Both the position numbers and the translations under genes were made by a program. A stretch of 64,000 nt of DNA, from contig JAURZV010000031.1 of assembly GCA_030653175.1 (NCBI GenBank), positions 62,001 to 126,000 of the forward strand, in the 5' to 3' direction. The notes beneath the pieces were generated by a model. The model did not search any database and was not told the DNA's origin. It saw only the letters and a program-made list of their open reading frames with translations. Source of the DNA: Methylobacter sp. (lineage in GTDB: Bacteria > Pseudomonadota > Gammaproteobacteria > Methylococcales > Methylomonadaceae). Within the stretch, counting starts at the first letter, position 1. Every line of letters begins with the position of its first letter. Of this stretch, positions 1-64,000 are shown in pieces.

Positions 1-449
1 TAACGCTTTACCCCTTCCAACCATTCCGGGGTTATCTGCTCAAATGTCAGGTTTTCGTCGGGATGGTGTCGCTTAAGCATGATAAGGCAACCTTGCCAGA
101 CACTGTAATTGCTGCTGCTTTCATTGGTTTTCTTGGTCTCCATGATCTGGACGAAGAAATTGTAAAAGTTGGCGTTGATCTTGGTTGCATCGGTAAACCC
201 ATGTTGGCCGGTGGCGGCCTCGGTTAGTCGCTTTGCTTTGATCGACTCAACTAATTGCAAGGTTTCTTTATTGTGTTGCTTTTCGGCTTTGGTTTTAGGG
301 TTGGTGTAAAGGTATTGGTCCAGCTGTTCTAATTTGCGGTTATGTTTGGTCTTCCCTTCTGCATCAGTAAGGCTCCCATACCAATACACAAGGCGAATAC
401 TTTGTTTATCACCCTCTTTATTGACTCGTTTCTCAATTCTTATCTTCAT
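1..449 (-). CDS. Tyrosine recombinase/integrase, N-terminal part (gene runs off the left edge)
   Basis: An open frame starts with ATG at 449 and stays open to base 1, giving about 149 residues without a stop; the catalytic domain would lie beyond the window. The N-terminus (MKIRIEKRVNKEGDKQSI...) looks like an arm-type DNA-binding domain. It is followed by a segment with NPKTKAEKQHNKETLQL, typical of Bacteroidetes-style phage/transposon integrases, and then a SAM-like core-binding domain (FYNFFVQIMETKKTNESSSNYSVW). The gene begins 160 bp beyond the mnmE stop and points away from mnmE, the expected place for the integrase of an element inserted at the mnmE 3' end. The catalytic Arg/His/Tyr residues cannot be seen here, so the family call rests on N-terminal resemblance only. 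Confidence 0.7.
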   Translation of the reverse strand, partial: MKIRIEKRVNKEGDKQSIRLVYWYGSLTDAEGKTKHNRKLEQLDQYLYTNPKTKAEKQHNKETLQLVESIKAKRLTEAATGQHGFTDATKINANFYNFFVQIMETKKTNESSSNYSVWQGCLIMLKRHHPDENLTFEQITPEWLEGVKR

Positions 450-450
450 A

Positions 451-489
451 TTTACACCTTTTTACACCTCTAAAAGCTTAAGGTGTAAT
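451..489. promoter_or_regulatory. TTTACACC repeats upstream of the integrase start
   Basis: Two direct copies of TTTACACCT (451-459 and 461-469) are followed by an inverted copy AGGTGTAA (481-488), directly upstream of the integrase ATG at 449. Such clustered short repeats could be arm-type integrase sites or an autoregulatory operator. The repeats are visible in the sequence; the role is inferred. Confidence 0.4.
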
Positions 490-532
490 ATAGGGGTAAG
501 AAAAGGCAAAGTAAAGGAAGAAATAAGAAAAC

Positions 533-560
533 AAAAAAGGGCGTGTATCGCTACATACCC
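533..560 (-). terminator. Possible intrinsic terminator downstream of mnmE
   Basis: Read on the minus strand, an imperfect stem (GGGtaTGTA-GCGA-TACAcgCCC) is followed at once by TTTTTTG. It lies about 50 bp beyond the mnmE stop, so it could end the mnmE transcript. The stem has two mismatched positions. Confidence 0.45.
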
Positions 561-608
561 TTATTTTATTGATTTTGTTTGGATGTTGTTTTCGGTTGTT
601 TTACCGCT

Positions 609-627
609 TTACTTTCCAATACAAAAA
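609..627 (-). other. Candidate chromosomal attachment (att) site in the 3' end of mnmE
   Basis: The last codons of mnmE on the minus strand read TTTTTGTATTGGAAAGTAA, encoding the conserved FCIGK terminus plus the stop. SGI1-type islands integrate at exactly this end of mnmE (trmE/thdF) and use an attachment core spanning the same codons. An integrase gene starting 160 bp further on supports use of this site here. The second att copy would be outside the window to the left. Confidence 0.5.
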
Positions 628-1955
628 CTGGAAAATATTTTCCCCAGCAAATCATCCGAGGTGAATTTTCCGGTAATTTCCGCAAGGCTCATTTGCGCCT
701 GTCTTAAGTCTTCGGCGACCAGTTCCCCGGCTTGGCTGCCTCTTAATTGATCTAAGGCGCTTTCAACAAATTCATGACCTTTGTTTAAGGCTTCTATGTG
801 TCGTCTTCGGGCGATGAAAACATTGTCGGTAGCCTCGTTAAAACCGACGCTCTGTTTGAGGTGTTGTTTTAACAGTTCCATGCCGTTGCCGGTTTTAATG
901 GACAGGTAGATTTGGGTGCCGAATTCGGTTTGTTTGATTTCCGGCTCTAGTCCCAACAGGTCTATTTTGTTGTAGATTCGGGTAATGCTGCCGCCGGACG
1001 GCAGGGTTTTTAACAGCGACTCTGTTTCCGGCTCCCTTGCATCGATCAGCAATAAGATTTTATCGGCGTTTTTAATTTCTTCGTGAGCCCTGCGGATGCC
1101 TTCTTGCTCTATCGCATTGTCGCTTTCGCGCAGGCCTGCGGTGTCGATGATATGCAGGGGCATGCCGTCCAGCTGGATGCGCTCTTTTAAGACGTCGCGC
1201 GTGGTTCCGGCTATGTCGGTGACTATCGCGGCTTCGTGTCCGGCCAGTGCATTGAGCAGGCTGGATTTTCCGGCGTTGGGTTTGCCTGCCAATACGACCG
1301 TCATTCCATCGCGCAGCAGGCGGCCCTGTTGCGCCGTTTGCTGGATTTGTTCAATGCGGTGCAGTATGTTGACGATTCGGTTTTCGACCACGCCGTCGGT
1401 CAGAAAATCAATTTCTTCATCGACAAAATCGATTGCCGCTTCGACGTAAGTTCTGAGTTCGGTCAGTTCTTCGACCAGTTCATTGACCTGTACTGAAAAA
1501 ACACCCTGCATCGATTTTTGCGCCGACCGGACCGATTGTTCTGTGCTGCTTTCAATCAAGTCGGCGACGGCTTCAGCCTGGGCTAAATCAAGTTTGTCAT
1601 TAAGAAATGCGCGTTCGGTAAATTCACCGGGATTGGCTAACCGGGCGCCCAGCGATAAAACCCGTCGCAACAGCATGTCCAGTACGACCGAGCCGCCGTG
1701 ACCTTGAAGTTCGAGTATGTCTTCGCCGGTGTATGAGGCCGGAGCAGGGAAATAGAGGCTGATGCCGGAATCGATGACCGAGCCGTCGTCATCGGTAAAA
1801 GATGAATACCGGGCCAGTCGGGGAGTTAATATTTTATTGATCAGGTGTTTGGCGATTTCGGGAACTAAAGCTCCCGAAATGCGAATGATGCCGACACCGC
1901 CATTTCCCGGCGGTGTCGCAATGGCTGCAATGGTATCTAGGTTTTCAATATCCAC
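609..1955 (-). CDS. mnmE: tRNA uridine-5-carboxymethylaminomethyl modification GTPase MnmE
   Basis: MnmE works with MnmG to modify the wobble uridine (U34) of several tRNAs, in the cytoplasm. The 448-residue protein has the N-terminal folate-binding domain, a helical domain, and an inserted Ras-like GTPase domain. That domain shows a P-loop GKPNAGKSS (about 224-232), DTAG (G3) and NKID (G4). The catalytic C-terminal motif CIGK is intact. The start is GTG at 1955; an in-frame TAG two codons upstream excludes an earlier start. E. coli MnmE is 454 residues, so the length is normal. It follows yidC in the same direction with an 11-bp gap, the usual gammaproteobacterial order. Its last codons overlap a candidate integration site. 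Confidence 0.97.
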   Translation of the reverse strand: MDIENLDTIAAIATPPGNGGVGIIRISGALVPEIAKHLINKILTPRLARYSSFTDDDGSVIDSGISLYFPAPASYTGEDILELQGHGGSVVLDMLLRRVLSLGARLANPGEFTERAFLNDKLDLAQAEAVADLIESSTEQSVRSAQKSMQGVFSVQVNELVEELTELRTYVEAAIDFVDEEIDFLTDGVVENRIVNILHRIEQIQQTAQQGRLLRDGMTVVLAGKPNAGKSSLLNALAGHEAAIVTDIAGTTRDVLKERIQLDGMPLHIIDTAGLRESDNAIEQEGIRRAHEEIKNADKILLLIDAREPETESLLKTLPSGGSITRIYNKIDLLGLEPEIKQTEFGTQIYLSIKTGNGMELLKQHLKQSVGFNEATDNVFIARRRHIEALNKGHEFVESALDQLRGSQAGELVAEDLRQAQMSLAEITGKFTSDDLLGKIFSSFCIGK

Positions 1956-1966
1956 TTTAGCCTAAA

Positions 1967-3679
1967 TTATGCAGTTTTAGCTATCTGCCTGGTGATATAC
2001 GACTGTTGAATGATAGACAGGGTATTGTTGACTACCCAGTATAAAACCAAACCGGCCGGGAAAAACAGGAAGAATATGGTAAAAACGATCGGGAACATCT
2101 TCATGACTTTAGCCTGTATAGGATCAATCGGCGCAGGATTTAAGCCTTGCTGAATTTTCATGGTGATGCCCATGATGACCGGCAATACATAAAACGGGTC
2201 CTGTATCGATAAGTCCTGTATCCATAACATGAAAGGCGCCTGACGAAATTCGACGGTTTCGCTCAATACCCAGTACAAGCACATAAACACCGGAATCTGC
2301 ACCAAGATGGGCAAACAGCCGCCCAATGGATTGACCTTTTCTTTTTTATACAGGGCCATCATTTCGGTATTGAAACGCTGTCTGTCATCGGCAAATCGTT
2401 CTTGCAGTTCTTTAAGACGCGGCTGAATTTTGCGCATCTTGGCCATTGATTTATAGCTGGATTGCGACAATGGGAAAAACAGTAATTTAATGCACAGTGT
2501 TACGCCGATAATGGCTACGCCCCAGTTACCGGCGGCGTCGTGGATCTGGTTCAACAACCAATAAATGGGTTTGCCGATAAAGGTTAAAAAACTGTAATCA
2601 ACAGTCAACTCAAGACCCGGCGCTATTTTTTCCATCATCGGCTGAATTTTAGGACCGGCGAATAATTTGGCAACAAATTGAGCGTCTGAATTTGCGTTAA
2701 CGGTAACCGGTGGAGAATAAGTTCCGATAACATATTGTCCGTCATTCAATGCCTTGGTATAGAAATGATTTTCCTGATCGGCGGGTGGAATCCACGCAGA
2801 AGCAAAATAATGCTGAATCATTGCTGTCCAACCGCCTTTGGTCGCAACATCAAGATTTTCATCAGCCATGTCGTCAAAGCTTATTTTTTGATATTTTTCT
2901 TTTTCGGTATAGATAACGCCGCCGTCATAAGCTCTCATGCCGCCAGTCAGCATCCCGCCTTTACTGGTCGTATCCGGTGCTTTAAGCAGCTGACTGTATT
3001 GTCTGCCCGACCAAGGCTTACCGGAATCATTCTTTACTTTTTGTTCCAGTGTTATTTCATAACTGCCGCGTTTAAAGGTAAACAGTTTGGTAATAGTCAG
3101 GCCGTTATTATCAGTCCATGTTAAGGGTACTGTTAAACTGTCTTGTCCTGGTTGCAGATCATAATTGGTCTGTTCGTTTTTAAATACGGTGTGATGACTC
3201 GGCGCAGTTGCAAAACCGCTGTCGGCAATTAAACCGCTTTGTGCAACAAATAATTTTTCCTGGCTGCTGTCAAATAAGCGTACCGGAGCGGTGTTTTTTT
3301 CCGCAACGGATAAACCGATCATTGCGCGTAATTTATCTACGACGGTGTTGGATTTTTCTATGGGGTAGTTCAGTAAATCCAGATTCTGGATTGTGCCCCC
3401 TTTCGGATCAATTTGGAGCGCAAGCACATCGGTTTTAACGGTAATGACATTGGCGGATGACATCGTTGACAATGGAACGGCTGCGGTATTTTGCTCTGCC
3501 GGTTCTGTTTGGGCCGATGCACCGGTGGCAGAAGGCAAATCTTCTTTGGTATTGGCGGCTACAGTGTCTGCAATAGCGGCAACTTCAGGTTTTGGGCCAT
3601 AGTCCAGTTGCCAGGCTTGTTGCAGCATAAAAACAAGCATTGCAAAAGTAACGATCAGTACAAATCTTATATTATCCAT
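1967..3679 (-). CDS. yidC: Membrane protein insertase YidC
   Basis: YidC inserts and folds inner-membrane proteins, alone or with SecYEG. The 570-residue product has an N-terminal membrane anchor ([19 protein letters not shown]) and a large periplasmic domain up to about residue 350. The conserved five-helix core follows, including [14 protein letters not shown] and a final hydrophobic hairpin near [18 protein letters not shown] chose ATG 3679, which gives the canonical MDNxR start; the frame is open 15 codons further upstream, but that would add residues encoded inside yidD. The start overlaps the yidD stop by 8 bp, so translation is probably coupled. Confidence 0.97.
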
Positions 3680-3905
3680 TCTTATTACCAAATTTTTCCG
3701 GAACGGGATCAATGCCACCTTCATGGAACGGATGGCATTTTAATAATCTTTTGAGGGAGAGATAAGAGCCGATAATGGCCCCGTGGAGCTGAAGCGCTTC
3801 CAGAGAATAACTTGAACAACTTGGATAGAAGCGACATCTCTCGCCTAGCAGAGGGCTAATAAAGTATTTATAAAACTTTATAATTGCTATGAGTATGAAT
3901 CGCAT
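3672..3905 (-). CDS. yidD: Membrane protein insertion efficiency factor YidD
   Basis: YidD is a small protein at the inner face of the cytoplasmic membrane that assists YidC-dependent insertion. The 77-residue product shows the family signature: [20 protein letters not shown], the serine/tyrosine run SSYSLEAL, and [18 protein letters not shown]. It overlaps rnpA upstream by 19 bp and yidC downstream by 8 bp, which suggests one transcript rpmH-rnpA-yidD-yidC. Confidence 0.95.
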
Positions 3906-4258
3906 CGGGATACCAGCTTAAGCCAATGCCTTTCCAATGATTTTCTTAACAAATCCAGCGGAGCATCTACGGCTTCTCTACGAGCCAAAACAACAATATC
4001 TATATTCCCCAAACCATGTTGTTTTATTCTAAAGTTTTCCCGGACAGTTCGTTTAATCACATTCCTTTGCACTGCCTTTCTTATATTTTTTTTAGCAATT
4101 GCCAAGCCCAGCCGCGGATGATCGAAATCATTCTTTATGGCTAATAGGGTAAAATATTGGTCACTTGATTTTACAGGCTTAGCAAAAACCTTTTTATATT
4201 CAGCCGGTTTTTTTAACCGTAACTGCGGGGGGAAACCAAAAACTTCTTCAGCCACCAA
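3887..4258 (-). CDS. rnpA: Ribonuclease P protein component
   Basis: This is the protein subunit of RNase P, which binds the catalytic RNA and helps mature the 5' ends of tRNAs. The signature RNxxKRxxRExFR appears as [13 protein letters not shown], and [17 protein letters not shown] is typical. The only available starts are non-ATG: TTG at 4258 or GTG at 4255, since an in-frame TGA lies at 4262-4264. I could not find a strong ribosome-binding site. The gap to the rpmH stop is only 7 bp, so translational coupling is likely. Confidence 0.93.
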
Positions 4259-4265
4259 CCGTCAA

Positions 4266-4400
4266 CTAAACGGTTAACTGGGCGCGACCTTTTGCTCTGC
4301 GAGCATTGATAACTCTGCGGCCACCGACTGTTGCCATTCTTGCACGGAAACCGTGGGTTCTTGCGCGTTTAATCTTACTTGGTTGGTATGTTCTTTTCAT
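4266..4400 (-). CDS. rpmH: 50S ribosomal protein L34
   Basis: This 44-residue protein is a near-canonical L34: it starts [20 protein letters not shown] and continues with [19 protein letters not shown]. The start is ATG at 4400 and the stop is TAG at 4266-4268. It is the first gene of the minus-strand block and is divergent from dnaA, as in most gammaproteobacteria. Its promoter must lie in the 168 bp shared with dnaA. Confidence 0.97.
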
Positions 4401-4568
4401 TTTACTTAAGGCCTGATCGGATGAGTGTTAACAAAAACAGATAAAAAAGACAGCGGATGATAAAATAAACCATTAAGCCTGTCAATTCTGTAGCGCAATG
4501 TTTTATTGCTGTATAGTGATAAAAAGCAAAATTACACTATTAATTATAATCAACTTTTTACTATTTCA
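4401..4568. promoter_or_regulatory. Divergent rpmH/dnaA promoter region
   Basis: A 168-bp AT-rich spacer separates rpmH (leftward) from dnaA (rightward) and must hold both promoters. I saw no perfect DnaA box (TTATCCACA) here, and the region is short for a full oriC. No confident -35/-10 pair was assigned. Confidence 0.5.
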
Positions 4569-5885
4569 ATGAGCTCAATTTGGAACAACTGCCTTTCTAA
4601 ACTTGAAAATGAAATTTCAGGTTCTGACTTCAGTACATGGATACGACCCCTTCAGGCCATAGAAAGCGATGAACAAATAAAATTATTAGCGCCCAACCGC
4701 TTTGTACTGGACTGGGTTAAAGAGCATCATTTTGCAAAAATTGAAGAGACTATTCATGAGTTTTCCAACGGCACATTAAATTTGAGCCTGGAAATCGGTT
4801 CCAGAAATTCGGCCGTTGCTACGGCAGCTAAAGTAGCCAAGCCTGCCGGAACCCAAAAAACCAGCCCCAACTTCCTTAATAAGGCATTTACTTTCGATAA
4901 TTTTGTTGAAGGTAAATCCAATCAGTTGGCAAGGGCTGCTTCAATGCAGGTTTCCGAGAACATCGGCAAGGCTTATAACCCATTACTTATTTACGGCAGT
5001 TCAGGTTTGGGTAAAACCCATATGATGCACGCAATAGGCAATGCCGTATTACAAAAAAATCCTTCAGCGACTGTCGTTTATCTGCACTCTGAAAAATTCG
5101 TCCAGGATATGGTTAAGGCATTGCAGCAAAATTCAATCAATGCGTTCAAGGAGTTTTATCGCGGCGTTGATGTGCTGCTAATTGACGACATTCAATTTTT
5201 TGCCGGCAAGGAACGTTCTCAGGAAGAGTTTTTTCATACTTTCAATACGCTGCTGGAAAAGAAACATCAGGTGATTTTAACCTGCGACAAATATCCCAAG
5301 GAAATCATAGGCCTTGAAGACCGTTTGAAATCACGGTTTGGCTGGGGACTTCCTGTTTTAATCGAACCCCCGGATATGGAAACCAGGGCCGCTATTTTAA
5401 TGAAGAAAGCAGCTCTGGTTAATATCGAGCTGGCTCAGGATGTGGCTTTCTTTATCGCCAAAAGGATTCCTTCCAACGTTCGGGATCTGGAAGGCGCTCT
5501 AAGACGAGTCATTGCCAACGCACAGTTTACCGGTCGTGAAATCACCATCGAATTCACCAAGGAAGCGCTGCATGATTTAATTTCCTTGCAGGACAAACTC
5601 GTTAATATCGACAATATCCAGAAAACGGTTGCCGAATATTTTAAAATTCGAGTTGCCGATTTATCTTCTAAAAATAGAAAGCAATCCATTACCCGGCCGC
5701 GACAAATGGCTATGTGCCTGGCCAGAGAACTGACATCACACAGCTTTCCTGAAATTGGCGATGCATTTGGCGGTCGTGATCACACCACGGTAATGAATGC
5801 CTGCAAAAGAATTGCCGAGCTAAAAGAAGCTGATAACAAGATCGCGGAAGATTATTCCAACCTGTTGAGAACTCTGTCACATTGA
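4569..5885 (+). CDS. dnaA: Chromosomal replication initiator protein DnaA
   Basis: DnaA binds DnaA boxes and melts the origin. The 438-residue protein has domain I ([17 protein letters not shown]...), a short linker, and an AAA+ domain with Walker [10 protein letters not shown] (about 143-151) and Walker B LLIDDIQF. The C-terminal helix-turn-helix carries the signature [16 protein letters not shown] 4569 is chosen because it gives the standard domain I N-terminus; the frame is open 21 codons upstream but those residues do not resemble DnaA. dnaN follows after a 188-bp gap with a DnaA box, a classical arrangement for autoregulation. Confidence 0.98.
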
Positions 5886-5897
5886 CCGGGAGCAACC

Positions 5898-5906
5898 TGT
5901 GGATAA
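5898..5906 (-). promoter_or_regulatory. DnaA box between dnaA and dnaN
   Basis: TGTGGATAA is the exact complement of the consensus DnaA box TTATCCACA and lies 13 bp past the dnaA stop. It is the only perfect box I found in the dnaA flanks. It may control dnaN or be part of the origin. Confidence 0.65.
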
Positions 5907-6073
5907 AATGTATTTTTGCTAACATCGTTTAGTTAACTACAATCCGTACACGTTAAACCAGCACCCTTAAACACATTATTTATAACAACCCAACTAATTG
6001 ATTATTAAGGATAAAAAGCTGTTTTCAACAGTTTCCTTTTAAGCTAATAGTAATAATAGAAAAATATTCTTTT

Positions 6074-7276
6074 ATGAAATTTATTATTAATAGAGAAGAA
6101 ATCCTGGTCCCTTTGCAACAAATAGTCAGCGTGATAGAGAAAAGGCAAACGATGCCTATTCTTTCCAATGTCCTGATGGTTATTGAGGAAGATCAGCTTA
6201 TTTTGACGGGTACTGATCTGGAAATTCAGATCATCGCTAAAATCAATATCGCCAGGGACGGTGTGTATGCCGAAAACCTGCCGGGAGCAGGTTCGGCGAT
6301 CGCAGCAGCTACGCCGGGTTCGATTACGGTACCGGCCAGAAAATTCCTGGATATTTGCAGGCTTTTGCCAAATGGCGCTGAAATTAAGTTTGAACTGCAG
6401 AACGATATCGCCAGAGACGGTGTGTATGCCGAAAACCTGCCGGGAACAGGTTCGGCGAAAGTAAAAATCGCCTCCAGTCGCAGCCGTTTTTCCTTGAGTT
6501 GTTTGCCGGCAGATAATTATCCTGAGTTTGCTGAATTCGAATTAGAGAACCACTTATTCATCAATGCCGGCAAATTTAAAAAAGCACTCGATAAAACGGT
6601 ATTTTGCATGGCCAATCAGGATGTTCGTTATTACCTGAACGGCTTGTTGCTTAATGTCTCCAACAGTAAGTTGAAACTGGTTGCATCGGATGGGCACCGC
6701 TTGTCCATTTATGAGGATAACCTCGATCAGGCCACCGGTTTTGAAGCCCGAATTATTCTTCCCAGAAAAGGCGTTCTTGAGCTGAGTCGATTGCTCGACG
6801 ATCCGGAAGCTGAACTGAAAGTTGAGTTTTCCAGCAATAATATTAGAATTTTTATCAAGAACCTGATTTTCTCGGCAAAACTGGTGGATTCTAAATACCC
6901 TGATTTCGGCAAAGTCTTTCAGCAAGAGTTTTTTAACCAAATCCATATTCAAAAGCAGATATTAAAAGAAGCGTTGACCCGCGTCGCTATCTTGTCGAAT
7001 GAAAAATTCAAGGGCGTGACCTTTGACATTACACCTGACAGCCTGAAAATCAGCACGCATAATCCGGAGCATGATGAAGCCGAGGAAGAACTGTTTATTG
7101 AATACACGGGTGAACCGTTAACTATTGCTTTTAATGCGCAATATTTACTGGATGCTGTTTCAAACCTGGATTCCGAGCTTGCGGTTCTGACCATTGCGAG
7201 CAATGCCAGCAGTTGTTTTATAGATGAACCCGGCGATTGCGGGTATAAGTTTATCGTTATGCCGATGCGACTGTAA
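6074..7276 (+). CDS. dnaN: DNA polymerase III sliding clamp (beta), with two in-frame 17-residue insertions
   Basis: DnaN is the ring-shaped processivity clamp of replicative polymerase. The protein starts MKFIINREEILVPLQQIVSVIE and ends CGYKFIVMPMRL, both canonical, with SRSRFSLSCLPADNYPEF in domain 1. It has 400 residues instead of the usual 366. The excess of 34 is explained by two copies of the 17-residue peptide IARDGVYAENLPG(A/T)GSA, at about residues 59-75 and 112-128. Removing both leaves a clean 366-residue clamp. Both insertions fall in domain 1, the second in a loop between conserved strands (FELQND / KVKIASS). The frame is intact, so I expect a functional protein. recF follows after 10 bp. 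Confidence 0.97.
   Translation: MKFIINREEILVPLQQIVSVIEKRQTMPILSNVLMVIEEDQLILTGTDLEIQIIAKINIARDGVYAENLPGAGSAIAAATPGSITVPARKFLDICRLLPNGAEIKFELQNDIARDGVYAENLPGTGSAKVKIASSRSRFSLSCLPADNYPEFAEFELENHLFINAGKFKKALDKTVFCMANQDVRYYLNGLLLNVSNSKLKLVASDGHRLSIYEDNLDQATGFEARIILPRKGVLELSRLLDDPEAELKVEFSSNNIRIFIKNLIFSAKLVDSKYPDFGKVFQQEFFNQIHIQKQILKEALTRVAILSNEKFKGVTFDITPDSLKISTHNPEHDEAEEELFIEYTGEPLTIAFNAQYLLDAVSNLDSELAVLTIASNASSCFIDEPGDCGYKFIVMPMRL
6249..6299 (+). repeat. 51-bp palindromic element, copy 1, inside dnaN
   Basis: A 51-bp unit bounded by TCGCC and GGCGA is inserted after ATA in dnaN. Its right half folds into a hairpin: GCCGAAAACCTGC pairs with GCAGGTTCGGC (11 bp with a 2-nt bulge, 5-nt loop, 6269-6297). 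The length is exactly 17 codons. Excision restores the sequence KINIAAATPGSITV. It matches copy 2 at 49 of 51 positions. Confidence 0.9.
6408..6458 (+). repeat. 51-bp palindromic element, copy 2, inside dnaN
   Basis: Second copy of the element at 6249-6299, in the same orientation and reading frame, again after ATA. It differs by two G-to-A changes, one of which changes Ala to Thr in the encoded peptide. Excision restores QNDKVKIASS, the normal clamp sequence. Confidence 0.9.
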
Positions 7277-7286
7277 TATTGCAGTT

Positions 7287-10873
<3,587 letters not shown>

Positions 10874-10875
10874 TT

Positions 10876-11685
10876 ATGTTGAATTTTCCGCAAATTGATC
10901 CCATCGCTTTAAGTTTAGGACCGGTAAAGATTCACTGGTACGGCCTTATGTATTTAATCGGTTTTGCCGCCGTGTGGTTTTTAGGGCAAAAACGCGCCGA
11001 ACAGCCCTGGTCGCCGATTAAACCGGAAGCCATAGAAGACCTGGTGACTTACGGTGCATTCGGCGTCATCCTGGGCGGCAGGATTGGTTATATCCTGTTT
11101 TATAATTTTGAAGAATTTCTCAGTAATCCGCTTATCCTGATTAAAATATGGCAGGGCGGCATGTCTTTTCATGGCGGCATGTTGGGTGTTTTTATTGCGA
11201 TGTGGTTATTCGCCAAAAAGCAGCAATGCAGCATGTTGCAATTGACCGATATTATCGCGCCGCTGGCGCCTATCGGTTTGGGAGCCGGACGTATCGGCAA
11301 TTTTATCAATTCCGAATTATGGGGCAGACCCACCGATGTGCCATGGGCCATGATTTTTCCTACCGGCGGTCCTCTCGCCCGTCATCCTTCGCAATTATAT
11401 GAAGCCTTTTTAGAGGGCGTTGTGTTGTTTGTCATACTCTGGGTTTATTCCAGCAAACCAAGACCGGTTATGGCTACGACCGGCATGGCGTTATTTTTTT
11501 ACGGCTGCTTTAGGTTTTTTGTGGAGTTTTTCAGGATGCCGGATGTGCAATTAGGTTATTTGGCCTTGGACTGGCTGACCATGGGGCAGATACTGTCAAC
11601 ACCGATGATCTTGATTGGTGCTGGGTTATTTTATTTTGCACATAAAAAACCATTCCAAACCAATAAACCCCAAGACTTTAGTTAG
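10876..11685 (+). CDS. lgt: Phosphatidylglycerol:prolipoprotein diacylglyceryl transferase
   Basis: Lgt attaches diacylglycerol to the lipobox cysteine of prolipoproteins, the first step of lipoprotein maturation in the inner membrane. The 269-residue protein has seven hydrophobic segments and the family signature [20 protein letters not shown] (about 137-156). It starts 2 bp after the gyrB stop. In many gammaproteobacteria lgt is followed directly by thyA; here about 9.4 kb of accessory genes separate them. Confidence 0.96.
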
Positions 11686-11925
11686 CTACAGGGCTATATA
11701 TAAATAATTATAAAACAATATGTTAAGATATATTAGTGCTTCACCTAAATGGTACCGAAAAGAATTGATGTAACTCGTTGCCCATTTGTGAAAATCCGTG
11801 TTCATCCGTGACTCAACTACTAAATCGACAAGAAATTTAAAATAGTGTGTACCGGGCGGGAGGTAGTCTGCTTGCCTGCCCCGAGTCAATCAGTTCGTAA
11901 GGAACCCCATCAATAGGGAAATACC

Positions 11926-14331
11926 ATGAGCTACAACGAACAAGAAACCCGCTATTATCTGATCGATCCGGTGCTACGGGAAAAAGGCTATGACGACCAT
12001 TCAAAACTCAAACTGGAAACACCTGCTCCGGTCGAAGCCATAGGCCACAAAGGCCGCAGACGTGCTGGCGGCGGTCGCACCGATTACCTGCTTTGCGTAA
12101 AAGCGGGCGACATGCCCAAGCCGTTACCGGTCGGCGTACTGGAAGCCAAAAAACAATCGGAAGACCCGCTCAAAGGCATGCAGCAAGCCAAAGGTTATTC
12201 CGAATGCAGCCGCTTTAGCGTTCAGTACGTGTTTGCCACCAACGGCCATTTATACGGCGAGTACGATAAAACCAGCGGCTTGCAAACCGGGCCGCATTCA
12301 CTAAAAGACCATTTCCCCAGCCATGATGACTTAACCGTCCGTTATGCTAAAGATACGGGGATTGATCTGACCAAACCCGAATCGGCCTTGTTATTCATGG
12401 CAGACAGTCCGGCTTATCCCAAATCCCGTTATTATCAGGATGCTGCGATCCGTGCCTGTTTTGAAAAGATTCTGCGTTGTGAACAAAACCTACAACCCCG
12501 CCGGGTGTTGTTGGCATTAGCCACCGGGGCCGGTAAAACCGTCATTGCCGCAAACCTGTTGTGGCGATTGCACCAAGCTCAGCGATTGCCTAAACCGGCC
12601 TTGTTTCTGTGTGATCGGGACGAGCTGCGCGAACAGGGTTATAACAAGCTCAAAGCAGTCTTCGGTGACAATGCCCGACTCGTCACCCACAGCAAGGGCG
12701 AAAACAGCGCCAAAAATGCCCGTATTCATATCGCGACTTACCAAACCTTAGGACTGGATGATGAAGAAAACGATGCCATCAGTTTTCTCAGCAAACATTA
12801 CCCGATAGATGCCTTCAGCGTTATTATCATTGACGAATGCCACCGTTCCGCCTGGGGCCGCTGGTCGGAAGTGCTATTGCGCAATCCTAATGCCATACAG
12901 ATCGGCTTGACCGCTACGCCCCGCGAACTTCGCGAATCCAACAAGCAAAGCAAAGAAGATACGCTGATCACCGCCAACAACCTTAAATACTTTGGCGTAC
13001 CGGTTTACGAATACTCCCTGATACAAGCACAGGAAGATGGTTATCTGGCCGCTTGCGAAATCGTCAAACGCCGCGCGTCGATAGACGGCAAAACCTTCAG
13101 CAGCGACGAGGTGCTTAAAGCCAAGCCGGTTGATGCCAAAACCGGCAGGCAAATCAAGCAGGAAGAAATCAAAGACCAATACACTTCCCGACAGTTTGAC
13201 AGCCAACTACTGATGCCGGAACGCATCGCTGCCATGTGCGAGGATTTGTTCAAGCAGCTTTGCCTGCATGGCGGCCCCGAGCAAAAAGTGATTATTTTCT
13301 GTACCCGTGAACTCCACGCCGACCGTGTCGCGATGCAGATGAATAATCTTTACAGTGCATGGTGCAAACAACAGGGTAGGCCAGCCAAAGAATATTACGC
13401 GTTCAAATGTATGGGCACCGCCAACGGCGGGCGCGAGATGATCGAACCGATGCGCGGTTCCGGCGAACGCGCTTTTATCGCCTGCACCGTCGATTTGCTG
13501 GCGACCGGCGTTGATATAGAACGGCTCAATGCGGTGGTGTTTTTCCGTTACCTGGAATCCAGCATCCTATTTTATCAAATGGTCGGCCGCGGCACCCGTA
13601 TTGACGAAGTCACGCAAAAATACAAATTCTGGCTGTACGACTACACCGGCGTAACCGATTTATTCGGCACCGATTTCATTACCGCGAACAGTTCAGGCAA
13701 AAAGAAAAAAACAACTGGCGGTGGCGAAGACGGCGGGGATGATGGTGAGGAAGGAGACGAATCGCCGGTGATTCAAATTGACGGGCAAATCGTCACCGTC
13801 AACTCCGAAGGTCGTTTTATCCTGACCCGCCGCGAAGGCAGGGATGTGAAAATCCCGATAGACGAATATTGCCGGGAAATGCTGCAACGGGTGCTGCGCG
13901 AAGCGAGCAACTTGCGGGATTTCCGGCAACTGTGGATAGAAAACAAAAAACGCCGCGACTTGATTGATCATTTGCTGGGCGAAAACTACTCGCCGGAAGT
14001 ATTAAGGGAACTGGAAGACATGCAGGATTTTGATTATTACGATATGTTTGCCCACCACGGTTACCGTGCCCAAGCTTTGAAGCGGCAGGAGCGAGGCCAG
14101 GGTTATGTCGACCAAAACCTGCCCTGGTTCGACGCGATGCCGACTGATACCTCGATAGTGCTGAAAGGTTTCGGCCATCAGTTTGGTTTGGGCGGCACCG
14201 AGGCATTGGAATCAGATTCGCTCTGGCAAGTGCCGGAAATCAGTCGGGCGGGTGGTTTGGCGGCTTTGAAAAAATGGGGACAACCGGCGGCGGTGATTTT
14301 GGATGCTAAACAAAGGTTGTTTGGGGTATGA
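11926..14331 (+). CDS. hsdR: Type I restriction endonuclease subunit HsdR
   Basis: HsdR is the translocase/nuclease subunit that cuts unmethylated foreign DNA when bound to HsdM-HsdS. The 801-residue protein has an N-terminal PD-(D/E)xK nuclease region (D53 and E73-A-K75 in VLEAKK). A superfamily 2 helicase core follows, with Walker A ATGAGKT (about 199-205), the DEAD-box variant DECH, and the motif VI-like QMVGRGTRID. The C-terminal part after an acidic, lysine-rich linker (KKKKTTGGGEDGGDDGEEGDE) resembles the EcoEI-type HsdR tail. It overlaps hsdS by 4 bp (ATGA). It is shorter than EcoKI-type HsdR (about 1,100 residues), as expected of the EcoEI group. Confidence 0.95.
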   Translation: MSYNEQETRYYLIDPVLREKGYDDHSKLKLETPAPVEAIGHKGRRRAGGGRTDYLLCVKAGDMPKPLPVGVLEAKKQSEDPLKGMQQAKGYSECSRFSVQYVFATNGHLYGEYDKTSGLQTGPHSLKDHFPSHDDLTVRYAKDTGIDLTKPESALLFMADSPAYPKSRYYQDAAIRACFEKILRCEQNLQPRRVLLALATGAGKTVIAANLLWRLHQAQRLPKPALFLCDRDELREQGYNKLKAVFGDNARLVTHSKGENSAKNARIHIATYQTLGLDDEENDAISFLSKHYPIDAFSVIIIDECHRSAWGRWSEVLLRNPNAIQIGLTATPRELRESNKQSKEDTLITANNLKYFGVPVYEYSLIQAQEDGYLAACEIVKRRASIDGKTFSSDEVLKAKPVDAKTGRQIKQEEIKDQYTSRQFDSQLLMPERIAAMCEDLFKQLCLHGGPEQKVIIFCTRELHADRVAMQMNNLYSAWCKQQGRPAKEYYAFKCMGTANGGREMIEPMRGSGERAFIACTVDLLATGVDIERLNAVVFFRYLESSILFYQMVGRGTRIDEVTQKYKFWLYDYTGVTDLFGTDFITANSSGKKKKTTGGGEDGGDDGEEGDESPVIQIDGQIVTVNSEGRFILTRREGRDVKIPIDEYCREMLQRVLREASNLRDFRQLWIENKKRRDLIDHLLGENYSPEVLRELEDMQDFDYYDMFAHHGYRAQALKRQERGQGYVDQNLPWFDAMPTDTSIVLKGFGHQFGLGGTEALESDSLWQVPEISRAGGLAALKKWGQPAAVILDAKQRLFGV

Positions 14332-15476
14332 GTATCAACTATTCAAAAATCGGGGATTTGTTTCCTGATATAAAAATTGGTGGAACACCAAGTAGAGGAA
14401 ATCCAGAATTTTTTGGTGGCCCTCATTTGTGGGTTTCTATCAGAGACATGAATGGCAAATCGTTTATCCATTCGACTAGCGAAAAGCTAACCGACTCTGG
14501 AGTAATTCATTCAAATTGCAAGCTCATATTGAAAGGAAGCTTATTATTTAGTTTTAAGCTTACTGTTGGTCGAGTGGCTTTTGCTGGTGAAAATTTGTAT
14601 ACCAATGAAGCCATAGCAGCTTTTGATTCAGAAAGCGCTGTAATCGCAGAAATTGACCTTGATTATTTGTCTTTGGTGCTTCCAGTGGCTGCGCTTAAAG
14701 ATTCCACAAAAAATAGTATGGGTGCGTCTCTTCTGAATAAGGATAGGATTAATAGCCTTTCTATTCCGTATCCAATTATTGCTGTACAGCGCCAAATTGC
14801 CGCAAAGCTCAAAACCCAACTCGCCGAAGTAGAAACCGCCCGCAAGGCTTTGGAATGGCAACAACAGGAACTCGTCAATCTGGCGAATGCCACTATCCGC
14901 GAAAGCATAGAAAAGTCATCGGTCATCGAAACCCGTTTGGGCGAGGTGTTGGGAGAAATCAAAAAAGGCATAGGCGAAACCTGGGCGGACTATCCCGTAT
15001 TGGGCGCAACCCGTGGCGGATTGGCCCCCGCCAAAGAACCGCCGGGCAAACATCCGCAACGCTATAAGCCGGTATTTTGCGGCACGGTTTTTTATAACCC
15101 GATGCGTATCTTGATCGGCTCGATTGCCTTTGTCGATGACGACGATGAACCCGGCATCACCAGCCCGGATTATGTCGCCTTGCAAGGCAAAGCCGGGCTG
15201 GTCGATTCGCGCTGGTTTTATTATTGGCTCAGGTCGCCTTATGGCGAGCAATGCATCAATTCATTAGCGCGCGGCGCGGTACGGGAACGGATGCTGTTTA
15301 ATCGATTGGCGGAAGGTTCGATTTTGCTGCCGCCTTACCCGGAACAGCTTCGGGTGTCTAAAGCCTTGGCAGCGTTAAAGCCGGTTAAATACGCGATTCA
15401 AAAACAGCTGAATGATCTTAATAGAATTCCTGATCGCCTGCTTGCTCAAGCCTTCGATTCTCTATCAACACAATGA
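14328..15476 (+). CDS. hsdS: Type I restriction-modification specificity subunit HsdS
   Basis: HsdS recognises the bipartite DNA target for both methylation and cleavage. The 382-residue protein has two target-recognition domains separated by a long helix (VQRQIAAKLKTQLAEVETARKALEWQQQELVNL, about 155-185). A second helical region at the C-terminus begins PPYPEQLRVSKALAAL. The ATGA overlap with hsdR implies coupled translation. The first half is more AT-rich than its neighbours, which is common for exchanged recognition domains. Confidence 0.93.
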   Translation: MSINYSKIGDLFPDIKIGGTPSRGNPEFFGGPHLWVSIRDMNGKSFIHSTSEKLTDSGVIHSNCKLILKGSLLFSFKLTVGRVAFAGENLYTNEAIAAFDSESAVIAEIDLDYLSLVLPVAALKDSTKNSMGASLLNKDRINSLSIPYPIIAVQRQIAAKLKTQLAEVETARKALEWQQQELVNLANATIRESIEKSSVIETRLGEVLGEIKKGIGETWADYPVLGATRGGLAPAKEPPGKHPQRYKPVFCGTVFYNPMRILIGSIAFVDDDDEPGITSPDYVALQGKAGLVDSRWFYYWLRSPYGEQCINSLARGAVRERMLFNRLAEGSILLPPYPEQLRVSKALAALKPVKYAIQKQLNDLNRIPDRLLAQAFDSLSTQ

Positions 15477-15497
15477 AACTTGCCAAGGAGCACTGTC

Positions 15498-16346
15498 ATG
15501 ACTAACAAACGCATTTTGGAACAACATCACGCCAATTTCGACAGCATCCGCCAACAAGATGAAGAGGGCAATGAGTATTGGTTGGCAAGACCATTAGCTA
15601 AGGTATTGGATTATTCTGAGTATCGCCATTTCCTTCCTGTACTAGAGCGCGCTAAGGAGGCTTGCCGTAACAGTAATCAAGTAGTCGAAGACCATTTCGA
15701 GGATGTCCTCGCAATGGTCGAAATTGGTTCCGGTGCTAAACGTGAACTTCCGGATGTCAAACTATCGCGCTACGCCTGCTATCTGGTGGTGCAAAACGGC
15801 GATCCAGCCAAACCGGTTATTGCCAATGGTCAGACTTATTTTGCGATGCAGACCCGTCGCCAAGAGTTGGCGGATGATGAACAATATGCTCGGCTTTCCG
15901 AGGAAGATAAACGTCTGGCTATCCGCAATGAACTGGCAACGCATAACAAGTATTTAGCCGCTGCCGCAAAAGATGCCGGTGTGGAAACTCCGCTCGATTA
16001 TGCCATTTTTCAGGATCATGGTTATAAGGGCTTGTATGGCGGGCTTGGTGCGAAAGATATTCATGCCCGTAAAGGCCTGAAGAAAAGCCAGAAAATCCTC
16101 GATCACATGGGCAGCACTGAACTGGCGGCTAATCTGTTTCGCGCCACGCAAACCGAAGAGAAACTCAAACGCGACCAAGTGAGCGGTAAGCGGCAGGCTA
16201 ATCAAACGCATCTTGAGGTAGGCAAAAAAGTGAGACAGACCATTAAAGAATTAGGAGGCACTATGCCCGAAGCCTTGCCGACACCGGATTCCAGCATTAA
16301 GCAAATCGAGAGCGCTAAAAAGAAACTCGAAAAAAAGGAAATATGA
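15498..16346 (+). CDS. dinD: DNA-damage-inducible protein D homologue (DinD)
   Basis: The 282-residue protein matches the DinD family across its length: an N-terminal Bro-N-like domain (EYWLARPLAKVLDYSEYRHFLPVLERA), the segment KLSRYACYLVVQNGDPAKPVI, and a basic C-terminal region. In E. coli DinD is an SOS-induced antagonist of RecA filaments. ATG 15498 follows an AAGGAG box at 15484-15490 with good spacing, so I prefer it to a TTG at 15480. It lies in the restriction cluster between hsdS and the DUF3800 gene, in the same direction. I saw no obvious LexA box in front of it. A role in tempering restriction-induced damage is inferred. Confidence 0.88.
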   Translation: MTNKRILEQHHANFDSIRQQDEEGNEYWLARPLAKVLDYSEYRHFLPVLERAKEACRNSNQVVEDHFEDVLAMVEIGSGAKRELPDVKLSRYACYLVVQNGDPAKPVIANGQTYFAMQTRRQELADDEQYARLSEEDKRLAIRNELATHNKYLAAAAKDAGVETPLDYAIFQDHGYKGLYGGLGAKDIHARKGLKKSQKILDHMGSTELAANLFRATQTEEKLKRDQVSGKRQANQTHLEVGKKVRQTIKELGGTMPEALPTPDSSIKQIESAKKKLEKKEI

Positions 16347-16402
16347 ATAGATCTATTGAAGAAATTAAACTGCATCTCAAGTCTGATGTTTTGAAGGAAT
16401 GA
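16343..16402 (+). CDS. 19-codon mini-ORF between dinD and the DUF3800 gene
   Basis: ATGA overlaps the dinD stop. The frame reads MNRSIEEIKLHLKSDVLKE and stops 3 bp before the DUF3800 ATG. The overlap is typical of translational coupling, so it may be a coupling peptide, a tiny accessory protein or the remnant of a larger gene. The peptide would form an amphipathic helix. I do not recognise it. Confidence 0.35.
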   Translation: MNRSIEEIKLHLKSDVLKE

Positions 16403-16405
16403 TCA

Positions 16406-17119
16406 ATGCATCTGTGCTATTTCGATGAAAACAAACACACTGCCGAGAATCCGCACTTTTTTATTGGTGGTCTGCTGATTCCCGATAGTAAGGCGCTAGA
16501 GTTTGAAGACACGTTAGCTAAAATTGCTTTTGATTTTTTTGGTTCCAGTTCGCTAAACGTGCATAACGAACTTCACGGCAAGGAGTTGTTCCACGGTAAG
16601 GGGAGCGCCAAAGGCCGTAAGATGGAAGATAGGGTGCAGGTATTTCGCGATGTAGCCGATTTTGTCATCAATAACCATATTCCTGTCCGCTTGGTCTGTA
16701 TCAATGTTACCCGTCATTGCAATAAGTACGCGAACCCTATGCCGCCTTATCGTTTAGGATTGATGTTGATCTTGGAACGTTATTGCGAGTATCTGGATAA
16801 GATTGATGATTTGGGCTTGGTGTTTGGCGATTATGAAGCGGATGAAGTGACTAACGCGGTTGTTGATTTTTCAGAGTACAAATCTCAGGGCAAAACACCC
16901 ATGTATTTTGGTCGGCCTCTGGGGCGTTTGCTGGATACGGTGTATTTTACCCACTCGCACCATAGCCGTTTTTTACAGGTGGCCGATCTTTTGGTTTATA
17001 TGGCTGGACGTTATGAGAACAAGCAAGATACGCCGGATAAATGGCACGAGAAAGAGGTAATGGCTGCTTGGGAAAAAATAAAGGCCAGCGGGAATGTTGT
17101 CATTCAACGCTGGCCTTAA
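16406..17119 (+). CDS. DUF3800 family protein (predicted RNase H-like fold)
   Basis: The 237-residue protein starts MHLCYFDENKHTAENPHFFIGG, the usual opening of DUF3800: an early Asp in a short strand followed by the glycine-containing FIGG segment. Later conserved pieces include GDYEADE and the C-terminal FLQVADLLVYMAGRY, which carries another acidic residue. DUF3800 proteins are predicted RNase H-like nucleases often found in phage-defence islands; no firm reaction is established. It follows dinD and the mini-ORF closely and precedes hsdM by 124 bp, so it is embedded in the type I system. Confidence 0.82.
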   Translation: MHLCYFDENKHTAENPHFFIGGLLIPDSKALEFEDTLAKIAFDFFGSSSLNVHNELHGKELFHGKGSAKGRKMEDRVQVFRDVADFVINNHIPVRLVCINVTRHCNKYANPMPPYRLGLMLILERYCEYLDKIDDLGLVFGDYEADEVTNAVVDFSEYKSQGKTPMYFGRPLGRLLDTVYFTHSHHSRFLQVADLLVYMAGRYENKQDTPDKWHEKEVMAAWEKIKASGNVVIQRWP

Positions 17120-17243
17120 GAATTTGGAACGACCAGTCCCCCGTAGGGTGAATCTCGCTTTTGGAACGAGTGTTCTAGTCGCTGCAAACATTATTAACAA
17201 ATTCTGCTTCTTAGACAAGCAATCATTTAAAAGAACCCTACTT

Positions 17244-19169
17244 ATGGCAATAAAAGACAAAAGCACCGTTAGAGTTAAAACACCTAAAGCCATCGCTTCC
17301 ACGCAATCGTTATCCTCATTCGTTAAAGCCATTTGCGATGTGATGCGCCGCTCCAATTGCGCCAGCGCCTTGCAGTATGTGCCGGAATTAACCTGGATTT
17401 TGTTTTTGCGCATTCTGGATGCTCAAGAGCAAAAGGCGCGCGAAGAAGCCGAAGCTTTGGGTAACGATTATGCACTGGCCTTGACTGCGCCGTACCGTTG
17501 GCAGGATTGGGCGGCGCCGTTTTCCGATAAAGAAGCGACGGAAGAACAAGCTATCGGCTGGAAGCGTAAGCAGCTTTATACGGCGGGCGACGGCAAGCTG
17601 TTCGAGTTTATCAATAACGAGCTGCTGCCGCATTTGCACAGTCTGGATGTCGATCCTAACACTCAGTTGCCCAATAGCAATGCCAGCCGCAAACAGCGGG
17701 TGATCGGCCGGATTATGACGGCGGTGGAAAAAGTGCGGGTCGATAGCGAAACTAATCTGCGCGATATTCTCGACAAGGTGCATGAAATCCATATCGACCA
17801 TATTGACGACACCCACTTTTTTACCTTGTCACAAGTCTATGAAGATTTGCTGCTAAAAATGGGCGAGAAAAATTCCGACGGCGGCCAGTTTTTTACGCCG
17901 CGCGAAGTGATTCGGGGGATGGTGCATATTCTCAATCCGCAAGCCGGGGAGACGGTTTACGATCCTTGTTGCGGCACCGGCGGGTTTTTGGCGGTGGCGT
18001 TTGAGCATATCAACCGGAACTTGGGCAATGCACCTGCTGCGACGATGTTGGATGTGCTGAAACACGATACCTTTTTCGGCAGGGAAAAAGAGAACCTGGT
18101 TTTTCCTATCGCGTTAGCCAATTTGATTCTGCACGGCATAGATCAACCGAATTTGTGGCACGGCAATACATTAACCAACCGGCCTACGTATGCTGGTTTG
18201 TTTGAGCAAGCCCCGCCCACTTTCGATGTGATTCTGACCAATCCGCCGTTTGGTGGCAAGGAAGGCACGGATGCGCAAAAGAATTACAGCTTTGAAACCG
18301 GTTCAACCCAAGTTTTGTTCCTGCAACATATTTTGGCCGACCTAAAAATGCCGATGGACGGCAAAGCAGGCGGGCGTTGCGGCATTGTGCTGGATGAAGG
18401 CTTGTTGTTTCGAACCAATGAGAGCGCATTTGTAGAAACCAAGCGCAAGCTGGTCGATGAATGCGATTTGTGGTGCATCATCAGTTTGCCCGGCGGTGTG
18501 TTTTCAACGGCAGGAGCCGGTGTTAAAACCAATCTGCTGTTTTTTACCAAGGGTGAAAAAACCGAACGCATTTGGTATTACGATTTGTCGCAAATTAAAG
18601 TCGGCAAGAAAACACCGACGACATTGGCGTATTTTGGCTTTGATAAGCAAGGCGGCATTTTAGATGATGCCGATTTGCCGAGGCCATTGATCGCTGACTG
18701 GTTGGAACAAGAGGGTAATCAGGGCAAACCTTTTCCTTCGATAGCAAGGTTGCTCAGCAAACACGGAACTCCTGAAGCGGACAGCGATTTTTCCTGGACG
18801 GTAGACTTTGCAGTCCGCCGTGCAAAGGCTCAGGCGGTCATGCAGCCGTTTCTGGAAGAGGTTAAAAATCTCACCGAAGCATTATTGCCGCTGAAAGAGG
18901 ATTTGAAAGCGCTGAAAAAGGATAAGGCCGATAAGGAAAAAATATCGGCTGTCGAAGAGGCAATCAAATCCAAAGAAAAAGCCGTTCGTGAGTCGCAAAC
19001 CAAGGCCGCTGACATTGATGCAGCGGTTTATGATCTGAAAGCCGTTAATCCCAATGTCAGAGCGATTGTTGATACCCGCACCGTGTTGGAAATTATCGAC
19101 AATATCAATCTGCAAAGTCAGACGGTGGAAAAGGCCATGAATAATTTGCGGGGTTTGTTGGCGGGGTGA
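17244..19169 (+). CDS. hsdM: Type I restriction-modification DNA methyltransferase HsdM
   Basis: HsdM transfers a methyl group from S-adenosylmethionine to adenine in the target chosen by HsdS. The 641-residue protein has the N-terminal HsdM domain (VMRRSNCASALQYVPELTWILFLRILD). Methylase motif I DPCCGTGGFLAVAF starts near residue 240, and the catalytic motif IV NPPFGG is near residue 333. The C-terminus is a predicted coiled coil (LLPLKEDLKALKKDKADKEK region). ATG 17244 is preferred; the open frame extends upstream into the DUF3800 gene. Placement of hsdM last, after hsdR and hsdS, reverses the common R-M-S order. Confidence 0.95.
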   Translation: MAIKDKSTVRVKTPKAIASTQSLSSFVKAICDVMRRSNCASALQYVPELTWILFLRILDAQEQKAREEAEALGNDYALALTAPYRWQDWAAPFSDKEATEEQAIGWKRKQLYTAGDGKLFEFINNELLPHLHSLDVDPNTQLPNSNASRKQRVIGRIMTAVEKVRVDSETNLRDILDKVHEIHIDHIDDTHFFTLSQVYEDLLLKMGEKNSDGGQFFTPREVIRGMVHILNPQAGETVYDPCCGTGGFLAVAFEHINRNLGNAPAATMLDVLKHDTFFGREKENLVFPIALANLILHGIDQPNLWHGNTLTNRPTYAGLFEQAPPTFDVILTNPPFGGKEGTDAQKNYSFETGSTQVLFLQHILADLKMPMDGKAGGRCGIVLDEGLLFRTNESAFVETKRKLVDECDLWCIISLPGGVFSTAGAGVKTNLLFFTKGEKTERIWYYDLSQIKVGKKTPTTLAYFGFDKQGGILDDADLPRPLIADWLEQEGNQGKPFPSIARLLSKHGTPEADSDFSWTVDFAVRRAKAQAVMQPFLEEVKNLTEALLPLKEDLKALKKDKADKEKISAVEEAIKSKEKAVRESQTKAADIDAAVYDLKAVNPNVRAIVDTRTVLEIIDNINLQSQTVEKAMNNLRGLLAG

Positions 19170-19252
19170 AGGTATAAATTTAAAATATAATGCTGATGAC
19201 TTTTGGGTTAGCACGCTAATCGGTACCCGGAATAACAATTTGAGAATTAACT

Positions 19253-20998
19253 ATGTTCGACAAACTGATCACTAACAAAACTCTCGAAAAGATGGCCGGT
19301 GCGACGGCTTTTCAGCGCGGCGAGCAGTATTTTGTTGCCGGTTTGGTGGGGCAGCTTCGCAATACCGGCAACAAAGTCAGCGCCCGCGTTGAAGGTACTG
19401 AAACCTATCGAGTCGAGTTGTGGGACGACAATGGCAGTCTCGGCTACGACTGCACCTGTCCGCGCGCGGCGGATGGCTATTTCTGCAAGCACTGCGTGGC
19501 GGTGGGTTTAGCTTGGCTTTCCGAGCAGAGGGAATCCGGCGATGCAGTATCCGGCAAAAACCAACGCCGCGATCCGTGGCGCGACATCCGGGAATATTTG
19601 GACACACAAGCGCCGGAAGTATTGGTCAAGCTGTTGCTGGACACTGCCGAGCGCGATGAGCGCTTGTATCAATCCTTATTGCTCAAGGCCGAGCGTGCGG
19701 CTGGGGGAACTGATGTCGTTAAAGCCTTTCGCAGGGCGATAGACCATGCAACACGTATCCACGGCTTTGTTGACTGGCGAGAGTCCGGCGACTTTGCGGC
19801 TAATCTCGATCAGGTCGTGGAATCGTTGGCGGAACTGCTTACACCGGATAGTGCCGCGATGTTGATCGAGCTGGCCGAATACGCTATTGAACGCGTGGAA
19901 AAGGCTATGGAACAGATTGACGATTCGAATGGCGAGGTCGGCAGTATCGTGGAGACGCTTGGCGATTTGCATATCAGCGCCTGCGAGTTGGCGAAGCCGG
20001 ATCCGCAAGCACTGGCGGAACGCCTGTTCCGTTTAGAGACGACATCGCCTTTCGGGATTTGCAGCTTCGACGCTGCGACTTACAGCGATACGCTTGGCGT
20101 GGAAGGTCTGCGGCGTTATCGGGAGCTGGCCGAAGCCGAGTGGGCCAAGATTAAGCCACGGCACAGCAACGATGCTTACGACGCGTATCGATCTCATATC
20201 ACCAGCATCATGGAGTCGCTGGCCAGGGCGAGCGGCGATGTGGAAGATCTAGTGGCGATCAAGTCGCGCGATTTGTCGTTGCCTTACCACTATCTGGCAA
20301 TCGCCGAGATATGGGCCAAGGCCGGGCAGGACGATAAGGCGCTGGATTGGGCGGAACGCGGGCTGCAAGCTTTCCCCAAAGCGACGGACAATAGGCTGCG
20401 GGATTTTTTGGTGGCGGCTTATCTGCAACGCAAGCGCAACGATGAAGCCTTGCAATTGACCTGGGTGCAGTTCGAGGAGCGGGTGTCGCTGGAGCAATAC
20501 AAAAAACTGCACACCGTTGCCGGGCAACTCGGTGTTTGGCCCGGACAGCGCGAACGCGCCCTGGCGCTGGTCGCTGAAGCCATTGCCGGTGAGGCCGCAT
20601 TTACAACTCGCTGGAAACCTAAGCCTTCAATACCTGATTATTCTTTGCGGGTTGAAATCGCTTTGTGGGAGGATGATCTTGATGCCGCCTGGGCGGCGGC
20701 ACATGCAGGCGTTTGCAATCAGGGACTGCTGATAGCGTTGGCCGGTAAATTGGAGCCGACGCGCGCGGACGATGCTCTCACCCTTTATAAGCGAGTGATC
20801 CCGCTCATCGTCGATCAAACCAACAATACCGCTTATGCCGATGCGGTGAAGCTAATTCGCAAGGTTGATGGGATAATGAATGCCCAAAAGCGTAATCGTG
20901 AGTTCGGCGATTACTTGGCCGATTTGCGCGTCCGCTTCAAACTCAAGCGGAATTTCATCAAGCTTCTGGATGGACTGGGTGGTCGCCAGTCTATGTAG
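19253..20998 (+). CDS. SWIM zinc-finger protein with a long helical-repeat region
   Basis: The 581-residue protein has an N-terminal SWIM zinc finger: CTC then CKH in GYDCTCPRAADGYFCKHCVAV (about residues 64-85). SWIM domains bind DNA or proteins. The rest is predicted alpha-helical with TPR-like pairs (for example HYLAIAEIWAKAGQDDKALDWAERGL) and resembles DUF6880-type proteins. No catalytic motif is visible. It lies in the same direction as hsdM, 83 bp downstream, at the right end of the island before thyA. Its stop codon lies inside a palindromic repeat. The function is unknown. Confidence 0.8.
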   Translation: MFDKLITNKTLEKMAGATAFQRGEQYFVAGLVGQLRNTGNKVSARVEGTETYRVELWDDNGSLGYDCTCPRAADGYFCKHCVAVGLAWLSEQRESGDAVSGKNQRRDPWRDIREYLDTQAPEVLVKLLLDTAERDERLYQSLLLKAERAAGGTDVVKAFRRAIDHATRIHGFVDWRESGDFAANLDQVVESLAELLTPDSAAMLIELAEYAIERVEKAMEQIDDSNGEVGSIVETLGDLHISACELAKPDPQALAERLFRLETTSPFGICSFDAATYSDTLGVEGLRRYRELAEAEWAKIKPRHSNDAYDAYRSHITSIMESLARASGDVEDLVAIKSRDLSLPYHYLAIAEIWAKAGQDDKALDWAERGLQAFPKATDNRLRDFLVAAYLQRKRNDEALQLTWVQFEERVSLEQYKKLHTVAGQLGVWPGQRERALALVAEAIAGEAAFTTRWKPKPSIPDYSLRVEIALWEDDLDAAWAAAHAGVCNQGLLIALAGKLEPTRADDALTLYKRVIPLIVDQTNNTAYADAVKLIRKVDGIMNAQKRNREFGDYLADLRVRFKLKRNFIKLLDGLGGRQSM

Positions 20999-21039
20999 GG
21001 GCGAATTTATTCGCCCAGGGCGATTGAAATCGCCCCTAC
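20995..21039. repeat. Palindromic REP-like element containing the SWIM gene stop codon
   Basis: Arms GTAGGGGCGA and TCGCCCCTAC enclose an inner dyad GCGAATTTATTCGC. The TAG stop of the SWIM gene is part of the left arm. The inner core resembles the repeats at 22698, 31667 and 52900. Confidence 0.75.
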
Positions 21040-21109
21040 AAACGTACTCGTCAAGATTCAGGGAAATTTTTTAACCATATCTAAAAACCAATAGTCATGA
21101 AAAAACCGC

Positions 21110-21943
21110 ATGAAGCAATATTTAGAACTATTCGATAAAATCCTGACTGAAGGTCATCAAAAAGGCGACAGGACCGGCAGCGGCACCCTGTCCATTTTCG
21201 GTCATCAGATGCGGTTTCCGCTGGAAGAAGGCTTTCCTTTGGTCACCACCAAAAAAATTCATTTAAAATCAATAATATATGAATTACTTTGGTTTTTAAA
21301 AGGCGAGACTAACTTAAGCTTTTTGCATCAGCACAATGTCAATATCTGGAATGAATGGGCGGATCAAAACGGCGAGTTAGGCCCCGTGTACGGCCATCAA
21401 TGGCGCTCATGGCCGACGCCCGACGGTCGGCATATCGACCAGATTCAGCAAGTTATCGAACAACTTAAAAAAACACCCAACAGCCGGCGGATTATAGTTT
21501 CCGCCTGGAATGTGGCGGATCTGCCGGATGAAAGTATTAGTCCCCAGCAGAATGTGGCGCAAGGCAAAATGGCTCTGGCGCCTTGTCATGCCTTTTTTCA
21601 GTTTTATGTAGCCGACGGCAAGCTGTCTTGCCAGCTCTATCAGCGCAGCTGCGACACGTTTTTGGGTTTACCGTTCAATATAGCCAGTTATGCCTTATTG
21701 ACGCACATGGTTGCCCAGCAGTGCGATTTGGAAATAGGCGATTTTATCTGGACCGGCGGCGACGTGCATCTTTACCTGAATCATCAGCAGCAGGCTAACT
21801 TGCAGCTAACCCGCAAGCCTTTCAGGCTGCCGACCTTAAAAATAAAGCGCAGGCCGGAATCGATATTCGATTATCAATATGAAGATTTTGAAGTCATCGG
21901 TTATCAGGCTCATGAACATATCAAGGCGCCGATTTCTGTTTAA
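21110..21943 (+). CDS. thyA: Thymidylate synthase
   Basis: ThyA converts dUMP and methylene-tetrahydrofolate to dTMP and dihydrofolate. The 277-residue protein has all core motifs: [40 protein letters not shown], the catalytic cysteine in [10 protein letters not shown], and [20 protein letters not shown]. The insert [12 protein letters not shown] before the catalytic cysteine occurs in many gammaproteobacterial ThyA and explains the slightly longer length. folA, which recycles the dihydrofolate, lies 2 kb downstream. Confidence 0.97.
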
Positions 21944-22023
21944 AGATTTAGGGCGCCGGTCGGTCGCCCGGTATCAAGACAGGAACAGGCACTTCCCATT
22001 TTTAAGCAAACGAATCATTACTC

Positions 22024-22638
22024 ATGAATATACAATACAAATCGCACCCCTGGCATGGCATTAGTCCGGGCAACCATACACCGGACATCGTTACGGCCTT
22101 CATCGAAATTGTCCCGTCGGATACCGTTAAATATGAAGTCGACAAAGAAACCGGGTACCTTAAAATCGATCGGCCGCAAAAGTTTTCCAATACGGTTCCG
22201 ACGCTTTACGGTTTTATTCCGCAAACCTATTGTGCGGATAGGGTTGCCGAATATGCCGCATTAAAATCCGGAAAATCGGTTGCCAAGGGCGATGGAGACC
22301 CGCTGGATATTTGCGTTTTGAGTGAGCGCAGTGTGACGCATGGCGATATTCTTTTACAGGCGATCCCCATCGGCGGTTTTCGTTTGCTGGACGGTGGCGA
22401 AGCCGACGACAAGATTATAGCGGTAATGAAAGGCGACGAGTTTTACCGGCAATGGAACGACGTATCAGACTGCCCAGAGTCTTATATCAACCGCCTGAAA
22501 CATTATTTCCTGACCTACAAACAGTTGCCGAGCGAAAAGAGCTCCTGCGAAATAACCAATGTTTATGGGCGGGAAGAAGCGCATGAAGTGATCAGGCGAG
22601 CCATGGACGATTATCAAAATCATTTTATCGCTGAATAA
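22024..22638 (+). CDS. ppa: Inorganic pyrophosphatase (family I)
   Basis: This enzyme hydrolyses pyrophosphate to phosphate and drives biosynthetic reactions. The 204-residue protein has the metal-binding signature DGDPLDICVL, the upstream strand VKYEVDKETGYLKIDR, the GFIPQT segment and LKHYFLTYKQL. It is longer than E. coli Ppa (175) and resembles the group with a modified N-terminus (HPWHGISPGNHTPD). It stands alone between thyA and a convergent asparaginase gene. Confidence 0.93.
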   Translation: MNIQYKSHPWHGISPGNHTPDIVTAFIEIVPSDTVKYEVDKETGYLKIDRPQKFSNTVPTLYGFIPQTYCADRVAEYAALKSGKSVAKGDGDPLDICVLSERSVTHGDILLQAIPIGGFRLLDGGEADDKIIAVMKGDEFYRQWNDVSDCPESYINRLKHYFLTYKQLPSEKSSCEITNVYGREEAHEVIRRAMDDYQNHFIAE

Positions 22639-22667
22639 GCTTTATTGCCGGTTCCAACGCGACAATG

Positions 22668-22771
22668 GGGCACTGCTATTAAGTTAAGGATTTAAGAGAT
22701 GGCTGTGGGCGCGAATTTATTCGCGCTTTTTAATTTTGTGTTGCGCGAATAAGTTCGCGCCCACAGCCATC
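22668..22771. repeat. Long inverted repeat of the GCGCGAATTTATTCGCGC family
   Basis: The core at 22698-22771 has arms GATGGCTGTGGGCGCGAA and its complement ending 22771, around an A+T-rich centre. In front of it, CACTGCTATTAAGTTAAG (22670-22687) is the inverted form of CTTAACTTAATGGCAGTG found beside the related repeats at 31.7 and 52.9 kb. It lies between convergent ppa and the asparaginase gene. Confidence 0.8.
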
Positions 22772-22836
22772 AGCCATTGCTATTTTTAGGGTAGCCCAAC
22801 GGATTGCTCTATTATTCGCCGTCTGCACAGGTGTGG

Positions 22837-23853
22837 TTAAAGGTGTTCTCCGGCAATATCTGCACCCATAAAATCCATTATTTCCTGCTGATCGCCAAAA
22901 TTTCCATAAGCCAGCAGCAGTTTTACATAAGCGGCTTCAATCGACATATTCCAGATTGTTTTGGCGCCTTGTTCGATTAAGGTTTGGGTGCTTTGGTAGG
23001 CATCGGCTGATTTAATCGCCGGAGCCAGATAAACGGTGATGTCTTGTTTTTCGCAGCGTTTCATAAATTCAACCAACGAATAGTTTTCACCCCATTGCAA
23101 TGATGTACACGCGGTGCCGGAGTGATATAAGTCATGCAAAACGGCATCGACATTGTTCAGGTTAAACCGGGTGTAATCCAGTCCTGGATAGGGCTTTACC
23201 ATTAAGATGCGGTCGGAAAAATCGGCTTTTAACGGGATACACCGGGCCGGCGTTTGTTGTGTCGGGGGATTCAGTAATGAAAACTGCCGGTTTTCAAATT
23301 GCAGGTAACTCTTGCCCTGAACGCTGAAAAAATCGCCGCTTAACTGTAAAGAACAGGTCAGGCGGGTGCCTTGATGCAGTTGGGTGGTTTGCCGGTGGTT
23401 TCGATAGGGTACAAAAAACCCGGCCTGATTAAGTTGCAGGATAAACTCAACGGCGCAGATAAAGTTTTCCAGCCCGTTGGCTTTAGGGTTATCCAGCGGA
23501 TAATCGCTGGAAACCAGCAGCATCGGAATCTTGGCGGCATGAAAATAAAAGCTCAACGCGCAAGCTGTATAAGCCAGGGTATCGGTGCCATGGGTAATGA
23601 TGATACCGTCATATTGAGCGGGTCGGGCGGCTTCTATGGCTGCAATGAGGGTTTTCCAGGCGCCGGGCGCAAGGTTCTCGCTTAATATCTGTAGGGGTTG
23701 CAGGGTATCGAAATGGATTTGCCGGTGACTTTCGTAATGCTGTTGAAACAGCCGGATCAATTTGAACGATGTGGTATCGGAGGTATTGATGGTGCCGTCA
23801 GTTGCAATAGAGCCGATAGTTCCGCCGGTAAATACAACCAGTATATTTTTCAT
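22837..23853 (-). CDS. Asparaginase/glutaminase family amidohydrolase
   Basis: The 338-residue protein belongs to the bacterial L-asparaginase family, which hydrolyses asparagine to aspartate and ammonia. The first catalytic threonine lies in FTGGTIGS (about residues 8-15) and the second in ITHGTDTLAYTA (near 90). There is no signal peptide, so it is probably cytoplasmic and closer to AnsA (type I) than to periplasmic AnsB. Start ATG at 23853. It is divergent from folA with a 49-bp gap. Confidence 0.87.
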   Translation of the reverse strand: MKNILVVFTGGTIGSIATDGTINTSDTTSFKLIRLFQQHYESHRQIHFDTLQPLQILSENLAPGAWKTLIAAIEAARPAQYDGIIITHGTDTLAYTACALSFYFHAAKIPMLLVSSDYPLDNPKANGLENFICAVEFILQLNQAGFFVPYRNHRQTTQLHQGTRLTCSLQLSGDFFSVQGKSYLQFENRQFSLLNPPTQQTPARCIPLKADFSDRILMVKPYPGLDYTRFNLNNVDAVLHDLYHSGTACTSLQWGENYSLVEFMKRCEKQDITVYLAPAIKSADAYQSTQTLIEQGAKTIWNMSIEAAYVKLLLAYGNFGDQQEIMDFMGADIAGEHL

Positions 23854-23902
23854 AGTATGATGCTTGGGTAAAATTTATTTATTCAAAGAATACTGCATTA
23901 AA

Positions 23903-24394
23903 ATGAAAATATCACTTATCGTCGCGATGGCGAGCAACCGGGCCATCGGTCTGAATAATCAAATGCCCTGGCATTTATCTGCCGACCTCAAAAAATTTAA
24001 AAAAATAACCATGGGCGCGCCTATTTTGATGGGCCGCAAAACCTACGAGTCGATAGGCAGGCCGTTGCCGGGGCGCACCAATATCATTATCAGCAGAAAC
24101 CCGCTGTACCACCAACCGGGCTGTCTGGTTTTTAACGATATTGAAAAGGCGCTGGAGAGTTGCCGCGATGCTGAAGAAATTTTTGTTATCGGCGGTTCGG
24201 ATTTTTATAAGACTATGCTGCCTGTTGCCGATACGCTCTACCTGACGCAAATACATCAGGAATTCCCCGGGGATACATTTTTTCCCGAGATTGATGCAGA
24301 TCAGTGGACTGAGGTGGAGCGGGAAGATATCCAGGACGATCCTGATGCAGCGTTCAGCTACAGTTTTTTGAAGCTGAAAAGACGAAAACATTAG
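23903..24394 (+). CDS. folA: Dihydrofolate reductase
   Basis: FolA reduces dihydrofolate to tetrahydrofolate with NADPH. The 163-residue protein has ISLIVAMASNRAIGLNNQMPWHLSADLKKFK at the N-terminus, including the Pro-Trp of the active-site region, then MGRKTYESIGRPLPGRTNIIIS and the FVIGGSDFY motif. ATG 23903 gives the standard start. It converges on apaH, the same arrangement as in E. coli. Its TAG stop touches a strong hairpin. Confidence 0.97.
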   Translation: MKISLIVAMASNRAIGLNNQMPWHLSADLKKFKKITMGAPILMGRKTYESIGRPLPGRTNIIISRNPLYHQPGCLVFNDIEKALESCRDAEEIFVIGGSDFYKTMLPVADTLYLTQIHQEFPGDTFFPEIDADQWTEVEREDIQDDPDAAFSYSFLKLKRRKH

Positions 24395-24450
24395 GAGTCC
24401 AAAGCTTGCTTTGGATGTTTCGTGATTATCCAAAGCAAGCTTTGGACTCC
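24394..24450. terminator. 23-bp perfect hairpin between convergent folA and apaH
   Basis: Arms 24394-24416 and 24428-24450 are perfect complements (core CCAAAGCTTGCTTTGG) with an 11-nt loop. It sits where both transcripts end and would act on both strands; T-rich stretches follow only loosely. It may instead be a repeat that was captured as a terminator. Confidence 0.6.
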
Positions 24451-24481
24451 AGCAATATCTTACGACTGATTTTTTTTTAGT

Positions 24482-25327
24482 TTAACCAGCCACAGCCAGA
24501 TTATTTTTGCGGGGTTTTTTAGCCTCGGGACAATCAATGCTGAAACGCTGCACCATTTCACCCAGCCTTAATGCGGTGAGTTGGCCGCCCCAAAGACAGC
24601 CGGTATCAATGGCGTAACAGTTAGGTCCCTCATAATATCCCAAGGTGGACCAGTGACCGAAGATAATGCGCATGTCGGCGTTTTTACGTTTAGGCACTGC
24701 AAACCACGGAACAAGGCTTTTGGGTTGGGAGCCCATAGGCCCGCTATTAACAAAATCCAGTCGGCCGTTAACATCGCAATAACGCATTCTGGTAAAGCAA
24801 TTGATGATGAAACGTAACTTTTCGACACCTTTCAAATTGGATGACCAGACATTGGGCTTGTTGCCGTACATTTGTTTTAAAAACGCCTGATAATCAGAAC
24901 CTTGTAAGGCCTGTTCCGCCAGCAAGGCCATTTTTTGGGTTCTTTTAAAATCCCATTGGGGCGGAAGACCGGCATGGACCAGGCAGAAAGCATCGTTAAA
25001 ATGAAACAGCGGCCGATGTCTTAGCCAATCGATTAACTCGTCCCTATCCGGCGCCTCAAGCACCGGCAGCAGCGAGTCCTTTTTATTGGCTATTTTGGAC
25101 GCGCAGGATGCGGCCAACAAATGTAAATCATGGTTGCCCAGTACCGTGATTGCAGAATCCCCCAGTGATTTGACAAAACGGAGGGTTTCCAAAGACTTGG
25201 GGCCGCGATTGACCAGATCGCCGGCAAACCACAGTTGATCGGTATGTTCATTAAAAGAGATAGTGTCGAGGAGTCTTAATAATTCATCAAAACAGCCCTG
25301 AATATCACCGATAGCATAAATAGACAT
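24482..25327 (-). CDS. apaH: Bis(5'-nucleosyl)-tetraphosphatase, symmetrical
   Basis: ApaH hydrolyses Ap4A to two ADP and can remove Np4 caps from RNA. The 281-residue protein has the metallophosphatase motifs in order: GDIQGCFDE, GDLVNRGP, GNHD, and later GHWSTLGYYEG, with CYAIDTGCLWGG near the C-terminus. It lies 2 bp downstream of apaG, as in E. coli. Confidence 0.96.
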   Translation of the reverse strand: MSIYAIGDIQGCFDELLRLLDTISFNEHTDQLWFAGDLVNRGPKSLETLRFVKSLGDSAITVLGNHDLHLLAASCASKIANKKDSLLPVLEAPDRDELIDWLRHRPLFHFNDAFCLVHAGLPPQWDFKRTQKMALLAEQALQGSDYQAFLKQMYGNKPNVWSSNLKGVEKLRFIINCFTRMRYCDVNGRLDFVNSGPMGSQPKSLVPWFAVPKRKNADMRIIFGHWSTLGYYEGPNCYAIDTGCLWGGQLTALRLGEMVQRFSIDCPEAKKPRKNNLAVAG

Positions 25328-25329
25328 TT

Positions 25330-25707
25330 TTAATGCAGGGTTCTTGGGATGGATAAGGTAAATCTGGGGACGTCTGCGCGGAAATTATCGCCATCATCCG
25401 AATGCATAGTATAGTCGCCCTGCATGGTGCCGACGGGTGTCGCTATCATTGCACCGCTGGTGTAACGGAAAGACTCGCCGGGTTTAAGATAAGGATGTTC
25501 GCCTATGACCCCATCGCCCCTGACTTCCTGGATCTTGCCATTGGAATCGGTAATCAGCCAATGACGCTGAAGCAGCTTTGCCGGTATTTCGCCGACGTTG
25601 GTGATAGTAATGGTGTAGGCGAAGACATAGCGATCCTCATCGGGAGAGGATTGCGCTTCTATGAAATGAGGCATGGCTTCAACTATTATTTTGTTTTTTT
25701 CGTTCAT
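25330..25707 (-). CDS. apaG: ApaG protein
   Basis: ApaG is a small beta-sandwich protein conserved upstream of apaH; its biochemical role is not firmly known, although it has been linked to Co2+/Mg2+ phenotypes and pyrophosphate binding. The 125-residue product shows the family segments RYVFAYTITITNVGE, LLQRHWLITDSNGKIQEVRGDGVIG and PVGTMQGDYTM. It is the first gene of the apaG-apaH pair. Confidence 0.95.
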   Translation of the reverse strand: MNEKNKIIVEAMPHFIEAQSSPDEDRYVFAYTITITNVGEIPAKLLQRHWLITDSNGKIQEVRGDGVIGEHPYLKPGESFRYTSGAMIATPVGTMQGDYTMHSDDGDNFRADVPRFTLSIPRTLH

Positions 25708-25765
25708 TATTAGATCATATAGGTTATGTGTTGATTATTTCATCGTAACTTTTCATTAAACGCAA

Positions 25766-25777
25766 GTAACTATTCAG
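25766..25777. repeat. Solo GTAACTATTCAG motif
   Basis: This 12-bp motif is identical to the terminal repeats of the elements at 26321-26521 and 31633-31799. It ends one base before the ankyrin gene ATG, so part of that gene's leader derives from the repeat family. Confidence 0.6.
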
Positions 25778-25778
25778 T

Positions 25779-26318
25779 ATGAAATACAAAGACTGCTTTT
25801 TAATCCTGTTGTTGGCCTTGTCCCAAGCGACTCATGCAGAAGATGCCAAAGATTTATTTGCGGCGGCAATGGTGGGCAAGCTTGAAAGAACAGAGGCTTT
25901 GCTGGCGCAAGGGATTGACGTTAACGGTAAAACAGCCGGCGGTCGCACGGCTTTGATGGCCGCGAGTTTCAACGGCAATGTAAAGATTGTTAAAGCTTTG
26001 TTGGCGTACGGAGCCGATGTCGGTCTTGCCGATAATTCAGGGGCGACCGCGTTAATGGATGCACTGGTTTTCGGCAATGAAGACATCATAAATTTACTGA
26101 TTGCAGCCGGGGCCGATGTCAATGCGCTGGATAAACAAAATGTGACTGTCATGGGCAGAGCCAAAAAAACCGACCACGAAAAAGCCATTAAAATTCTGAA
26201 AAAAGCCGGGGCAAAAGAAGAGGGGGAAGTGCCGATAGAAGAAGCGGCAGCAGCCAAAGAAGGCGCAGGCGGAAAACCGGCAGAAAAGCCCGGCACCAAA
26301 CCACCCGTCAAAAAATAA
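25779..26318 (+). CDS. Exported ankyrin-repeat protein
   Basis: The 179-residue protein has a signal peptide (MKYKDCFLILLLALSQATHAED, cleavage likely after THA). About three ankyrin repeats follow (TEALLAQGIDVNGKTAGGRTALMAAS, KALLAYGADVGLADNSGATALMDAL, INLLIAAGADVNALDKQN). The tail is rich in Ala, Lys and Pro. Ankyrin repeats mediate protein binding; the partner is unknown. It probably acts in the periplasm. The gene is bracketed by GTAACTATTCAG repeats. Confidence 0.85.
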   Translation: MKYKDCFLILLLALSQATHAEDAKDLFAAAMVGKLERTEALLAQGIDVNGKTAGGRTALMAASFNGNVKIVKALLAYGADVGLADNSGATALMDALVFGNEDIINLLIAAGADVNALDKQNVTVMGRAKKTDHEKAIKILKKAGAKEEGEVPIEEAAAAKEGAGGKPAEKPGTKPPVKK

Positions 26319-26320
26319 CT

Positions 26321-26521
26321 GTAACTATTCAGCGCGAAGCGTAAAAGCCCTCTCCAGTGGGAGAGGGTTGGGTGAGGGGAATCTAAAAGCAAGGCAAAAT
26401 GCTTTTTTGATCCCCTCATCCTAACCTTCTCGGCAATTGCTCCTGCATTGCTCTACTACCTACATCCATCCATGTAGGCATCCCTGAGGAAGAAGCAACT
26501 GTTCGTCACGCTGAATAGTAC
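26321..26521. repeat. MITE-like element with GTAACTATTCAGCG termini
   Basis: The left end GTAACTATTCAGCG (26321-26334) and right end CGCTGAATAGTAC (26509-26521) are inverted, with one missing base on the right. The interior holds a hairpin CCCTCTCC...GGAGAGGG, the CGGCAATTGCTCCTGCATTG motif that recurs at 37.5 and 51.9 kb, and a CTACATCCATCCATGTAG dyad. No coding region is visible, so it is non-autonomous. Confidence 0.7.
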
Positions 26522-26546
26522 AAATAACTCAACTAAGGACAAAAAA

Positions 26547-27902
26547 TTGCATATTCACATCTTAGGCATTTGCGGAACGTTTATGGGCGGGCTTGCCGTG
26601 ATTGCCCGGCAACTGGGTCATCAGGTCAGCGGTTCCGATCAAAACGTTTATCCGCCGATGAGCACACAGCTTGAACAGCAAGGCATCGTGTTGATGGAAG
26701 GCTATCGGGCCGAGAACCTGGATAGCAAACCCGATCTGGTGATTATCGGCAATGCCTTGTCGCGCGGCAATCCTGAAGTCGAAGCGGTGCTTAACAGGGG
26801 ACTGAGATACGTATCCGGCCCTCAATGGCTGGCAGAGCATGTGTTGCAGGACAAATGGGTGCTGGGCGTTGCCGGAACCCACGGCAAAACCACCACAACC
26901 AGCATGTTGAGCTGGATACTTGAGCATCAGGGGTTTAATCCGGGGTTTTTAATCGGCGGTATCCCGCTAAATTTCGGTATTTCGGCGCGGCTGGGCGAAT
27001 CGGATTTTTTTGTGATTGAAGCCGATGAATACGATTCTGCGTTTTTCGACAAGCGGTCAAAGTTTGTCCACTACCGTCCCCGCACCGCCATCCTCAATAA
27101 CCTTGAATACGACCATGCCGATATTTTTCCCGACCTGGATGCGATCAAAAAACAGTTTCATCATCTGGTCAGGACAGTACCCGGCGAAGGCCTTATTATC
27201 AGCCCCGAATGCGACGCCAATATCAATGACGTGCTGGCGATGGGTTGCTGGACGCCGGTTGCCAAGACTTCGATAAATTCTGATGCTCAATGGAATGCCC
27301 GACTGATCAACAGCGACGGCAGCCGGTTCGACGCATTGCTGGACAACCAAGCGCAAGGCCGTGTCGAGTGGTCGTTAACCGGCGAGCATAATGTCTACAA
27401 CGCGCTGTCTGCGATAGTTGCCGCAAAACACGCCGGCATCCTGCCCAAGGATGCGATAGCAGCGCTTGGGCAGTTTAAAAACGTCAAGCGTCGTATGGAA
27501 GTGATCGCAAATATTAATGGCGTGACTATCTACGACGACTTTGCTCATCATCCGACTGCGATACAAACGACGCTGGACGGCTTGCGCAAGCAGGTGGGAC
27601 AGGAGCGCATCATTGCGATAGTCGAGCCGCGCTCGAACACCATGCGTTTGGGTGTTCATACAAAAACGCTGGCGGAATCACTGGGCCATGCCGATCTGGC
27701 CATCATCTATCAGCCGGAAGCGATGGGCTGGGACTTGGGCGAGCTGAAAAAATATGCCGGTAACATTGAAATCTGTTCATCGCTGGATGAAATCATCGCC
27801 AAGCTAAAATTCGAAGCACGCTACGGCGGGCATTTTGTATTGATGAGCAACGGCAGCTTCGGCGGCATTTATCAGCGCTTGCAGGATGAATTGAACAGCT
27901 GA
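26547..27902 (+). CDS. mpl: UDP-N-acetylmuramate:L-alanyl-gamma-D-glutamyl-meso-diaminopimelate ligase
   Basis: Mpl recycles peptidoglycan by attaching the murein tripeptide to UDP-MurNAc in the cytoplasm. The 451-residue Mur ligase has the N-terminal IHILGICGTFMGGLAVIA glycine motif, the ATP-binding GTHGKTTTTSML (about 111-122) and EADEYDSAFFDKRSKF. It also has LEYDHADIFPDL and the C-terminal DDFAHHPTAI. The start is TTG at 26547 behind an AAGGA box at 26535-26539; no ATG gives the canonical N-terminus. Confidence 0.95.
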   Translation: MHIHILGICGTFMGGLAVIARQLGHQVSGSDQNVYPPMSTQLEQQGIVLMEGYRAENLDSKPDLVIIGNALSRGNPEVEAVLNRGLRYVSGPQWLAEHVLQDKWVLGVAGTHGKTTTTSMLSWILEHQGFNPGFLIGGIPLNFGISARLGESDFFVIEADEYDSAFFDKRSKFVHYRPRTAILNNLEYDHADIFPDLDAIKKQFHHLVRTVPGEGLIISPECDANINDVLAMGCWTPVAKTSINSDAQWNARLINSDGSRFDALLDNQAQGRVEWSLTGEHNVYNALSAIVAAKHAGILPKDAIAALGQFKNVKRRMEVIANINGVTIYDDFAHHPTAIQTTLDGLRKQVGQERIIAIVEPRSNTMRLGVHTKTLAESLGHADLAIIYQPEAMGWDLGELKKYAGNIEICSSLDEIIAKLKFEARYGGHFVLMSNGSFGGIYQRLQDELNS

Positions 27903-27913
27903 TTTTAATAATG

Positions 27914-27999
27914 GAACGCAGATGACGCTGATAAATATGATTAAATAAGATTTTTTGATTTATCCGTGTTTATCATAATTATCAGCGTCATCCGCGTTC
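27914..27999. repeat. Inverted repeat (GAACGC...GATGACGCTGATAA family)
   Basis: Arms of about 20 bp, GAACGCAGATGACGCTGATAA and its near-complement ending 27999, enclose an AT-rich loop. This dispersed hairpin fills most of the 132-bp gap between mpl and trpD. It could end the mpl transcript but has no clear T-tract. Confidence 0.7.
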
Positions 28000-28034
28000 T
28001 ATTTACAATTTTCAAATACAAAACATAAATCCGA

Positions 28035-29051
28035 ATGCACATACAACAAGCCCTGCAAGCCCTGCTGAACAAACAAAACCTTAGCTCCGACGAAATGCGC
28101 GACGTGATGCGGCTTATCATGAGCGGTAAAGCCACCGACGCGCAAATCGGCGGCTTCTTGATCGCCCTGCGCTGCAAAGGCGAAACCATCGATGAAATCG
28201 CCGCCGCCGCTAAAGTAATGCGCGAACTGGCCGCCAAAGTGGAGGTAAAAGGCGACCATGTTATAGATACCTGCGGCACCGGCGGCGATGGCGCGAATAC
28301 CTTTAACATCTCCACCACCTGCGCCTTTGTCGTCGCCGCCGCCGGCGGGCAGGTCGCCAAACACGGCAACCGTTCCGTTTCGAGCAGTTGCGGCAGCGCC
28401 GATTTGCTGGAAGCCGCCGGGGTAAACCTGGATTTAACCGCCGAACAGGTCGCGCACTGCGTCAATGAAATCGGCGTCGGATTCTTATTTGCGCCCAAAC
28501 ATCACGGCGCAATGAAATATACCAGCAATGCCCGTAAAGAAATGGGCGTAAGAACCCTGTTCAATCTGTTGGGCCCGTTATCCAATCCCGCCGGAGCGCC
28601 GAACCAGCTGATCGGCGTATTTGCCAAACAGTGGGTAGAACCGTTGGCGCAGGTGTTAAAAAAACTCGGCAGCAAGCATGTGTTGGTGGTTAATGCCGAC
28701 GACGGACTCGATGAAATCAGCATTGCATCGCCATCAACCATTGCCGAGCTTAAAGACGGCGTAGTCACCTGCTATACCATTACGCCGGAACAATTCGGCT
28801 TTAAACGCGCCAGTCTGGCTGAATTGGCCGTTGAGGGTGCAGCCTCCAGCCTGGTGATGGTAAAATCGGTACTGGACAATAAAGCCGGAGCGGCCAGGGA
28901 CATCGTGGCGCTCAATGCAGGGGCCGCGATTTATGCGGCCAATATCGCCGATTCCTTAAGCGCCGGCATAGAAAAAGCCCGGCAGCTTATCGCCAGCGGC
29001 GCGGCAAAAGCTAAATTCGATGCGTTGATCGCATATTCAAAAATTTCATAA
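28035..29051 (+). CDS. trpD: Anthranilate phosphoribosyltransferase
   Basis: TrpD joins anthranilate to PRPP, the second step of tryptophan synthesis. The 338-residue protein has the PRPP-binding motif DTCGTGGDG (about 76-84), [36 protein letters not shown] and the conserved [14 protein letters not shown]. trpC follows after 13 bp, so they form an operon, separate from trpE/G, which are not in the window. Confidence 0.97.
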
Positions 29052-29064
29052 ACGACTAGAAACC

Positions 29065-29865
29065 ATGACTGATACGCCAGACATCTTAAAAAAAATCCTC
29101 GATAAAAAAGCCGAAGAAGTTGCCAGGCGCAGATTGGGCATGACCATCGCCAATCTGGAAGAAATTGCCGGAACCGTAGAAAGCCCGCGCGGATTTTATA
29201 ACGCCCTGCAAAGCAAGGTACTGGCAAAAAAACCGGCTATTATTGCGGAAATCAAAAAAGCCTCGCCCAGCAAAGGCGTGATCAGGGAAATTTTTCAACC
29301 CATCGCCATCGGTCAGGATTACGCCATGAATGGCGCGACTTGCCTGTCGGTATTAACCGATAAGGAGTTTTTCCAGGGTTCGGAAGTCTACCTGCAAATG
29401 GTCAGGGAACGCTGTCCGCTACCGGTGCTCCGAAAAGACTTTATGATCGACCCTTACCAAATCTATGAAGCCCGCGCCTTGGGAGCCGACTGTATATTGC
29501 TGATTGTCGCCGCATTGGAAGACAGTCAAATGCATGAGCTGTCAGACATCGCAACCAAACTGGGCATGGATGTATTGGTAGAAGTGCATAATGCGGAAGA
29601 ACTGCAAAGAGCGCTAACGCTGGATACCAAACTGATCGGCATCAACAACCGCAACCTGCGCACCTTTGAAACGTCATTGCAGACAACTTTAGATTTAAAA
29701 GCCAATATTCCGGAAGATCGCATAATTATCACAGAAAGCGGCATTCATACGCATAAAGATGTGCAGTTGATGCTGGATAATGACATCTATACCTTTCTGG
29801 TTGGCGAGGTATTTATGAGAGCGGAGAGTCCTGGGCAGAAGATGAAAGAGTTGTTTGCCTTGTAA
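29065..29865 (+). CDS. trpC: Indole-3-glycerol-phosphate synthase
   Basis: TrpC closes the indole ring in tryptophan synthesis. The 266-residue TIM barrel has the substrate-binding motifs [45 protein letters not shown] and [12 protein letters not shown], with [10 protein letters not shown] near the end. It is monofunctional, not fused to TrpF. It is downstream of trpD in the same operon. Confidence 0.97.
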
Positions 29866-29989
29866 GACAGACTCCAGCCTTTTCCATTTTATAAATGCTT
29901 AGACAGGTTTTAATTTTGGCTTAAAATATTTAAACTCCTTTGTGAGGAAGTATGGCAAAGTTTTGTCGATTCAACTGCCCTTCAACCAT

Positions 29990-31630
29990 ATGTCCCAGAA
30001 CTTGACATTCTGGATGAGCATATGCTTTCTGGTGTGGTCGTGTGCTTGTTCTGCCGATGTGCGCGAACTTGCCGGACTCTGGTATCAGGTACCGGAGGGC
30101 TGGGTCTACCAGGGACAGAACGGCCTCGCGGCTGCAGGACTCAAGCCGGTGGCCAAGGTGGCATTGACTGGGGGCCATTTCTGGCAGCAGGTGGATTTTG
30201 ACATCAATATTGCCCGTCGGCATGTGCTGGATTTCAAGAACACCAGTACCATCGGGCATTTTCGCCATATCATCCTCAATGCGCAGGGACTTCCGGTTGC
30301 CGATGTGCAAGGTGGAATCCAGAGTAGTGAGGAAAATCCCTTTTTCCTGCGCCATGGGCGTGAGCTTGATCTTCCCGTCGGCCGCTATCGCCTGCTGACC
30401 GAGCTGGATTCCCCTTTTTTCCTGGCTGATCCGCAACCCTATCTGGACACACTGGACAATTACCGGCAAGCGATCAAGCCGGGAAATGCTCTGACGTTGC
30501 TTTGTCTGGGCATGTTTATGGGCTTGATGATCTATTACGCGGCGATAGCGACTGCACGTCAGAGCCTGTCTGCGGCAATGTACTCAACTTTCATCCTCGG
30601 CAACCTGTTGTTCAACGGCACGGCGCTACTGGTGTTTCCGGAATTGTTCGGCGTGCACTGGATTTATTTGGTCAGCGTTCCTATCCTGTTTTCCAATTGC
30701 GCCTATATTCTGTTCGTGATGTCTTTGCTGGAAATCCAGTATGATGCCTATCCGCGCCTGTACACAGCCGGTGCGGTGCTGTTGGCCATGCTGGGGGGGC
30801 TGATGGTGTTGGCGATGCTCATGCCGCACTGGTCACTGGAAATCGATCGTTACGGTGTCGGCCTGTTTTTGATTTACGGGCTGGTTACCGGCGTTGTGCG
30901 CTCGCTTGAGGGTAGTGTTACTGCGCGTCTTTACCTGTGCGCCATTGGAACGTTTTTTGTGCTGGGAATCACGTCGATTTCAGTCAACAGTCTCAGCTTC
31001 TATACTCTGTATGTTGAGCACATGGGCCTGCTTTCGGTGTCGGTAGAGGTCATTCTGTTGGCGCTGGTGCTGTCTTATCAGTTTGCCCTGCTTTATCGCG
31101 ATAAGGAATATGCCTTGGAACGTATGGAGCACAGTAACCGTATTTCCCGCACCGATGCACTGACCGGCCTGCCCAACCGTGTGGCACTGGATTTGGCGTT
31201 GGAAACCTTGCCGCAACATGGCAGCCTGACGTTCATCGATATGGACGGGCTCAAGTATTACAACGACCGGTTCGGGCATGAGCGTGGCGACGAATTACTG
31301 CGCGTGTTTGCCCGGCACCTGAGCGATCGCTTGGGCGACAGGGCGCAGGCGCACCGTCTGGGCGGCGACGAGTTTGCCATTACTTGCGAGCAAGGGGATG
31401 TGTCGTGGGTCGAGAGCATGTTGGCGCAGGCAGTTGAAGACATGCGTGCCGGCGGGTTTGGCTTTGCCGGCGCCAGTTCCGGCTCGGCGTATGTCCACGA
31501 AACCACGGGCAAAGAAGAACTTAAGCATATGGCTGATTGTCGAATGTACAAAAATAAGCGTCTTCGCAAGCGGAGCCGCTATGAAGATCAGGAAAATCAG
31601 TTCCAACATAACCAACTAGGAGAAGAATAA
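29990..31630 (+). CDS. Membrane diguanylate cyclase with 7TMR-DISM sensor
   Basis: The protein would make cyclic di-GMP in response to an extracytoplasmic signal. From ATG 29990 it has 546 residues: a signal-like N-terminus (MSQNLTFWMSICFLVWSCACSA), a periplasmic beta-rich 7TMR-DISM extracellular domain, seven hydrophobic helices (about 170-375), and a GGDEF domain with DALTGLPNR and an intact HRLGGDEFAIT. The RxxD inhibitory I-site is absent (GDRA at that position), so product inhibition may be lacking. A GTG at 29942 would add 16 residues without resemblance to a signal sequence. Confidence 0.87.
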   Translation: MSQNLTFWMSICFLVWSCACSADVRELAGLWYQVPEGWVYQGQNGLAAAGLKPVAKVALTGGHFWQQVDFDINIARRHVLDFKNTSTIGHFRHIILNAQGLPVADVQGGIQSSEENPFFLRHGRELDLPVGRYRLLTELDSPFFLADPQPYLDTLDNYRQAIKPGNALTLLCLGMFMGLMIYYAAIATARQSLSAAMYSTFILGNLLFNGTALLVFPELFGVHWIYLVSVPILFSNCAYILFVMSLLEIQYDAYPRLYTAGAVLLAMLGGLMVLAMLMPHWSLEIDRYGVGLFLIYGLVTGVVRSLEGSVTARLYLCAIGTFFVLGITSISVNSLSFYTLYVEHMGLLSVSVEVILLALVLSYQFALLYRDKEYALERMEHSNRISRTDALTGLPNRVALDLALETLPQHGSLTFIDMDGLKYYNDRFGHERGDELLRVFARHLSDRLGDRAQAHRLGGDEFAITCEQGDVSWVESMLAQAVEDMRAGGFGFAGASSGSAYVHETTGKEELKHMADCRMYKNKRLRKRSRYEDQENQFQHNQLGEE

Positions 31631-31632
31631 TG

Positions 31633-31799
31633 GTAACTATTCAGCCACAGATTGTCACAATTGTGGGCGCGAATAAATTCGCGCCCACGGCATTCAACCA
31701 TAACTATTTTCGGCTTAACTTAATGGCAGTGACGCGCCACGTGGGAACTAGGTAAAAGCAATCTGTTTAATCTGTGTTGATCTGTGGCTGAATAGTTAC
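31633..31799. repeat. 167-bp MITE-like element with 20-bp perfect terminal inverted repeats
   Basis: Left end GTAACTATTCAGCCACAGAT (31633-31652) and right end 31780-31799 are perfect inverted copies. The interior has the GCGCGAATAAATTCGCGC palindrome (31668-31685) and the CTTAACTTAATGGCAGTGACGC segment also found at 52.9 kb. It begins 2 bp after the diguanylate cyclase stop. No open frame is present. Confidence 0.85.
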
Positions 31800-31804
31800 G
31801 AATA

Positions 31805-32959
31805 ATGAAAAGTCTGGTCTGGCCGATCCTGTTGTCGATCGTGTTGCCGCTTGTGGCGGCGTGGTTTGCCTATCCCGAAACCCATTTGCCGCCCGGTTTC
31901 GGCGTATTTCCGCCGCTGTTTGTGGAGAACCCTCCCGGTTTCAATTTGATAATCTTCGTTGTGCTGGCGCTGGTGGAAGCCGCTATCGTACTTTTCCTGC
32001 TGTTCCCGCAATGGTTCGGCTTCATTATCCCGATCCCTCCGTCCAAGCCCGCTCCGGCGCATTTCCCGGTGTGGTTTTGGATAGGTGCGGCGCTAACGCT
32101 GTTTTTCTGGTGGCTGATGTGGAAGCGGGTCACGCCTTTCGGCGACTTGGCGTATTACGCCTTCACGCCCTTGTGGTGGGGCTTCATATTGGCGTTGGAC
32201 GGTCTGGCATATCACCGTAGCGGCGGTTATTCTCTGCTGGCGGCGCGCCCCAAAACCCTGCTAATCAGCGCTGCGGTCTCGCTGGCCGGCTGGTTCTATT
32301 TCGAGTATTTCGACTATTTTGCGCTGGGCAACTGGTATTACCCCAACAGCACGATGCCGGAACTTAGCCATGCCACTGTCGTGCTGCTGTACTTGACGGC
32401 CTATACTACGGTCTGGCCTGTCATCTTCGAGTGGTATACCCTGCTTAATACCGTTCCAGGTTTAGTCAACCGGTATAGTAACGGCCCCAAAATAGCGTTA
32501 CCGGGCGGGCTGCTGTTGTGGAGCGGTTTTTTCCTGATTTTTGCCGCGGTGTTCTTTCCTTATCCGCTGTTCTGGGTGATGTGGATAGGGCCGCTGGCAA
32601 TTTTCTCCGGGCAACTGATCAGAAAAGGCATATGGAACCCGTTCACCGCGATGGCGGAAGGCAATTGGGGGCCTGCTTTGCTGATGGCGCTCAGCGCCTT
32701 GTGCAACGGGTTTTTCTGGGAATTGTGGAACTGGGGCAGCGCCCATCCGGCACAACCGATAACCAACCCCAATTATTGGATATACGATATTCCCTACGTC
32801 AACGTCGTTCACATTTTTGCCGAAATGCCGCTGTTGGGATACATGGGCTACATGCCTTTCGGCATTATGGCTTGGGCGATATTCATCTGGCTGGGAGCAT
32901 TGTTCGGCTTTAACACCGGATTGCTCAAGAATGAAACTACCAGCGGCGGCTCAACATGA
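31805..32959 (+). CDS. Polytopic membrane protein of unknown function
   Basis: The 384-residue protein has about ten hydrophobic helices and no recognised catalytic motif. It is rich in Trp, Phe and Pro, with repeated conserved-looking pieces such as WGFILALDGLAYHRSGGYSLL, GWFYFEYFDYFALGNWYYPN and GFFWELWNWGSAHPAQPITNPNYWIYDIPYVN. Aromatic and acidic residues near membrane segments could suggest a transporter or membrane enzyme, but that is speculation. It is separated from the upstream cyclase by a MITE-like repeat. Confidence 0.75.
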   Translation: MKSLVWPILLSIVLPLVAAWFAYPETHLPPGFGVFPPLFVENPPGFNLIIFVVLALVEAAIVLFLLFPQWFGFIIPIPPSKPAPAHFPVWFWIGAALTLFFWWLMWKRVTPFGDLAYYAFTPLWWGFILALDGLAYHRSGGYSLLAARPKTLLISAAVSLAGWFYFEYFDYFALGNWYYPNSTMPELSHATVVLLYLTAYTTVWPVIFEWYTLLNTVPGLVNRYSNGPKIALPGGLLLWSGFFLIFAAVFFPYPLFWVMWIGPLAIFSGQLIRKGIWNPFTAMAEGNWGPALLMALSALCNGFFWELWNWGSAHPAQPITNPNYWIYDIPYVNVVHIFAEMPLLGYMGYMPFGIMAWAIFIWLGALFGFNTGLLKNETTSGGST

Positions 32960-33308
32960 GATGCAGGAATAGTGTTTCGTTCCTGACTTCGGCTACTAAT
33001 AATGATATTTTATGACAATACAAAACCCGTTGAAAATGCCAAAGCTATTTGAAACTTGGCATATTATTTTTGAAATACTGGACAAATCGAGGACAGGGTA
33101 ACTGAACACCTGCAAAAAGAACGCTCTAAATTATTTAGTGCCATTAAAGAACGAGATTAAAAAACCGGCTGAGTTATTGGGATTTATTTTCCCCTTTTTT
33201 CAGCCTCGTCTATGTATTAGCAAATTCAGCCATTCAAAAAATGCCGGCGTTGGTTTCGGGCAGCGCCGTTTTAAAAATGATTCTTATCGCCCGGTGAAGT
33301 TGTAGAAC
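32960..33308. other. Gene-free interval before murI
   Basis: I see no convincing gene in these 349 bp. An open stretch of 29 codons from ATG 33012 lacks recognisable content. A T-rich stretch after GGCTGAGTTATTGGG (around 33168-33203), with CAGCC beyond it, could form a weak hairpin. Confidence 0.4.
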
Positions 33309-34121
33309 ATGAATGCCGCAAATCCCATTGGTGTTTTCGATTCAGGCGTTGGCGGATTGTCCGTCCTGCATGAAATTCGCAGGGTGCTGCCGGGTGAGGA
33401 TCTGTTGTATGTGGCGGACTCGGCCCATGCGCCGTATGGCGACAAATCCCAGCAGTTTATCGAAGCCAGGTCGATTGCGATTACCGGGTTTTTGGTGAGC
33501 CGGAACGCCAAGGCCATCGTCGTTGCCTGCAACACGGCTACCGGCGCGGCGATAACGACATTGCGCTCAAGGTTCTCCATGCCGATTATTGCGATGGAGC
33601 CCGCCGTCAAACCGGCGGCAGCGAATACCCAATCAGGGGTTATCGGCGTTCTGGCAACCAGCCGGACATTGGCCGGCGATAATTTTGTGAAGTTGTTTGC
33701 GCGATACGGCACGGATGTCGAGATAGTGGGCCAGGCGTGTCCAGGACTGGTTGAGCAAGTGGAAGCGGGCGATCTGTCAGGCGATAAAACCCGGATATTG
33801 CTTGAGCGATATGTTATTCCATTGCTGGAGCGGGGTGCTGACACGCTAGTGCTGGGCTGTACGCATTATCCGTTTTTGGCGCCGCTGATACAGGAGATAG
33901 CTGGATCAGGGGTGGCTGTCATAGATTCCGCCGCCGCCGTTGCACGGCAACTTCGCCGACGGCTTGAAGTTGTCGATCTGTTGGCGGATGCGGCCAGGGC
34001 AGGTGAGGAATCCTTTTGGACCAGCGGCACATTGGATAAAGTGCAGCCGCTGTTTGCTCAGTTATGGAAGGCGGACGTCGAGGTGTGTGCTTTGCCAACA
34101 TACGCTGGAGGTAGTGAGTAG
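33309..34121 (+). CDS. murI: Glutamate racemase
   Basis: MurI makes D-glutamate for peptidoglycan. The 270-residue protein has IGVFDSGVGGLSVLHEI with its catalytic Asp/Ser, VACNTATGAA with the first catalytic cysteine (near residue 76), and LGCTHYPFL with the second (near 188). The C-terminal residues TYAGGSE and the TAG stop run into a palindromic repeat, so the natural end may have been altered slightly. Confidence 0.95.
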   Translation: MNAANPIGVFDSGVGGLSVLHEIRRVLPGEDLLYVADSAHAPYGDKSQQFIEARSIAITGFLVSRNAKAIVVACNTATGAAITTLRSRFSMPIIAMEPAVKPAAANTQSGVIGVLATSRTLAGDNFVKLFARYGTDVEIVGQACPGLVEQVEAGDLSGDKTRILLERYVIPLLERGADTLVLGCTHYPFLAPLIQEIAGSGVAVIDSAAAVARQLRRRLEVVDLLADAARAGEESFWTSGTLDKVQPLFAQLWKADVEVCALPTYAGGSE

Positions 34122-34537
34122 GATGTGCTGAGGTACGAAGCGCATCAATCGCGAAAGATGCGCTTCACTTTGTTCAGCACATCCTACGTACTGTTCAAGA
34201 CCGCCATTTTGGCAAGGTCGCTGTAATGACGGACTCGGATGTAGGCCGGAATAAGCCCGCCCGGCGACAGCAAGGGTGAGCGTTTCCGGCATCGGAAGCC
34301 GGAAACGCTTGTCCTGCCACCAAGCGGGCCGGGGTTTGTAACCCCGCCCTGAACGTTTCGGTCATCTTTGGTTATCCAGCAAAACGTTTCGAACGGGGGT
34401 TGCAAACCCCGTCCGGCATGTAGTACGAAGCGCATCAATCGCGAAAGATGCGCTTCACTTTGTTCAGCACATCCTACGTACTATCTAGTCGTCTTTTCCG
34501 GCAAACACCTTCGATCCGCCGGAAACGCCACCTCGCG
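34118..34537. repeat. Dense cluster of palindromic repeats between murI and mtnC
   Basis: The interval holds several repeat types and no gene. A 59-bp direct repeat (34134-34192 and 34424-34482) contains the hairpin GAAGCGCATC...GATGCGCTTC; the left copy extends into GTAGGATGTGCTGA arms. AGCGTTTCCGG/CCGGAAACGCT forms a hairpin at 34279-34309. Two GGGGTTTGTAACCCC-type palindromes lie at about 34327-34349 and 34391-34413. The GTAGGCCGGAATAAG motif at 34242 recurs as the 3' end of mtnC. Confidence 0.8.
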
Positions 34538-35236
34538 CTACGCGTGGGTGGTCTTATTCCGGCCTACGCTGATTTGATCAAAACTATTTACCTGCCGGTG
34601 CTCGGCTTGCGGGTCGGGCGTACTTTCTCTGGTCAGCCAGATAGTTTCAAAACCTGCGGCTTTGGCGGCATCCAGTTCTTCTTTAATATCCGATAAAAAC
34701 AACAGTTGGTTTGCTGGAGTTTCCAGTTGTTCGGCTATGTTTTTATAAGAATTTTGTTCTTTCTTGCCGCCGATATGGGTATCGAAGTAGCCGGAAAATA
34801 ACGGCGTTAAATCGCCGTATTCGGTATGCGCGAACAGCAGTTTTTGCGCGTAAACCGAACCGGAAGAATAGATATATAAATCCAGCCCTTCAGCTTTCCA
34901 GGCTTTGAGATTTGCCGCGGCATCGGGATACAGATGCCCCTTGAAGTCGCCTTGCCGGTAACCGGCTTCCCAGATCAGGCCTTGCAAGGACTTTAACGGC
35001 GTGACTTTTTTGTCTTCGTCCAGCCACTGGATCAGCTGGGTGATGATTTGCCCGGTAGACAATTCTGAGCCGACTTCTTTGCAGACATCTTTCAGCAGCG
35101 GCTTTACTTGCGGGGCGTCTGCGTGGTTGCGGACATAGTCAGCCAGGTTTGCCCGCGCATAGGGAAACAGCACATCCTTTACAAATAAAATCGATGAGGT
35201 CGTGCCTTCGATATCGGTGACGATGGCTTTGATCAT
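34538..35236 (-). CDS. mtnC: Enolase-phosphatase E1
   Basis: MtnC is a HAD phosphatase that enolises and dephosphorylates 2,3-diketo-5-methylthiopentyl-1-phosphate in methionine salvage. The 232-residue protein has the HAD nucleophile motif IVTDIEGTTSSI, the serine motif YSSGSVYAQKLLF, and FLSDIKEELDAAKAAGF. The last residues (about ISVGRNKTTHA) are encoded by the GTAGGCCGGAATAAG repeat, so its C-terminus has been replaced or extended by a repeat. It overlaps mtnD by 4 bp. Confidence 0.95.
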   Translation of the reverse strand: MIKAIVTDIEGTTSSILFVKDVLFPYARANLADYVRNHADAPQVKPLLKDVCKEVGSELSTGQIITQLIQWLDEDKKVTPLKSLQGLIWEAGYRQGDFKGHLYPDAAANLKAWKAEGLDLYIYSSGSVYAQKLLFAHTEYGDLTPLFSGYFDTHIGGKKEQNSYKNIAEQLETPANQLLFLSDIKEELDAAKAAGFETIWLTRESTPDPQAEHRQVNSFDQISVGRNKTTHA

Positions 35237-35793
35237 GATAATTCGGCAACGTATTGATCAAGCGTAGGGAAAGATTTGGCAATATCGCTGCCGGTAAAGT
35301 CGGCCACCCAGCCGTCCGGCGTGGTGAATAAACGTATGCATTTAAAGCGGGGATTTTCGCCCATATCGAACCAGTGCGTGGTGTTGGCCGGTACGCTGAT
35401 CAAATCGCCTTGTTCGCACAATACGGCATACACTTTATCGGCGACGTGCAGGTAAAACAGGCCGCGACCCTCGATAAAAAAGCGCACTTCAAAATCGGCA
35501 TGGACATGCTCAGACAGAAATTTCTGCCGGAAGACGGCTTTTTCGGGATGATCGGGATTTAAGCTGATCACGTCCACGGACTGAAAAGCGTATTGCTGCT
35601 TCAGGCGATCGATGGAATCGCTGTAGGCGGCAAGCACGGTATCCTGGTCGGCATCGGCGGCTAGTTCACAACTAGCCGTCCAGCGTTCGAACTGCACGCC
35701 TATCGCATTCAGCCGGGCCTGGATGGCGGTAAAATCGGTGATTGTTTCGCCAAGCTGTGACTGGTTATCGGGGTAAACGGTTAATGCGCTCAT
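35233..35793 (-). CDS. mtnD: Acireductone dioxygenase
   Basis: MtnD oxidises the acireductone to the keto acid precursor of methionine (Fe form) or to an off-pathway product (Ni form). The 186-residue cupin has the metal-binding motif EHVHADFEVRFFIEG (His, His, Glu) and a later His in TTHWFDMG. It sits between mtnB and mtnC with 4-bp overlaps on both sides, a tight methionine-salvage operon. Confidence 0.95.
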   Translation of the reverse strand: MSALTVYPDNQSQLGETITDFTAIQARLNAIGVQFERWTASCELAADADQDTVLAAYSDSIDRLKQQYAFQSVDVISLNPDHPEKAVFRQKFLSEHVHADFEVRFFIEGRGLFYLHVADKVYAVLCEQGDLISVPANTTHWFDMGENPRFKCIRLFTTPDGWVADFTGSDIAKSFPTLDQYVAELS

Positions 35794-36410
35794 AGTCTTT
35801 TGACTCCGTGCAGTCGTAATTCACAATCAAATAAAAATTCCAGCGCCTCAAGATGACGCAACGTTTCCTGTACCGAACCGCCCCAGGTATAAAGCCCGTG
35901 TCCGGCAATTATATAGGCGTAAATGGCGCCGTGTTTGTCCATATACTGTTCCACTTGCCCGGCCAGACGATGGATATTCTGGTCGTTGGCAAAAATAGGT
36001 ATAACAACCCGGCTTTCGTGGGTGTCAATGCCGGCCAAGGCTTTTAACAGCTCATAATCTTCCAGCATGATTTCGGTTTTAAAAAGCCGCGAGGTCAGTG
36101 TGGCATTGATCGAATGCGGATGCAATACCGACTGAACCGCCGGAAACCGTTTATATAGCGAGGTATGCAGCACCGTTTCCGCAGACGGTTTTTTACCGTC
36201 CAGGGAGTTGGCGTCACTATCGATCAGCATAATATCGTCCAGCTGTAACCGGCCTTTGTGCTTGCCGGAAACGGTAATGGCAATGGTGCCGTCAGGCAGC
36301 CGCGCGGAAAAATTGCCGCTGGTTGCAGGCACCCAGCCTTTGCTGTCGATAAATTGACCGGCATCAATCAGCTGCTTGGCCAGGATGAAAAAGTCTTCGT
36401 TGTAGGGCAT
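35790..36410 (-). CDS. mtnB: Methylthioribulose-1-phosphate dehydratase
   Basis: MtnB dehydrates methylthioribulose-1-phosphate, the step before MtnC. The 206-residue class II aldolase-like protein has GWVPATSGNFSARL, the SAETVLHTSLYKRFPAVQSVLHPHS zinc-binding region, and the late histidine in IIAGHGLYTWGG. It is the first gene of mtnB-mtnD-mtnC. mtnA and mtnP are not in the window. Confidence 0.95.
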   Translation of the reverse strand: MPYNEDFFILAKQLIDAGQFIDSKGWVPATSGNFSARLPDGTIAITVSGKHKGRLQLDDIMLIDSDANSLDGKKPSAETVLHTSLYKRFPAVQSVLHPHSINATLTSRLFKTEIMLEDYELLKALAGIDTHESRVVIPIFANDQNIHRLAGQVEQYMDKHGAIYAYIIAGHGLYTWGGSVQETLRHLEALEFLFDCELRLHGVKRL

Positions 36411-36441
36411 ATCTGTTAATAATTATGGTAGTGAAACGTTA

Positions 36442-36466
36442 CGGACGGGGTTGCAAACCCCGTCCG
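36442..36466. repeat. Palindrome of the GGGGTTGCAAACCCC family
   Basis: A 25-bp perfect palindrome centred on TTGCAA lies 31 bp upstream of mtnB. Related copies are at about 34391-34413 and 57000-57022. Confidence 0.8.
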
Positions 36467-36484
36467 GCATAGAAAAAAAATATA

Positions 36485-36571
36485 GTCCACGAAAATCACG
36501 AAAGACACGAAAAAAGCAGTCGAAAGAATCGTGTTGCGAGGTTTTTCGTGCTTTTCGTGTCTTTCGTGGAC
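36485..36571. repeat. Inverted repeat of the TTTCGTGTCTTTCGTGGAC family
   Basis: GTCCACGAAAATCACGAAAG on the left pairs with CTTTCGTGGAC on the right over about 29 bp, with a central loop. It fills the gap between mtnB and the convergent-side end of the sensor gene. CACGAA-rich repeats also occur at 51660 and 55312. Confidence 0.75.
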
Positions 36572-36605
36572 GATTCTTTTGGTAGATTCATTATTGGAAA
36601 TCACC

Positions 36606-39600
36606 TTAAGTCAGCGCGGATGGTTGGGCTACTTTCCACTCCTCAGGCACTTCCCATTCTTTGACCCAAGCGGCAAGATCGGAGGCAGGCATCGGTTTGG
36701 CAATGCCGTAGCCTTGTGCATGGCGGCAGCCCATTTGCAAAAGAGCGATACCATGTTCGATCGATTCCACGCCTTCGGCGATGACTTGTCGCCGGAAAGA
36801 TTCGGCCAAACCGATAACGCCTTGCACAATAGCTAAATCATCCTCGTCTTCGAGCATATTTCGCACGAATGTCTGGTCGATTTTAAGCGTTTCCGCAGGC
36901 AGATGTTTGAGATAGCTCAGCGATGAATAGCCCGTTCCGAAATCATCCAGGGCAAACTGTACGCCCAATGTTTGACAGTCTTTAATAACCTGGGATGTCA
37001 GCGATAAGTCAAGTAACGCCTGGGTTTCCAGTATCTCCAGCTCAAAATGACCCGGTTTGATAGAAGGATGGCGTTCAAATGCGTAATAGAGTTGCAGGAC
37101 AAAATCGTCGGTTTGCAGCGATCTGGCGGTGATATTGACGCTGATCTGGAGCTGTAAGCCCAAACGTTGCCAATTCTCCATATGCTGCAACGCCTTGTCG
37201 ATAACCCAGGCATCGAGCCGGGCTATAATGTCATGATTTTCAAGCAGCGGCAGAAAATCGCCCGGCATGACCAGGCCGCGTTCAGGATGTCGCCAGCGTA
37301 TCAATGTTTCCGCCCCGAACACTACACCTTGCTGCATGTCGACTTTGGGCTGGAAAAAAAGTTCGAATTCCTCGTTTTCCAGCGCCTGTTCAATGCGGTT
37401 TAGAGCCTCGCGATGCGAATGGAGTTGACGATCCAGCTCCAGATTATAAATATGAAAGCAGTTTTTTCCCTCTTGTTTGGCCCGATACATGGCCTGATCG
37501 GCATGCCGTAACAGCGTATCCGGGTCGGTGTTATCCTTGGCAATTGCTCCCTGCATTGCTCTCGGCAATCGCTCCCTGCATTGCTCTACCTCCCCCATCC
37601 TTGGGGTCGTACCTCCTGCATCCCTCCAGTCGTCAGGAAAAATGCTGATACCAATGCTGGCGGATACCGAGACAACCTGATTTTTCAAGGAAACAGGCGA
37701 GCTGATAACTTCCAGCAGACGATGCAAAGTGGTTTCGCAGTCTTCAACCTTTTCCAGCCCCAGTAATAAAAACACGAATTCATCACCGCCTAAACGAGCG
37801 ATAGTATCGCCTTCGCGCAGGGCGTTTTTAATGCGCAGGGCAATTTCGATCAGCAGCTGGTCGCCCGCTTCATGGCCCAGTCTATCGTTGACCGGTTTAA
37901 ATCCGTCCAGGTCAAGATAACCCACCGCCATTAAACAGTGATCACGTTTGGTTTGAGCAAAGGCCAGATGCATACGATCGGCCAATAGAATCCGGTTGGG
38001 CACACCGGTGAGCGGGTCGTAGTGAGCCATGAGCTCCAGCTTCCGTTCTTGCTCTTTAAGCTGGGTAATATCCGAAGACGTGCCGATGTAATGCGTTATT
38101 TTACCCTGCTGATCGGCAACCGCGGAAATGGTGAGCCATTCGGCGAAGATTTCCCCACCTTTCTTGCGGTTCCAAACTTCGCCGCGCCAGTAGCCCTGCC
38201 GGTTGATTGCGTGCCACATGTTTTCATAGAAGCCGATATCGTGAAGTCCCGACTTAAGCAAACTTGGCTTTTTGCCCAATACCTCGTCTCGTGAATAGCC
38301 CGTTATGCTGCCGAACGCCGGGTTCATGTCAATAATGTTGCGCTGTGCATCGGTAATCAGGATGCCTTCCTGCGTACTGGCAAAAACGCTGGCGGCCATA
38401 CGCTGTTCTTCTTGAACCTGTTTTCGTTTGCTGATGTCGCGTCGTAAACGCATATTCCAGGTGACAATAAAAGCAAGCAGCAATAATGCCGCTGCTGCAT
38501 AAAGCAGAACGGTTTCGGTTTTTACACCGGGCTCGTATTTCAAACTCATCCAACGATTCCGGATGGAGTCTTTTTCAGACTGGGGGATGTCGGCCAGTGC
38601 TTTGGCAAGTAAGGATGCCAGTTCGGGATTAGTCTGGGTGGCGGCCATACGGTGGTGACTTTTGTAATTGGTATCCCCGGAAAAACCGAGATTAAGCATG
38701 GCCTCTCTTTTAATCGCGTAGTTGGTTGAAGCGGCATCGCCAATATAAGCATCCGCTTTGCCGCTGCTGACCCTATTCAATGCATCCTGAATATTTTCGG
38801 CGGGAAGCAGTTGTATTTCAGGATGATCATGCATTAACAGTTCCAGCATGAAGTAGCCTTTTTCCAGCGTTACCCGCTTGCCGCTGAGATGATCCAGCGC
38901 ACCTATAAACCCGTTATTACTATCGCTGATAATAATGGCCGGGGTATTTAGATAGGCTTCTGTGAAAATTAAATAGCGCTCGCGTTCGGGCGTTTTATTG
39001 ACGTTGGAGATCATATCCAACTCCCCGTGTTGCGCCATTTCCAGTATTTCAGTCCAGGATTTATTCTTCACTATGTCAAGTTTCACGCCCAGCCGCTGCT
39101 CGACCAAGGCAATATAGTCAGCGCTCAGGCCGACGTAATTACCGTTGGCGTCGATCCATTCGTACGGCGCAAAATCCCGGTCTATGCCTACGCGAATAAC
39201 CGGGTGCGCCTGCAACCAGGCCTGTTCCTCCGGGGTGAAATCAAGCTTGCTGTGCTTTTCCTGGAGGTAAATAAAGCCTTCCAGATGATCTATTGAATTT
39301 ATCAGACCCAGTTGCCGATAAGTGTCGGCGATGCGTTGAAAACGCTTGATGTCGGTGTGACCGATAGCAACGGTTTCCGGCAAAATCATTTTCACCGTTT
39401 CCTGCGCCTCAAAGCGCAAATGATCGGCAGAAAGCCGGTTGCCGGGATTGTATTTACTGAGGATGATCCTGATCAGTTCGTCCTGATGTTTGAGCGCATA
39501 ATCCCAGCCTTTGAGCGAGGCGCGCAGGAAACGCCGAACTCTTTCCGGATGCCGGTTTATTTCCTGTTCCGTGGTGAACAGATTATCGCTCAAAAAATCC

Positions 39601-40220
39601 ACACCGTAGTTCCGGGGATCGATGATATTGATTTCGATGCCTTTCTTTTTGAAGTAATCAATCTGGTCGGTGAGATAGCTAACCATGGCATCGGTTTTGC
39701 CGTTGATCAGGTCATCGGGGTTGAAGGAGTTATCCAAATGGGTAAATTCATCGCTAGAGATATCCGTTTCATAAAGCATGGCGAGCAGCGGCGCATTGTC
39801 ATAACTGTCTTCCATTACCCGTTTGCCCTTAAGCTCGTAGGGGCTGACTATGCCGGAATCCTTTAAGGTAAGGTATACCAGCGGGTTATGTTGAAAAATA
39901 GAAGCCAAAACCACCACCGGCTTGCCGGCAAGCCGTTGTTCAAGCAGGCCGGTATCGGCTACGCCGTATTGAGACTCGTCTTTTAGAACTTGCTCAATGT
40001 TACTGATGCCGGGAATACGCTCACGGATAGCGACGTCCAGCTTTTCTTCAGCGTAAAAACCTTTTTCCTTTGCCGCGTAGTAGCCGGCAAACTGGAATGA
40101 ATGCAACCACTTGAGTTGCAAGGAAACCTTTTCGGCAGGCTGTGCAAGTTCCGCCAATAAAGGTGATGAACAGAACGCCAGATACAATAAAGCAGCCAAC
40201 CGGAACAAGGGCATAAGCAT
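36606..40220 (-). CDS. Cyclic di-GMP sensor: two solute-binding domains, PAS, GGDEF and EAL
   Basis: The 1204-residue protein probably turns periplasmic ligand binding into cyclic di-GMP changes. In order it shows a signal peptide; an NMT1/THI5-like domain (VSLQLKWLHSFQFAGYYAAKEKGFY, about 30-320); a family 3 solute-binding domain (VIRVGIDRDFAPYEWIDANGNYVGLSADY, about 340-565); and a membrane helix (VLLYAAAALLLLAFIVTW). PAS/PAC (about 605-730), GGDEF (ARLGGDEFVFLLLG) and EAL domains follow. The EAL motif reads ETL but keeps the glutamate, and DDFGTGYSSL is intact. A 32-residue insert in the GGDEF domain between IGISIFPDD and NTDPDTLLRHADQAMY is encoded by a dispersed repeat. The gene stands alone. 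Confidence 0.92.
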   Translation of the reverse strand: MLMPLFRLAALLYLAFCSSPLLAELAQPAEKVSLQLKWLHSFQFAGYYAAKEKGFYAEEKLDVAIRERIPGISNIEQVLKDESQYGVADTGLLEQRLAGKPVVVLASIFQHNPLVYLTLKDSGIVSPYELKGKRVMEDSYDNAPLLAMLYETDISSDEFTHLDNSFNPDDLINGKTDAMVSYLTDQIDYFKKKGIEINIIDPRNYGVDFLSDNLFTTEQEINRHPERVRRFLRASLKGWDYALKHQDELIRIILSKYNPGNRLSADHLRFEAQETVKMILPETVAIGHTDIKRFQRIADTYRQLGLINSIDHLEGFIYLQEKHSKLDFTPEEQAWLQAHPVIRVGIDRDFAPYEWIDANGNYVGLSADYIALVEQRLGVKLDIVKNKSWTEILEMAQHGELDMISNVNKTPERERYLIFTEAYLNTPAIIISDSNNGFIGALDHLSGKRVTLEKGYFMLELLMHDHPEIQLLPAENIQDALNRVSSGKADAYIGDAASTNYAIKREAMLNLGFSGDTNYKSHHRMAATQTNPELASLLAKALADIPQSEKDSIRNRWMSLKYEPGVKTETVLLYAAAALLLLAFIVTWNMRLRRDISKRKQVQEEQRMAASVFASTQEGILITDAQRNIIDMNPAFGSITGYSRDEVLGKKPSLLKSGLHDIGFYENMWHAINRQGYWRGEVWNRKKGGEIFAEWLTISAVADQQGKITHYIGTSSDITQLKEQERKLELMAHYDPLTGVPNRILLADRMHLAFAQTKRDHCLMAVGYLDLDGFKPVNDRLGHEAGDQLLIEIALRIKNALREGDTIARLGGDEFVFLLLGLEKVEDCETTLHRLLEVISSPVSLKNQVVSVSASIGISIFPDDWRDAGGTTPRMGEVEQCRERLPRAMQGAIAKDNTDPDTLLRHADQAMYRAKQEGKNCFHIYNLELDRQLHSHREALNRIEQALENEEFELFFQPKVDMQQGVVFGAETLIRWRHPERGLVMPGDFLPLLENHDIIARLDAWVIDKALQHMENWQRLGLQLQISVNITARSLQTDDFVLQLYYAFERHPSIKPGHFELEILETQALLDLSLTSQVIKDCQTLGVQFALDDFGTGYSSLSYLKHLPAETLKIDQTFVRNMLEDEDDLAIVQGVIGLAESFRRQVIAEGVESIEHGIALLQMGCRHAQGYGIAKPMPASDLAAWVKEWEVPEEWKVAQPSALT
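37533..37628 (-). repeat. 96-bp repeat-derived insertion inside the GGDEF domain
   Basis: The 32 codons from WRDAGG to QGAIAKD have no counterpart in GGDEF domains. The DNA contains a near-tandem duplication of GGCAATTGCTCCCTGCATTG (37539 and 37564), and the same motif occurs in intergenic repeats at 26431 and 51888. The insert keeps the frame and lies in a loop before the LLRHADQAMY helix. Confidence 0.85.
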
Positions 40221-40486
40221 CAGTGTGTGAAAACTTGTAATTCTAGCATTTTGGCATCGGTATGGTATGTCTGTAATTTAATGCTTACGATTTTTTTCTT
40301 TTAAAAGGTTATCACCACGAAGACTTTTAAGCGTCTGTTTACCAACATTCCGCGCTTAACCGATATTTGGGTTCTGATGTCGTTTGCGAGTAATGAAAAG
40401 CTACCGCAGCTTTTTATAAATATTGATTTTAAATCAAATACACCTATAGTTGCCTGACAAAAATAACTAACCTTTTAGAGTACACT

Positions 40487-41494
40487 ATGCAACATTTTCG
40501 TCTTTCTTTTTTCGTCACCGCAGTCTGTTTGGCGGCAGCATTTTATTGGGGGGGAATAATGGGGGCTTTTATCGCCATTATTCTCGGAGTTCTCGAAGTC
40601 AGTTTATCATTTGATAATGCAGTTGTTAACGCATCAATTTTAAAGCGTATGGATGACCGCTGGCAGAAGTATTTTTTAACCTGGGGTATTTTGATTGCCG
40701 TTTTTGGTATGCGCCTGCTGTTTCCTATCGTGATTGTTTCGGCGGCCACCGGTATCGGATTTATGGGCGTAACCGATATGGCGTTAAACGACACTGCGAC
40801 TTATGCCAAACATTTAGATGCATCGCATGTACAAATTGCGGCATTCGGCGGCATGTTCCTGCTGATGGTGTTTTATTCGTTCATCTTTGATGAAACCAGG
40901 GAATTACATTGGCTGGGCTACGTAGAAGAAAAAATGTCTTCATTCGGAAAGCTTGAAGCAATTGAAATTATCATGGCATTAGGGCCGCTGTTAATCATTC
41001 AAAACTACCTGCCCCGGGAAATCCGTTTGGATGCGCTGGTTGCAGGCGTCACAGGGGTTATTTTATATGTGATCGTGGACAGTCTTGCGACCTTGTTTGA
41101 GCATGAGGAAGAAGGCGAAGAGGTCGTTGCGGTGCTCAAAAAAAGCGGCATGATGAGCTTCATCTATCTTGAAGTATTGGATGCGTCGTTTTCATTTGAC
41201 GGCGTGATCGGCGCGTTTGCGATCACCCGGGATGTGGTCATTATCATGCTGGGATTGGCTATCGGCGCGATGTTTGTGCGAAGCCTGACGGTTTATCTGG
41301 TGCGGAAAGGTACGCTGGATGAATATGTGTTTCTGGAGCATGGCGCTCATTATGCCATTGGGGTACTGGCGGGCATCATGCTGATCAGCATGACCCATCA
41401 TATTCCTGAGGTTATAACCGGCTTGACGGGTGCACTGTTGATAGCATTATCGGTGATTTCATCGATCCGTTACAAGAAAAAACAGGCGGCTTGA
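40487..41494 (+). CDS. TerC family / DUF475 integral membrane protein
   Basis: The 335-residue protein has about nine hydrophobic helices and the TerC-type acidic motifs EVSLSFDNAVVNASIL (near 37) and EVLDASFSFDGVIGAF (near 232). The repeated acidic residues in membrane segments are characteristic. TerC proteins are linked to tellurite resistance and to metal (Mn2+) export during protein secretion. There is a 266-bp gene-free leader in which I could not confirm a yybP-ykoY riboswitch. The gene is monocistronic. Confidence 0.85.
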   Translation: MQHFRLSFFVTAVCLAAAFYWGGIMGAFIAIILGVLEVSLSFDNAVVNASILKRMDDRWQKYFLTWGILIAVFGMRLLFPIVIVSAATGIGFMGVTDMALNDTATYAKHLDASHVQIAAFGGMFLLMVFYSFIFDETRELHWLGYVEEKMSSFGKLEAIEIIMALGPLLIIQNYLPREIRLDALVAGVTGVILYVIVDSLATLFEHEEEGEEVVAVLKKSGMMSFIYLEVLDASFSFDGVIGAFAITRDVVIIMLGLAIGAMFVRSLTVYLVRKGTLDEYVFLEHGAHYAIGVLAGIMLISMTHHIPEVITGLTGALLIALSVISSIRYKKKQAA

Positions 41495-41580
41495 ATTAGG
41501 CTAAAAAATTATTTACCACAGCACTCAGCGAAAGATGATATGAATGCCATTCAGGATACCATTTGGCCTGGATGCAGTGC

Positions 41581-41882
41581 TTAGCGCAGCCGACGCCGGA
41601 TTTTACTTGGGTTCGCTTTGCCGTGAGTGCAAGCCAAAACAGTAACAACCGAATCTTCCACGCGATACCAGACTAAGAACGGGAAGCAATGCAATATCGC
41701 ACGCCGGATGTTGCGGTACACAATTGGATAGATGAGCGGTGTTTCGGCGAGCTGAGCCAAAACACCGCTTAACTCGTGGTGGAATTTGGCGGGGCCAAGC
41801 CGATTTGCTGCTCCTCGTACCAGACTTGAGCCTCTGCTACATCAAGCTCAGCAGCCCGGCGAATATAGACCGTAAAACTCAA
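41581..41882 (-). pseudogene. RelE/ParE-type toxin gene with a frameshift
   Basis: Starting at TTG 41882 the frame reads FTVYIRRAAELDVAEAQVWY, typical of RelE/ParE toxins, but soon hits a stop (APPNSTTS*). A shift near the G/C run at about 41788-41794 brings back a good toxin C-terminus: AKFHHELSGVLAQLAETP, then a strand-rich segment ending NPSKIRRRLR and TAA at 41581-41583. A single missing base explains the break. The start overlaps the antitoxin stop (TTGA), the usual coupling. It is probably inactive unless rescued by ribosomal frameshifting or a sequencing error. Confidence 0.8.
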
Positions 41883-42100
41883 GGCAGTTGCCGCTTAAGA
41901 CGCGCCTGAACCTCAGACCAGAGGCTTTGATCACCGGGATTTAGCTCCATGTCCGCCAAACGAGTATCCAGTAAAACCTTTTCTTCTTCTGACACAGGTA
42001 CGTCATCAGGAGATAAGGTTTCCCAAACAGCCCCGATTAGCTCAATACGCTCGGCGACACTGAGCGTCTTTACTTGCGAAATGAGTGCATCGTTAATCAT
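41879..42100 (-). CDS. Addiction-module antitoxin component
   Basis: The 73-residue protein (SVAERIELIGAVWETL, then DTRLADMELNPGDQSLWSEV) belongs to the putative addiction-module family that accompanies RelE-like toxins. The acidic C-terminal half resembles a toxin-binding arm. It overlaps the toxin gene by 4 bp and is intact, unlike the toxin. Confidence 0.85.
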   Translation of the reverse strand: MINDALISQVKTLSVAERIELIGAVWETLSPDDVPVSEEEKVLLDTRLADMELNPGDQSLWSEVQARLKRQLP

Positions 42101-42229
42101 GAGAAAAGTTACCTGTTGCTGCCTAATGTAAGGCTAACCGGGCGCGCACGGAAAGCAGGAAAATAAACCGCATTTTACGCGCTTTAGTCGAGCACCCTGT
42201 TAGGCTCACTCCTATTTGTAAAAATTGAA

Positions 42230-43174
42230 TTAATCTGCTAATTGCTGAATGCCATCCAGATACCATTTGGGCTGGATGCTGACTTTCGGTTTAATAAAAT
42301 GCCAGACTTCCCGGACTTGCTCAGCCTGGGCGTTGCTGTCTTCGCGCATGATGGAATCGAACAGTACCACTGCTTCAAGTTCCGAGCCGACTTCCCTGAC
42401 TTCCAGCAGTTCCGCTTCCAGCTTAAGTAATTCTGTGCGGTTCTCAGTACCGGATGCTTTAAGCTGATCCTGAATTTCGGCAAATACCTTATCCGTTGTT
42501 AAGCCTCTTATTTCGGCAAGATCACGTTCATCCCAGGCTTTTTGCAGATTAGTAAAGGCTATCTTGGCGCCGATCAGAAAGGCCTTTTGGTCAAAGTCAG
42601 CCGGAACGGTCGCTGCACCAACTTCTGCGTCCTGTTGAGCGGATTGACCGCGGGACCCGGATGCGGCGGCATTGTGTTTATTTCCGAACAGAATATCCGT
42701 ATCGAAACCGGCCTGAGCAGTCTGGTTTGGCGGTGACTCCTGATAGTTGTTATCGGCTGTCCGGTTATAGACAGGTCGCTGTGCAGAGACCGCTTTTTTA
42801 GCGGCAAACCATTTGTAAAGTAAAAAGGCAATCCCGCCAAAAACAAGGATGTCCATAAAGTTAATGCCCTGAAAGCCGCCGCCTGCAAACAGCGAGCCTA
42901 ATAACCCGCCCAGCGCCAAACCGCCCAACATGCCCATTAAACCGCTACGACCGGCCCCCGCAGGTTTGGCGGCCGGGTTTGGCGTAGCGGCTTGTTGCTG
43001 GTTGGCAGGGCGAGCGGGTGGGGTTGCAGAGCGTTGATACGGTGCGCTGTAGGAAGATCTGCCGCCAAAAGAGCTGCCGCCGCCGAAACGTTTGGCATCC
43101 GCGTCCGACATCCCGCCTAACGTTAAGGAAAGACCTATTAATAAAGTAGCAATAATTCCGGTATATTTGTTCAT
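42230..43174 (-). CDS. Tim44-like domain membrane protein
   Basis: The 314-residue protein has a signal-like N-terminus (MNKYTGIIATLLIGLSLTLGG), then a Gly/Ser/Pro-rich stretch (KRFGGGSSFGGRSSYSAPY). Two hydrophobic segments follow (GLMGMLGGLALGGLLGSLFAGGGF and MDILVFGGIAFLLYKWF). The C-terminal Tim44-like domain is about residues 195-310 (FLIGAKIAFTNLQKAWDERDLAEI, ending KPKWYLDGIQQL-like). Bacterial homologues are membrane-bound and their role is not established. Confidence 0.85.
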   Translation of the reverse strand: MNKYTGIIATLLIGLSLTLGGMSDADAKRFGGGSSFGGRSSYSAPYQRSATPPARPANQQQAATPNPAAKPAGAGRSGLMGMLGGLALGGLLGSLFAGGGFQGINFMDILVFGGIAFLLYKWFAAKKAVSAQRPVYNRTADNNYQESPPNQTAQAGFDTDILFGNKHNAAASGSRGQSAQQDAEVGAATVPADFDQKAFLIGAKIAFTNLQKAWDERDLAEIRGLTTDKVFAEIQDQLKASGTENRTELLKLEAELLEVREVGSELEAVVLFDSIMREDSNAQAEQVREVWHFIKPKVSIQPKWYLDGIQQLAD

Positions 43175-43331
43175 ACATTTTCAAGTTTAGTCAGTTGAAT
43201 CATGCCGACTGTTCCTGTCGTGCACTCTTCGGGTCGATGTTTGCTGCTTCAGGCAACAAGTCAGGTTCATACCTTATTGGGGTGAATAATTAAACAACAA
43301 GTTGTTAATTGCTTTTTAATAGCATAGCATT

Positions 43332-43736
43332 GTGAGTATGTTTTCAGCACTACGCAAATTTCTCTTTATTTTTCTGGCAATACTGCAACTGATTGCACCG
43401 TTGGTGCATGCGCATGCCGGAGAGAAAAATTCAGACTTTGGGCTGCATATCCACGGTCTTGAAATGCATGGTGTTGAGCATGATGCCCTTGTGTTTCATG
43501 CAGTCAATTATGATTTCAGTTCTGAAGGGATCATAGTCGGTATCGATGCCGGAATGAAAAGTAAGCAAGTTAATACAGTTGCGGATTCAAATAATAGTCA
43601 CTATCTGCATCAACAGGCTTCAGCATTTAATGCTGCAATATCCCCTTTTGATACTAATTTTTCCCCGCAACCGACGCAGTTTGTCTGTCGGCTGTTTATT
43701 CCCTCGTTATCCCCTCGCGCGCCTCCTGCTCAATAA
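43332..43736 (+). CDS. Small exported histidine-containing protein of the metal-efflux locus
   Basis: The 134-residue product has a signal peptide (FLFIFLAILQLIAPLVHAHAG) and a His-rich start of the mature part (HAHAGEK, HIHGLEMHGVEHD). The start may be GTG 43332 or ATG 43338. Proteins of this look often precede Czc/Cus-type operons and may bind metal in the periplasm. I do not recognise a named family. Confidence 0.65.
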   Translation: MSMFSALRKFLFIFLAILQLIAPLVHAHAGEKNSDFGLHIHGLEMHGVEHDALVFHAVNYDFSSEGIIVGIDAGMKSKQVNTVADSNNSHYLHQQASAFNAAISPFDTNFSPQPTQFVCRLFIPSLSPRAPPAQ

Positions 43737-43785
43737 GCCTTCCTTCGTTTCGTAGAAACGTGATTTATCGCGTCTTTACATTAAC

Positions 43786-43799
43786 GCGGTCAAAACCGC
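43786..43799. promoter_or_regulatory. GCGGTCAAAACCGC dyad, copy 1
   Basis: This dyad is followed by ATTGAGCT and lies 124 bp before the DUF3147 gene. A close version, GCGGTCATAAAACCGC followed by ATCGAGCT, precedes the outer-membrane factor gene. The shared context suggests an operator or a small repeat; the regulator is unknown. Confidence 0.4.
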
Positions 43800-43923
43800 A
43801 TTGAGCTTACTCCTAATCTTAGTGATAAATCGTACTGGGTAGCCCTTGATTAGCAAAGGGTTCTGCCGTTTCAAAACTGTACATTTTCAAAGTAAGATGG
43901 GGATAAAATAACGGTGGCACAAA

Positions 43924-44274
43924 ATGAGCTACACAATAATCAAGATTATTATCACGAGCCTGCTTATCGTGGCGATATCGGAACTATCTAAACGAAATTC
44001 ATTGCTTGGCGCCTTATTAGCTTCGCTGCCGCTCATATCCGTTTTAGCGATGCTCTGGCTTTATATTGATACCAAAGATGTTGCGAAAGTGTCTGATTTG
44101 GCAACCAGCGTTTTTTGGCTAGTCATCCCCTCCCTGATTTTTTTTATCAGCTTACCTGTTTTGCTAAAGAAGGGGCTTAATTTTTATCTGAGCATGGGAC
44201 TTTCAATGTCAGTGACGGCAGGATGTTATTTCTTAATGATCACACTATTGACGCGCTATGGCACTAAGCTATAG
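43924..44274 (+). CDS. DUF3147 family small membrane protein
   Basis: The 116-residue protein has four predicted membrane helices and the family signature at the N-terminus: IKIIITSLLIVAISELSKRNSLLGALLASLPLISVLAMLWLYIDTKD. The function is unknown. It is the first membrane gene of the metal-efflux locus and is in the same direction as the genes downstream. Confidence 0.8.
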   Translation: MSYTIIKIIITSLLIVAISELSKRNSLLGALLASLPLISVLAMLWLYIDTKDVAKVSDLATSVFWLVIPSLIFFISLPVLLKKGLNFYLSMGLSMSVTAGCYFLMITLLTRYGTKL

Positions 44275-44322
44275 ACATCGAAGCAACATTATCCCAATAA
44301 CTTGAAACAGGATTTTTTAACT

Positions 44323-45024
44323 ATGACACCCCCAATACAACGACCGGCTTGGCTTATTGGCTTGCCGTTTTTTTTACTTCTCCTAAGCCCAAGTGTCCTT
44401 GCTCATGGCGTTGACGCGAATACCGAACGTTTTTTATTGGCAAACCAGGGCGTAGCCGTTGGGCCGTTTCTTTATATCGGGGCCAAGCACATGGTAACCG
44501 GATATGATCACCTGTTGTTTCTGATTGGCGTGATTTTCTTTTTGTTCCGCACCCGGGATGTGTTGATTTATGTCAGCTTGTTCACCTTGGGACATAGCTT
44601 GACGCTATTATTCGGTGTGTTAAACAACATGGCGGTCAATCCTTTTCTTATCGACGCCATTATTGGGCTTTCCATTGTCTACAAAGGCTTTGATAACTTG
44701 GGCGGTTTTCGTCGATTGTTCGGCTTTCAACCGAATACAAAAATCGCTGTGATGGTTTTCGGCTTGTTTCATGGTTTTGGACTCGCCACCAAATTGCAGG
44801 ACTTTTCGCTGCCTCAGGCGGAGTTATGGAAAAATTTATTGGCCTTCAATGTCGGGGTGGAGATAGGCCAGTTTGTTGCCTTGCTGTTTATCTTGATTGC
44901 CCTCGATTTTTGGCGCAGGCACAAGAGTTTTTATACCTTTTCAACGGCCGCCAATACGCTTTTAATGACGGGCGGCCTGATTCTGTTCGGCTACCAAATA
45001 ACCGGCTATTTAATTAACGGATAA
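44323..45024 (+). CDS. HupE/UreJ-like membrane protein
   Basis: The 233-residue protein (ATG 44323; a TTG at 44302 is possible) has a signal-like segment ending SPSVLAHG, then six hydrophobic helices. Histidines and acids are arranged as in HupE/UreJ proteins: GAKHMVTGYDHLLFLIGVIFF, TLGHSLTLL and GLFHGFGLA. HupE/UreJ are linked to nickel or cobalt uptake. In this locus a metal-permease role is likely but the direction is not known. Confidence 0.85.
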   Translation: MTPPIQRPAWLIGLPFFLLLLSPSVLAHGVDANTERFLLANQGVAVGPFLYIGAKHMVTGYDHLLFLIGVIFFLFRTRDVLIYVSLFTLGHSLTLLFGVLNNMAVNPFLIDAIIGLSIVYKGFDNLGGFRRLFGFQPNTKIAVMVFGLFHGFGLATKLQDFSLPQAELWKNLLAFNVGVEIGQFVALLFILIALDFWRRHKSFYTFSTAANTLLMTGGLILFGYQITGYLING

Positions 45025-45028
45025 ATTC

Positions 45029-45667
45029 ATGAATAACATCAACCCACCCGTTCAATCGTTAAAATCTCTGATCATTGCCACCGCATTTGCAATGCTATTG
45101 GCCGCCCTTATTTTAATATCGGCTGTACTGCCGGCAGAATACGGTATCGACCCAACCGGAATGGGCAAAATGATGGGATTAACCGCTTTATCCGCACAAA
45201 CAAAAGCAACGGGTCAACCGCTCGCCATCACTTGCCCGGTTCTGGTTCTGCCGCCGCAACCCGCTGAAATAAGCGGTCAGGATCAAAAACAGGCAACTAA
45301 TCAATCTACCGGCTCGACTGAAACCGCTACAAAGGAACAACGGCCTCAGTGGCAAGATTCGGTCAAAATAATGATTCCTGCCGGGAAGGGCCTGGAATAT
45401 AAATTCCATCTGGTGAAAGGCGCATCGCTGGAGTATTCATGGGCTACTGACGGAGCCAAACTCTATTTTGATTTTCACGGCGAACCCCAAGGCGATAAGA
45501 CAGGTTACTTCAAAAGCTTTAAGGAGAGTACCGATAATCAAGCCAACGGTACTTTGACGGCTCCCTTCGAAGGCCCTCACGGCTGGTACTGGGAAAACAA
45601 AACCCGATCTCCCGTGACTATCATCCTGAACACCAAAGGCTCCTATCGGATTTTAGGTCTGATGTGA
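45029..45667 (+). CDS. Transmembrane anchor protein of metal-efflux loci
   Basis: The 212-residue protein has one N-terminal membrane helix (SLIIATAFAMLLAALILISAVLPAEYG) followed by a periplasmic domain with KIMIPAGKGLEYKFHLVKGASLEYSWATDG and EGPHGWYWENKT. Proteins with this layout are commonly encoded with RND metal exporters; their task is unclear. It starts 4 bp after the HupE-like gene. Confidence 0.78.
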   Translation: MNNINPPVQSLKSLIIATAFAMLLAALILISAVLPAEYGIDPTGMGKMMGLTALSAQTKATGQPLAITCPVLVLPPQPAEISGQDQKQATNQSTGSTETATKEQRPQWQDSVKIMIPAGKGLEYKFHLVKGASLEYSWATDGAKLYFDFHGEPQGDKTGYFKSFKESTDNQANGTLTAPFEGPHGWYWENKTRSPVTIILNTKGSYRILGLM

Positions 45668-45826
45668 TGGCGTATGTCATTGCAGATGCCGGTAACAGTA
45701 TTATGTGCAGTCATAAATTGCCGCATTTAATACCGCAATCTCCGCATGTCCTGTTCAATAATTCTTGTTGATTTTATAGGTTCGGCAGCAGAACTTATAT
45801 TGTTTTTCCTATCGTTTATGTATAGC

Positions 45827-45842
45827 GCGGTCATAAAACCGC
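45827..45842. promoter_or_regulatory. GCGGTCATAAAACCGC dyad, copy 2
   Basis: This lies 14 bp upstream of the ATG of the outer-membrane factor gene. It shares arms and flanking GAGCT with the dyad at 43786 but has a 6-nt rather than 4-nt centre. It may be an operator or part of the leader. Confidence 0.4.
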
Positions 45843-45856
45843 ATCGAGCTCGACCT

Positions 45857-47131
45857 ATGTTTTTTTTGAACCTTTTCAGAAGGCTCATTCCTCAGTTCCT
45901 GCTAGGGAATATTGTTTTTTTGATGGCGATAACACTCAGCTTTGCCGATTCGGCATATGTTGTCGAACATCATGACCCGATTGAAAGTGATGCAACTTTG
46001 AGTTTAGCTAAAGTCGTCGATTTAACGCTGGAGAAATACCCCGATGTAACCTGGCTTAATTCTCTGGAACAAGAAGCGGCGGCTCTTTCGCTGCGCGGCG
46101 ATAGCTGGACAGCCGGTGCATCGCAAGCAGGGCTTCGCTTTCAGGAAGCGACCGGCGGCACCTTGCATTATATCGATGCCGCGGTGCAAATACCGTTATG
46201 GAACTTGGGCCAGCGCGATGCGCAGCAAACAGTCGCAAAGCAAGCGGAAAACAGCATAATGTCACAATCGGATGCGATTAAATTACGAGTGGCGGGGCTG
46301 ATTAGGGGCGCCTTGTGGAATATTGCACTGGCCAACTTAAGTTATGAACAGGCAAAAATCGAGCTTACTATTACCGATCAGTTAGTGGCTAAAGTACAGC
46401 GGCGTGTCGAGTTGGGCGACTTGCCCAGAGCCGATTTATTGTTGGCGCAATCGGAGTCGCTGCAAAAACGCTCAGTGCTAACTCAAGCTGAAGCGGAATT
46501 AATGCATGCCCGCAAACGTTATGCCGGCATCACTAAAATCACTAAAATCCCCGGCGATTATCAGGAAAAGCTGGTTGGGTTAACTGAGATTCAGCAAAAT
46601 CATCCTGCCTTAGCCGCCATTAACAGCCAGATTGAACGCAAACAGGCGGAACTCAATGCGATTAAGTTAGTGGGTTCCGGCCAGACCAATGTTGCGGTTG
46701 GCATCAACAGTGACCGGTTCACCAATGATCCTCGAAGTAATCAAACGGAAAGCTTCAACATCGGCGTTACCGTTCCTTTCGGAGGCAGTGCGCATCTGGC
46801 GCCACAGGTTGCCGCCGTTAATGTCGAATTAAATAAACTGATTGCAGAACGAGAACAATTGTCCCGTGATCTGGAACAGGCGCATCACGAAGCTGAGCAT
46901 AATCTGGAAGTGAATCGGGTCGAGCTGGGCATTGCCGATGAGTTAAAGCAGGTTGCCGAAGAACATTTAAAAATGACTCAGTTAAGCTTTTCGGTCGGGG
47001 AAATCGATTTGATGGATTTGTTAAAAATCCAGTCCAGAACCCAGCAAGCCGTGTTGAATGCCAAGCAACGGGCGGTGATGCTGCAACGCGATATAGCGCT
47101 TTATAATCAGGCCGTAGGAGTTATGCCATGA
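45857..47131 (+). CDS. czcC: TolC-family outer-membrane factor of a heavy-metal RND efflux system
   Basis: The 424-residue protein starts with a signal peptide (FLLGNIVFLMAITLSFADS) and shows the paired helical OEP repeats of CzcC/CusC-like factors. The first half includes RVELGDLPRADLLLAQSESLQKR and the second FSVGEIDLMDLLKIQSRTQQA. It would form the outer-membrane channel for the pump. ATG 45857 is preferred to a longer frame from 45746, which adds a second unlikely hydrophobic stretch. It overlaps the adaptor gene by 4 bp. The symbol follows the Czc pattern; the metal is not proven. Confidence 0.85.
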   Translation: MFFLNLFRRLIPQFLLGNIVFLMAITLSFADSAYVVEHHDPIESDATLSLAKVVDLTLEKYPDVTWLNSLEQEAAALSLRGDSWTAGASQAGLRFQEATGGTLHYIDAAVQIPLWNLGQRDAQQTVAKQAENSIMSQSDAIKLRVAGLIRGALWNIALANLSYEQAKIELTITDQLVAKVQRRVELGDLPRADLLLAQSESLQKRSVLTQAEAELMHARKRYAGITKITKIPGDYQEKLVGLTEIQQNHPALAAINSQIERKQAELNAIKLVGSGQTNVAVGINSDRFTNDPRSNQTESFNIGVTVPFGGSAHLAPQVAAVNVELNKLIAEREQLSRDLEQAHHEAEHNLEVNRVELGIADELKQVAEEHLKMTQLSFSVGEIDLMDLLKIQSRTQQAVLNAKQRAVMLQRDIALYNQAVGVMP

Positions 47132-48291
47132 GACTGTTTTTTGCCCGTCCTGCAATGGTGTTGTTATTGAGTCTGGTCGGTTTCGGCAGCCATGCAACTG
47201 AAAATATTATTCAAATTTCCCGGGAAAATATTGATAACCTCGGTGTAAAACTGGGCAAGCTGGAGCCTGTTACACAAATTCCGGTGTTATCCGCCCCGGC
47301 CAAGGTGGTGATCCCGCCGACGCAGGAATATATTGTCAGCGCGTCGCAGGCCGGCGTCATCGATAAGATGAATGTGGCGATAGGCGATAAAGTAGCAAAA
47401 GGACAGGTTCTTGCACAACTCAACAGTCCTGACCTGCTGACGCTGCAACGGGAATATCTGAAAGCGGGCACGGCACAGCAAGCGTCCTTGATTAATTATA
47501 ATCGGGACAAAAAACTGCTGGAAGAAGGCGTGATTCCCGAGCGGCGCTGGCAGGAAACCGGCAGCCAGTATCATTCCTCTGTTTCCGAAGCTGATGAACA
47601 CAAGCAATTGCTGGAAATTGCCGGGATGACCTCCGGCGAGGTTGATCATCTTGCCAAAACGCACCGCTTAACCCGTCAGCTCAATGTCCGTGCGCCCATT
47701 GCCGCTGTGGTGCTGGAGCGCTTAGCGGTTGCAGGAACACGCATCGACATGATGGCGCCGCTGTACCGCATCGCCAACCTTGATGAGCTTTGGCTGGAAA
47801 TCGCCATCCCGCAGGAACGCATGGACGGCATTAAAATCGGCGACCGGGTCGAGGTCGAAAACGCCGTAGGGGCGACCGGCCGGTCGCCCGTCGCAAAAAT
47901 CACCTTGTTGGGGCAAAGTGTCAACCCGGAAAACCAGACCATTCTGGCGAGAGCGGTAGTAGGTTGGGTTGATGCTCTTCCAACCCAACATTTACCTACA
48001 CTGCGTGGGAACGCATCTCTACGCCCCGGACAAAGACTCAATATCCGGATTATCCAGTCCAGCGACAAGGCGGCTTTTAAAATTCCTAACACGGCTATCG
48101 CCCAGAACGAAGGCAAAGCCTTTATTTTTATCCGCACTCAACAGGGATTTTCGGTGACCCCGATTACCGTGGTCGGCAAACAGGGTGACGAGTCTATTAT
48201 CAGCGGCGAGTTCACCGGTAACGAAGAAATAGCCGTCAAAGGCGCGGTTGCGCTCAAAGCAAATTGGCTGGGACTGGGGAGTGATGAATAA
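47128..48291 (+). CDS. czcB: RND efflux periplasmic adaptor with repeat-derived inserts
   Basis: The 387-residue membrane-fusion protein has an N-terminal signal, a split lipoyl domain (VSASQAGVIDKMNVAIGDKVAKGQVLAQLNSP and LNVRAPIAAVVLERLAVAG), a helical hairpin, and beta-barrel and proximal domains. It bridges the pump and the outer-membrane factor. Two stretches look inserted: GATGRSPV after VEVENAV, encoded by a 20-bp perfect palindrome, and about VGWVDALPTQHLPTLRGN, encoded by a hairpin repeat. Both keep the frame and fall in the beta-barrel region. The start overlaps the upstream stop (ATGA). Confidence 0.87.
   Translation: MRLFFARPAMVLLLSLVGFGSHATENIIQISRENIDNLGVKLGKLEPVTQIPVLSAPAKVVIPPTQEYIVSASQAGVIDKMNVAIGDKVAKGQVLAQLNSPDLLTLQREYLKAGTAQQASLINYNRDKKLLEEGVIPERRWQETGSQYHSSVSEADEHKQLLEIAGMTSGEVDHLAKTHRLTRQLNVRAPIAAVVLERLAVAGTRIDMMAPLYRIANLDELWLEIAIPQERMDGIKIGDRVEVENAVGATGRSPVAKITLLGQSVNPENQTILARAVVGWVDALPTQHLPTLRGNASLRPGQRLNIRIIQSSDKAAFKIPNTAIAQNEGKAFIFIRTQQGFSVTPITVVGKQGDESIISGEFTGNEEIAVKGAVALKANWLGLGSDE
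47870..47889. repeat. 20-bp perfect palindrome inside the adaptor gene
   Basis: GGGCGACCGGCCGGTCGCCC is a perfect palindrome that encodes part of GATGRSPV. A related sequence, GGCGCCGGTCGGTCGCCCGG, follows thyA at 21951. Such GC-rich palindromes are not expected in this region of an adaptor gene. Confidence 0.75.
47959..47999. repeat. Hairpin repeat inside the adaptor gene
   Basis: GTAGGTTGGGTT pairs with AACCCAACATTTACCTAC around a short loop. AGGTTGGGTTGATGCT recurs at the 5' part of the membrane gene near 60.43 kb. The following CTGCGTGGGAACGC resembles the repeat at 51771 and 57071. Confidence 0.75.
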
Positions 48292-51200
48292 TGGCTAACT
48301 TGATTCGTTTTGCGCTGAGTCAGCGGCTGATGATGATGATGATGGTCGTGCTGCTGGCAGGCGGGGGCTATTATGCCTTTAAAAATATTCCGATTGACGC
48401 CTTTCCTGAAGTATCGCCGACGCAGGTAAAGATTATCGTTAAAGCGCCCGGCATGACGCCTGAAGAAGTTGAAGCCAGGATCACCGCGCCGATCGAAGTC
48501 GAGCTGTTGGGTATTCCGCATCAAACCATGCTGCGCTCTATCGCTAAATACGCGTTGACCGACATTACCGTTGATTTTAAAGAAGGCACTGATATTTTCT
48601 GGGCGCGTCAGCAGATTGCCGAGCGCTTGAATACGATGTGGGGAAACTTGCCGGCGGGTGTCGAAGGCGGCATTGCACCGATGACCACGCCGTTAGGCGA
48701 AATGTTTATGTTTACCGTGGAAGGCGGAGGCTTAAGCTTAATGGAACATCGCAGTTTATTGGACTGGGTGATACGTCCTGCACTGCGCACGGTATCCGGC
48801 GTTGCCGATGTCAATTCGCTGGGCGGCATGGTCAGGAGTTTTGAGGTCATACCCGATAATATCCGGATGTCGGCCAGAAATATCAGCATCGATCAACTGA
48901 CGGCCGCATTACAAAGCAATAACCGCAATGACGGCGCAGGTCGCATGACCGATGGCGAAGAAGCCCTGATAGTCCGCGCCGAAGGCCGCATTAAAACCCT
49001 GGACGATGTCGGGGTTATCGTGGTCGATAACAAAAACGGCATTCCCATTACCGTCGGCGATGTCGCCACCATCAAAATCGGCGCGTTGACCCGCTACGGC
49101 GCGGTCAGTAAAAACGGCGAAGGGGAAGCCGTTACCGGACTGGTGCTGAGTTTGCGCGGCGCTAACGCCAGGCAAACCATTGGCGGTATAGAGAAAAAAC
49201 TGGCCGAGATTAGTCCGGGCTTTCCTAAAGGGGTTGAAGTCAAGGTTTTTTACAATCGCGGCAATCTGGTGGACAAGGCGGTAGATACGGTTTTGCACGC
49301 CCTGCTGGAAGCCATTGTGCTGGTTGTCATCCTGCTGATTTTATTTCTGGGTAATTTGCGCGCCGCCTTGGTTGTCGCACTGGCCTTGCCGCTGGCGGCA
49401 CTGTTCACCTTTATTTTGATGAACTACATGGGCATGTCGGCAAACCTGATGAGCTTGGGCGGCCTTGCCATTGCGATCGGCATGCTGGTGGATGCCGCCG
49501 TGGTGGTGGTTGAAAACCTGATCACCCATCTGGCGCATGCCGAAAAAGCCCGGCGCCTGCCGCGACTGCATGTTATTTACCGGGCCACCCGAGAAGTTGC
49601 CACACCGGTTGTATCCGGCATTTTGATTATTATTATCGTGTTTTTACCGCTGCTGACCTTGCAAGGGCTGGAAGGTAAATTATTTACTCCGGTGGCCTTA
49701 ACCATTGTGTTTGCACTCAGCGGTTCGCTGGTCTTGTCGCTTACAGTGATTCCGGTGATCGCCTCTTATTTGTTGAAAGAGGTGTCGCACGAAGAACCCT
49801 GGCTGCCCAGACAGTTGCAAAAACTTTATCAGCCCGCTTTAGTCTGGTGTCTTGCCAACAGCAAAAAGGTATTTATCGCGGCAGGTTCCCTGTTGGTCGT
49901 GACCGTGCTGGTATTTACCCGGATCGGCAGCACCTTTATGCCGACCCTGGATGAAGGGGACATTATCGTGCAGTTGGAAAAATTGCCGTCGATTACGTTG
50001 GAGCAATCCGTGGCATTGGATATTCAGGTACAAAAAAACCTGCGTAAAAATATTCCGGAAATCATTGATGTTGTCGCCCGTGTCGGCTCCGACGAGTTGG
50101 GGCTTGACCCGATGAGTTTGAACGATACCGACACGTTTTTGATACTCAAGCCTAAAAAGCAATGGCGCATGGACAGCAAAGAACAATTGCTGGATGAGAT
50201 TCGGAAGGTCATGGCGCAAACGCCGGGCATTGCCTTTCAGTTTACCCAGCCGATTGAAATGCGTGTCTCGGAAATGCTGACCGGAACGCGCGGCGATGTG
50301 GCCGTTAAATTATTCGGCACCGATCTGTCCGTGTTAAATGGAAAAGCGCAGCAAATAGCGGATGTACTGAAAAATATAACCGGCGCCAGCGATGTGTTCG
50401 CCAAGCAAAATGCCGGGATGCAGTTTTTGCAATTGACCATCGATAAATCCGCGGCAGGGCGCTTGGGCCTGGACAGCGACAGCATCGAAACGCTGTTGCG
50501 AGCGCAGATTGAAGGCTTGAAGCTTGGCGTGGTTCAGGAAGGCATTAAACGCACGCCGTTAATTTTACGCGGCGACAGCAATACCGCCACTTTTGACAAC
50601 CTGCAAATTACTTTGCCGGATGGCGGGCAGGTGCCGGTAACGGCTGTTGCCAAAATAGAAAAAGTGGAAGGCGTGGTGTCAGTGGGCAGGGAGCGAGGCC
50701 AGCGCTTTGTGGTCATTACCAGCAACGTGCTGAACCGGGACTTGGTAGGCTTTGTCGATGAAGCCCGTAAAGCCGTTTCTGAAAAAGTGGACTTGCCGAT
50801 CGGCTACACCGTTGAATTCGGCGGTCAGTTCGAAAACCAGCAACGCGCTGCGGCGACACTTTCGGTGGTCGTTCCGGTTTCGTTAGGCCTGATTTTCTTG
50901 TTATTGTTTTCAACGTTCGGCTCAGTCCGCCAGGCCGTATTGGTGTTATCCAACATCCCGTTGGCGATGGTCGGCGGCGTTTTTGCCTTATGGTTATCCG
51001 GGGAGTATTTATCGGTACCGGCATCGGTCGGCTTTATCGCGCTGCTGGGGATTGCCGTGCTTAACGGCGTGGTTATGGTCAGTTATTTTAATCAGCTGAT
51101 CGCAACCGGCATGGACTTGGCCAAAGTGGTGCTGGTCGGTTCATCCCGGCGTTTGCGCCCGGTGCTGATGACCGCCGGCATCGCGGCATTCGGCCTGATT

Positions 51201-51353
51201 CCGTTGCTGTTTGCAACCGGGCCGGGGTCTGAAATTCAGCGCCCATTGGCTATCGTGGTTATTGGCGGCTTGGTGTCATCGACCTTTTTGACGTTATTTT
51301 TATTGCCGATTCTATTTGAATTATTTGGACTGTCACCGGAGGCTAAGCAATGA
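48291..51353 (+). CDS. czcA: Heavy-metal efflux RND pump (CzcA/CusA family)
   Basis: The 1020-residue inner-membrane pump uses proton flow to export metal ions. It begins LIRFALSQRLMMMMMVVLLAGGGYYAF, has 12 hydrophobic helices in two halves separated by large periplasmic loops, and carries PIDAFPEVSPTQVKI. The helix-4 motif GLAIAIGMLVDAAVVVVENL is nearer the CusA-like pattern than the DFGMIVDGAV pattern of classical CzcA, so specificity for Zn/Co/Cd is not certain; Cu/Ag or another metal is possible. Start and stop overlap the neighbours (TAATG and ATGA). Confidence 0.93.
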   Translation: MANLIRFALSQRLMMMMMVVLLAGGGYYAFKNIPIDAFPEVSPTQVKIIVKAPGMTPEEVEARITAPIEVELLGIPHQTMLRSIAKYALTDITVDFKEGTDIFWARQQIAERLNTMWGNLPAGVEGGIAPMTTPLGEMFMFTVEGGGLSLMEHRSLLDWVIRPALRTVSGVADVNSLGGMVRSFEVIPDNIRMSARNISIDQLTAALQSNNRNDGAGRMTDGEEALIVRAEGRIKTLDDVGVIVVDNKNGIPITVGDVATIKIGALTRYGAVSKNGEGEAVTGLVLSLRGANARQTIGGIEKKLAEISPGFPKGVEVKVFYNRGNLVDKAVDTVLHALLEAIVLVVILLILFLGNLRAALVVALALPLAALFTFILMNYMGMSANLMSLGGLAIAIGMLVDAAVVVVENLITHLAHAEKARRLPRLHVIYRATREVATPVVSGILIIIIVFLPLLTLQGLEGKLFTPVALTIVFALSGSLVLSLTVIPVIASYLLKEVSHEEPWLPRQLQKLYQPALVWCLANSKKVFIAAGSLLVVTVLVFTRIGSTFMPTLDEGDIIVQLEKLPSITLEQSVALDIQVQKNLRKNIPEIIDVVARVGSDELGLDPMSLNDTDTFLILKPKKQWRMDSKEQLLDEIRKVMAQTPGIAFQFTQPIEMRVSEMLTGTRGDVAVKLFGTDLSVLNGKAQQIADVLKNITGASDVFAKQNAGMQFLQLTIDKSAAGRLGLDSDSIETLLRAQIEGLKLGVVQEGIKRTPLILRGDSNTATFDNLQITLPDGGQVPVTAVAKIEKVEGVVSVGRERGQRFVVITSNVLNRDLVGFVDEARKAVSEKVDLPIGYTVEFGGQFENQQRAAATLSVVVPVSLGLIFLLLFSTFGSVRQAVLVLSNIPLAMVGGVFALWLSGEYLSVPASVGFIALLGIAVLNGVVMVSYFNQLIATGMDLAKVVLVGSSRRLRPVLMTAGIAAFGLIPLLFATGPGSEIQRPLAIVVIGGLVSSTFLTLFLLPILFELFGLSPEAKQ

Positions 51354-51655
51354 ACGGCAAGGAATATTTAGTCACACTCAACGTGCCGCTCAGCCTTGAA
51401 GAAGCGGTTGTCGATAGTCTGTTGATGTTGGAGTCGGAACACGGCTTCAGCAGTTTTCCGGTCAGTTCTCATGATCATAAAAATGAAGGCTTATCGTTGG
51501 CTGAGCAGGTCGCTGGACGGCAGAAAAAAATCCGTTTTCAAATGTACGTGCCGGAACAGGGATTAGCCTCATTATTGGCGCAACTGAGAGCGGAGTTTTC
51601 CGGCTCGGGGATTAAATACTGGGTATTGCCGGTGATTGAAAACGGGGTTATTTGA
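51350..51655 (+). CDS. DUF3240 family small protein
   Basis: The 101-residue protein (YLVTLNVPLSLEEAVVDSLLML, then FSSFPVSSHDHKNEGLSLAEQVAGR) has the ferredoxin-like DUF3240 pattern seen at the end of metal RND operons. Related small proteins are suspected cytoplasmic metal sensors or trimeric binders; no function is proven. Its start overlaps the pump stop (ATGA), so it is the last gene of the operon. Confidence 0.85.
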   Translation: MNGKEYLVTLNVPLSLEEAVVDSLLMLESEHGFSSFPVSSHDHKNEGLSLAEQVAGRQKKIRFQMYVPEQGLASLLAQLRAEFSGSGIKYWVLPVIENGVI

Positions 51656-52058
51656 GTTTTTTCACCACGAAGAGCACGAAGAGCACGAAGAACACGAAGA
51701 ACACGAAGAACAAGCCAAGGTTTATCGTTCCCACGCTCCGGCGCTCATCGTTATACACAAGTGTTACCTCGTTCCCACGCAGCGCGTGGGAATGCGGGGG
51801 GATGACGGTGTTCCGCAGACACTTGTGTATAACGATGAGCGCTCCGGCGTGGGAGTAATGCATCCTGCAACGCTCCAGCGTCGCCTCGGCAATTGCTCCT
51901 GCAATATCTGCATAACCCACATGGATGTGGTGAATGCAGATATTGCAGGAGCAAATATCTGTCCATGCAGTCGTAAAGCGCTTACTTTTGGTGCCGAACG
52001 CGATGCTGGAGCGTCTCTAACTGCGTTACCACGCCGGAGCCGCGGGAACGATGGGAAT
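51656..52058. repeat. Repeat-filled interval between the efflux operon and gmk
   Basis: No gene is visible. It has five tandem 9-bp units of CACGAAGA(G/A) (about 51663-51710), an inverted repeat of about 35 bp (CTCATCGTTATACACAAGTG at 51744-51763 and its complement near 51820-51839), and the GTTCCCACGCAGCGCGTGGG palindrome at 51771-51790. It also has CGGCAATTGCTCCTGCA (51887) leading into a hairpin with 19-bp arms (51895-51952; core CTGCAATATCTGCAT). The repeats are nested, as if inserted into one another. Confidence 0.8.
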
Positions 52059-52673
52059 CTACGAAAGCAGCGAAGCCAATAAAGGCCGCAGATTATGCAG
52101 CTGACGCTGCCGGGTTAACCGGTTGGCGATGATTATGCTTTTCAATTCGGTCAGCGCCAGTGCAAAATCGTCATTAACCACCAGATAATCGAACTCGTCA
52201 TGGTGGCGGATTTCGGTAACGGCGTCGCGCATCCGGCGGGCAATGATTTCTTCATCATCCTGACCCCGGTTTCTGAGACGCTGCAACAGCACTTCCGTCG
52301 ATGGCGGCAGGATAAAAATGGAAAGACTGTCGGGCAACAGTTTTTTTATTTGCTCCGCACCCTGCCAGTCGATTTCCAGAATCACATCCAGCCCCCGATT
52401 CAGGTTTTCTTCCACGGTCTGCTGCGCCGTGCCGTAAAAATTATCAAAAACCCGGGCATGTTCAAGAAATGCCTGTTTTTCCTGCATGGCTTGAAAGTCT
52501 GCGACAGTGACAAAGTAATAATCCTGACCATGAGTTTCGCCTGGTCGCATCTGACGGGTGGTATGGGAAACTGATACGGTCAGGTTATCCAGATCGGCAA
52601 CCAGTTGTTTAACCAGGCTGGTTTTGCCGGCGCCGGACGGAGCGGAAATAATATACAGCTTACCGATATTCAT
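52059..52673 (-). CDS. gmk: Guanylate kinase
   Basis: Gmk phosphorylates GMP to GDP. The 204-residue protein has the P-loop SAPSGAGKTSL near the N-terminus, SVSHTTRQMRPGETHGQDYYFV (GMP binding), EIDWQGAEQIKK and the lid region RLRNRGQDDEEIIARRM. Length matches E. coli Gmk (207). rpoZ is not directly downstream; a repeat block follows. Confidence 0.96.
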   Translation of the reverse strand: MNIGKLYIISAPSGAGKTSLVKQLVADLDNLTVSVSHTTRQMRPGETHGQDYYFVTVADFQAMQEKQAFLEHARVFDNFYGTAQQTVEENLNRGLDVILEIDWQGAEQIKKLLPDSLSIFILPPSTEVLLQRLRNRGQDDEEIIARRMRDAVTEIRHHDEFDYLVVNDDFALALTELKSIIIANRLTRQRQLHNLRPLLASLLS

Positions 52674-52833
52674 AAATCTTAAGGTGAAAGGCTCAAGGTG
52701 AAAGGTTCAAGATCGAATCTGGATAGATAGGTATTTTGTATGGGGGCACATAAATTTAAAGAGCTACATAATACAGGATGCTACTGCCTGGACAAAGTAG
52801 CCGTTTGTTCTACGGTATCGTTTTTATTACTTC

Positions 52834-52981
52834 GTTCCCAGGCTCCTGCCATTAAGTTTATCGTGGGCCCGAAATTAATCGCGCTTTTTAATACTGTCGC
52901 GCGAATAAATTCGCGCCCACGGCATTCAACTATAACTATCATCAGCTTAACTTAATGGCAGTGACGCAGGAGCGTGGGAAC
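52834..52981. repeat. MITE-like element with 16-bp terminal inverted repeats
   Basis: GTTCCCAGGCTCCTGC (52834-52849) and GCAGGAGCGTGGGAAC (52966-52981) are inverted with one mismatch. Next inwards lie CATTAAGTTTA and its partner TTAACTTAATGG, then a GGGC(G/C)CGAA...TTCGCGCCC core. The interior from CGCGAATAAATTCGCGCCC onwards is shared with the 31.7 kb element. It occupies the 347-bp gene-free gap between gmk and pgl; nothing else is seen there. Confidence 0.82.
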
Positions 52982-53020
52982 GATAAGGTTCCGGCGTGGT
53001 AAAAACCCTTAGCTAATCAG

Positions 53021-53704
<684 letters not shown>

Positions 53705-55192
53705 TTAGTTACACTCCGGGGTTAGTGAGCTGCGCCAGGATTGGCTTTCTTTGTCGAATAAGCGGCGACTGTCTTCAGGCCCCCAGGAACCTGCGGGATA
53801 CGTGGCAATATAGTCACGCTCAATCGCCCAGGTTTGCAGGATGGGATCGACAATACGCCACGCATATTCTACTTCATCAAAACGCAGAAATAACGAGCGG
53901 TCGCCTTTTAATACATCCAGTAATAAGTCTTCATAGGCATCGATGGCTTTTTCATTCTGCTGGCGGAAACTGGCATCCAGGCTGCAGGCGCGGGTGCGCA
54001 TCTCCAAACCGGGTTCTTTTACCGTCATCTCAATACGGATGCACTCTTCCGGCTGTATCCCTAGCAGCACCCAATTAGGGTTCATGCATTGCACCTCGGT
54101 GCCGCGGAAAAACTGTAACGGCGGGTGGCGAAAACAAATCGAAATAGTCGATTGAGCCTTGGCCATGCGCTTGCCGGTACGCAAGTAAAAAGGCACGCCC
54201 CGCCAGCGCCAGTTATCGATATACAGCTTTATTGCAGCATAGGTTTCGGTAATGCTGTTCGCCGGTATGCCGTCTTCCTGTAAATAGCCGCTGACCTGCT
54301 CGCCATCGACACGGCCTTTGGCATATTGAGCGCGGAAGGCATGCCCATGCACCGCTTCTCTGGGGATAGGGCGGATGGACTTTAGTACTTTGACTTTTTC
54401 GTCGCGCAGGGACTCGGCTTCCATCGAAACCGGCGGCTCCATCGCAACCAGCGTCAGCAGTTGCAGCAGATGGCTTTGCAGCATGTCGCGCATGGCTCCG
54501 GCCTTGTCATAGTACTCGGCGCGGCTGCCTATGCCGATCTCTTCGGAATGAGTGATCTGGATATGATCGACATAATTGCGGTTCCATAGCGGCTCCAGCA
54601 TCACATTGGCAAAGCGAAACACCAGCACATTTTGCACCATGCCTTTGCCCAGGTAATGATCGATGCGATAAATCTGCTCTTCCGATAAATAGTGACTGAT
54701 GCGTTTTTGCAGAGCCTTAGCGCTGTCCAGGTCATAACCGAAAGGTTTTTCAATGATTACCCGTCGCCAGCCGTGTTCTTCATCGAATAAGCGGTTATTG
54801 CTTAACATCTCCATGACCGTGCCAAAGTCCGAGGGACTTATAGAAAGATAGAAAGCGATGTTTTTAGGGAATTGGTTTTCCCGGTTGAGCGTATCGACCA
54901 GTTCCGTATAACACTGCGCCTGTTTTATATCGCCTTGATGATAATACAAGCGGGCGCTAAAACGCTGGAACACGGTTTCATCAAAATCGCCTGGAGCCTT
55001 GGCCTCAATCATCTGCCTGACTTCTTCCAGCCATTTTTGCTGATCCCACGGTCTGCGGCCTATTGCCAGAATACGGGTGCCTTCAGGCAAGTGCTTTGCG
55101 GCATCCAGATGATACAGCGCCGGCATTAATTTAATCCGGGACAAATTTCCCGTGGCGCCAAAAATAGCGTACGTACAGGGTTCGGCTTTCAT
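53705..55192 (-). CDS. zwf: Glucose-6-phosphate 1-dehydrogenase
   Basis: Zwf oxidises glucose-6-phosphate to the lactone with NAD(P)+. The 495-residue protein has the nucleotide-binding IFGATGNLSRIKLMPALYHL, the active-site RIDHYLGKGMVQNVL, and VIIEKPFGYDLDSAKAL. In bacteria with the ribulose-monophosphate pathway, Zwf and Gnd form a cycle that oxidises formaldehyde; here that is only a possibility. Order of transcription is gnd, zwf, pgl. Confidence 0.96.
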   Translation of the reverse strand: MKAEPCTYAIFGATGNLSRIKLMPALYHLDAAKHLPEGTRILAIGRRPWDQQKWLEEVRQMIEAKAPGDFDETVFQRFSARLYYHQGDIKQAQCYTELVDTLNRENQFPKNIAFYLSISPSDFGTVMEMLSNNRLFDEEHGWRRVIIEKPFGYDLDSAKALQKRISHYLSEEQIYRIDHYLGKGMVQNVLVFRFANVMLEPLWNRNYVDHIQITHSEEIGIGSRAEYYDKAGAMRDMLQSHLLQLLTLVAMEPPVSMEAESLRDEKVKVLKSIRPIPREAVHGHAFRAQYAKGRVDGEQVSGYLQEDGIPANSITETYAAIKLYIDNWRWRGVPFYLRTGKRMAKAQSTISICFRHPPLQFFRGTEVQCMNPNWVLLGIQPEECIRIEMTVKEPGLEMRTRACSLDASFRQQNEKAIDAYEDLLLDVLKGDRSLFLRFDEVEYAWRIVDPILQTWAIERDYIATYPAGSWGPEDSRRLFDKESQSWRSSLTPECN

Positions 55193-55311
55193 CGGTAGTA
55201 CCTCGTTGTTTTAAAGAAGGTAGGGTGAAGTAGCGTAACCCCCCCATACGCATCAACTTAAACAGAAAATCCATATATTCAATAAATAATATGTAAACAG
55301 ATTGATTAATT

Positions 55312-55364
55312 CACCACGAAGACACGAAGAACACGAAGTTTTTACCTTCGTGTTCTTCGTGGTG
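55312..55364. repeat. CACGAAGA inverted repeat between gnd and zwf
   Basis: CACCACGAAGACACGAAGAA on the left and its complement ending CTTCGTGGTG at 55364 form a hairpin of about 19-25 bp. It belongs to the CACGAA-rich group also seen at 36485 and 51660. It may weaken read-through from gnd into zwf. Confidence 0.8.
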
Positions 55365-55417
55365 TTATCTCTTAAATTGAGCCCTATGGGGAGGCAGCGT
55401 ACCCCGAAATACTTTAT

Positions 55418-56869
55418 TTAAACAGTATAGGTATTTGATGTGGTTTTACCGCCATGCCCGGTCCAGTCGGTATGAAAAAATCGGCCTCTGGGTTGATCTA
55501 TCCGTTCATACGTATGCGCACCGAAATAATCCCTTTGCGCCTGTAATAAATTAGCCGGCAATTTTTCACTGCGATAGCCGTCGTAATACGCCAGGGCGGA
55601 GGAGAATGCCGGGGTCGGGATGCTTAGCTCAATACCTAATATCACCGCTTTGCGCCAGCCTTCATCGGCTTGTTTCATGGCGTTGGCAAAGAAATCGGCG
55701 AACAGCAGGTTTTCCAAATCGGGATCGGCATCATAGGCTTGCTTGATGTCGTTTAAAAACCGGCTGCGAATAATACAGCCGCCGCGCCACATCAGCGCAA
55801 TATCGCCATAATTGAGCGACAGGTTATATTCTTTCGACGCTTCGCGCATCAAACGAAAACCTTGTGCATAGGAAATAATCTTGGCGGCGTACAAAGCATC
55901 GCCAATGGCATTGATCATGACTTTCTTGTCGCCGATAAACTTTAGTTTTCGCTTAGGCAATATAGATGCGGCCTTAACCCGTTCCTCTTTTTGGGCGGAC
56001 AAACAACGGGCGAATACCGACTCGCCAATCAATGTTAAAGGAATACCCAAGTTCAGGGCATCAATGGCAGTCCATTTACCGGTGCCTTTCTGCCCGGCTG
56101 TGTCGAGGATTTTTTTCAGCAGCGGCTGACCGTCTTCATCTTTGTATGCCAAAATAGCGGCAGTGATTTCAATCAGATAAGAGTTTAATGGGCCCTGATC
56201 CCACGCGGTAAATATTGAGTGCATTTCATTAAAGCTTAAGCCCAAGCCCAAGCCATCGGACATCAATTGATAAGCCTCGCCGATCAACTGCATGTCGCCG
56301 TATTCAATACCGTTATGCACCATCTTGACGTAGTGACCGGCCCCGTTATCGCCAACCCATTCGCAGCACGGCTCGCCATTAACCTGCGCGCTGATGGACT
56401 GGAAAATGGCTTTGACTGTAGGCCATGCGGCTTTATTGCCGCCGGGCATAATGGAAGGCCCGTGTCTTGCGCCTTCCTCGCCGCCGGAAACGCCGGCGCC
56501 TATGTAAAGGATATTTTGTTGTTGCAGGGAGAGAGTGCGGCGAGTGGTGTCAGTGAACAGCGAATTGCCGCCGTCAACAATAATATCGCCGGCTGATAAC
56601 AGCGGCACTAACTTGTCAATATACTGATCAACAACTTCCCCCGCTTTCACCATCAACATAATGATGCGCGGCGATTCCAGGCTATCGACCAGCTCTTCCA
56701 GCGAGTGCGTGCCGATAATTTGCGTGTTTTTGGCAGGGCCGTCCAGGAATTCATCTACTTTACTGAGTGTACGATTATGTACTGCTACTCTAAAACCATG
56801 GTCGTTCATATTAAGAGCCAGATTTTGACCCATGACTGCCAGGCCGATTAAGCCGATGTTTGCTTTCAT
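55418..56869 (-). CDS. gnd: 6-phosphogluconate dehydrogenase (decarboxylating)
   Basis: Gnd converts 6-phosphogluconate to ribulose-5-phosphate, CO2 and NAD(P)H. The 483-residue protein has the Rossmann motif IGLIGLAVMGQNLALNM, GAGVSGGEEGARHGPSIMPGG, the substrate site VGDNGAGHYVKMVHNGIEYGDMQLI and the C-terminal RDYFGAHTYERIDQPRGRFFHTDW. It is the long (NADP-type) form. It lies upstream of zwf and pgl. Confidence 0.97.
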   Translation of the reverse strand: MKANIGLIGLAVMGQNLALNMNDHGFRVAVHNRTLSKVDEFLDGPAKNTQIIGTHSLEELVDSLESPRIIMLMVKAGEVVDQYIDKLVPLLSAGDIIVDGGNSLFTDTTRRTLSLQQQNILYIGAGVSGGEEGARHGPSIMPGGNKAAWPTVKAIFQSISAQVNGEPCCEWVGDNGAGHYVKMVHNGIEYGDMQLIGEAYQLMSDGLGLGLSFNEMHSIFTAWDQGPLNSYLIEITAAILAYKDEDGQPLLKKILDTAGQKGTGKWTAIDALNLGIPLTLIGESVFARCLSAQKEERVKAASILPKRKLKFIGDKKVMINAIGDALYAAKIISYAQGFRLMREASKEYNLSLNYGDIALMWRGGCIIRSRFLNDIKQAYDADPDLENLLFADFFANAMKQADEGWRKAVILGIELSIPTPAFSSALAYYDGYRSEKLPANLLQAQRDYFGAHTYERIDQPRGRFFHTDWTGHGGKTTSNTYTV

Positions 56870-57235
56870 AATTGTCTTCTTAAAAAGTGAGTTTAAGGCA
56901 TTCGTTAGGGGGCTAACGCCGGGCAGGATATTTATCCCGTCCGAAACGATTGATTACCACCGATACTTTGCGACGAACATAACCAGCCGGTAAACGATGT
57001 GGCGGGGTTGCAAACCCCGCCACGCTTGGAGCTCCCCACGACTTCACTCGGCGCAGCGCGCCTGTACTGCATTCCCACGCAGCGCGTGGGAACGAGAATA
57101 AAGTCGAGTTTAACTGTGTTTCTGGAGTGCAGGCTTCGCCTGCTGCGCAAGCAAAGCTTGCACTCCTGCCATGCCATGGTTCACTAGTGCCCTGTGGGAT
57201 GCCATTTAAAGAGCGACGCTAAAGCGTCCGTTAAA
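56870..57235. repeat. Repeat cluster upstream of gnd
   Basis: This gene-free interval holds three hairpins: a palindrome centred on GGGGTTGCAAACCCC (57000-57022), ATTCCCACGCAGCGCGTGGG (57071-57090, same as at 51771), and arms GGAGTGCAGGCTT / AAGCTTGCACTCC (57124-57166). The gnd promoter should lie in the 60 bp next to 56869; no clear motif was assigned. Confidence 0.75.
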
Positions 57236-57640
57236 TCAATGCTTACCCGGCTCCAGTTTTACCCCCCGTCTTTCATAGGTCACATAGGCTTGTAACGCGG
57301 TCATTTTCGGATCGTCGGCGGCCAGAGGCTGTCCTTCCAGCGGATTTTTAAGGCACCAGTTGATCATTTGCCAAAGCGGTACGACTTTACCTAACTGTTT
57401 TTGAAATTTCGGATAGGTTTCGGGATGAGTGTTGGCGGCATTGGGATGACACTGGGCGCAGGCAACGCCGTTGCCGCCCAGCTTGGGGCTGGTCCATAAC
57501 TCGCGGCCTTCGCTCACAACACTCATAAACTGCTGCTGCCAGCGTTGCAGGTCGGCATCGGTAAACTCATCCGCCAGGGATGAACCGGTGGATGCAAACG
57601 CCAAACACAGCGCCATCGCTATTTTTTGATAAGTAGACAT
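57236..57640 (-). CDS. Periplasmic mono-haem c-type cytochrome
   Basis: The 134-residue protein has a signal peptide (MALCLAFASTGSSLADE) and one haem-binding motif CAQCH (about residue 59). Downstream methionines (WQMINW, DPKMTAL) are candidates for the axial ligand. It is likely an electron carrier, possibly the partner of the nearby di-haem peroxidase. It lies 22 bp downstream of the metallophosphoesterase gene in the same direction. Confidence 0.88.
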   Translation of the reverse strand: MSTYQKIAMALCLAFASTGSSLADEFTDADLQRWQQQFMSVVSEGRELWTSPKLGGNGVACAQCHPNAANTHPETYPKFQKQLGKVVPLWQMINWCLKNPLEGQPLAADDPKMTALQAYVTYERRGVKLEPGKH

Positions 57641-57661
57641 GTTCTTGCTCCTGTGCTGCGG

Positions 57662-58738
57662 CTAATAATGTGTTTGCGGGACTATCCGCGCCTTTTCGTC
57701 CTGATAGACGGCATCTTCAGGGCGTTTTTGCTTTTCGTTGTAGCGGACGATCCGGCCGGTATTGTCATAAAGCGTAAAATTCAGATCCGCATTGCCATTG
57801 GCCAGATTGATAAATTGCCAGCCGGTGGCATCACGATCGAAAAACGGATCGGCCCGGTTCATAGGCACCGTCAGCTTAGGCAAGTATTGCTCCGCTTGGG
57901 CATAAGATTGCGGATAGGGCCACGGCCAGGCGGTTGCCATCACCGAATTGAAACTGATATTGCCGATCTGGTTATACTGGATCTGGTGGACGTGACCGTA
58001 GATGACTGAAACCTTTTTGAACGGTTTCAGTAACGCCTGAATTTGATCGGCATCTTCGGTCCAGAAATTCCAGCCTTTATAAATTTTCTGTAACGGCGAA
58101 TGGGAAAACACCACCACCGGCGTGTTTTTGTCGATCTTGTCCAGATCGTTTTTAAGCCACAGTCGCTGCTCTTCGCCAACCATGAACGGCGAACCGTTCG
58201 GGTTGTCGAGCCCGGCCATTTCCAGCATCCGTTGCTCGGCGGTCGGCCAGCGCTTGAACGTCCAGTCGTCATAAGTTCTGATGCTGTTCAGCACCACGAA
58301 ATGAACGCCTTTATGGTCGAAGCTGTAGTATTGGGGGCCGAACAGCTTTTCCCAGTAAGCGCCCAGATCCAGGTAATAATCATGTTCGCCCATTACATGA
58401 TGGACATCGCCATGCAATGCCGACAGAATTTCCGCGCCATGATCCAATTCGGGCTTGCTGCCAAGCTGCGCCAGATCGCCGCCGAACATCACAAAATCCG
58501 GCTTGGGTATCAACAGGTTGGTTTCCGCGACGGCGCGAATCAGGCCGCGATCCCAGTTCCTGACGAAACGGTTGTCTTTAATATGCTGGATATGGGCGTC
58601 GGAAATATAAGCGAAGGTGAAATTCCGGTCACTTTCCGCAAAGGCCAGTTCGACCAGGCTGATCGGCAAGGTGCTGCCGATGGCTAACGCACCTGCGGTT
58701 TTGATGAAATTCCGGCGGCTGTTATTCATTGTGTTCAT
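57662..58738 (-). CDS. Tat-exported metallophosphoesterase
   Basis: The 358-residue protein has a twin-arginine signal (NNSRRNFIKTAGALAIGSTLPISLVELAFA). The calcineurin-like metal-site motifs follow in order: AYISDAHIQ, FGGDLAQLG, MGEHDYY, FSHSPLQ and YGHVHQIQ. The substrate is unknown; folding with metal in the cytoplasm before export fits the Tat signal. It is between the cytochrome and the di-haem peroxidase genes. Confidence 0.9.
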   Translation of the reverse strand: MNTMNNSRRNFIKTAGALAIGSTLPISLVELAFAESDRNFTFAYISDAHIQHIKDNRFVRNWDRGLIRAVAETNLLIPKPDFVMFGGDLAQLGSKPELDHGAEILSALHGDVHHVMGEHDYYLDLGAYWEKLFGPQYYSFDHKGVHFVVLNSIRTYDDWTFKRWPTAEQRMLEMAGLDNPNGSPFMVGEEQRLWLKNDLDKIDKNTPVVVFSHSPLQKIYKGWNFWTEDADQIQALLKPFKKVSVIYGHVHQIQYNQIGNISFNSVMATAWPWPYPQSYAQAEQYLPKLTVPMNRADPFFDRDATGWQFINLANGNADLNFTLYDNTGRIVRYNEKQKRPEDAVYQDEKARIVPQTHY

Positions 58739-58754
58739 AGTGTGAACTCCTCAT

Positions 58755-59924
58755 TCAGTTGGCCGCTTGGGTCGGTGTAGGAACAGCTTGTTTCGAGCTG
58801 ATACTTGAGCTGGTCAGTGCTTTCATAAAAGCCACCAGATCGTTCAGCTGCGGGTCGGTCAGATTAAGCGGACGGATGCCGCCGCTCAGAAAGTCGTTTA
58901 CCCGTTCGCCCGTCTTGTTCACGCCGCCGTTATTATAATGAACCATCACCTCTTTCAATGTTTTCAGGCTGCCGTCGTGCATATAGGGTGCGGTCAACTC
59001 GACATTGCGCAAGGTAGGCGTTTTGAAGGCACCGATTTGGCTTAATTCGTCGGTCACCGCAAAGCGTCCCAATTCCGACGACTTTTTATCGGTCAACACC
59101 ATCACGTCGACCTCGCCACCTTTATTTTTAGCCTCAAGAAAGGCTTGGGCCAGTCGGGGAATGTCTTGCTGAATTTGATTGATGCCGACGCCGATATTGT
59201 GAAAACGGCTGTCGGTAAAGAGGGCGTGATCCTGTTCAATGGTATGACAGGAAACGCAGCGGCCTTCCCCGATGAATAGATCGAATCCGCGAATCTGGGT
59301 AGCGGTCATCGCATCGGTTTGGCCTTTGAAGTAATAACGGTCGAAAGGTGAGTTGCCGGAGACCAGTGTACGCTCAAAGCCGGCAATGGCTTTGGCGACA
59401 TGATCCATGGTTATTTTTTTGCCGCTCACTCCGAATACGGATTGGAATGCAGCCTGATAATAAGGATCCGTGCGGGTAATTTCGAGTATCGGTTCGTGAT
59501 TGGCTAGGCCGCCTTCTACCGGATTGACCGGAGGCTGCTTGGATTGGCCTTCCAGATCCGGTTCACGTCCGTCCCAGAATTGAGATTGGTTGAATGCGGC
59601 ATTGAGCACGGTGGGGGCGTTGCGCGTTCCGGTCAGTCCGTGATGACCGACCGAGACCGGCAGGCCGTCGGTAAACGCCTGTTTTTCATTATGGCAGTTT
59701 GCGCAACTGACCGTGCCGTCAACAGAAAAGCGTTTGTCATGAAACAGTTTATCGCCCAATTCAATTTTGGCCGGGGTTTGCGGATTGCTTGCCGGTATAG
59801 GGACCGGCGGCAAACCTAACAGGTTATTTTCTTCGGAAGGGCTGGTCGCCTGTGGATTGGCGATAGCCTGGGCGCTGGCGAACAATGCAGTGGTGCCGAG
59901 AGCCAGCAGTAATAAATATCGCAT
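58755..59924 (-). CDS. Di-haem cytochrome c peroxidase / MauG family protein
   Basis: The 389-residue protein has a signal peptide (MRYLLLLALGTTALFASAQAIA) and two haem motifs: CANCH (about residue 75) and CVSCH (about 227). FKTPTLRNVELTAPYMHDGSLKTL is typical of bacterial cytochrome c peroxidases. It may reduce periplasmic peroxide or, like MauG, oxidise another protein; the sequence alone does not decide. It is the first gene of a three-gene group with the metallophosphoesterase and the cytochrome. Confidence 0.92.
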   Translation of the reverse strand: MRYLLLLALGTTALFASAQAIANPQATSPSEENNLLGLPPVPIPASNPQTPAKIELGDKLFHDKRFSVDGTVSCANCHNEKQAFTDGLPVSVGHHGLTGTRNAPTVLNAAFNQSQFWDGREPDLEGQSKQPPVNPVEGGLANHEPILEITRTDPYYQAAFQSVFGVSGKKITMDHVAKAIAGFERTLVSGNSPFDRYYFKGQTDAMTATQIRGFDLFIGEGRCVSCHTIEQDHALFTDSRFHNIGVGINQIQQDIPRLAQAFLEAKNKGGEVDVMVLTDKKSSELGRFAVTDELSQIGAFKTPTLRNVELTAPYMHDGSLKTLKEVMVHYNNGGVNKTGERVNDFLSGGIRPLNLTDPQLNDLVAFMKALTSSSISSKQAVPTPTQAAN

Positions 59925-60091
59925 GATGAACCCCCTGTTGTGTCATAGAGAAAAGCAGTTGTTACTGTTTATAATCTTGAAACCAACTATTCAGTTGTTT
60001 GTAACCTGACATATACCATGATTGCCAAAATGCAAGCTACTAATTAAGGTTATAACTGATTTTAAAGCACAGAAGGAGATAATAATAAACT

Positions 60092-60619
60092 TTATTCAGA
60101 ACTATTTTGCCGCAGCTGAATTTGGGCGCGGATCAGGGCTGCAATAACCACAAACAATAGCGCCGCCAATGAAAATTCCAGCAATAAAAAAGCGGCAATT
60201 TTAAACCAGGCGAACAAAGGATCAACAAACCTGACCAGCCAGCCGCCCGCCTCATCTGCCAAAGCTGAAAGGTAAGTCAAGCCGCTTATCCAGATTTTCA
60301 GCCGTACCGAGAACTCGGTCATCAACATCAAATGGGTTAAAGTCAGCACCAGCATGCCCATCGAGAAAAGGTGGAAATGCGAAACTTCCAGCATGCCCTG
60401 ATAACTGCGCGGCGGCGTAAGAACAGCATCAACCCAACCTTGCTTTTTTTGCAATACGGCTAATTTAAGGTGGATGGATGAGGTTTGGTAATTCCATGCG
60501 CATCCCTGCGCCCTTGGCTTGGTCTGACAGGTGTTAAAAATTAACTTTAAAACCGGCCTGTACCAAACGCGGCGAACCGGGCAGGATGCCGCGGGTGCGA
60601 TCGACGATGTATTCTTCAT
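60092..60619 (-). CDS. Membrane protein, probably lacking its natural N-terminus
   Basis: The recognisable part starts around SYQGMLEVSHFHLFSMGMLVLTLTHLMLMTEF, with three or four hydrophobic helices to the C-terminus. The upstream part of the frame overlaps the TonB-receptor gene by 86 bp and looks non-natural. It includes AGGTTGGGTTGATGCT, a motif shared with the repeat in the adaptor gene near 47.96 kb. The real start is unclear (TTG 60454 is possible). It may be a truncated gene. It lies directly downstream of the receptor, so it was probably co-expressed with it. Confidence 0.55.
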   Translation of the reverse strand: MKNTSSIAPAASCPVRRVWYRPVLKLIFNTCQTKPRAQGCAWNYQTSSIHLKLAVLQKKQGWVDAVLTPPRSYQGMLEVSHFHLFSMGMLVLTLTHLMLMTEFSVRLKIWISGLTYLSALADEAGGWLVRFVDPLFAWFKIAAFLLLEFSLAALLFVVIAALIRAQIQLRQNSSE

Positions 60620-62729
60620 CCAGCAGGTTTTTCAACGAAACGAACAAATCGGTATTCAATGGCTTCACATGATAAGTAGTGCCGACATTTAACACCACAT
60701 AACCATCAATTTTGCCAAGTTGACCATTGCCATTGGCGGCCGCTTTTGGCGTATTGGCAAAGTCACTGAACTGCTCGCCGACAAACACGGTTTCCAGATG
60801 TATATCAAAGCCGCTGGGATGCGCATAACCTATTGTGGAGGTAAGCGTGTGCTTAGGAGAATATGGCAGACGGTTGCCTTCGCGCGCACCCGGCACTATA
60901 CCGCCAACACATGCGCCCGGAATGGTTCCGTCTACTGCCAAGCATCTAAAATCTGAGGTCATTTCTGCATTACCCACCCAGGTGTAGGCCGCCTGAAAAT
61001 AGACATTGTGAACGCTATCAAACAAGGTGCCGAAGTCCTGCCTGCCAAATAGCTCCACCCCTTGATACAGAGCTGCACCAGTGGCAAGTGGCGTGGTGCC
61101 GCCGGCGATGCTACCCACCGCATTTTGCTGCTGGAAATCGGCATGAAACAGGGTGGCGTCCAATTTGGCGCCGGTATACGGCTTGGTGCGTACGCCCAAT
61201 TCATAGTTCCAGCTTTTTTCCGGGCCTACATTAATCGGTCTGCCTGTACCACTGATTTCGTCTTCGACGCGCGGCGGCGCAAAGCCGCCGTGAAAGCCAA
61301 AGAAGGTGGTGATCTGTTCATTGGGGCTGTGATTGATGCCGAATGCGGGAAGTATTTCGGTTAACACCGATTCGCCTTGGGCATTGTTCAATTTGTTGAA
61401 ACGGCTGAAATTGACATGCTCGATACGGACGCCTGGGGTTAAACTCCAGTCGCCCAGGATGAAACGGTTTTGCGCAAAGCCGGAGTAAGCGTCGGTATTG
61501 CGTTCATTCCTTTCGCCGATTGCAACCGCTCCCGTGCTTCGCGTGCGGTTTTCCTGGACGCGGGATTGCTCTTCATAATGCGCACGGAAACCCATATCCA
61601 GTTCGTTGGCTAGCCCTAAGGTCTGGTGGTTGACATGCAATCGTGGTTCGACGCCATAGGTATAGTAATCGCGCAAGCGTCCCTGAATTGAATTACAGCC
61701 ATCGGCATTAACGGCGGTACCGGCAAGACGGGCAGCTACGAATCCTGCGCATTGCGTGTCGGTCGTGGTGCTGGATTGGCGCCACCAGTCACGATTAAAA
61801 GCCGACCAGTAAGCATTGGTGGTCAAGGTGACGTCATCATTAAAACTCAGTTCATGGGTCAATGACGCGCCATAGCGGTCGGCTGTCATCCGGTCATTTT
61901 TAAACGGGTTGTAGCGTATGCCGAAGTTGCGCATTTCCGCGTCGGTGATCCCGGAATAAGTCACTTGCGAATCTTCCTGATAATAATTGCCGCGCAAGGT
62001 CAGGGCATTGCTGGCGTTGATGTCGTAAACGCCCTTGACGTTGAAATCGTTGATGTCGGCATGGGTGTTGTCGCGCGCGCCTTCGCTTTCCTTATGGGTA
62101 ATATCCAGCAGGCCGCCGAAATCGCCGACCCTGCCGCCATAATTGAAGTGGGCGTCATAAAACTCGCGGGTGCCTCCGGTAAAACTGAGGTTGCCGCCGG
62201 GTTTGCTAGGTGGGTTGGGGGTAAGGTAATTGATGGTGCCTGAGATGGTTTGCGGGCCATACATGATCTGAGCGGGGCCTTTTAACACCTCAATGCTGGC
62301 GAAGCGTTCAATCGGTGGATGATAGTAGCTGGCGTTATCGCCATAGGGCGCATAAGACAGCGGGATGCCGTCTTCCAGTAATAAAGTTTTGGTCGAGCGG
62401 CTGGGATTCATGCCGCGGATACCGATGTTGGGCCGCAGGCCGAAGCCTTCTTCGTCACGGACATTGACGCCCGGTATTTTGCGTAGCGCTTCGTTGACAT
62501 TGAAAACATGGCTCTTGAACAGTTCTTCCTGTTTCAGGACATTGACCGCGCCCGGAATGGTTTTGAGCTTATCCGCAGATCCCACAATTTCCACCACAGG
62601 CATTACCAGGATGGCAGTTTTTTTTTGTTTGTTGGTGTTGGTGGTATCTGTAGCCGACACCGGCGAAGCGTAGCCTAGAGCGAGCGCAATTTGTCCTGGA
62701 ATCAGCAGTTTTATTATTTTCTTATTCAT
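60534..62729 (-). CDS. TonB-dependent outer-membrane receptor (FecA-like)
   Basis: The 731-residue protein has a signal peptide, a plug domain (NVNEALRKIPGVNVRDEEGFGLRPNIGIRGMNPSRSTKTLLLEDGIPL) and a 22-strand barrel ending in the terminal GSPRLVQAGFKVNF. It most resembles ferric-citrate/siderophore receptors, but the ligand cannot be read from the sequence. A Fur-like box precedes it, which supports iron control. There is no N-terminal signalling extension of the FecA type. Confidence 0.92.
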   Translation of the reverse strand: MNKKIIKLLIPGQIALALGYASPVSATDTTNTNKQKKTAILVMPVVEIVGSADKLKTIPGAVNVLKQEELFKSHVFNVNEALRKIPGVNVRDEEGFGLRPNIGIRGMNPSRSTKTLLLEDGIPLSYAPYGDNASYYHPPIERFASIEVLKGPAQIMYGPQTISGTINYLTPNPPSKPGGNLSFTGGTREFYDAHFNYGGRVGDFGGLLDITHKESEGARDNTHADINDFNVKGVYDINASNALTLRGNYYQEDSQVTYSGITDAEMRNFGIRYNPFKNDRMTADRYGASLTHELSFNDDVTLTTNAYWSAFNRDWWRQSSTTTDTQCAGFVAARLAGTAVNADGCNSIQGRLRDYYTYGVEPRLHVNHQTLGLANELDMGFRAHYEEQSRVQENRTRSTGAVAIGERNERNTDAYSGFAQNRFILGDWSLTPGVRIEHVNFSRFNKLNNAQGESVLTEILPAFGINHSPNEQITTFFGFHGGFAPPRVEDEISGTGRPINVGPEKSWNYELGVRTKPYTGAKLDATLFHADFQQQNAVGSIAGGTTPLATGAALYQGVELFGRQDFGTLFDSVHNVYFQAAYTWVGNAEMTSDFRCLAVDGTIPGACVGGIVPGAREGNRLPYSPKHTLTSTIGYAHPSGFDIHLETVFVGEQFSDFANTPKAAANGNGQLGKIDGYVVLNVGTTYHVKPLNTDLFVSLKNLLDEEYIVDRTRGILPGSPRLVQAGFKVNF

Positions 62730-62784
62730 AGTCGTTTGTCCAAATGTGAGTTTCGATAAAAGTATAGGGCAAATAGTTATGTTG

Positions 62785-62803
62785 ATGCAAACGATTCTTA
62801 TTT
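62785..62803 (-). promoter_or_regulatory. Fur-like box upstream of the TonB-dependent receptor
   Basis: On the minus strand AAATAAGAATCGTTTGCAT matches the imperfect palindrome of Fur boxes (AATGAGAAT-type half sites). It is about 56 bp before the receptor ATG, a good position for repression by iron-loaded Fur. Confidence 0.65.
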
Positions 62804-62905
62804 AAATCTTAAAATGTGGTTTTATTGCTTGCATCCTTTAAGTCGATGCTTGAGAAACCAGTTCTGCCCGGTAATACCAGGCCATAACAGGCGATTAAAT
62901 GGGGG

Positions 62906-63976
62906 TTAGTCGGTATTGACCTTGTTTTGTAATTGCAAGACCAGATCCTTAATCACCGTTTCCTGCGCCATGATGCTCTCGCATAACCGGAATTGGCCGA
63001 CAGCGCGCTGTAAGTTTTGCTCGGGCTCTGTGACCTTGAAATACCGATTCCCTTCCAGATAATCGGTATAAAACCGGATGCCTAATTCAAAGGGGATCAG
63101 CCGGATGGCGGGGTATAAATAGTGATAATCGTGTTCGGTAAAAAACGCGCCGGCCTCGTTCAGGTAGCTTTTTAACAGAGCGGCACAAATATCCATATTA
63201 AACCCGACCGGCTCAGCGTTGTAACAGCAGGATCGCACACAATCACCAATATCGTAATGAACCAGGCCCGGCTTGACGGTGTCCAGATCGATAATGCTGA
63301 CGATTCTTTTGCTATGTTTATCAAACAGGAAGTTGTTTAATTTGGGATCGCCGTGAATAACCCGTAAAGACAGCAAGCCCTGATGTTTTGCGGCTTCCAG
63401 ATCATCGGCGATAGGCTGGAGCTTGGCTATAAATTCAGCGCAATACCTGCTTTCGGACGGTGAATCCAGCTTGATCTGCGGCTTTAAAATTTGATGATAA
63501 TGCTTCAAATAGCCCGGCGCTATATGAAAGCCGGGCAGGGTGTCATGCAATCGATGAGGATTAAGATCGCTAATCAAGCGGTGAAAATGCCCCAGCGCAA
63601 ATCCGGCCTGCTCAGCGTCACTGATAGTGCCTATAGTTTCAATGCCTTCGGTGTTGGCAATAAAGCTTAGCGCTCGCCAGCAATCGCCGTTTTGATCCTG
63701 ATAAAGTGAGTTGTTATCAGCGGTTTTTAAAATTTCCGGGATTTGCAGCATGACCGAAGCGTCGATTTTTTGCGCTATATGCCGATCAAGCATAGTCAGG
63801 TTAGCCATGATTTGCTCAGGCGCAGGAAAAACCGTGCGGTTTATGCGTTGCAGAACAAACGGGGATGATGGCGTTGCGACCAGATACGTATCATTAATCA
63901 GGCCATTGCCGAGCGGGGTTATCTCGGTAACGGTACGGGCGAATTGGTTGGCGATGGGGAGTAATGTGTTCAGCAA
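62906..63976 (-). CDS. Aminoglycoside-phosphotransferase-fold small-molecule kinase (possible sugar 1-kinase)
   Basis: The 356-residue protein has the APH fold signatures: GNGLINDTYLV, the catalytic loop VIHGDPKLNNFLFD and the metal-binding IIDLDTVKPGLVHYDIGDCVR. This pattern is close to N-acetylhexosamine 1-kinases (NahK), but antibiotic kinases and choline kinases share it. Start TTG 63976 is the first usable codon seen; the frame stays open to the window end, so the true start could lie beyond base 64000. Confidence 0.8.
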   Translation of the reverse strand: MLNTLLPIANQFARTVTEITPLGNGLINDTYLVATPSSPFVLQRINRTVFPAPEQIMANLTMLDRHIAQKIDASVMLQIPEILKTADNNSLYQDQNGDCWRALSFIANTEGIETIGTISDAEQAGFALGHFHRLISDLNPHRLHDTLPGFHIAPGYLKHYHQILKPQIKLDSPSESRYCAEFIAKLQPIADDLEAAKHQGLLSLRVIHGDPKLNNFLFDKHSKRIVSIIDLDTVKPGLVHYDIGDCVRSCCYNAEPVGFNMDICAALLKSYLNEAGAFFTEHDYHYLYPAIRLIPFELGIRFYTDYLEGNRYFKVTEPEQNLQRAVGQFRLCESIMAQETVIKDLVLQLQNKVNTD

Positions 63977-64000
63977 AATACAATTCCGGGAGAGGACGGT

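Follow-up and report, generated by a model that had tools for sequence, protein, structure and literature searches.

The RPEs of Rickettsia, as presented in the relevant passages of two accounts, are dispersed palindromic repeats of 105–146 bp, or about 150 bp, that lie in frame in unrelated, often conserved genes (PMC2229807, PMC10969869). REPs, in the sections of a further account that describe them, are short stem-loops with variable paired stems, some within DNA synthesis or repair genes and some present twice in one gene, and the CGTC REPs, two RPE families included, apparently have no dedicated transposase (PMC3733652); the string 'methylo' is absent from the main text of that paper. The MITEs ERIC, YPAL and the 107-bp NEMIS are described as non-autonomous, structured and sometimes fused in frame to genes, and a table of seven kinds of MITE, about 100–200 bp in size, gives four with target duplications and marks three as unknown (PMC2229807).

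Two copies of a 51-bp unit, probably a very small mobile element, lie in the dnaN gene of Methylobacter sp. within a 64-kb window, by which we mean the whole stretch of DNA analysed (64,000 nucleotides). The gene (positions 6074–7276, plus strand, as for all dnaN features below) is an open reading frame for a DNA polymerase III beta clamp of 400 amino acids with two 17-residue inserts in its N-terminal domain. The stop-to-stop frame matches Pfam PF00712, PF02767 and PF02768, and the protein matches 28 distinct solved clamp sequences (E up to 1e-40). Copy 1 (site 1, 6248–6298) reads IARDGVYAENLPGAGSA and scores 81.9 bits against model R1; copy 2 (site 2, 6407–6457) reads IARDGVYAENLPGTGSA and scores 74.5 bits. 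The first-pass annotation had described two near-identical units, in one frame, each adding 17 residues to an otherwise normal clamp, and this description holds: 49 of 51 bases match (a 54-nt repeat, 96%), both units share one reading frame of the 400-residue protein, and 400 − 2 × 17 gives 366, the length of insert-free relatives, which are unbroken at both points. That the units are insertions is borne out by the two closest dnaN relatives, empty at both points. The ends TCGCC/GGCGA had been placed at 6249–6299 and 6408–6458, which designates the same insert with boundaries one base off, ATCGCC...GGCG being the form that fits the filled and empty pairs. The one-base placement is ambiguous in dnaN because the right flank starts with A, and copies whose right flank is T (TsaC) or G (L290) settle it in favour of the latter form. 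When up to three mismatches were allowed, the two dnaN units were the sole matches in the window, and none arose in 100 shuffles.

Translation through the unit is predicted to add 17 residues. In an alignment to the solved clamp 7rzm, both inserts are N-terminal and fall in or beside gaps between matched blocks, and we place them, from sequence, in putative solvent loops. An action of the peptide on the clamp surface, raised in the first-pass annotation, found no support, tolerance accounting for the data; most likely the clamp tolerates both peptides as passengers that bring no new function.

The best 80 of 164 dnaN relatives were kept, and an R1 search of these 80 loci gave matches in eight (L052, L053, L054, L055, L058, L066, L074 and L095). 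Of these loci, 24 were aligned with the window. The unit is present at site 1 in the window, L052 and L095, and at site 2 in the window, L053 (a tandem pair), L054, L055, L058, L066, L074 and L095; the other aligned DnaN proteins have 366 residues and run unbroken through both sites. The peptides are not carried by all close relatives, since the nearest kin of the window's dnaN, Methylobacter sp. L057 and Methylobacter tundripaludum SV96 (L056), lack the unit at both sites. In the DNA, the unoccupied orthologous sites in relatives, AAT^ATCGCA for site 1 and GAT^AAAG for site 2, indicate a gain of exactly 51 bp with zero duplication. On a tree of the window and 56 of the 80 loci, made with the insert columns removed and with site states read from the alignment, parsimony needs two changes at site 1 and seven at site 2, where gain and loss are indistinguishable. 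Site-2 copies differ in stem sequence, with other subtypes in L054, L058 and L074, all at the identical base. At site 2, L055 and L066 carry decayed inserts (20.8 and 26.9 bits, respectively) in which a 51-nt stop-free frame persists, with third-position changes making up 9 of 17 (L055) and 7 of 15 (L066). Recombination with the L052 lineage was rejected as the source of site 1, every 100-nt bin being closest to L056 or L057 with no mosaic signal.

The element has a short target motif. Among 112 copies, 58 are single, and the 44 of these with an intact right end give 43 distinct targets, some orthologous. After orthologues were collapsed, 36 independent sites remained, which follow KWT^NNNG with K in 31, W in 35, T in 35 and G at +4 in 33. 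In dnaN, site 1 has AAT on its left (6245–6247), the A at the K position being an exception to the KWT consensus, and ATCG on its right (6299–6302, NNNG), and site 2 lies between GAT (6404–6406, KWT) and AAAG (6458–6461, NNNG). Target site duplication, a trait of DDE-transposon MITEs, is absent in the filled and empty pairs from dnaN, TsaC and the comparison of SV96 with G000, the 4.0-Mb draft genome that holds the window; in the TsaC pair, G020 (L257) is filled and G013 (L258) is short by exactly 51 bp.

The family is large in its own genome. Against the possibility that the unit occurs nowhere else, G000 holds 53 copies of at least 55 bits, among 90 R1 matches at E up to 0.01, of which 67 were read individually. 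A sister family, B (GAC...), which has the same two-hairpin plan, accounts for two matches slightly over 50 bits and for most of the 12 that were read under 50 bits. Family B (GACCTCCATGGATGGAGGAAATGCC plus hairpin, with GGA loops) was seen in G000 at C34:5043-5095 and 5460-5512 (L228), C21:60863-60980 (L238) and C60:6606-6723 (L240), and two places have copy pairs in inverted orientation with 66 bp between them. Across the genus, R1 matches occur in 23 of 23 genomes, with 3 to 86 in each (E up to 0.001, family B partly counted). In a sample of the order, under stricter filters, 80 of 301 genomes have matches, 76 of them in the window's family, and in a sample of the class the figure is 8 of 369 (E up to 1e-6), comprising G000, one genome of the same family and six outside the order. 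Three of these six are in one genus (g161, family f119), from each of which one copy was read, and matches in the six reach at most 59 bits. A search of viral contigs with one exact 22-base pattern found no copy, and blastn found no match to the element in plasmids or phages. The mobility implied in the first-pass annotation is supported over evolutionary time, in that the element is dispersed and its presence differs between related species. A long inverted repeat in the window at 51885–51955, TGCTCCTGCAATATCTGCAT ... ATGCAGATATTGCAGGAGCA, is possibly a separate repeat family.

Turnover is visible between close relatives. Sixteen stretches of SV96, which cover all listed matches but one, contain 20 sites, 16 of them with orthologous flanks among G000 stretches that were themselves chosen mostly around G000 copies. 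Four of the 16 sites are exactly empty in G000, four are filled alike at equal size, two are arrays one unit apart (L282, L297) and six differ otherwise. Aligned base by base, the empty pairs at L289 and L290 are clean to the junction on both sides and that at L285 has diverged flanks; the junction of the fourth (L284) was not recovered in this alignment. Insert decay is exemplified by one of the six sites that differ otherwise, a remnant in G000 (L225) that, relative to SV96 (L287), has a 39-nt deletion, a multiple of three.

The element also forms head-to-tail 51-bp arrays, and in one of them (L297/L252) G000 has an extra, different first unit relative to SV96. The ATCG start of the unit recreates KWT^NNNG at the left edge of a filled site, which leaves a possible entry point for later copies. 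We predict that left entry of new units builds the arrays, which fits a non-significant trend: the first unit is closer to consensus than the last by 16 to 8 with 2 ties in 26 arrays (p 0.15), and by 13 to 7 with 2 ties in 22 independent arrays (p 0.26, not significant). A 63-bp chimeric variant, present at dnaN site 2 of L095 and at G000 C35:8086-8141, both at fitting targets, has the palindrome GTAGGGGCGACCGGCCGGTCGCCCCTAC (GTAG-flanked) or a GCAG form in place of the tip of hairpin 2, so the tip is swappable with the length still a multiple of three. In G000 the element occupies the matching place in two near-duplicate gene segments (C15:6823-6875 and C15:16306-16358, L204; the first segment without a Pfam match), which suggests that gene duplication also spreads it. 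A longer parent element, considered for pairs in G014 and G015 with 738-bp spacing, was discarded, as both copies lie within one rapA-type gene.

Each unit folds into two hairpins. The first-pass annotation had reported an internal 11-bp hairpin; its 11 pairs stand, yet they are interrupted by a 2-base bulge, and a second small hairpin is present at the left end. In copy 1 the small hairpin 1 (6250–6263, model positions 4–17) has a GGGA loop, and hairpin 2 (6269–6297) has 11 pairs, an AA bulge and a CGGGA loop; at the same model positions in copy 2, the hairpins are at 6409–6422 and 6428–6456. The terminal inverted repeat of the element is 5 bp. For hairpin 2, 96.5% of cells are paired in 26 copies, 6 of 11 pairs are altered on both sides, double-change cells number 28 against 7.3 in shuffles, and the covariation score was reached by 0 of 500 shuffles. 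In family A, hairpin 1 hardly varies, with 96.9% of its cells paired and pair 5-16 mostly G-U; that pair covaries in sister family B. Rfam covariance models gave no match overlapping the element at 12 loci with copies of either family (E up to 0.1 or 0.5). Elsewhere in the window, at 37540–37640 on the minus strand, there is a cluster of small hairpins with GGA-containing loops, reminiscent of CsrA/RsmA-binding RNAs; hairpin 1 of the element likewise has an AGGGAT loop.

Wobble pairs indicate which strand folds. In hairpin 2 of 93 distinct copies, G-T cells outnumber A-C cells by 37 to 9 (p 4e-5, related copies counted as independent), and pair 5-16 of hairpin 1 is G-T in 80 of the 93. A G-T pair on one strand corresponds to A-C on its complement, which assigns the folding role to the strand that reads ATCGCC...GGCG. 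Split by orientation to the host open reading frame (95 copies), the ratio of G-T to A-C is 18:1 in antisense copies, 11:7 in sense copies (weak) and 10:4 in others, so selection on host mRNA does not produce the asymmetry. Relative to replication, a hand count on SV96 scaffold C1, contig C107 and M. luteus gave 17 elements in the leading orientation and 7 in the opposite one (p 0.064, not significant and confounded by gene orientation); an orientation set by the lagging-strand template is a trait of IS200/IS605-type elements.

Open frames of conserved genes hold many copies. The 55 G000 copies of at least 50 bits divide into 36 inside long open reading frames, 15 near the edge of one and 4 outside. 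Together with relatives' loci, 82 interior copies reduce to 59 first units, 37 host clusters and 39 site-frames, and Pfam identifies 35 of the 37 clusters above the family cut-off. Hosts in G000, with names read off Pfam, include DnaN, a ValS-type synthetase, LptD, PDH E1, RNase R, RecO, GlnE, Sua5/TsaC, a lipoamide-dehydrogenase-type enzyme, APS kinase and a ComEC-type protein, and those in relatives include RapA and YhdP. Copies are in frame in dnaN, valS, lptD, rnr, recO and glnE of G000 and in rapA of relatives. Among 38 family-A site-frames, 18 encode IARDGVYAASLPGAGAA, 9 and 7 are two antisense frames, and the rest are 2, 2 and 0. The target motif alone predicts 10.8/7.8/3.6/7.1/6.3/2.3 against the observed 18/9/7/2/2/0 (p 0.004); the bias is present in G000 alone (27 site-frames, p 0.003), and under a looser baseline p is 5e-6. 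The frame test covers copies inside long open reading frames only, with one family-B cluster removed, and 11 of the 39 site-frames come only from relatives' top-scoring loci. Openness in all six frames was dropped as a stand-alone signal, being equalled by 541 of 5,000 dinucleotide shuffles of the consensus.

From these sequence comparisons we consider it probable that the 51-bp unit is a very small non-autonomous mobile element, moved in trans as a folded single strand. A trans-acting single-strand nuclease or transposase would recognize the folded strand and join its ends to a nick after KWT, replication would then fix the insert, and later copies, entering at the left edge of a filled site, are predicted to give the head-to-tail arrays. 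As the unit spans 17 codons and commonly lacks stops in all six frames, it would survive within a gene where its frame yields a peptide that is tolerated, IARDGVYAASLPGAGAA being the most frequent. A bolder version, which we put forward tentatively, is a minimal mobile DNA of a new class, in which a 51-nt single strand with two GGGA-loop hairpins would suffice for a novel enzyme or a host topoisomerase, with KWT^NNNG insertion, a self-targeted left end that lets arrays grow, and a life in essential genes made possible by the 17-codon length and mostly stop-free frames.

The mover could also be a Y1 transposase (RAYT or IS200/IS605) acting on a REP-type element, the T-rich left bases being its target and the hairpins its binding sites. 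The lack of duplication, the specific bases on the 5' side and the strand-specific hairpins with a bulge would suit such an enzyme, and Y1_Tnp was matched in all 23 genomes of the genus and in all 12 of a second search (G001 and G015 are in both sets). We nevertheless find this account doubtful, as no family-A copy was found within 1.4 kb of the 13 Y1 matches in G000 (one flank ends at 1.2 kb, at a contig end); G001 has 86 R1 matches (E up to 0.001, part family B) against a single Y1 match (positions 8–110 of 121, in a 141-aa frame), and G015 has 38 against one of IS200 type (genome 87% complete). The element also lacks a GTAG tag, and the REP and IS200/IS605 rules, in the part of PMC8266576 that bears on them, include no G at +4. 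Thirty Y1 loci in relatives gave, below E 0.001, a single R1 match, of family-B type (L191), and family-B elements are near two Y1 matches, at about 0.9 kb (L214) and about 0.2 kb (L191). A host enzyme that mis-joins a folded fragment, such as a type IA topoisomerase, is improbable. Enzymes of this type prefer C at −4; G at +4 in 33 of 36 independent targets, together with the unit start ATCG, puts CNNN^ on the bottom strand at both junctions, and no dedicated enzyme was found. However, the wobble data point to the top strand as the folding one, and the KWT side is left unexplained.

Three other accounts concern dnaN or its product. Gene conversion or local copying, rather than separate insertion, could have produced the second dnaN copy from the first, as might be suggested by their 49 shared bases and common stem subtype; we judge this unlikely, because L053 carries the window's subtype at site 2 but not at site 1, the other subtypes of L054, L058 and L074 occupy the same base, no shared flanks were seen that could seed conversion, and a local hop of a mobile element would look alike. 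Eight DnaN genes with an insert at the identical site-2 base, and frames that outlast hairpin decay, could be taken to mean that selection maintains the peptide as a functional module modifying the clamp, but the same peptide occurs in many unrelated proteins and 72 of the 80 relatives' dnaN loci have no match, making such a role very improbable. Ribosomes might also hop over the insert, as in phage T4 gene 60 or the byps of yeast mitochondria, a hairpin inside an essential gene being in keeping with this; here the insert is 17 codons, open and frame-biased, and decayed copies with little hairpin signal retain the frame, so that skipping is extremely improbable.

A mobile element moved in trans as a folded strand, the reading that we prefer, bears on how very small gene-less repeats spread in bacteria, and the element offers a sharp target motif and a strand assignment. 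Clean filled and empty pairs between related species, and named host strains (M. tundripaludum SV96 and M. luteus IMV-B-3098), make the mechanism directly testable, and the many essential enzymes with a ready-made 17-residue insert are a natural experiment in protein tolerance. No published description of the element family was recognized in the open-access literature, as judged at the level of search results.

Compared with described systems, the element combines familiar and distinct traits. The likeness to RPEs proposed in the first-pass annotation stands in that the element, too, is a palindromic repeat in frame within unrelated conserved genes, and is tempered in that such repeats have already been described well beyond Rickettsia. 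RPEs have one long stem and 12-bp terminal repeats, whereas the element has 51 bp, two stems and a 5-bp terminal inverted repeat, its hosts are gammaproteobacterial methanotrophs and its target is defined as KWT^NNNG. Neither the GTAG nor the CGTC tag of REPs was seen by eye on either strand of the element consensus, the dnaN copies having an internal GACG only; GTAG REPs flank a RAYT gene, whereas no family-A copy was found within 1.4 kb of the 13 Y1 matches in G000, and REPs are mostly head-to-head dimers, whereas the element forms head-to-tail arrays and has a second hairpin. With IS200/IS605 and TnpA-REP systems it shares insertion without duplication 3' of a specific short sequence and, as judged from the 37:9 wobble asymmetry among related copies, probable one-strand hairpins; it differs in that no linked transposase was found, G at +4 matters, and hairpin 1 starts 2 bases from the left end, with no space for a guide before it. 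From MITEs it differs in its 51-bp size and its lack of target duplication. Mobile repeats fused in frame to genes are thus already known, and what sets this family apart is its absent tags, two hairpins, size, target and arrays.
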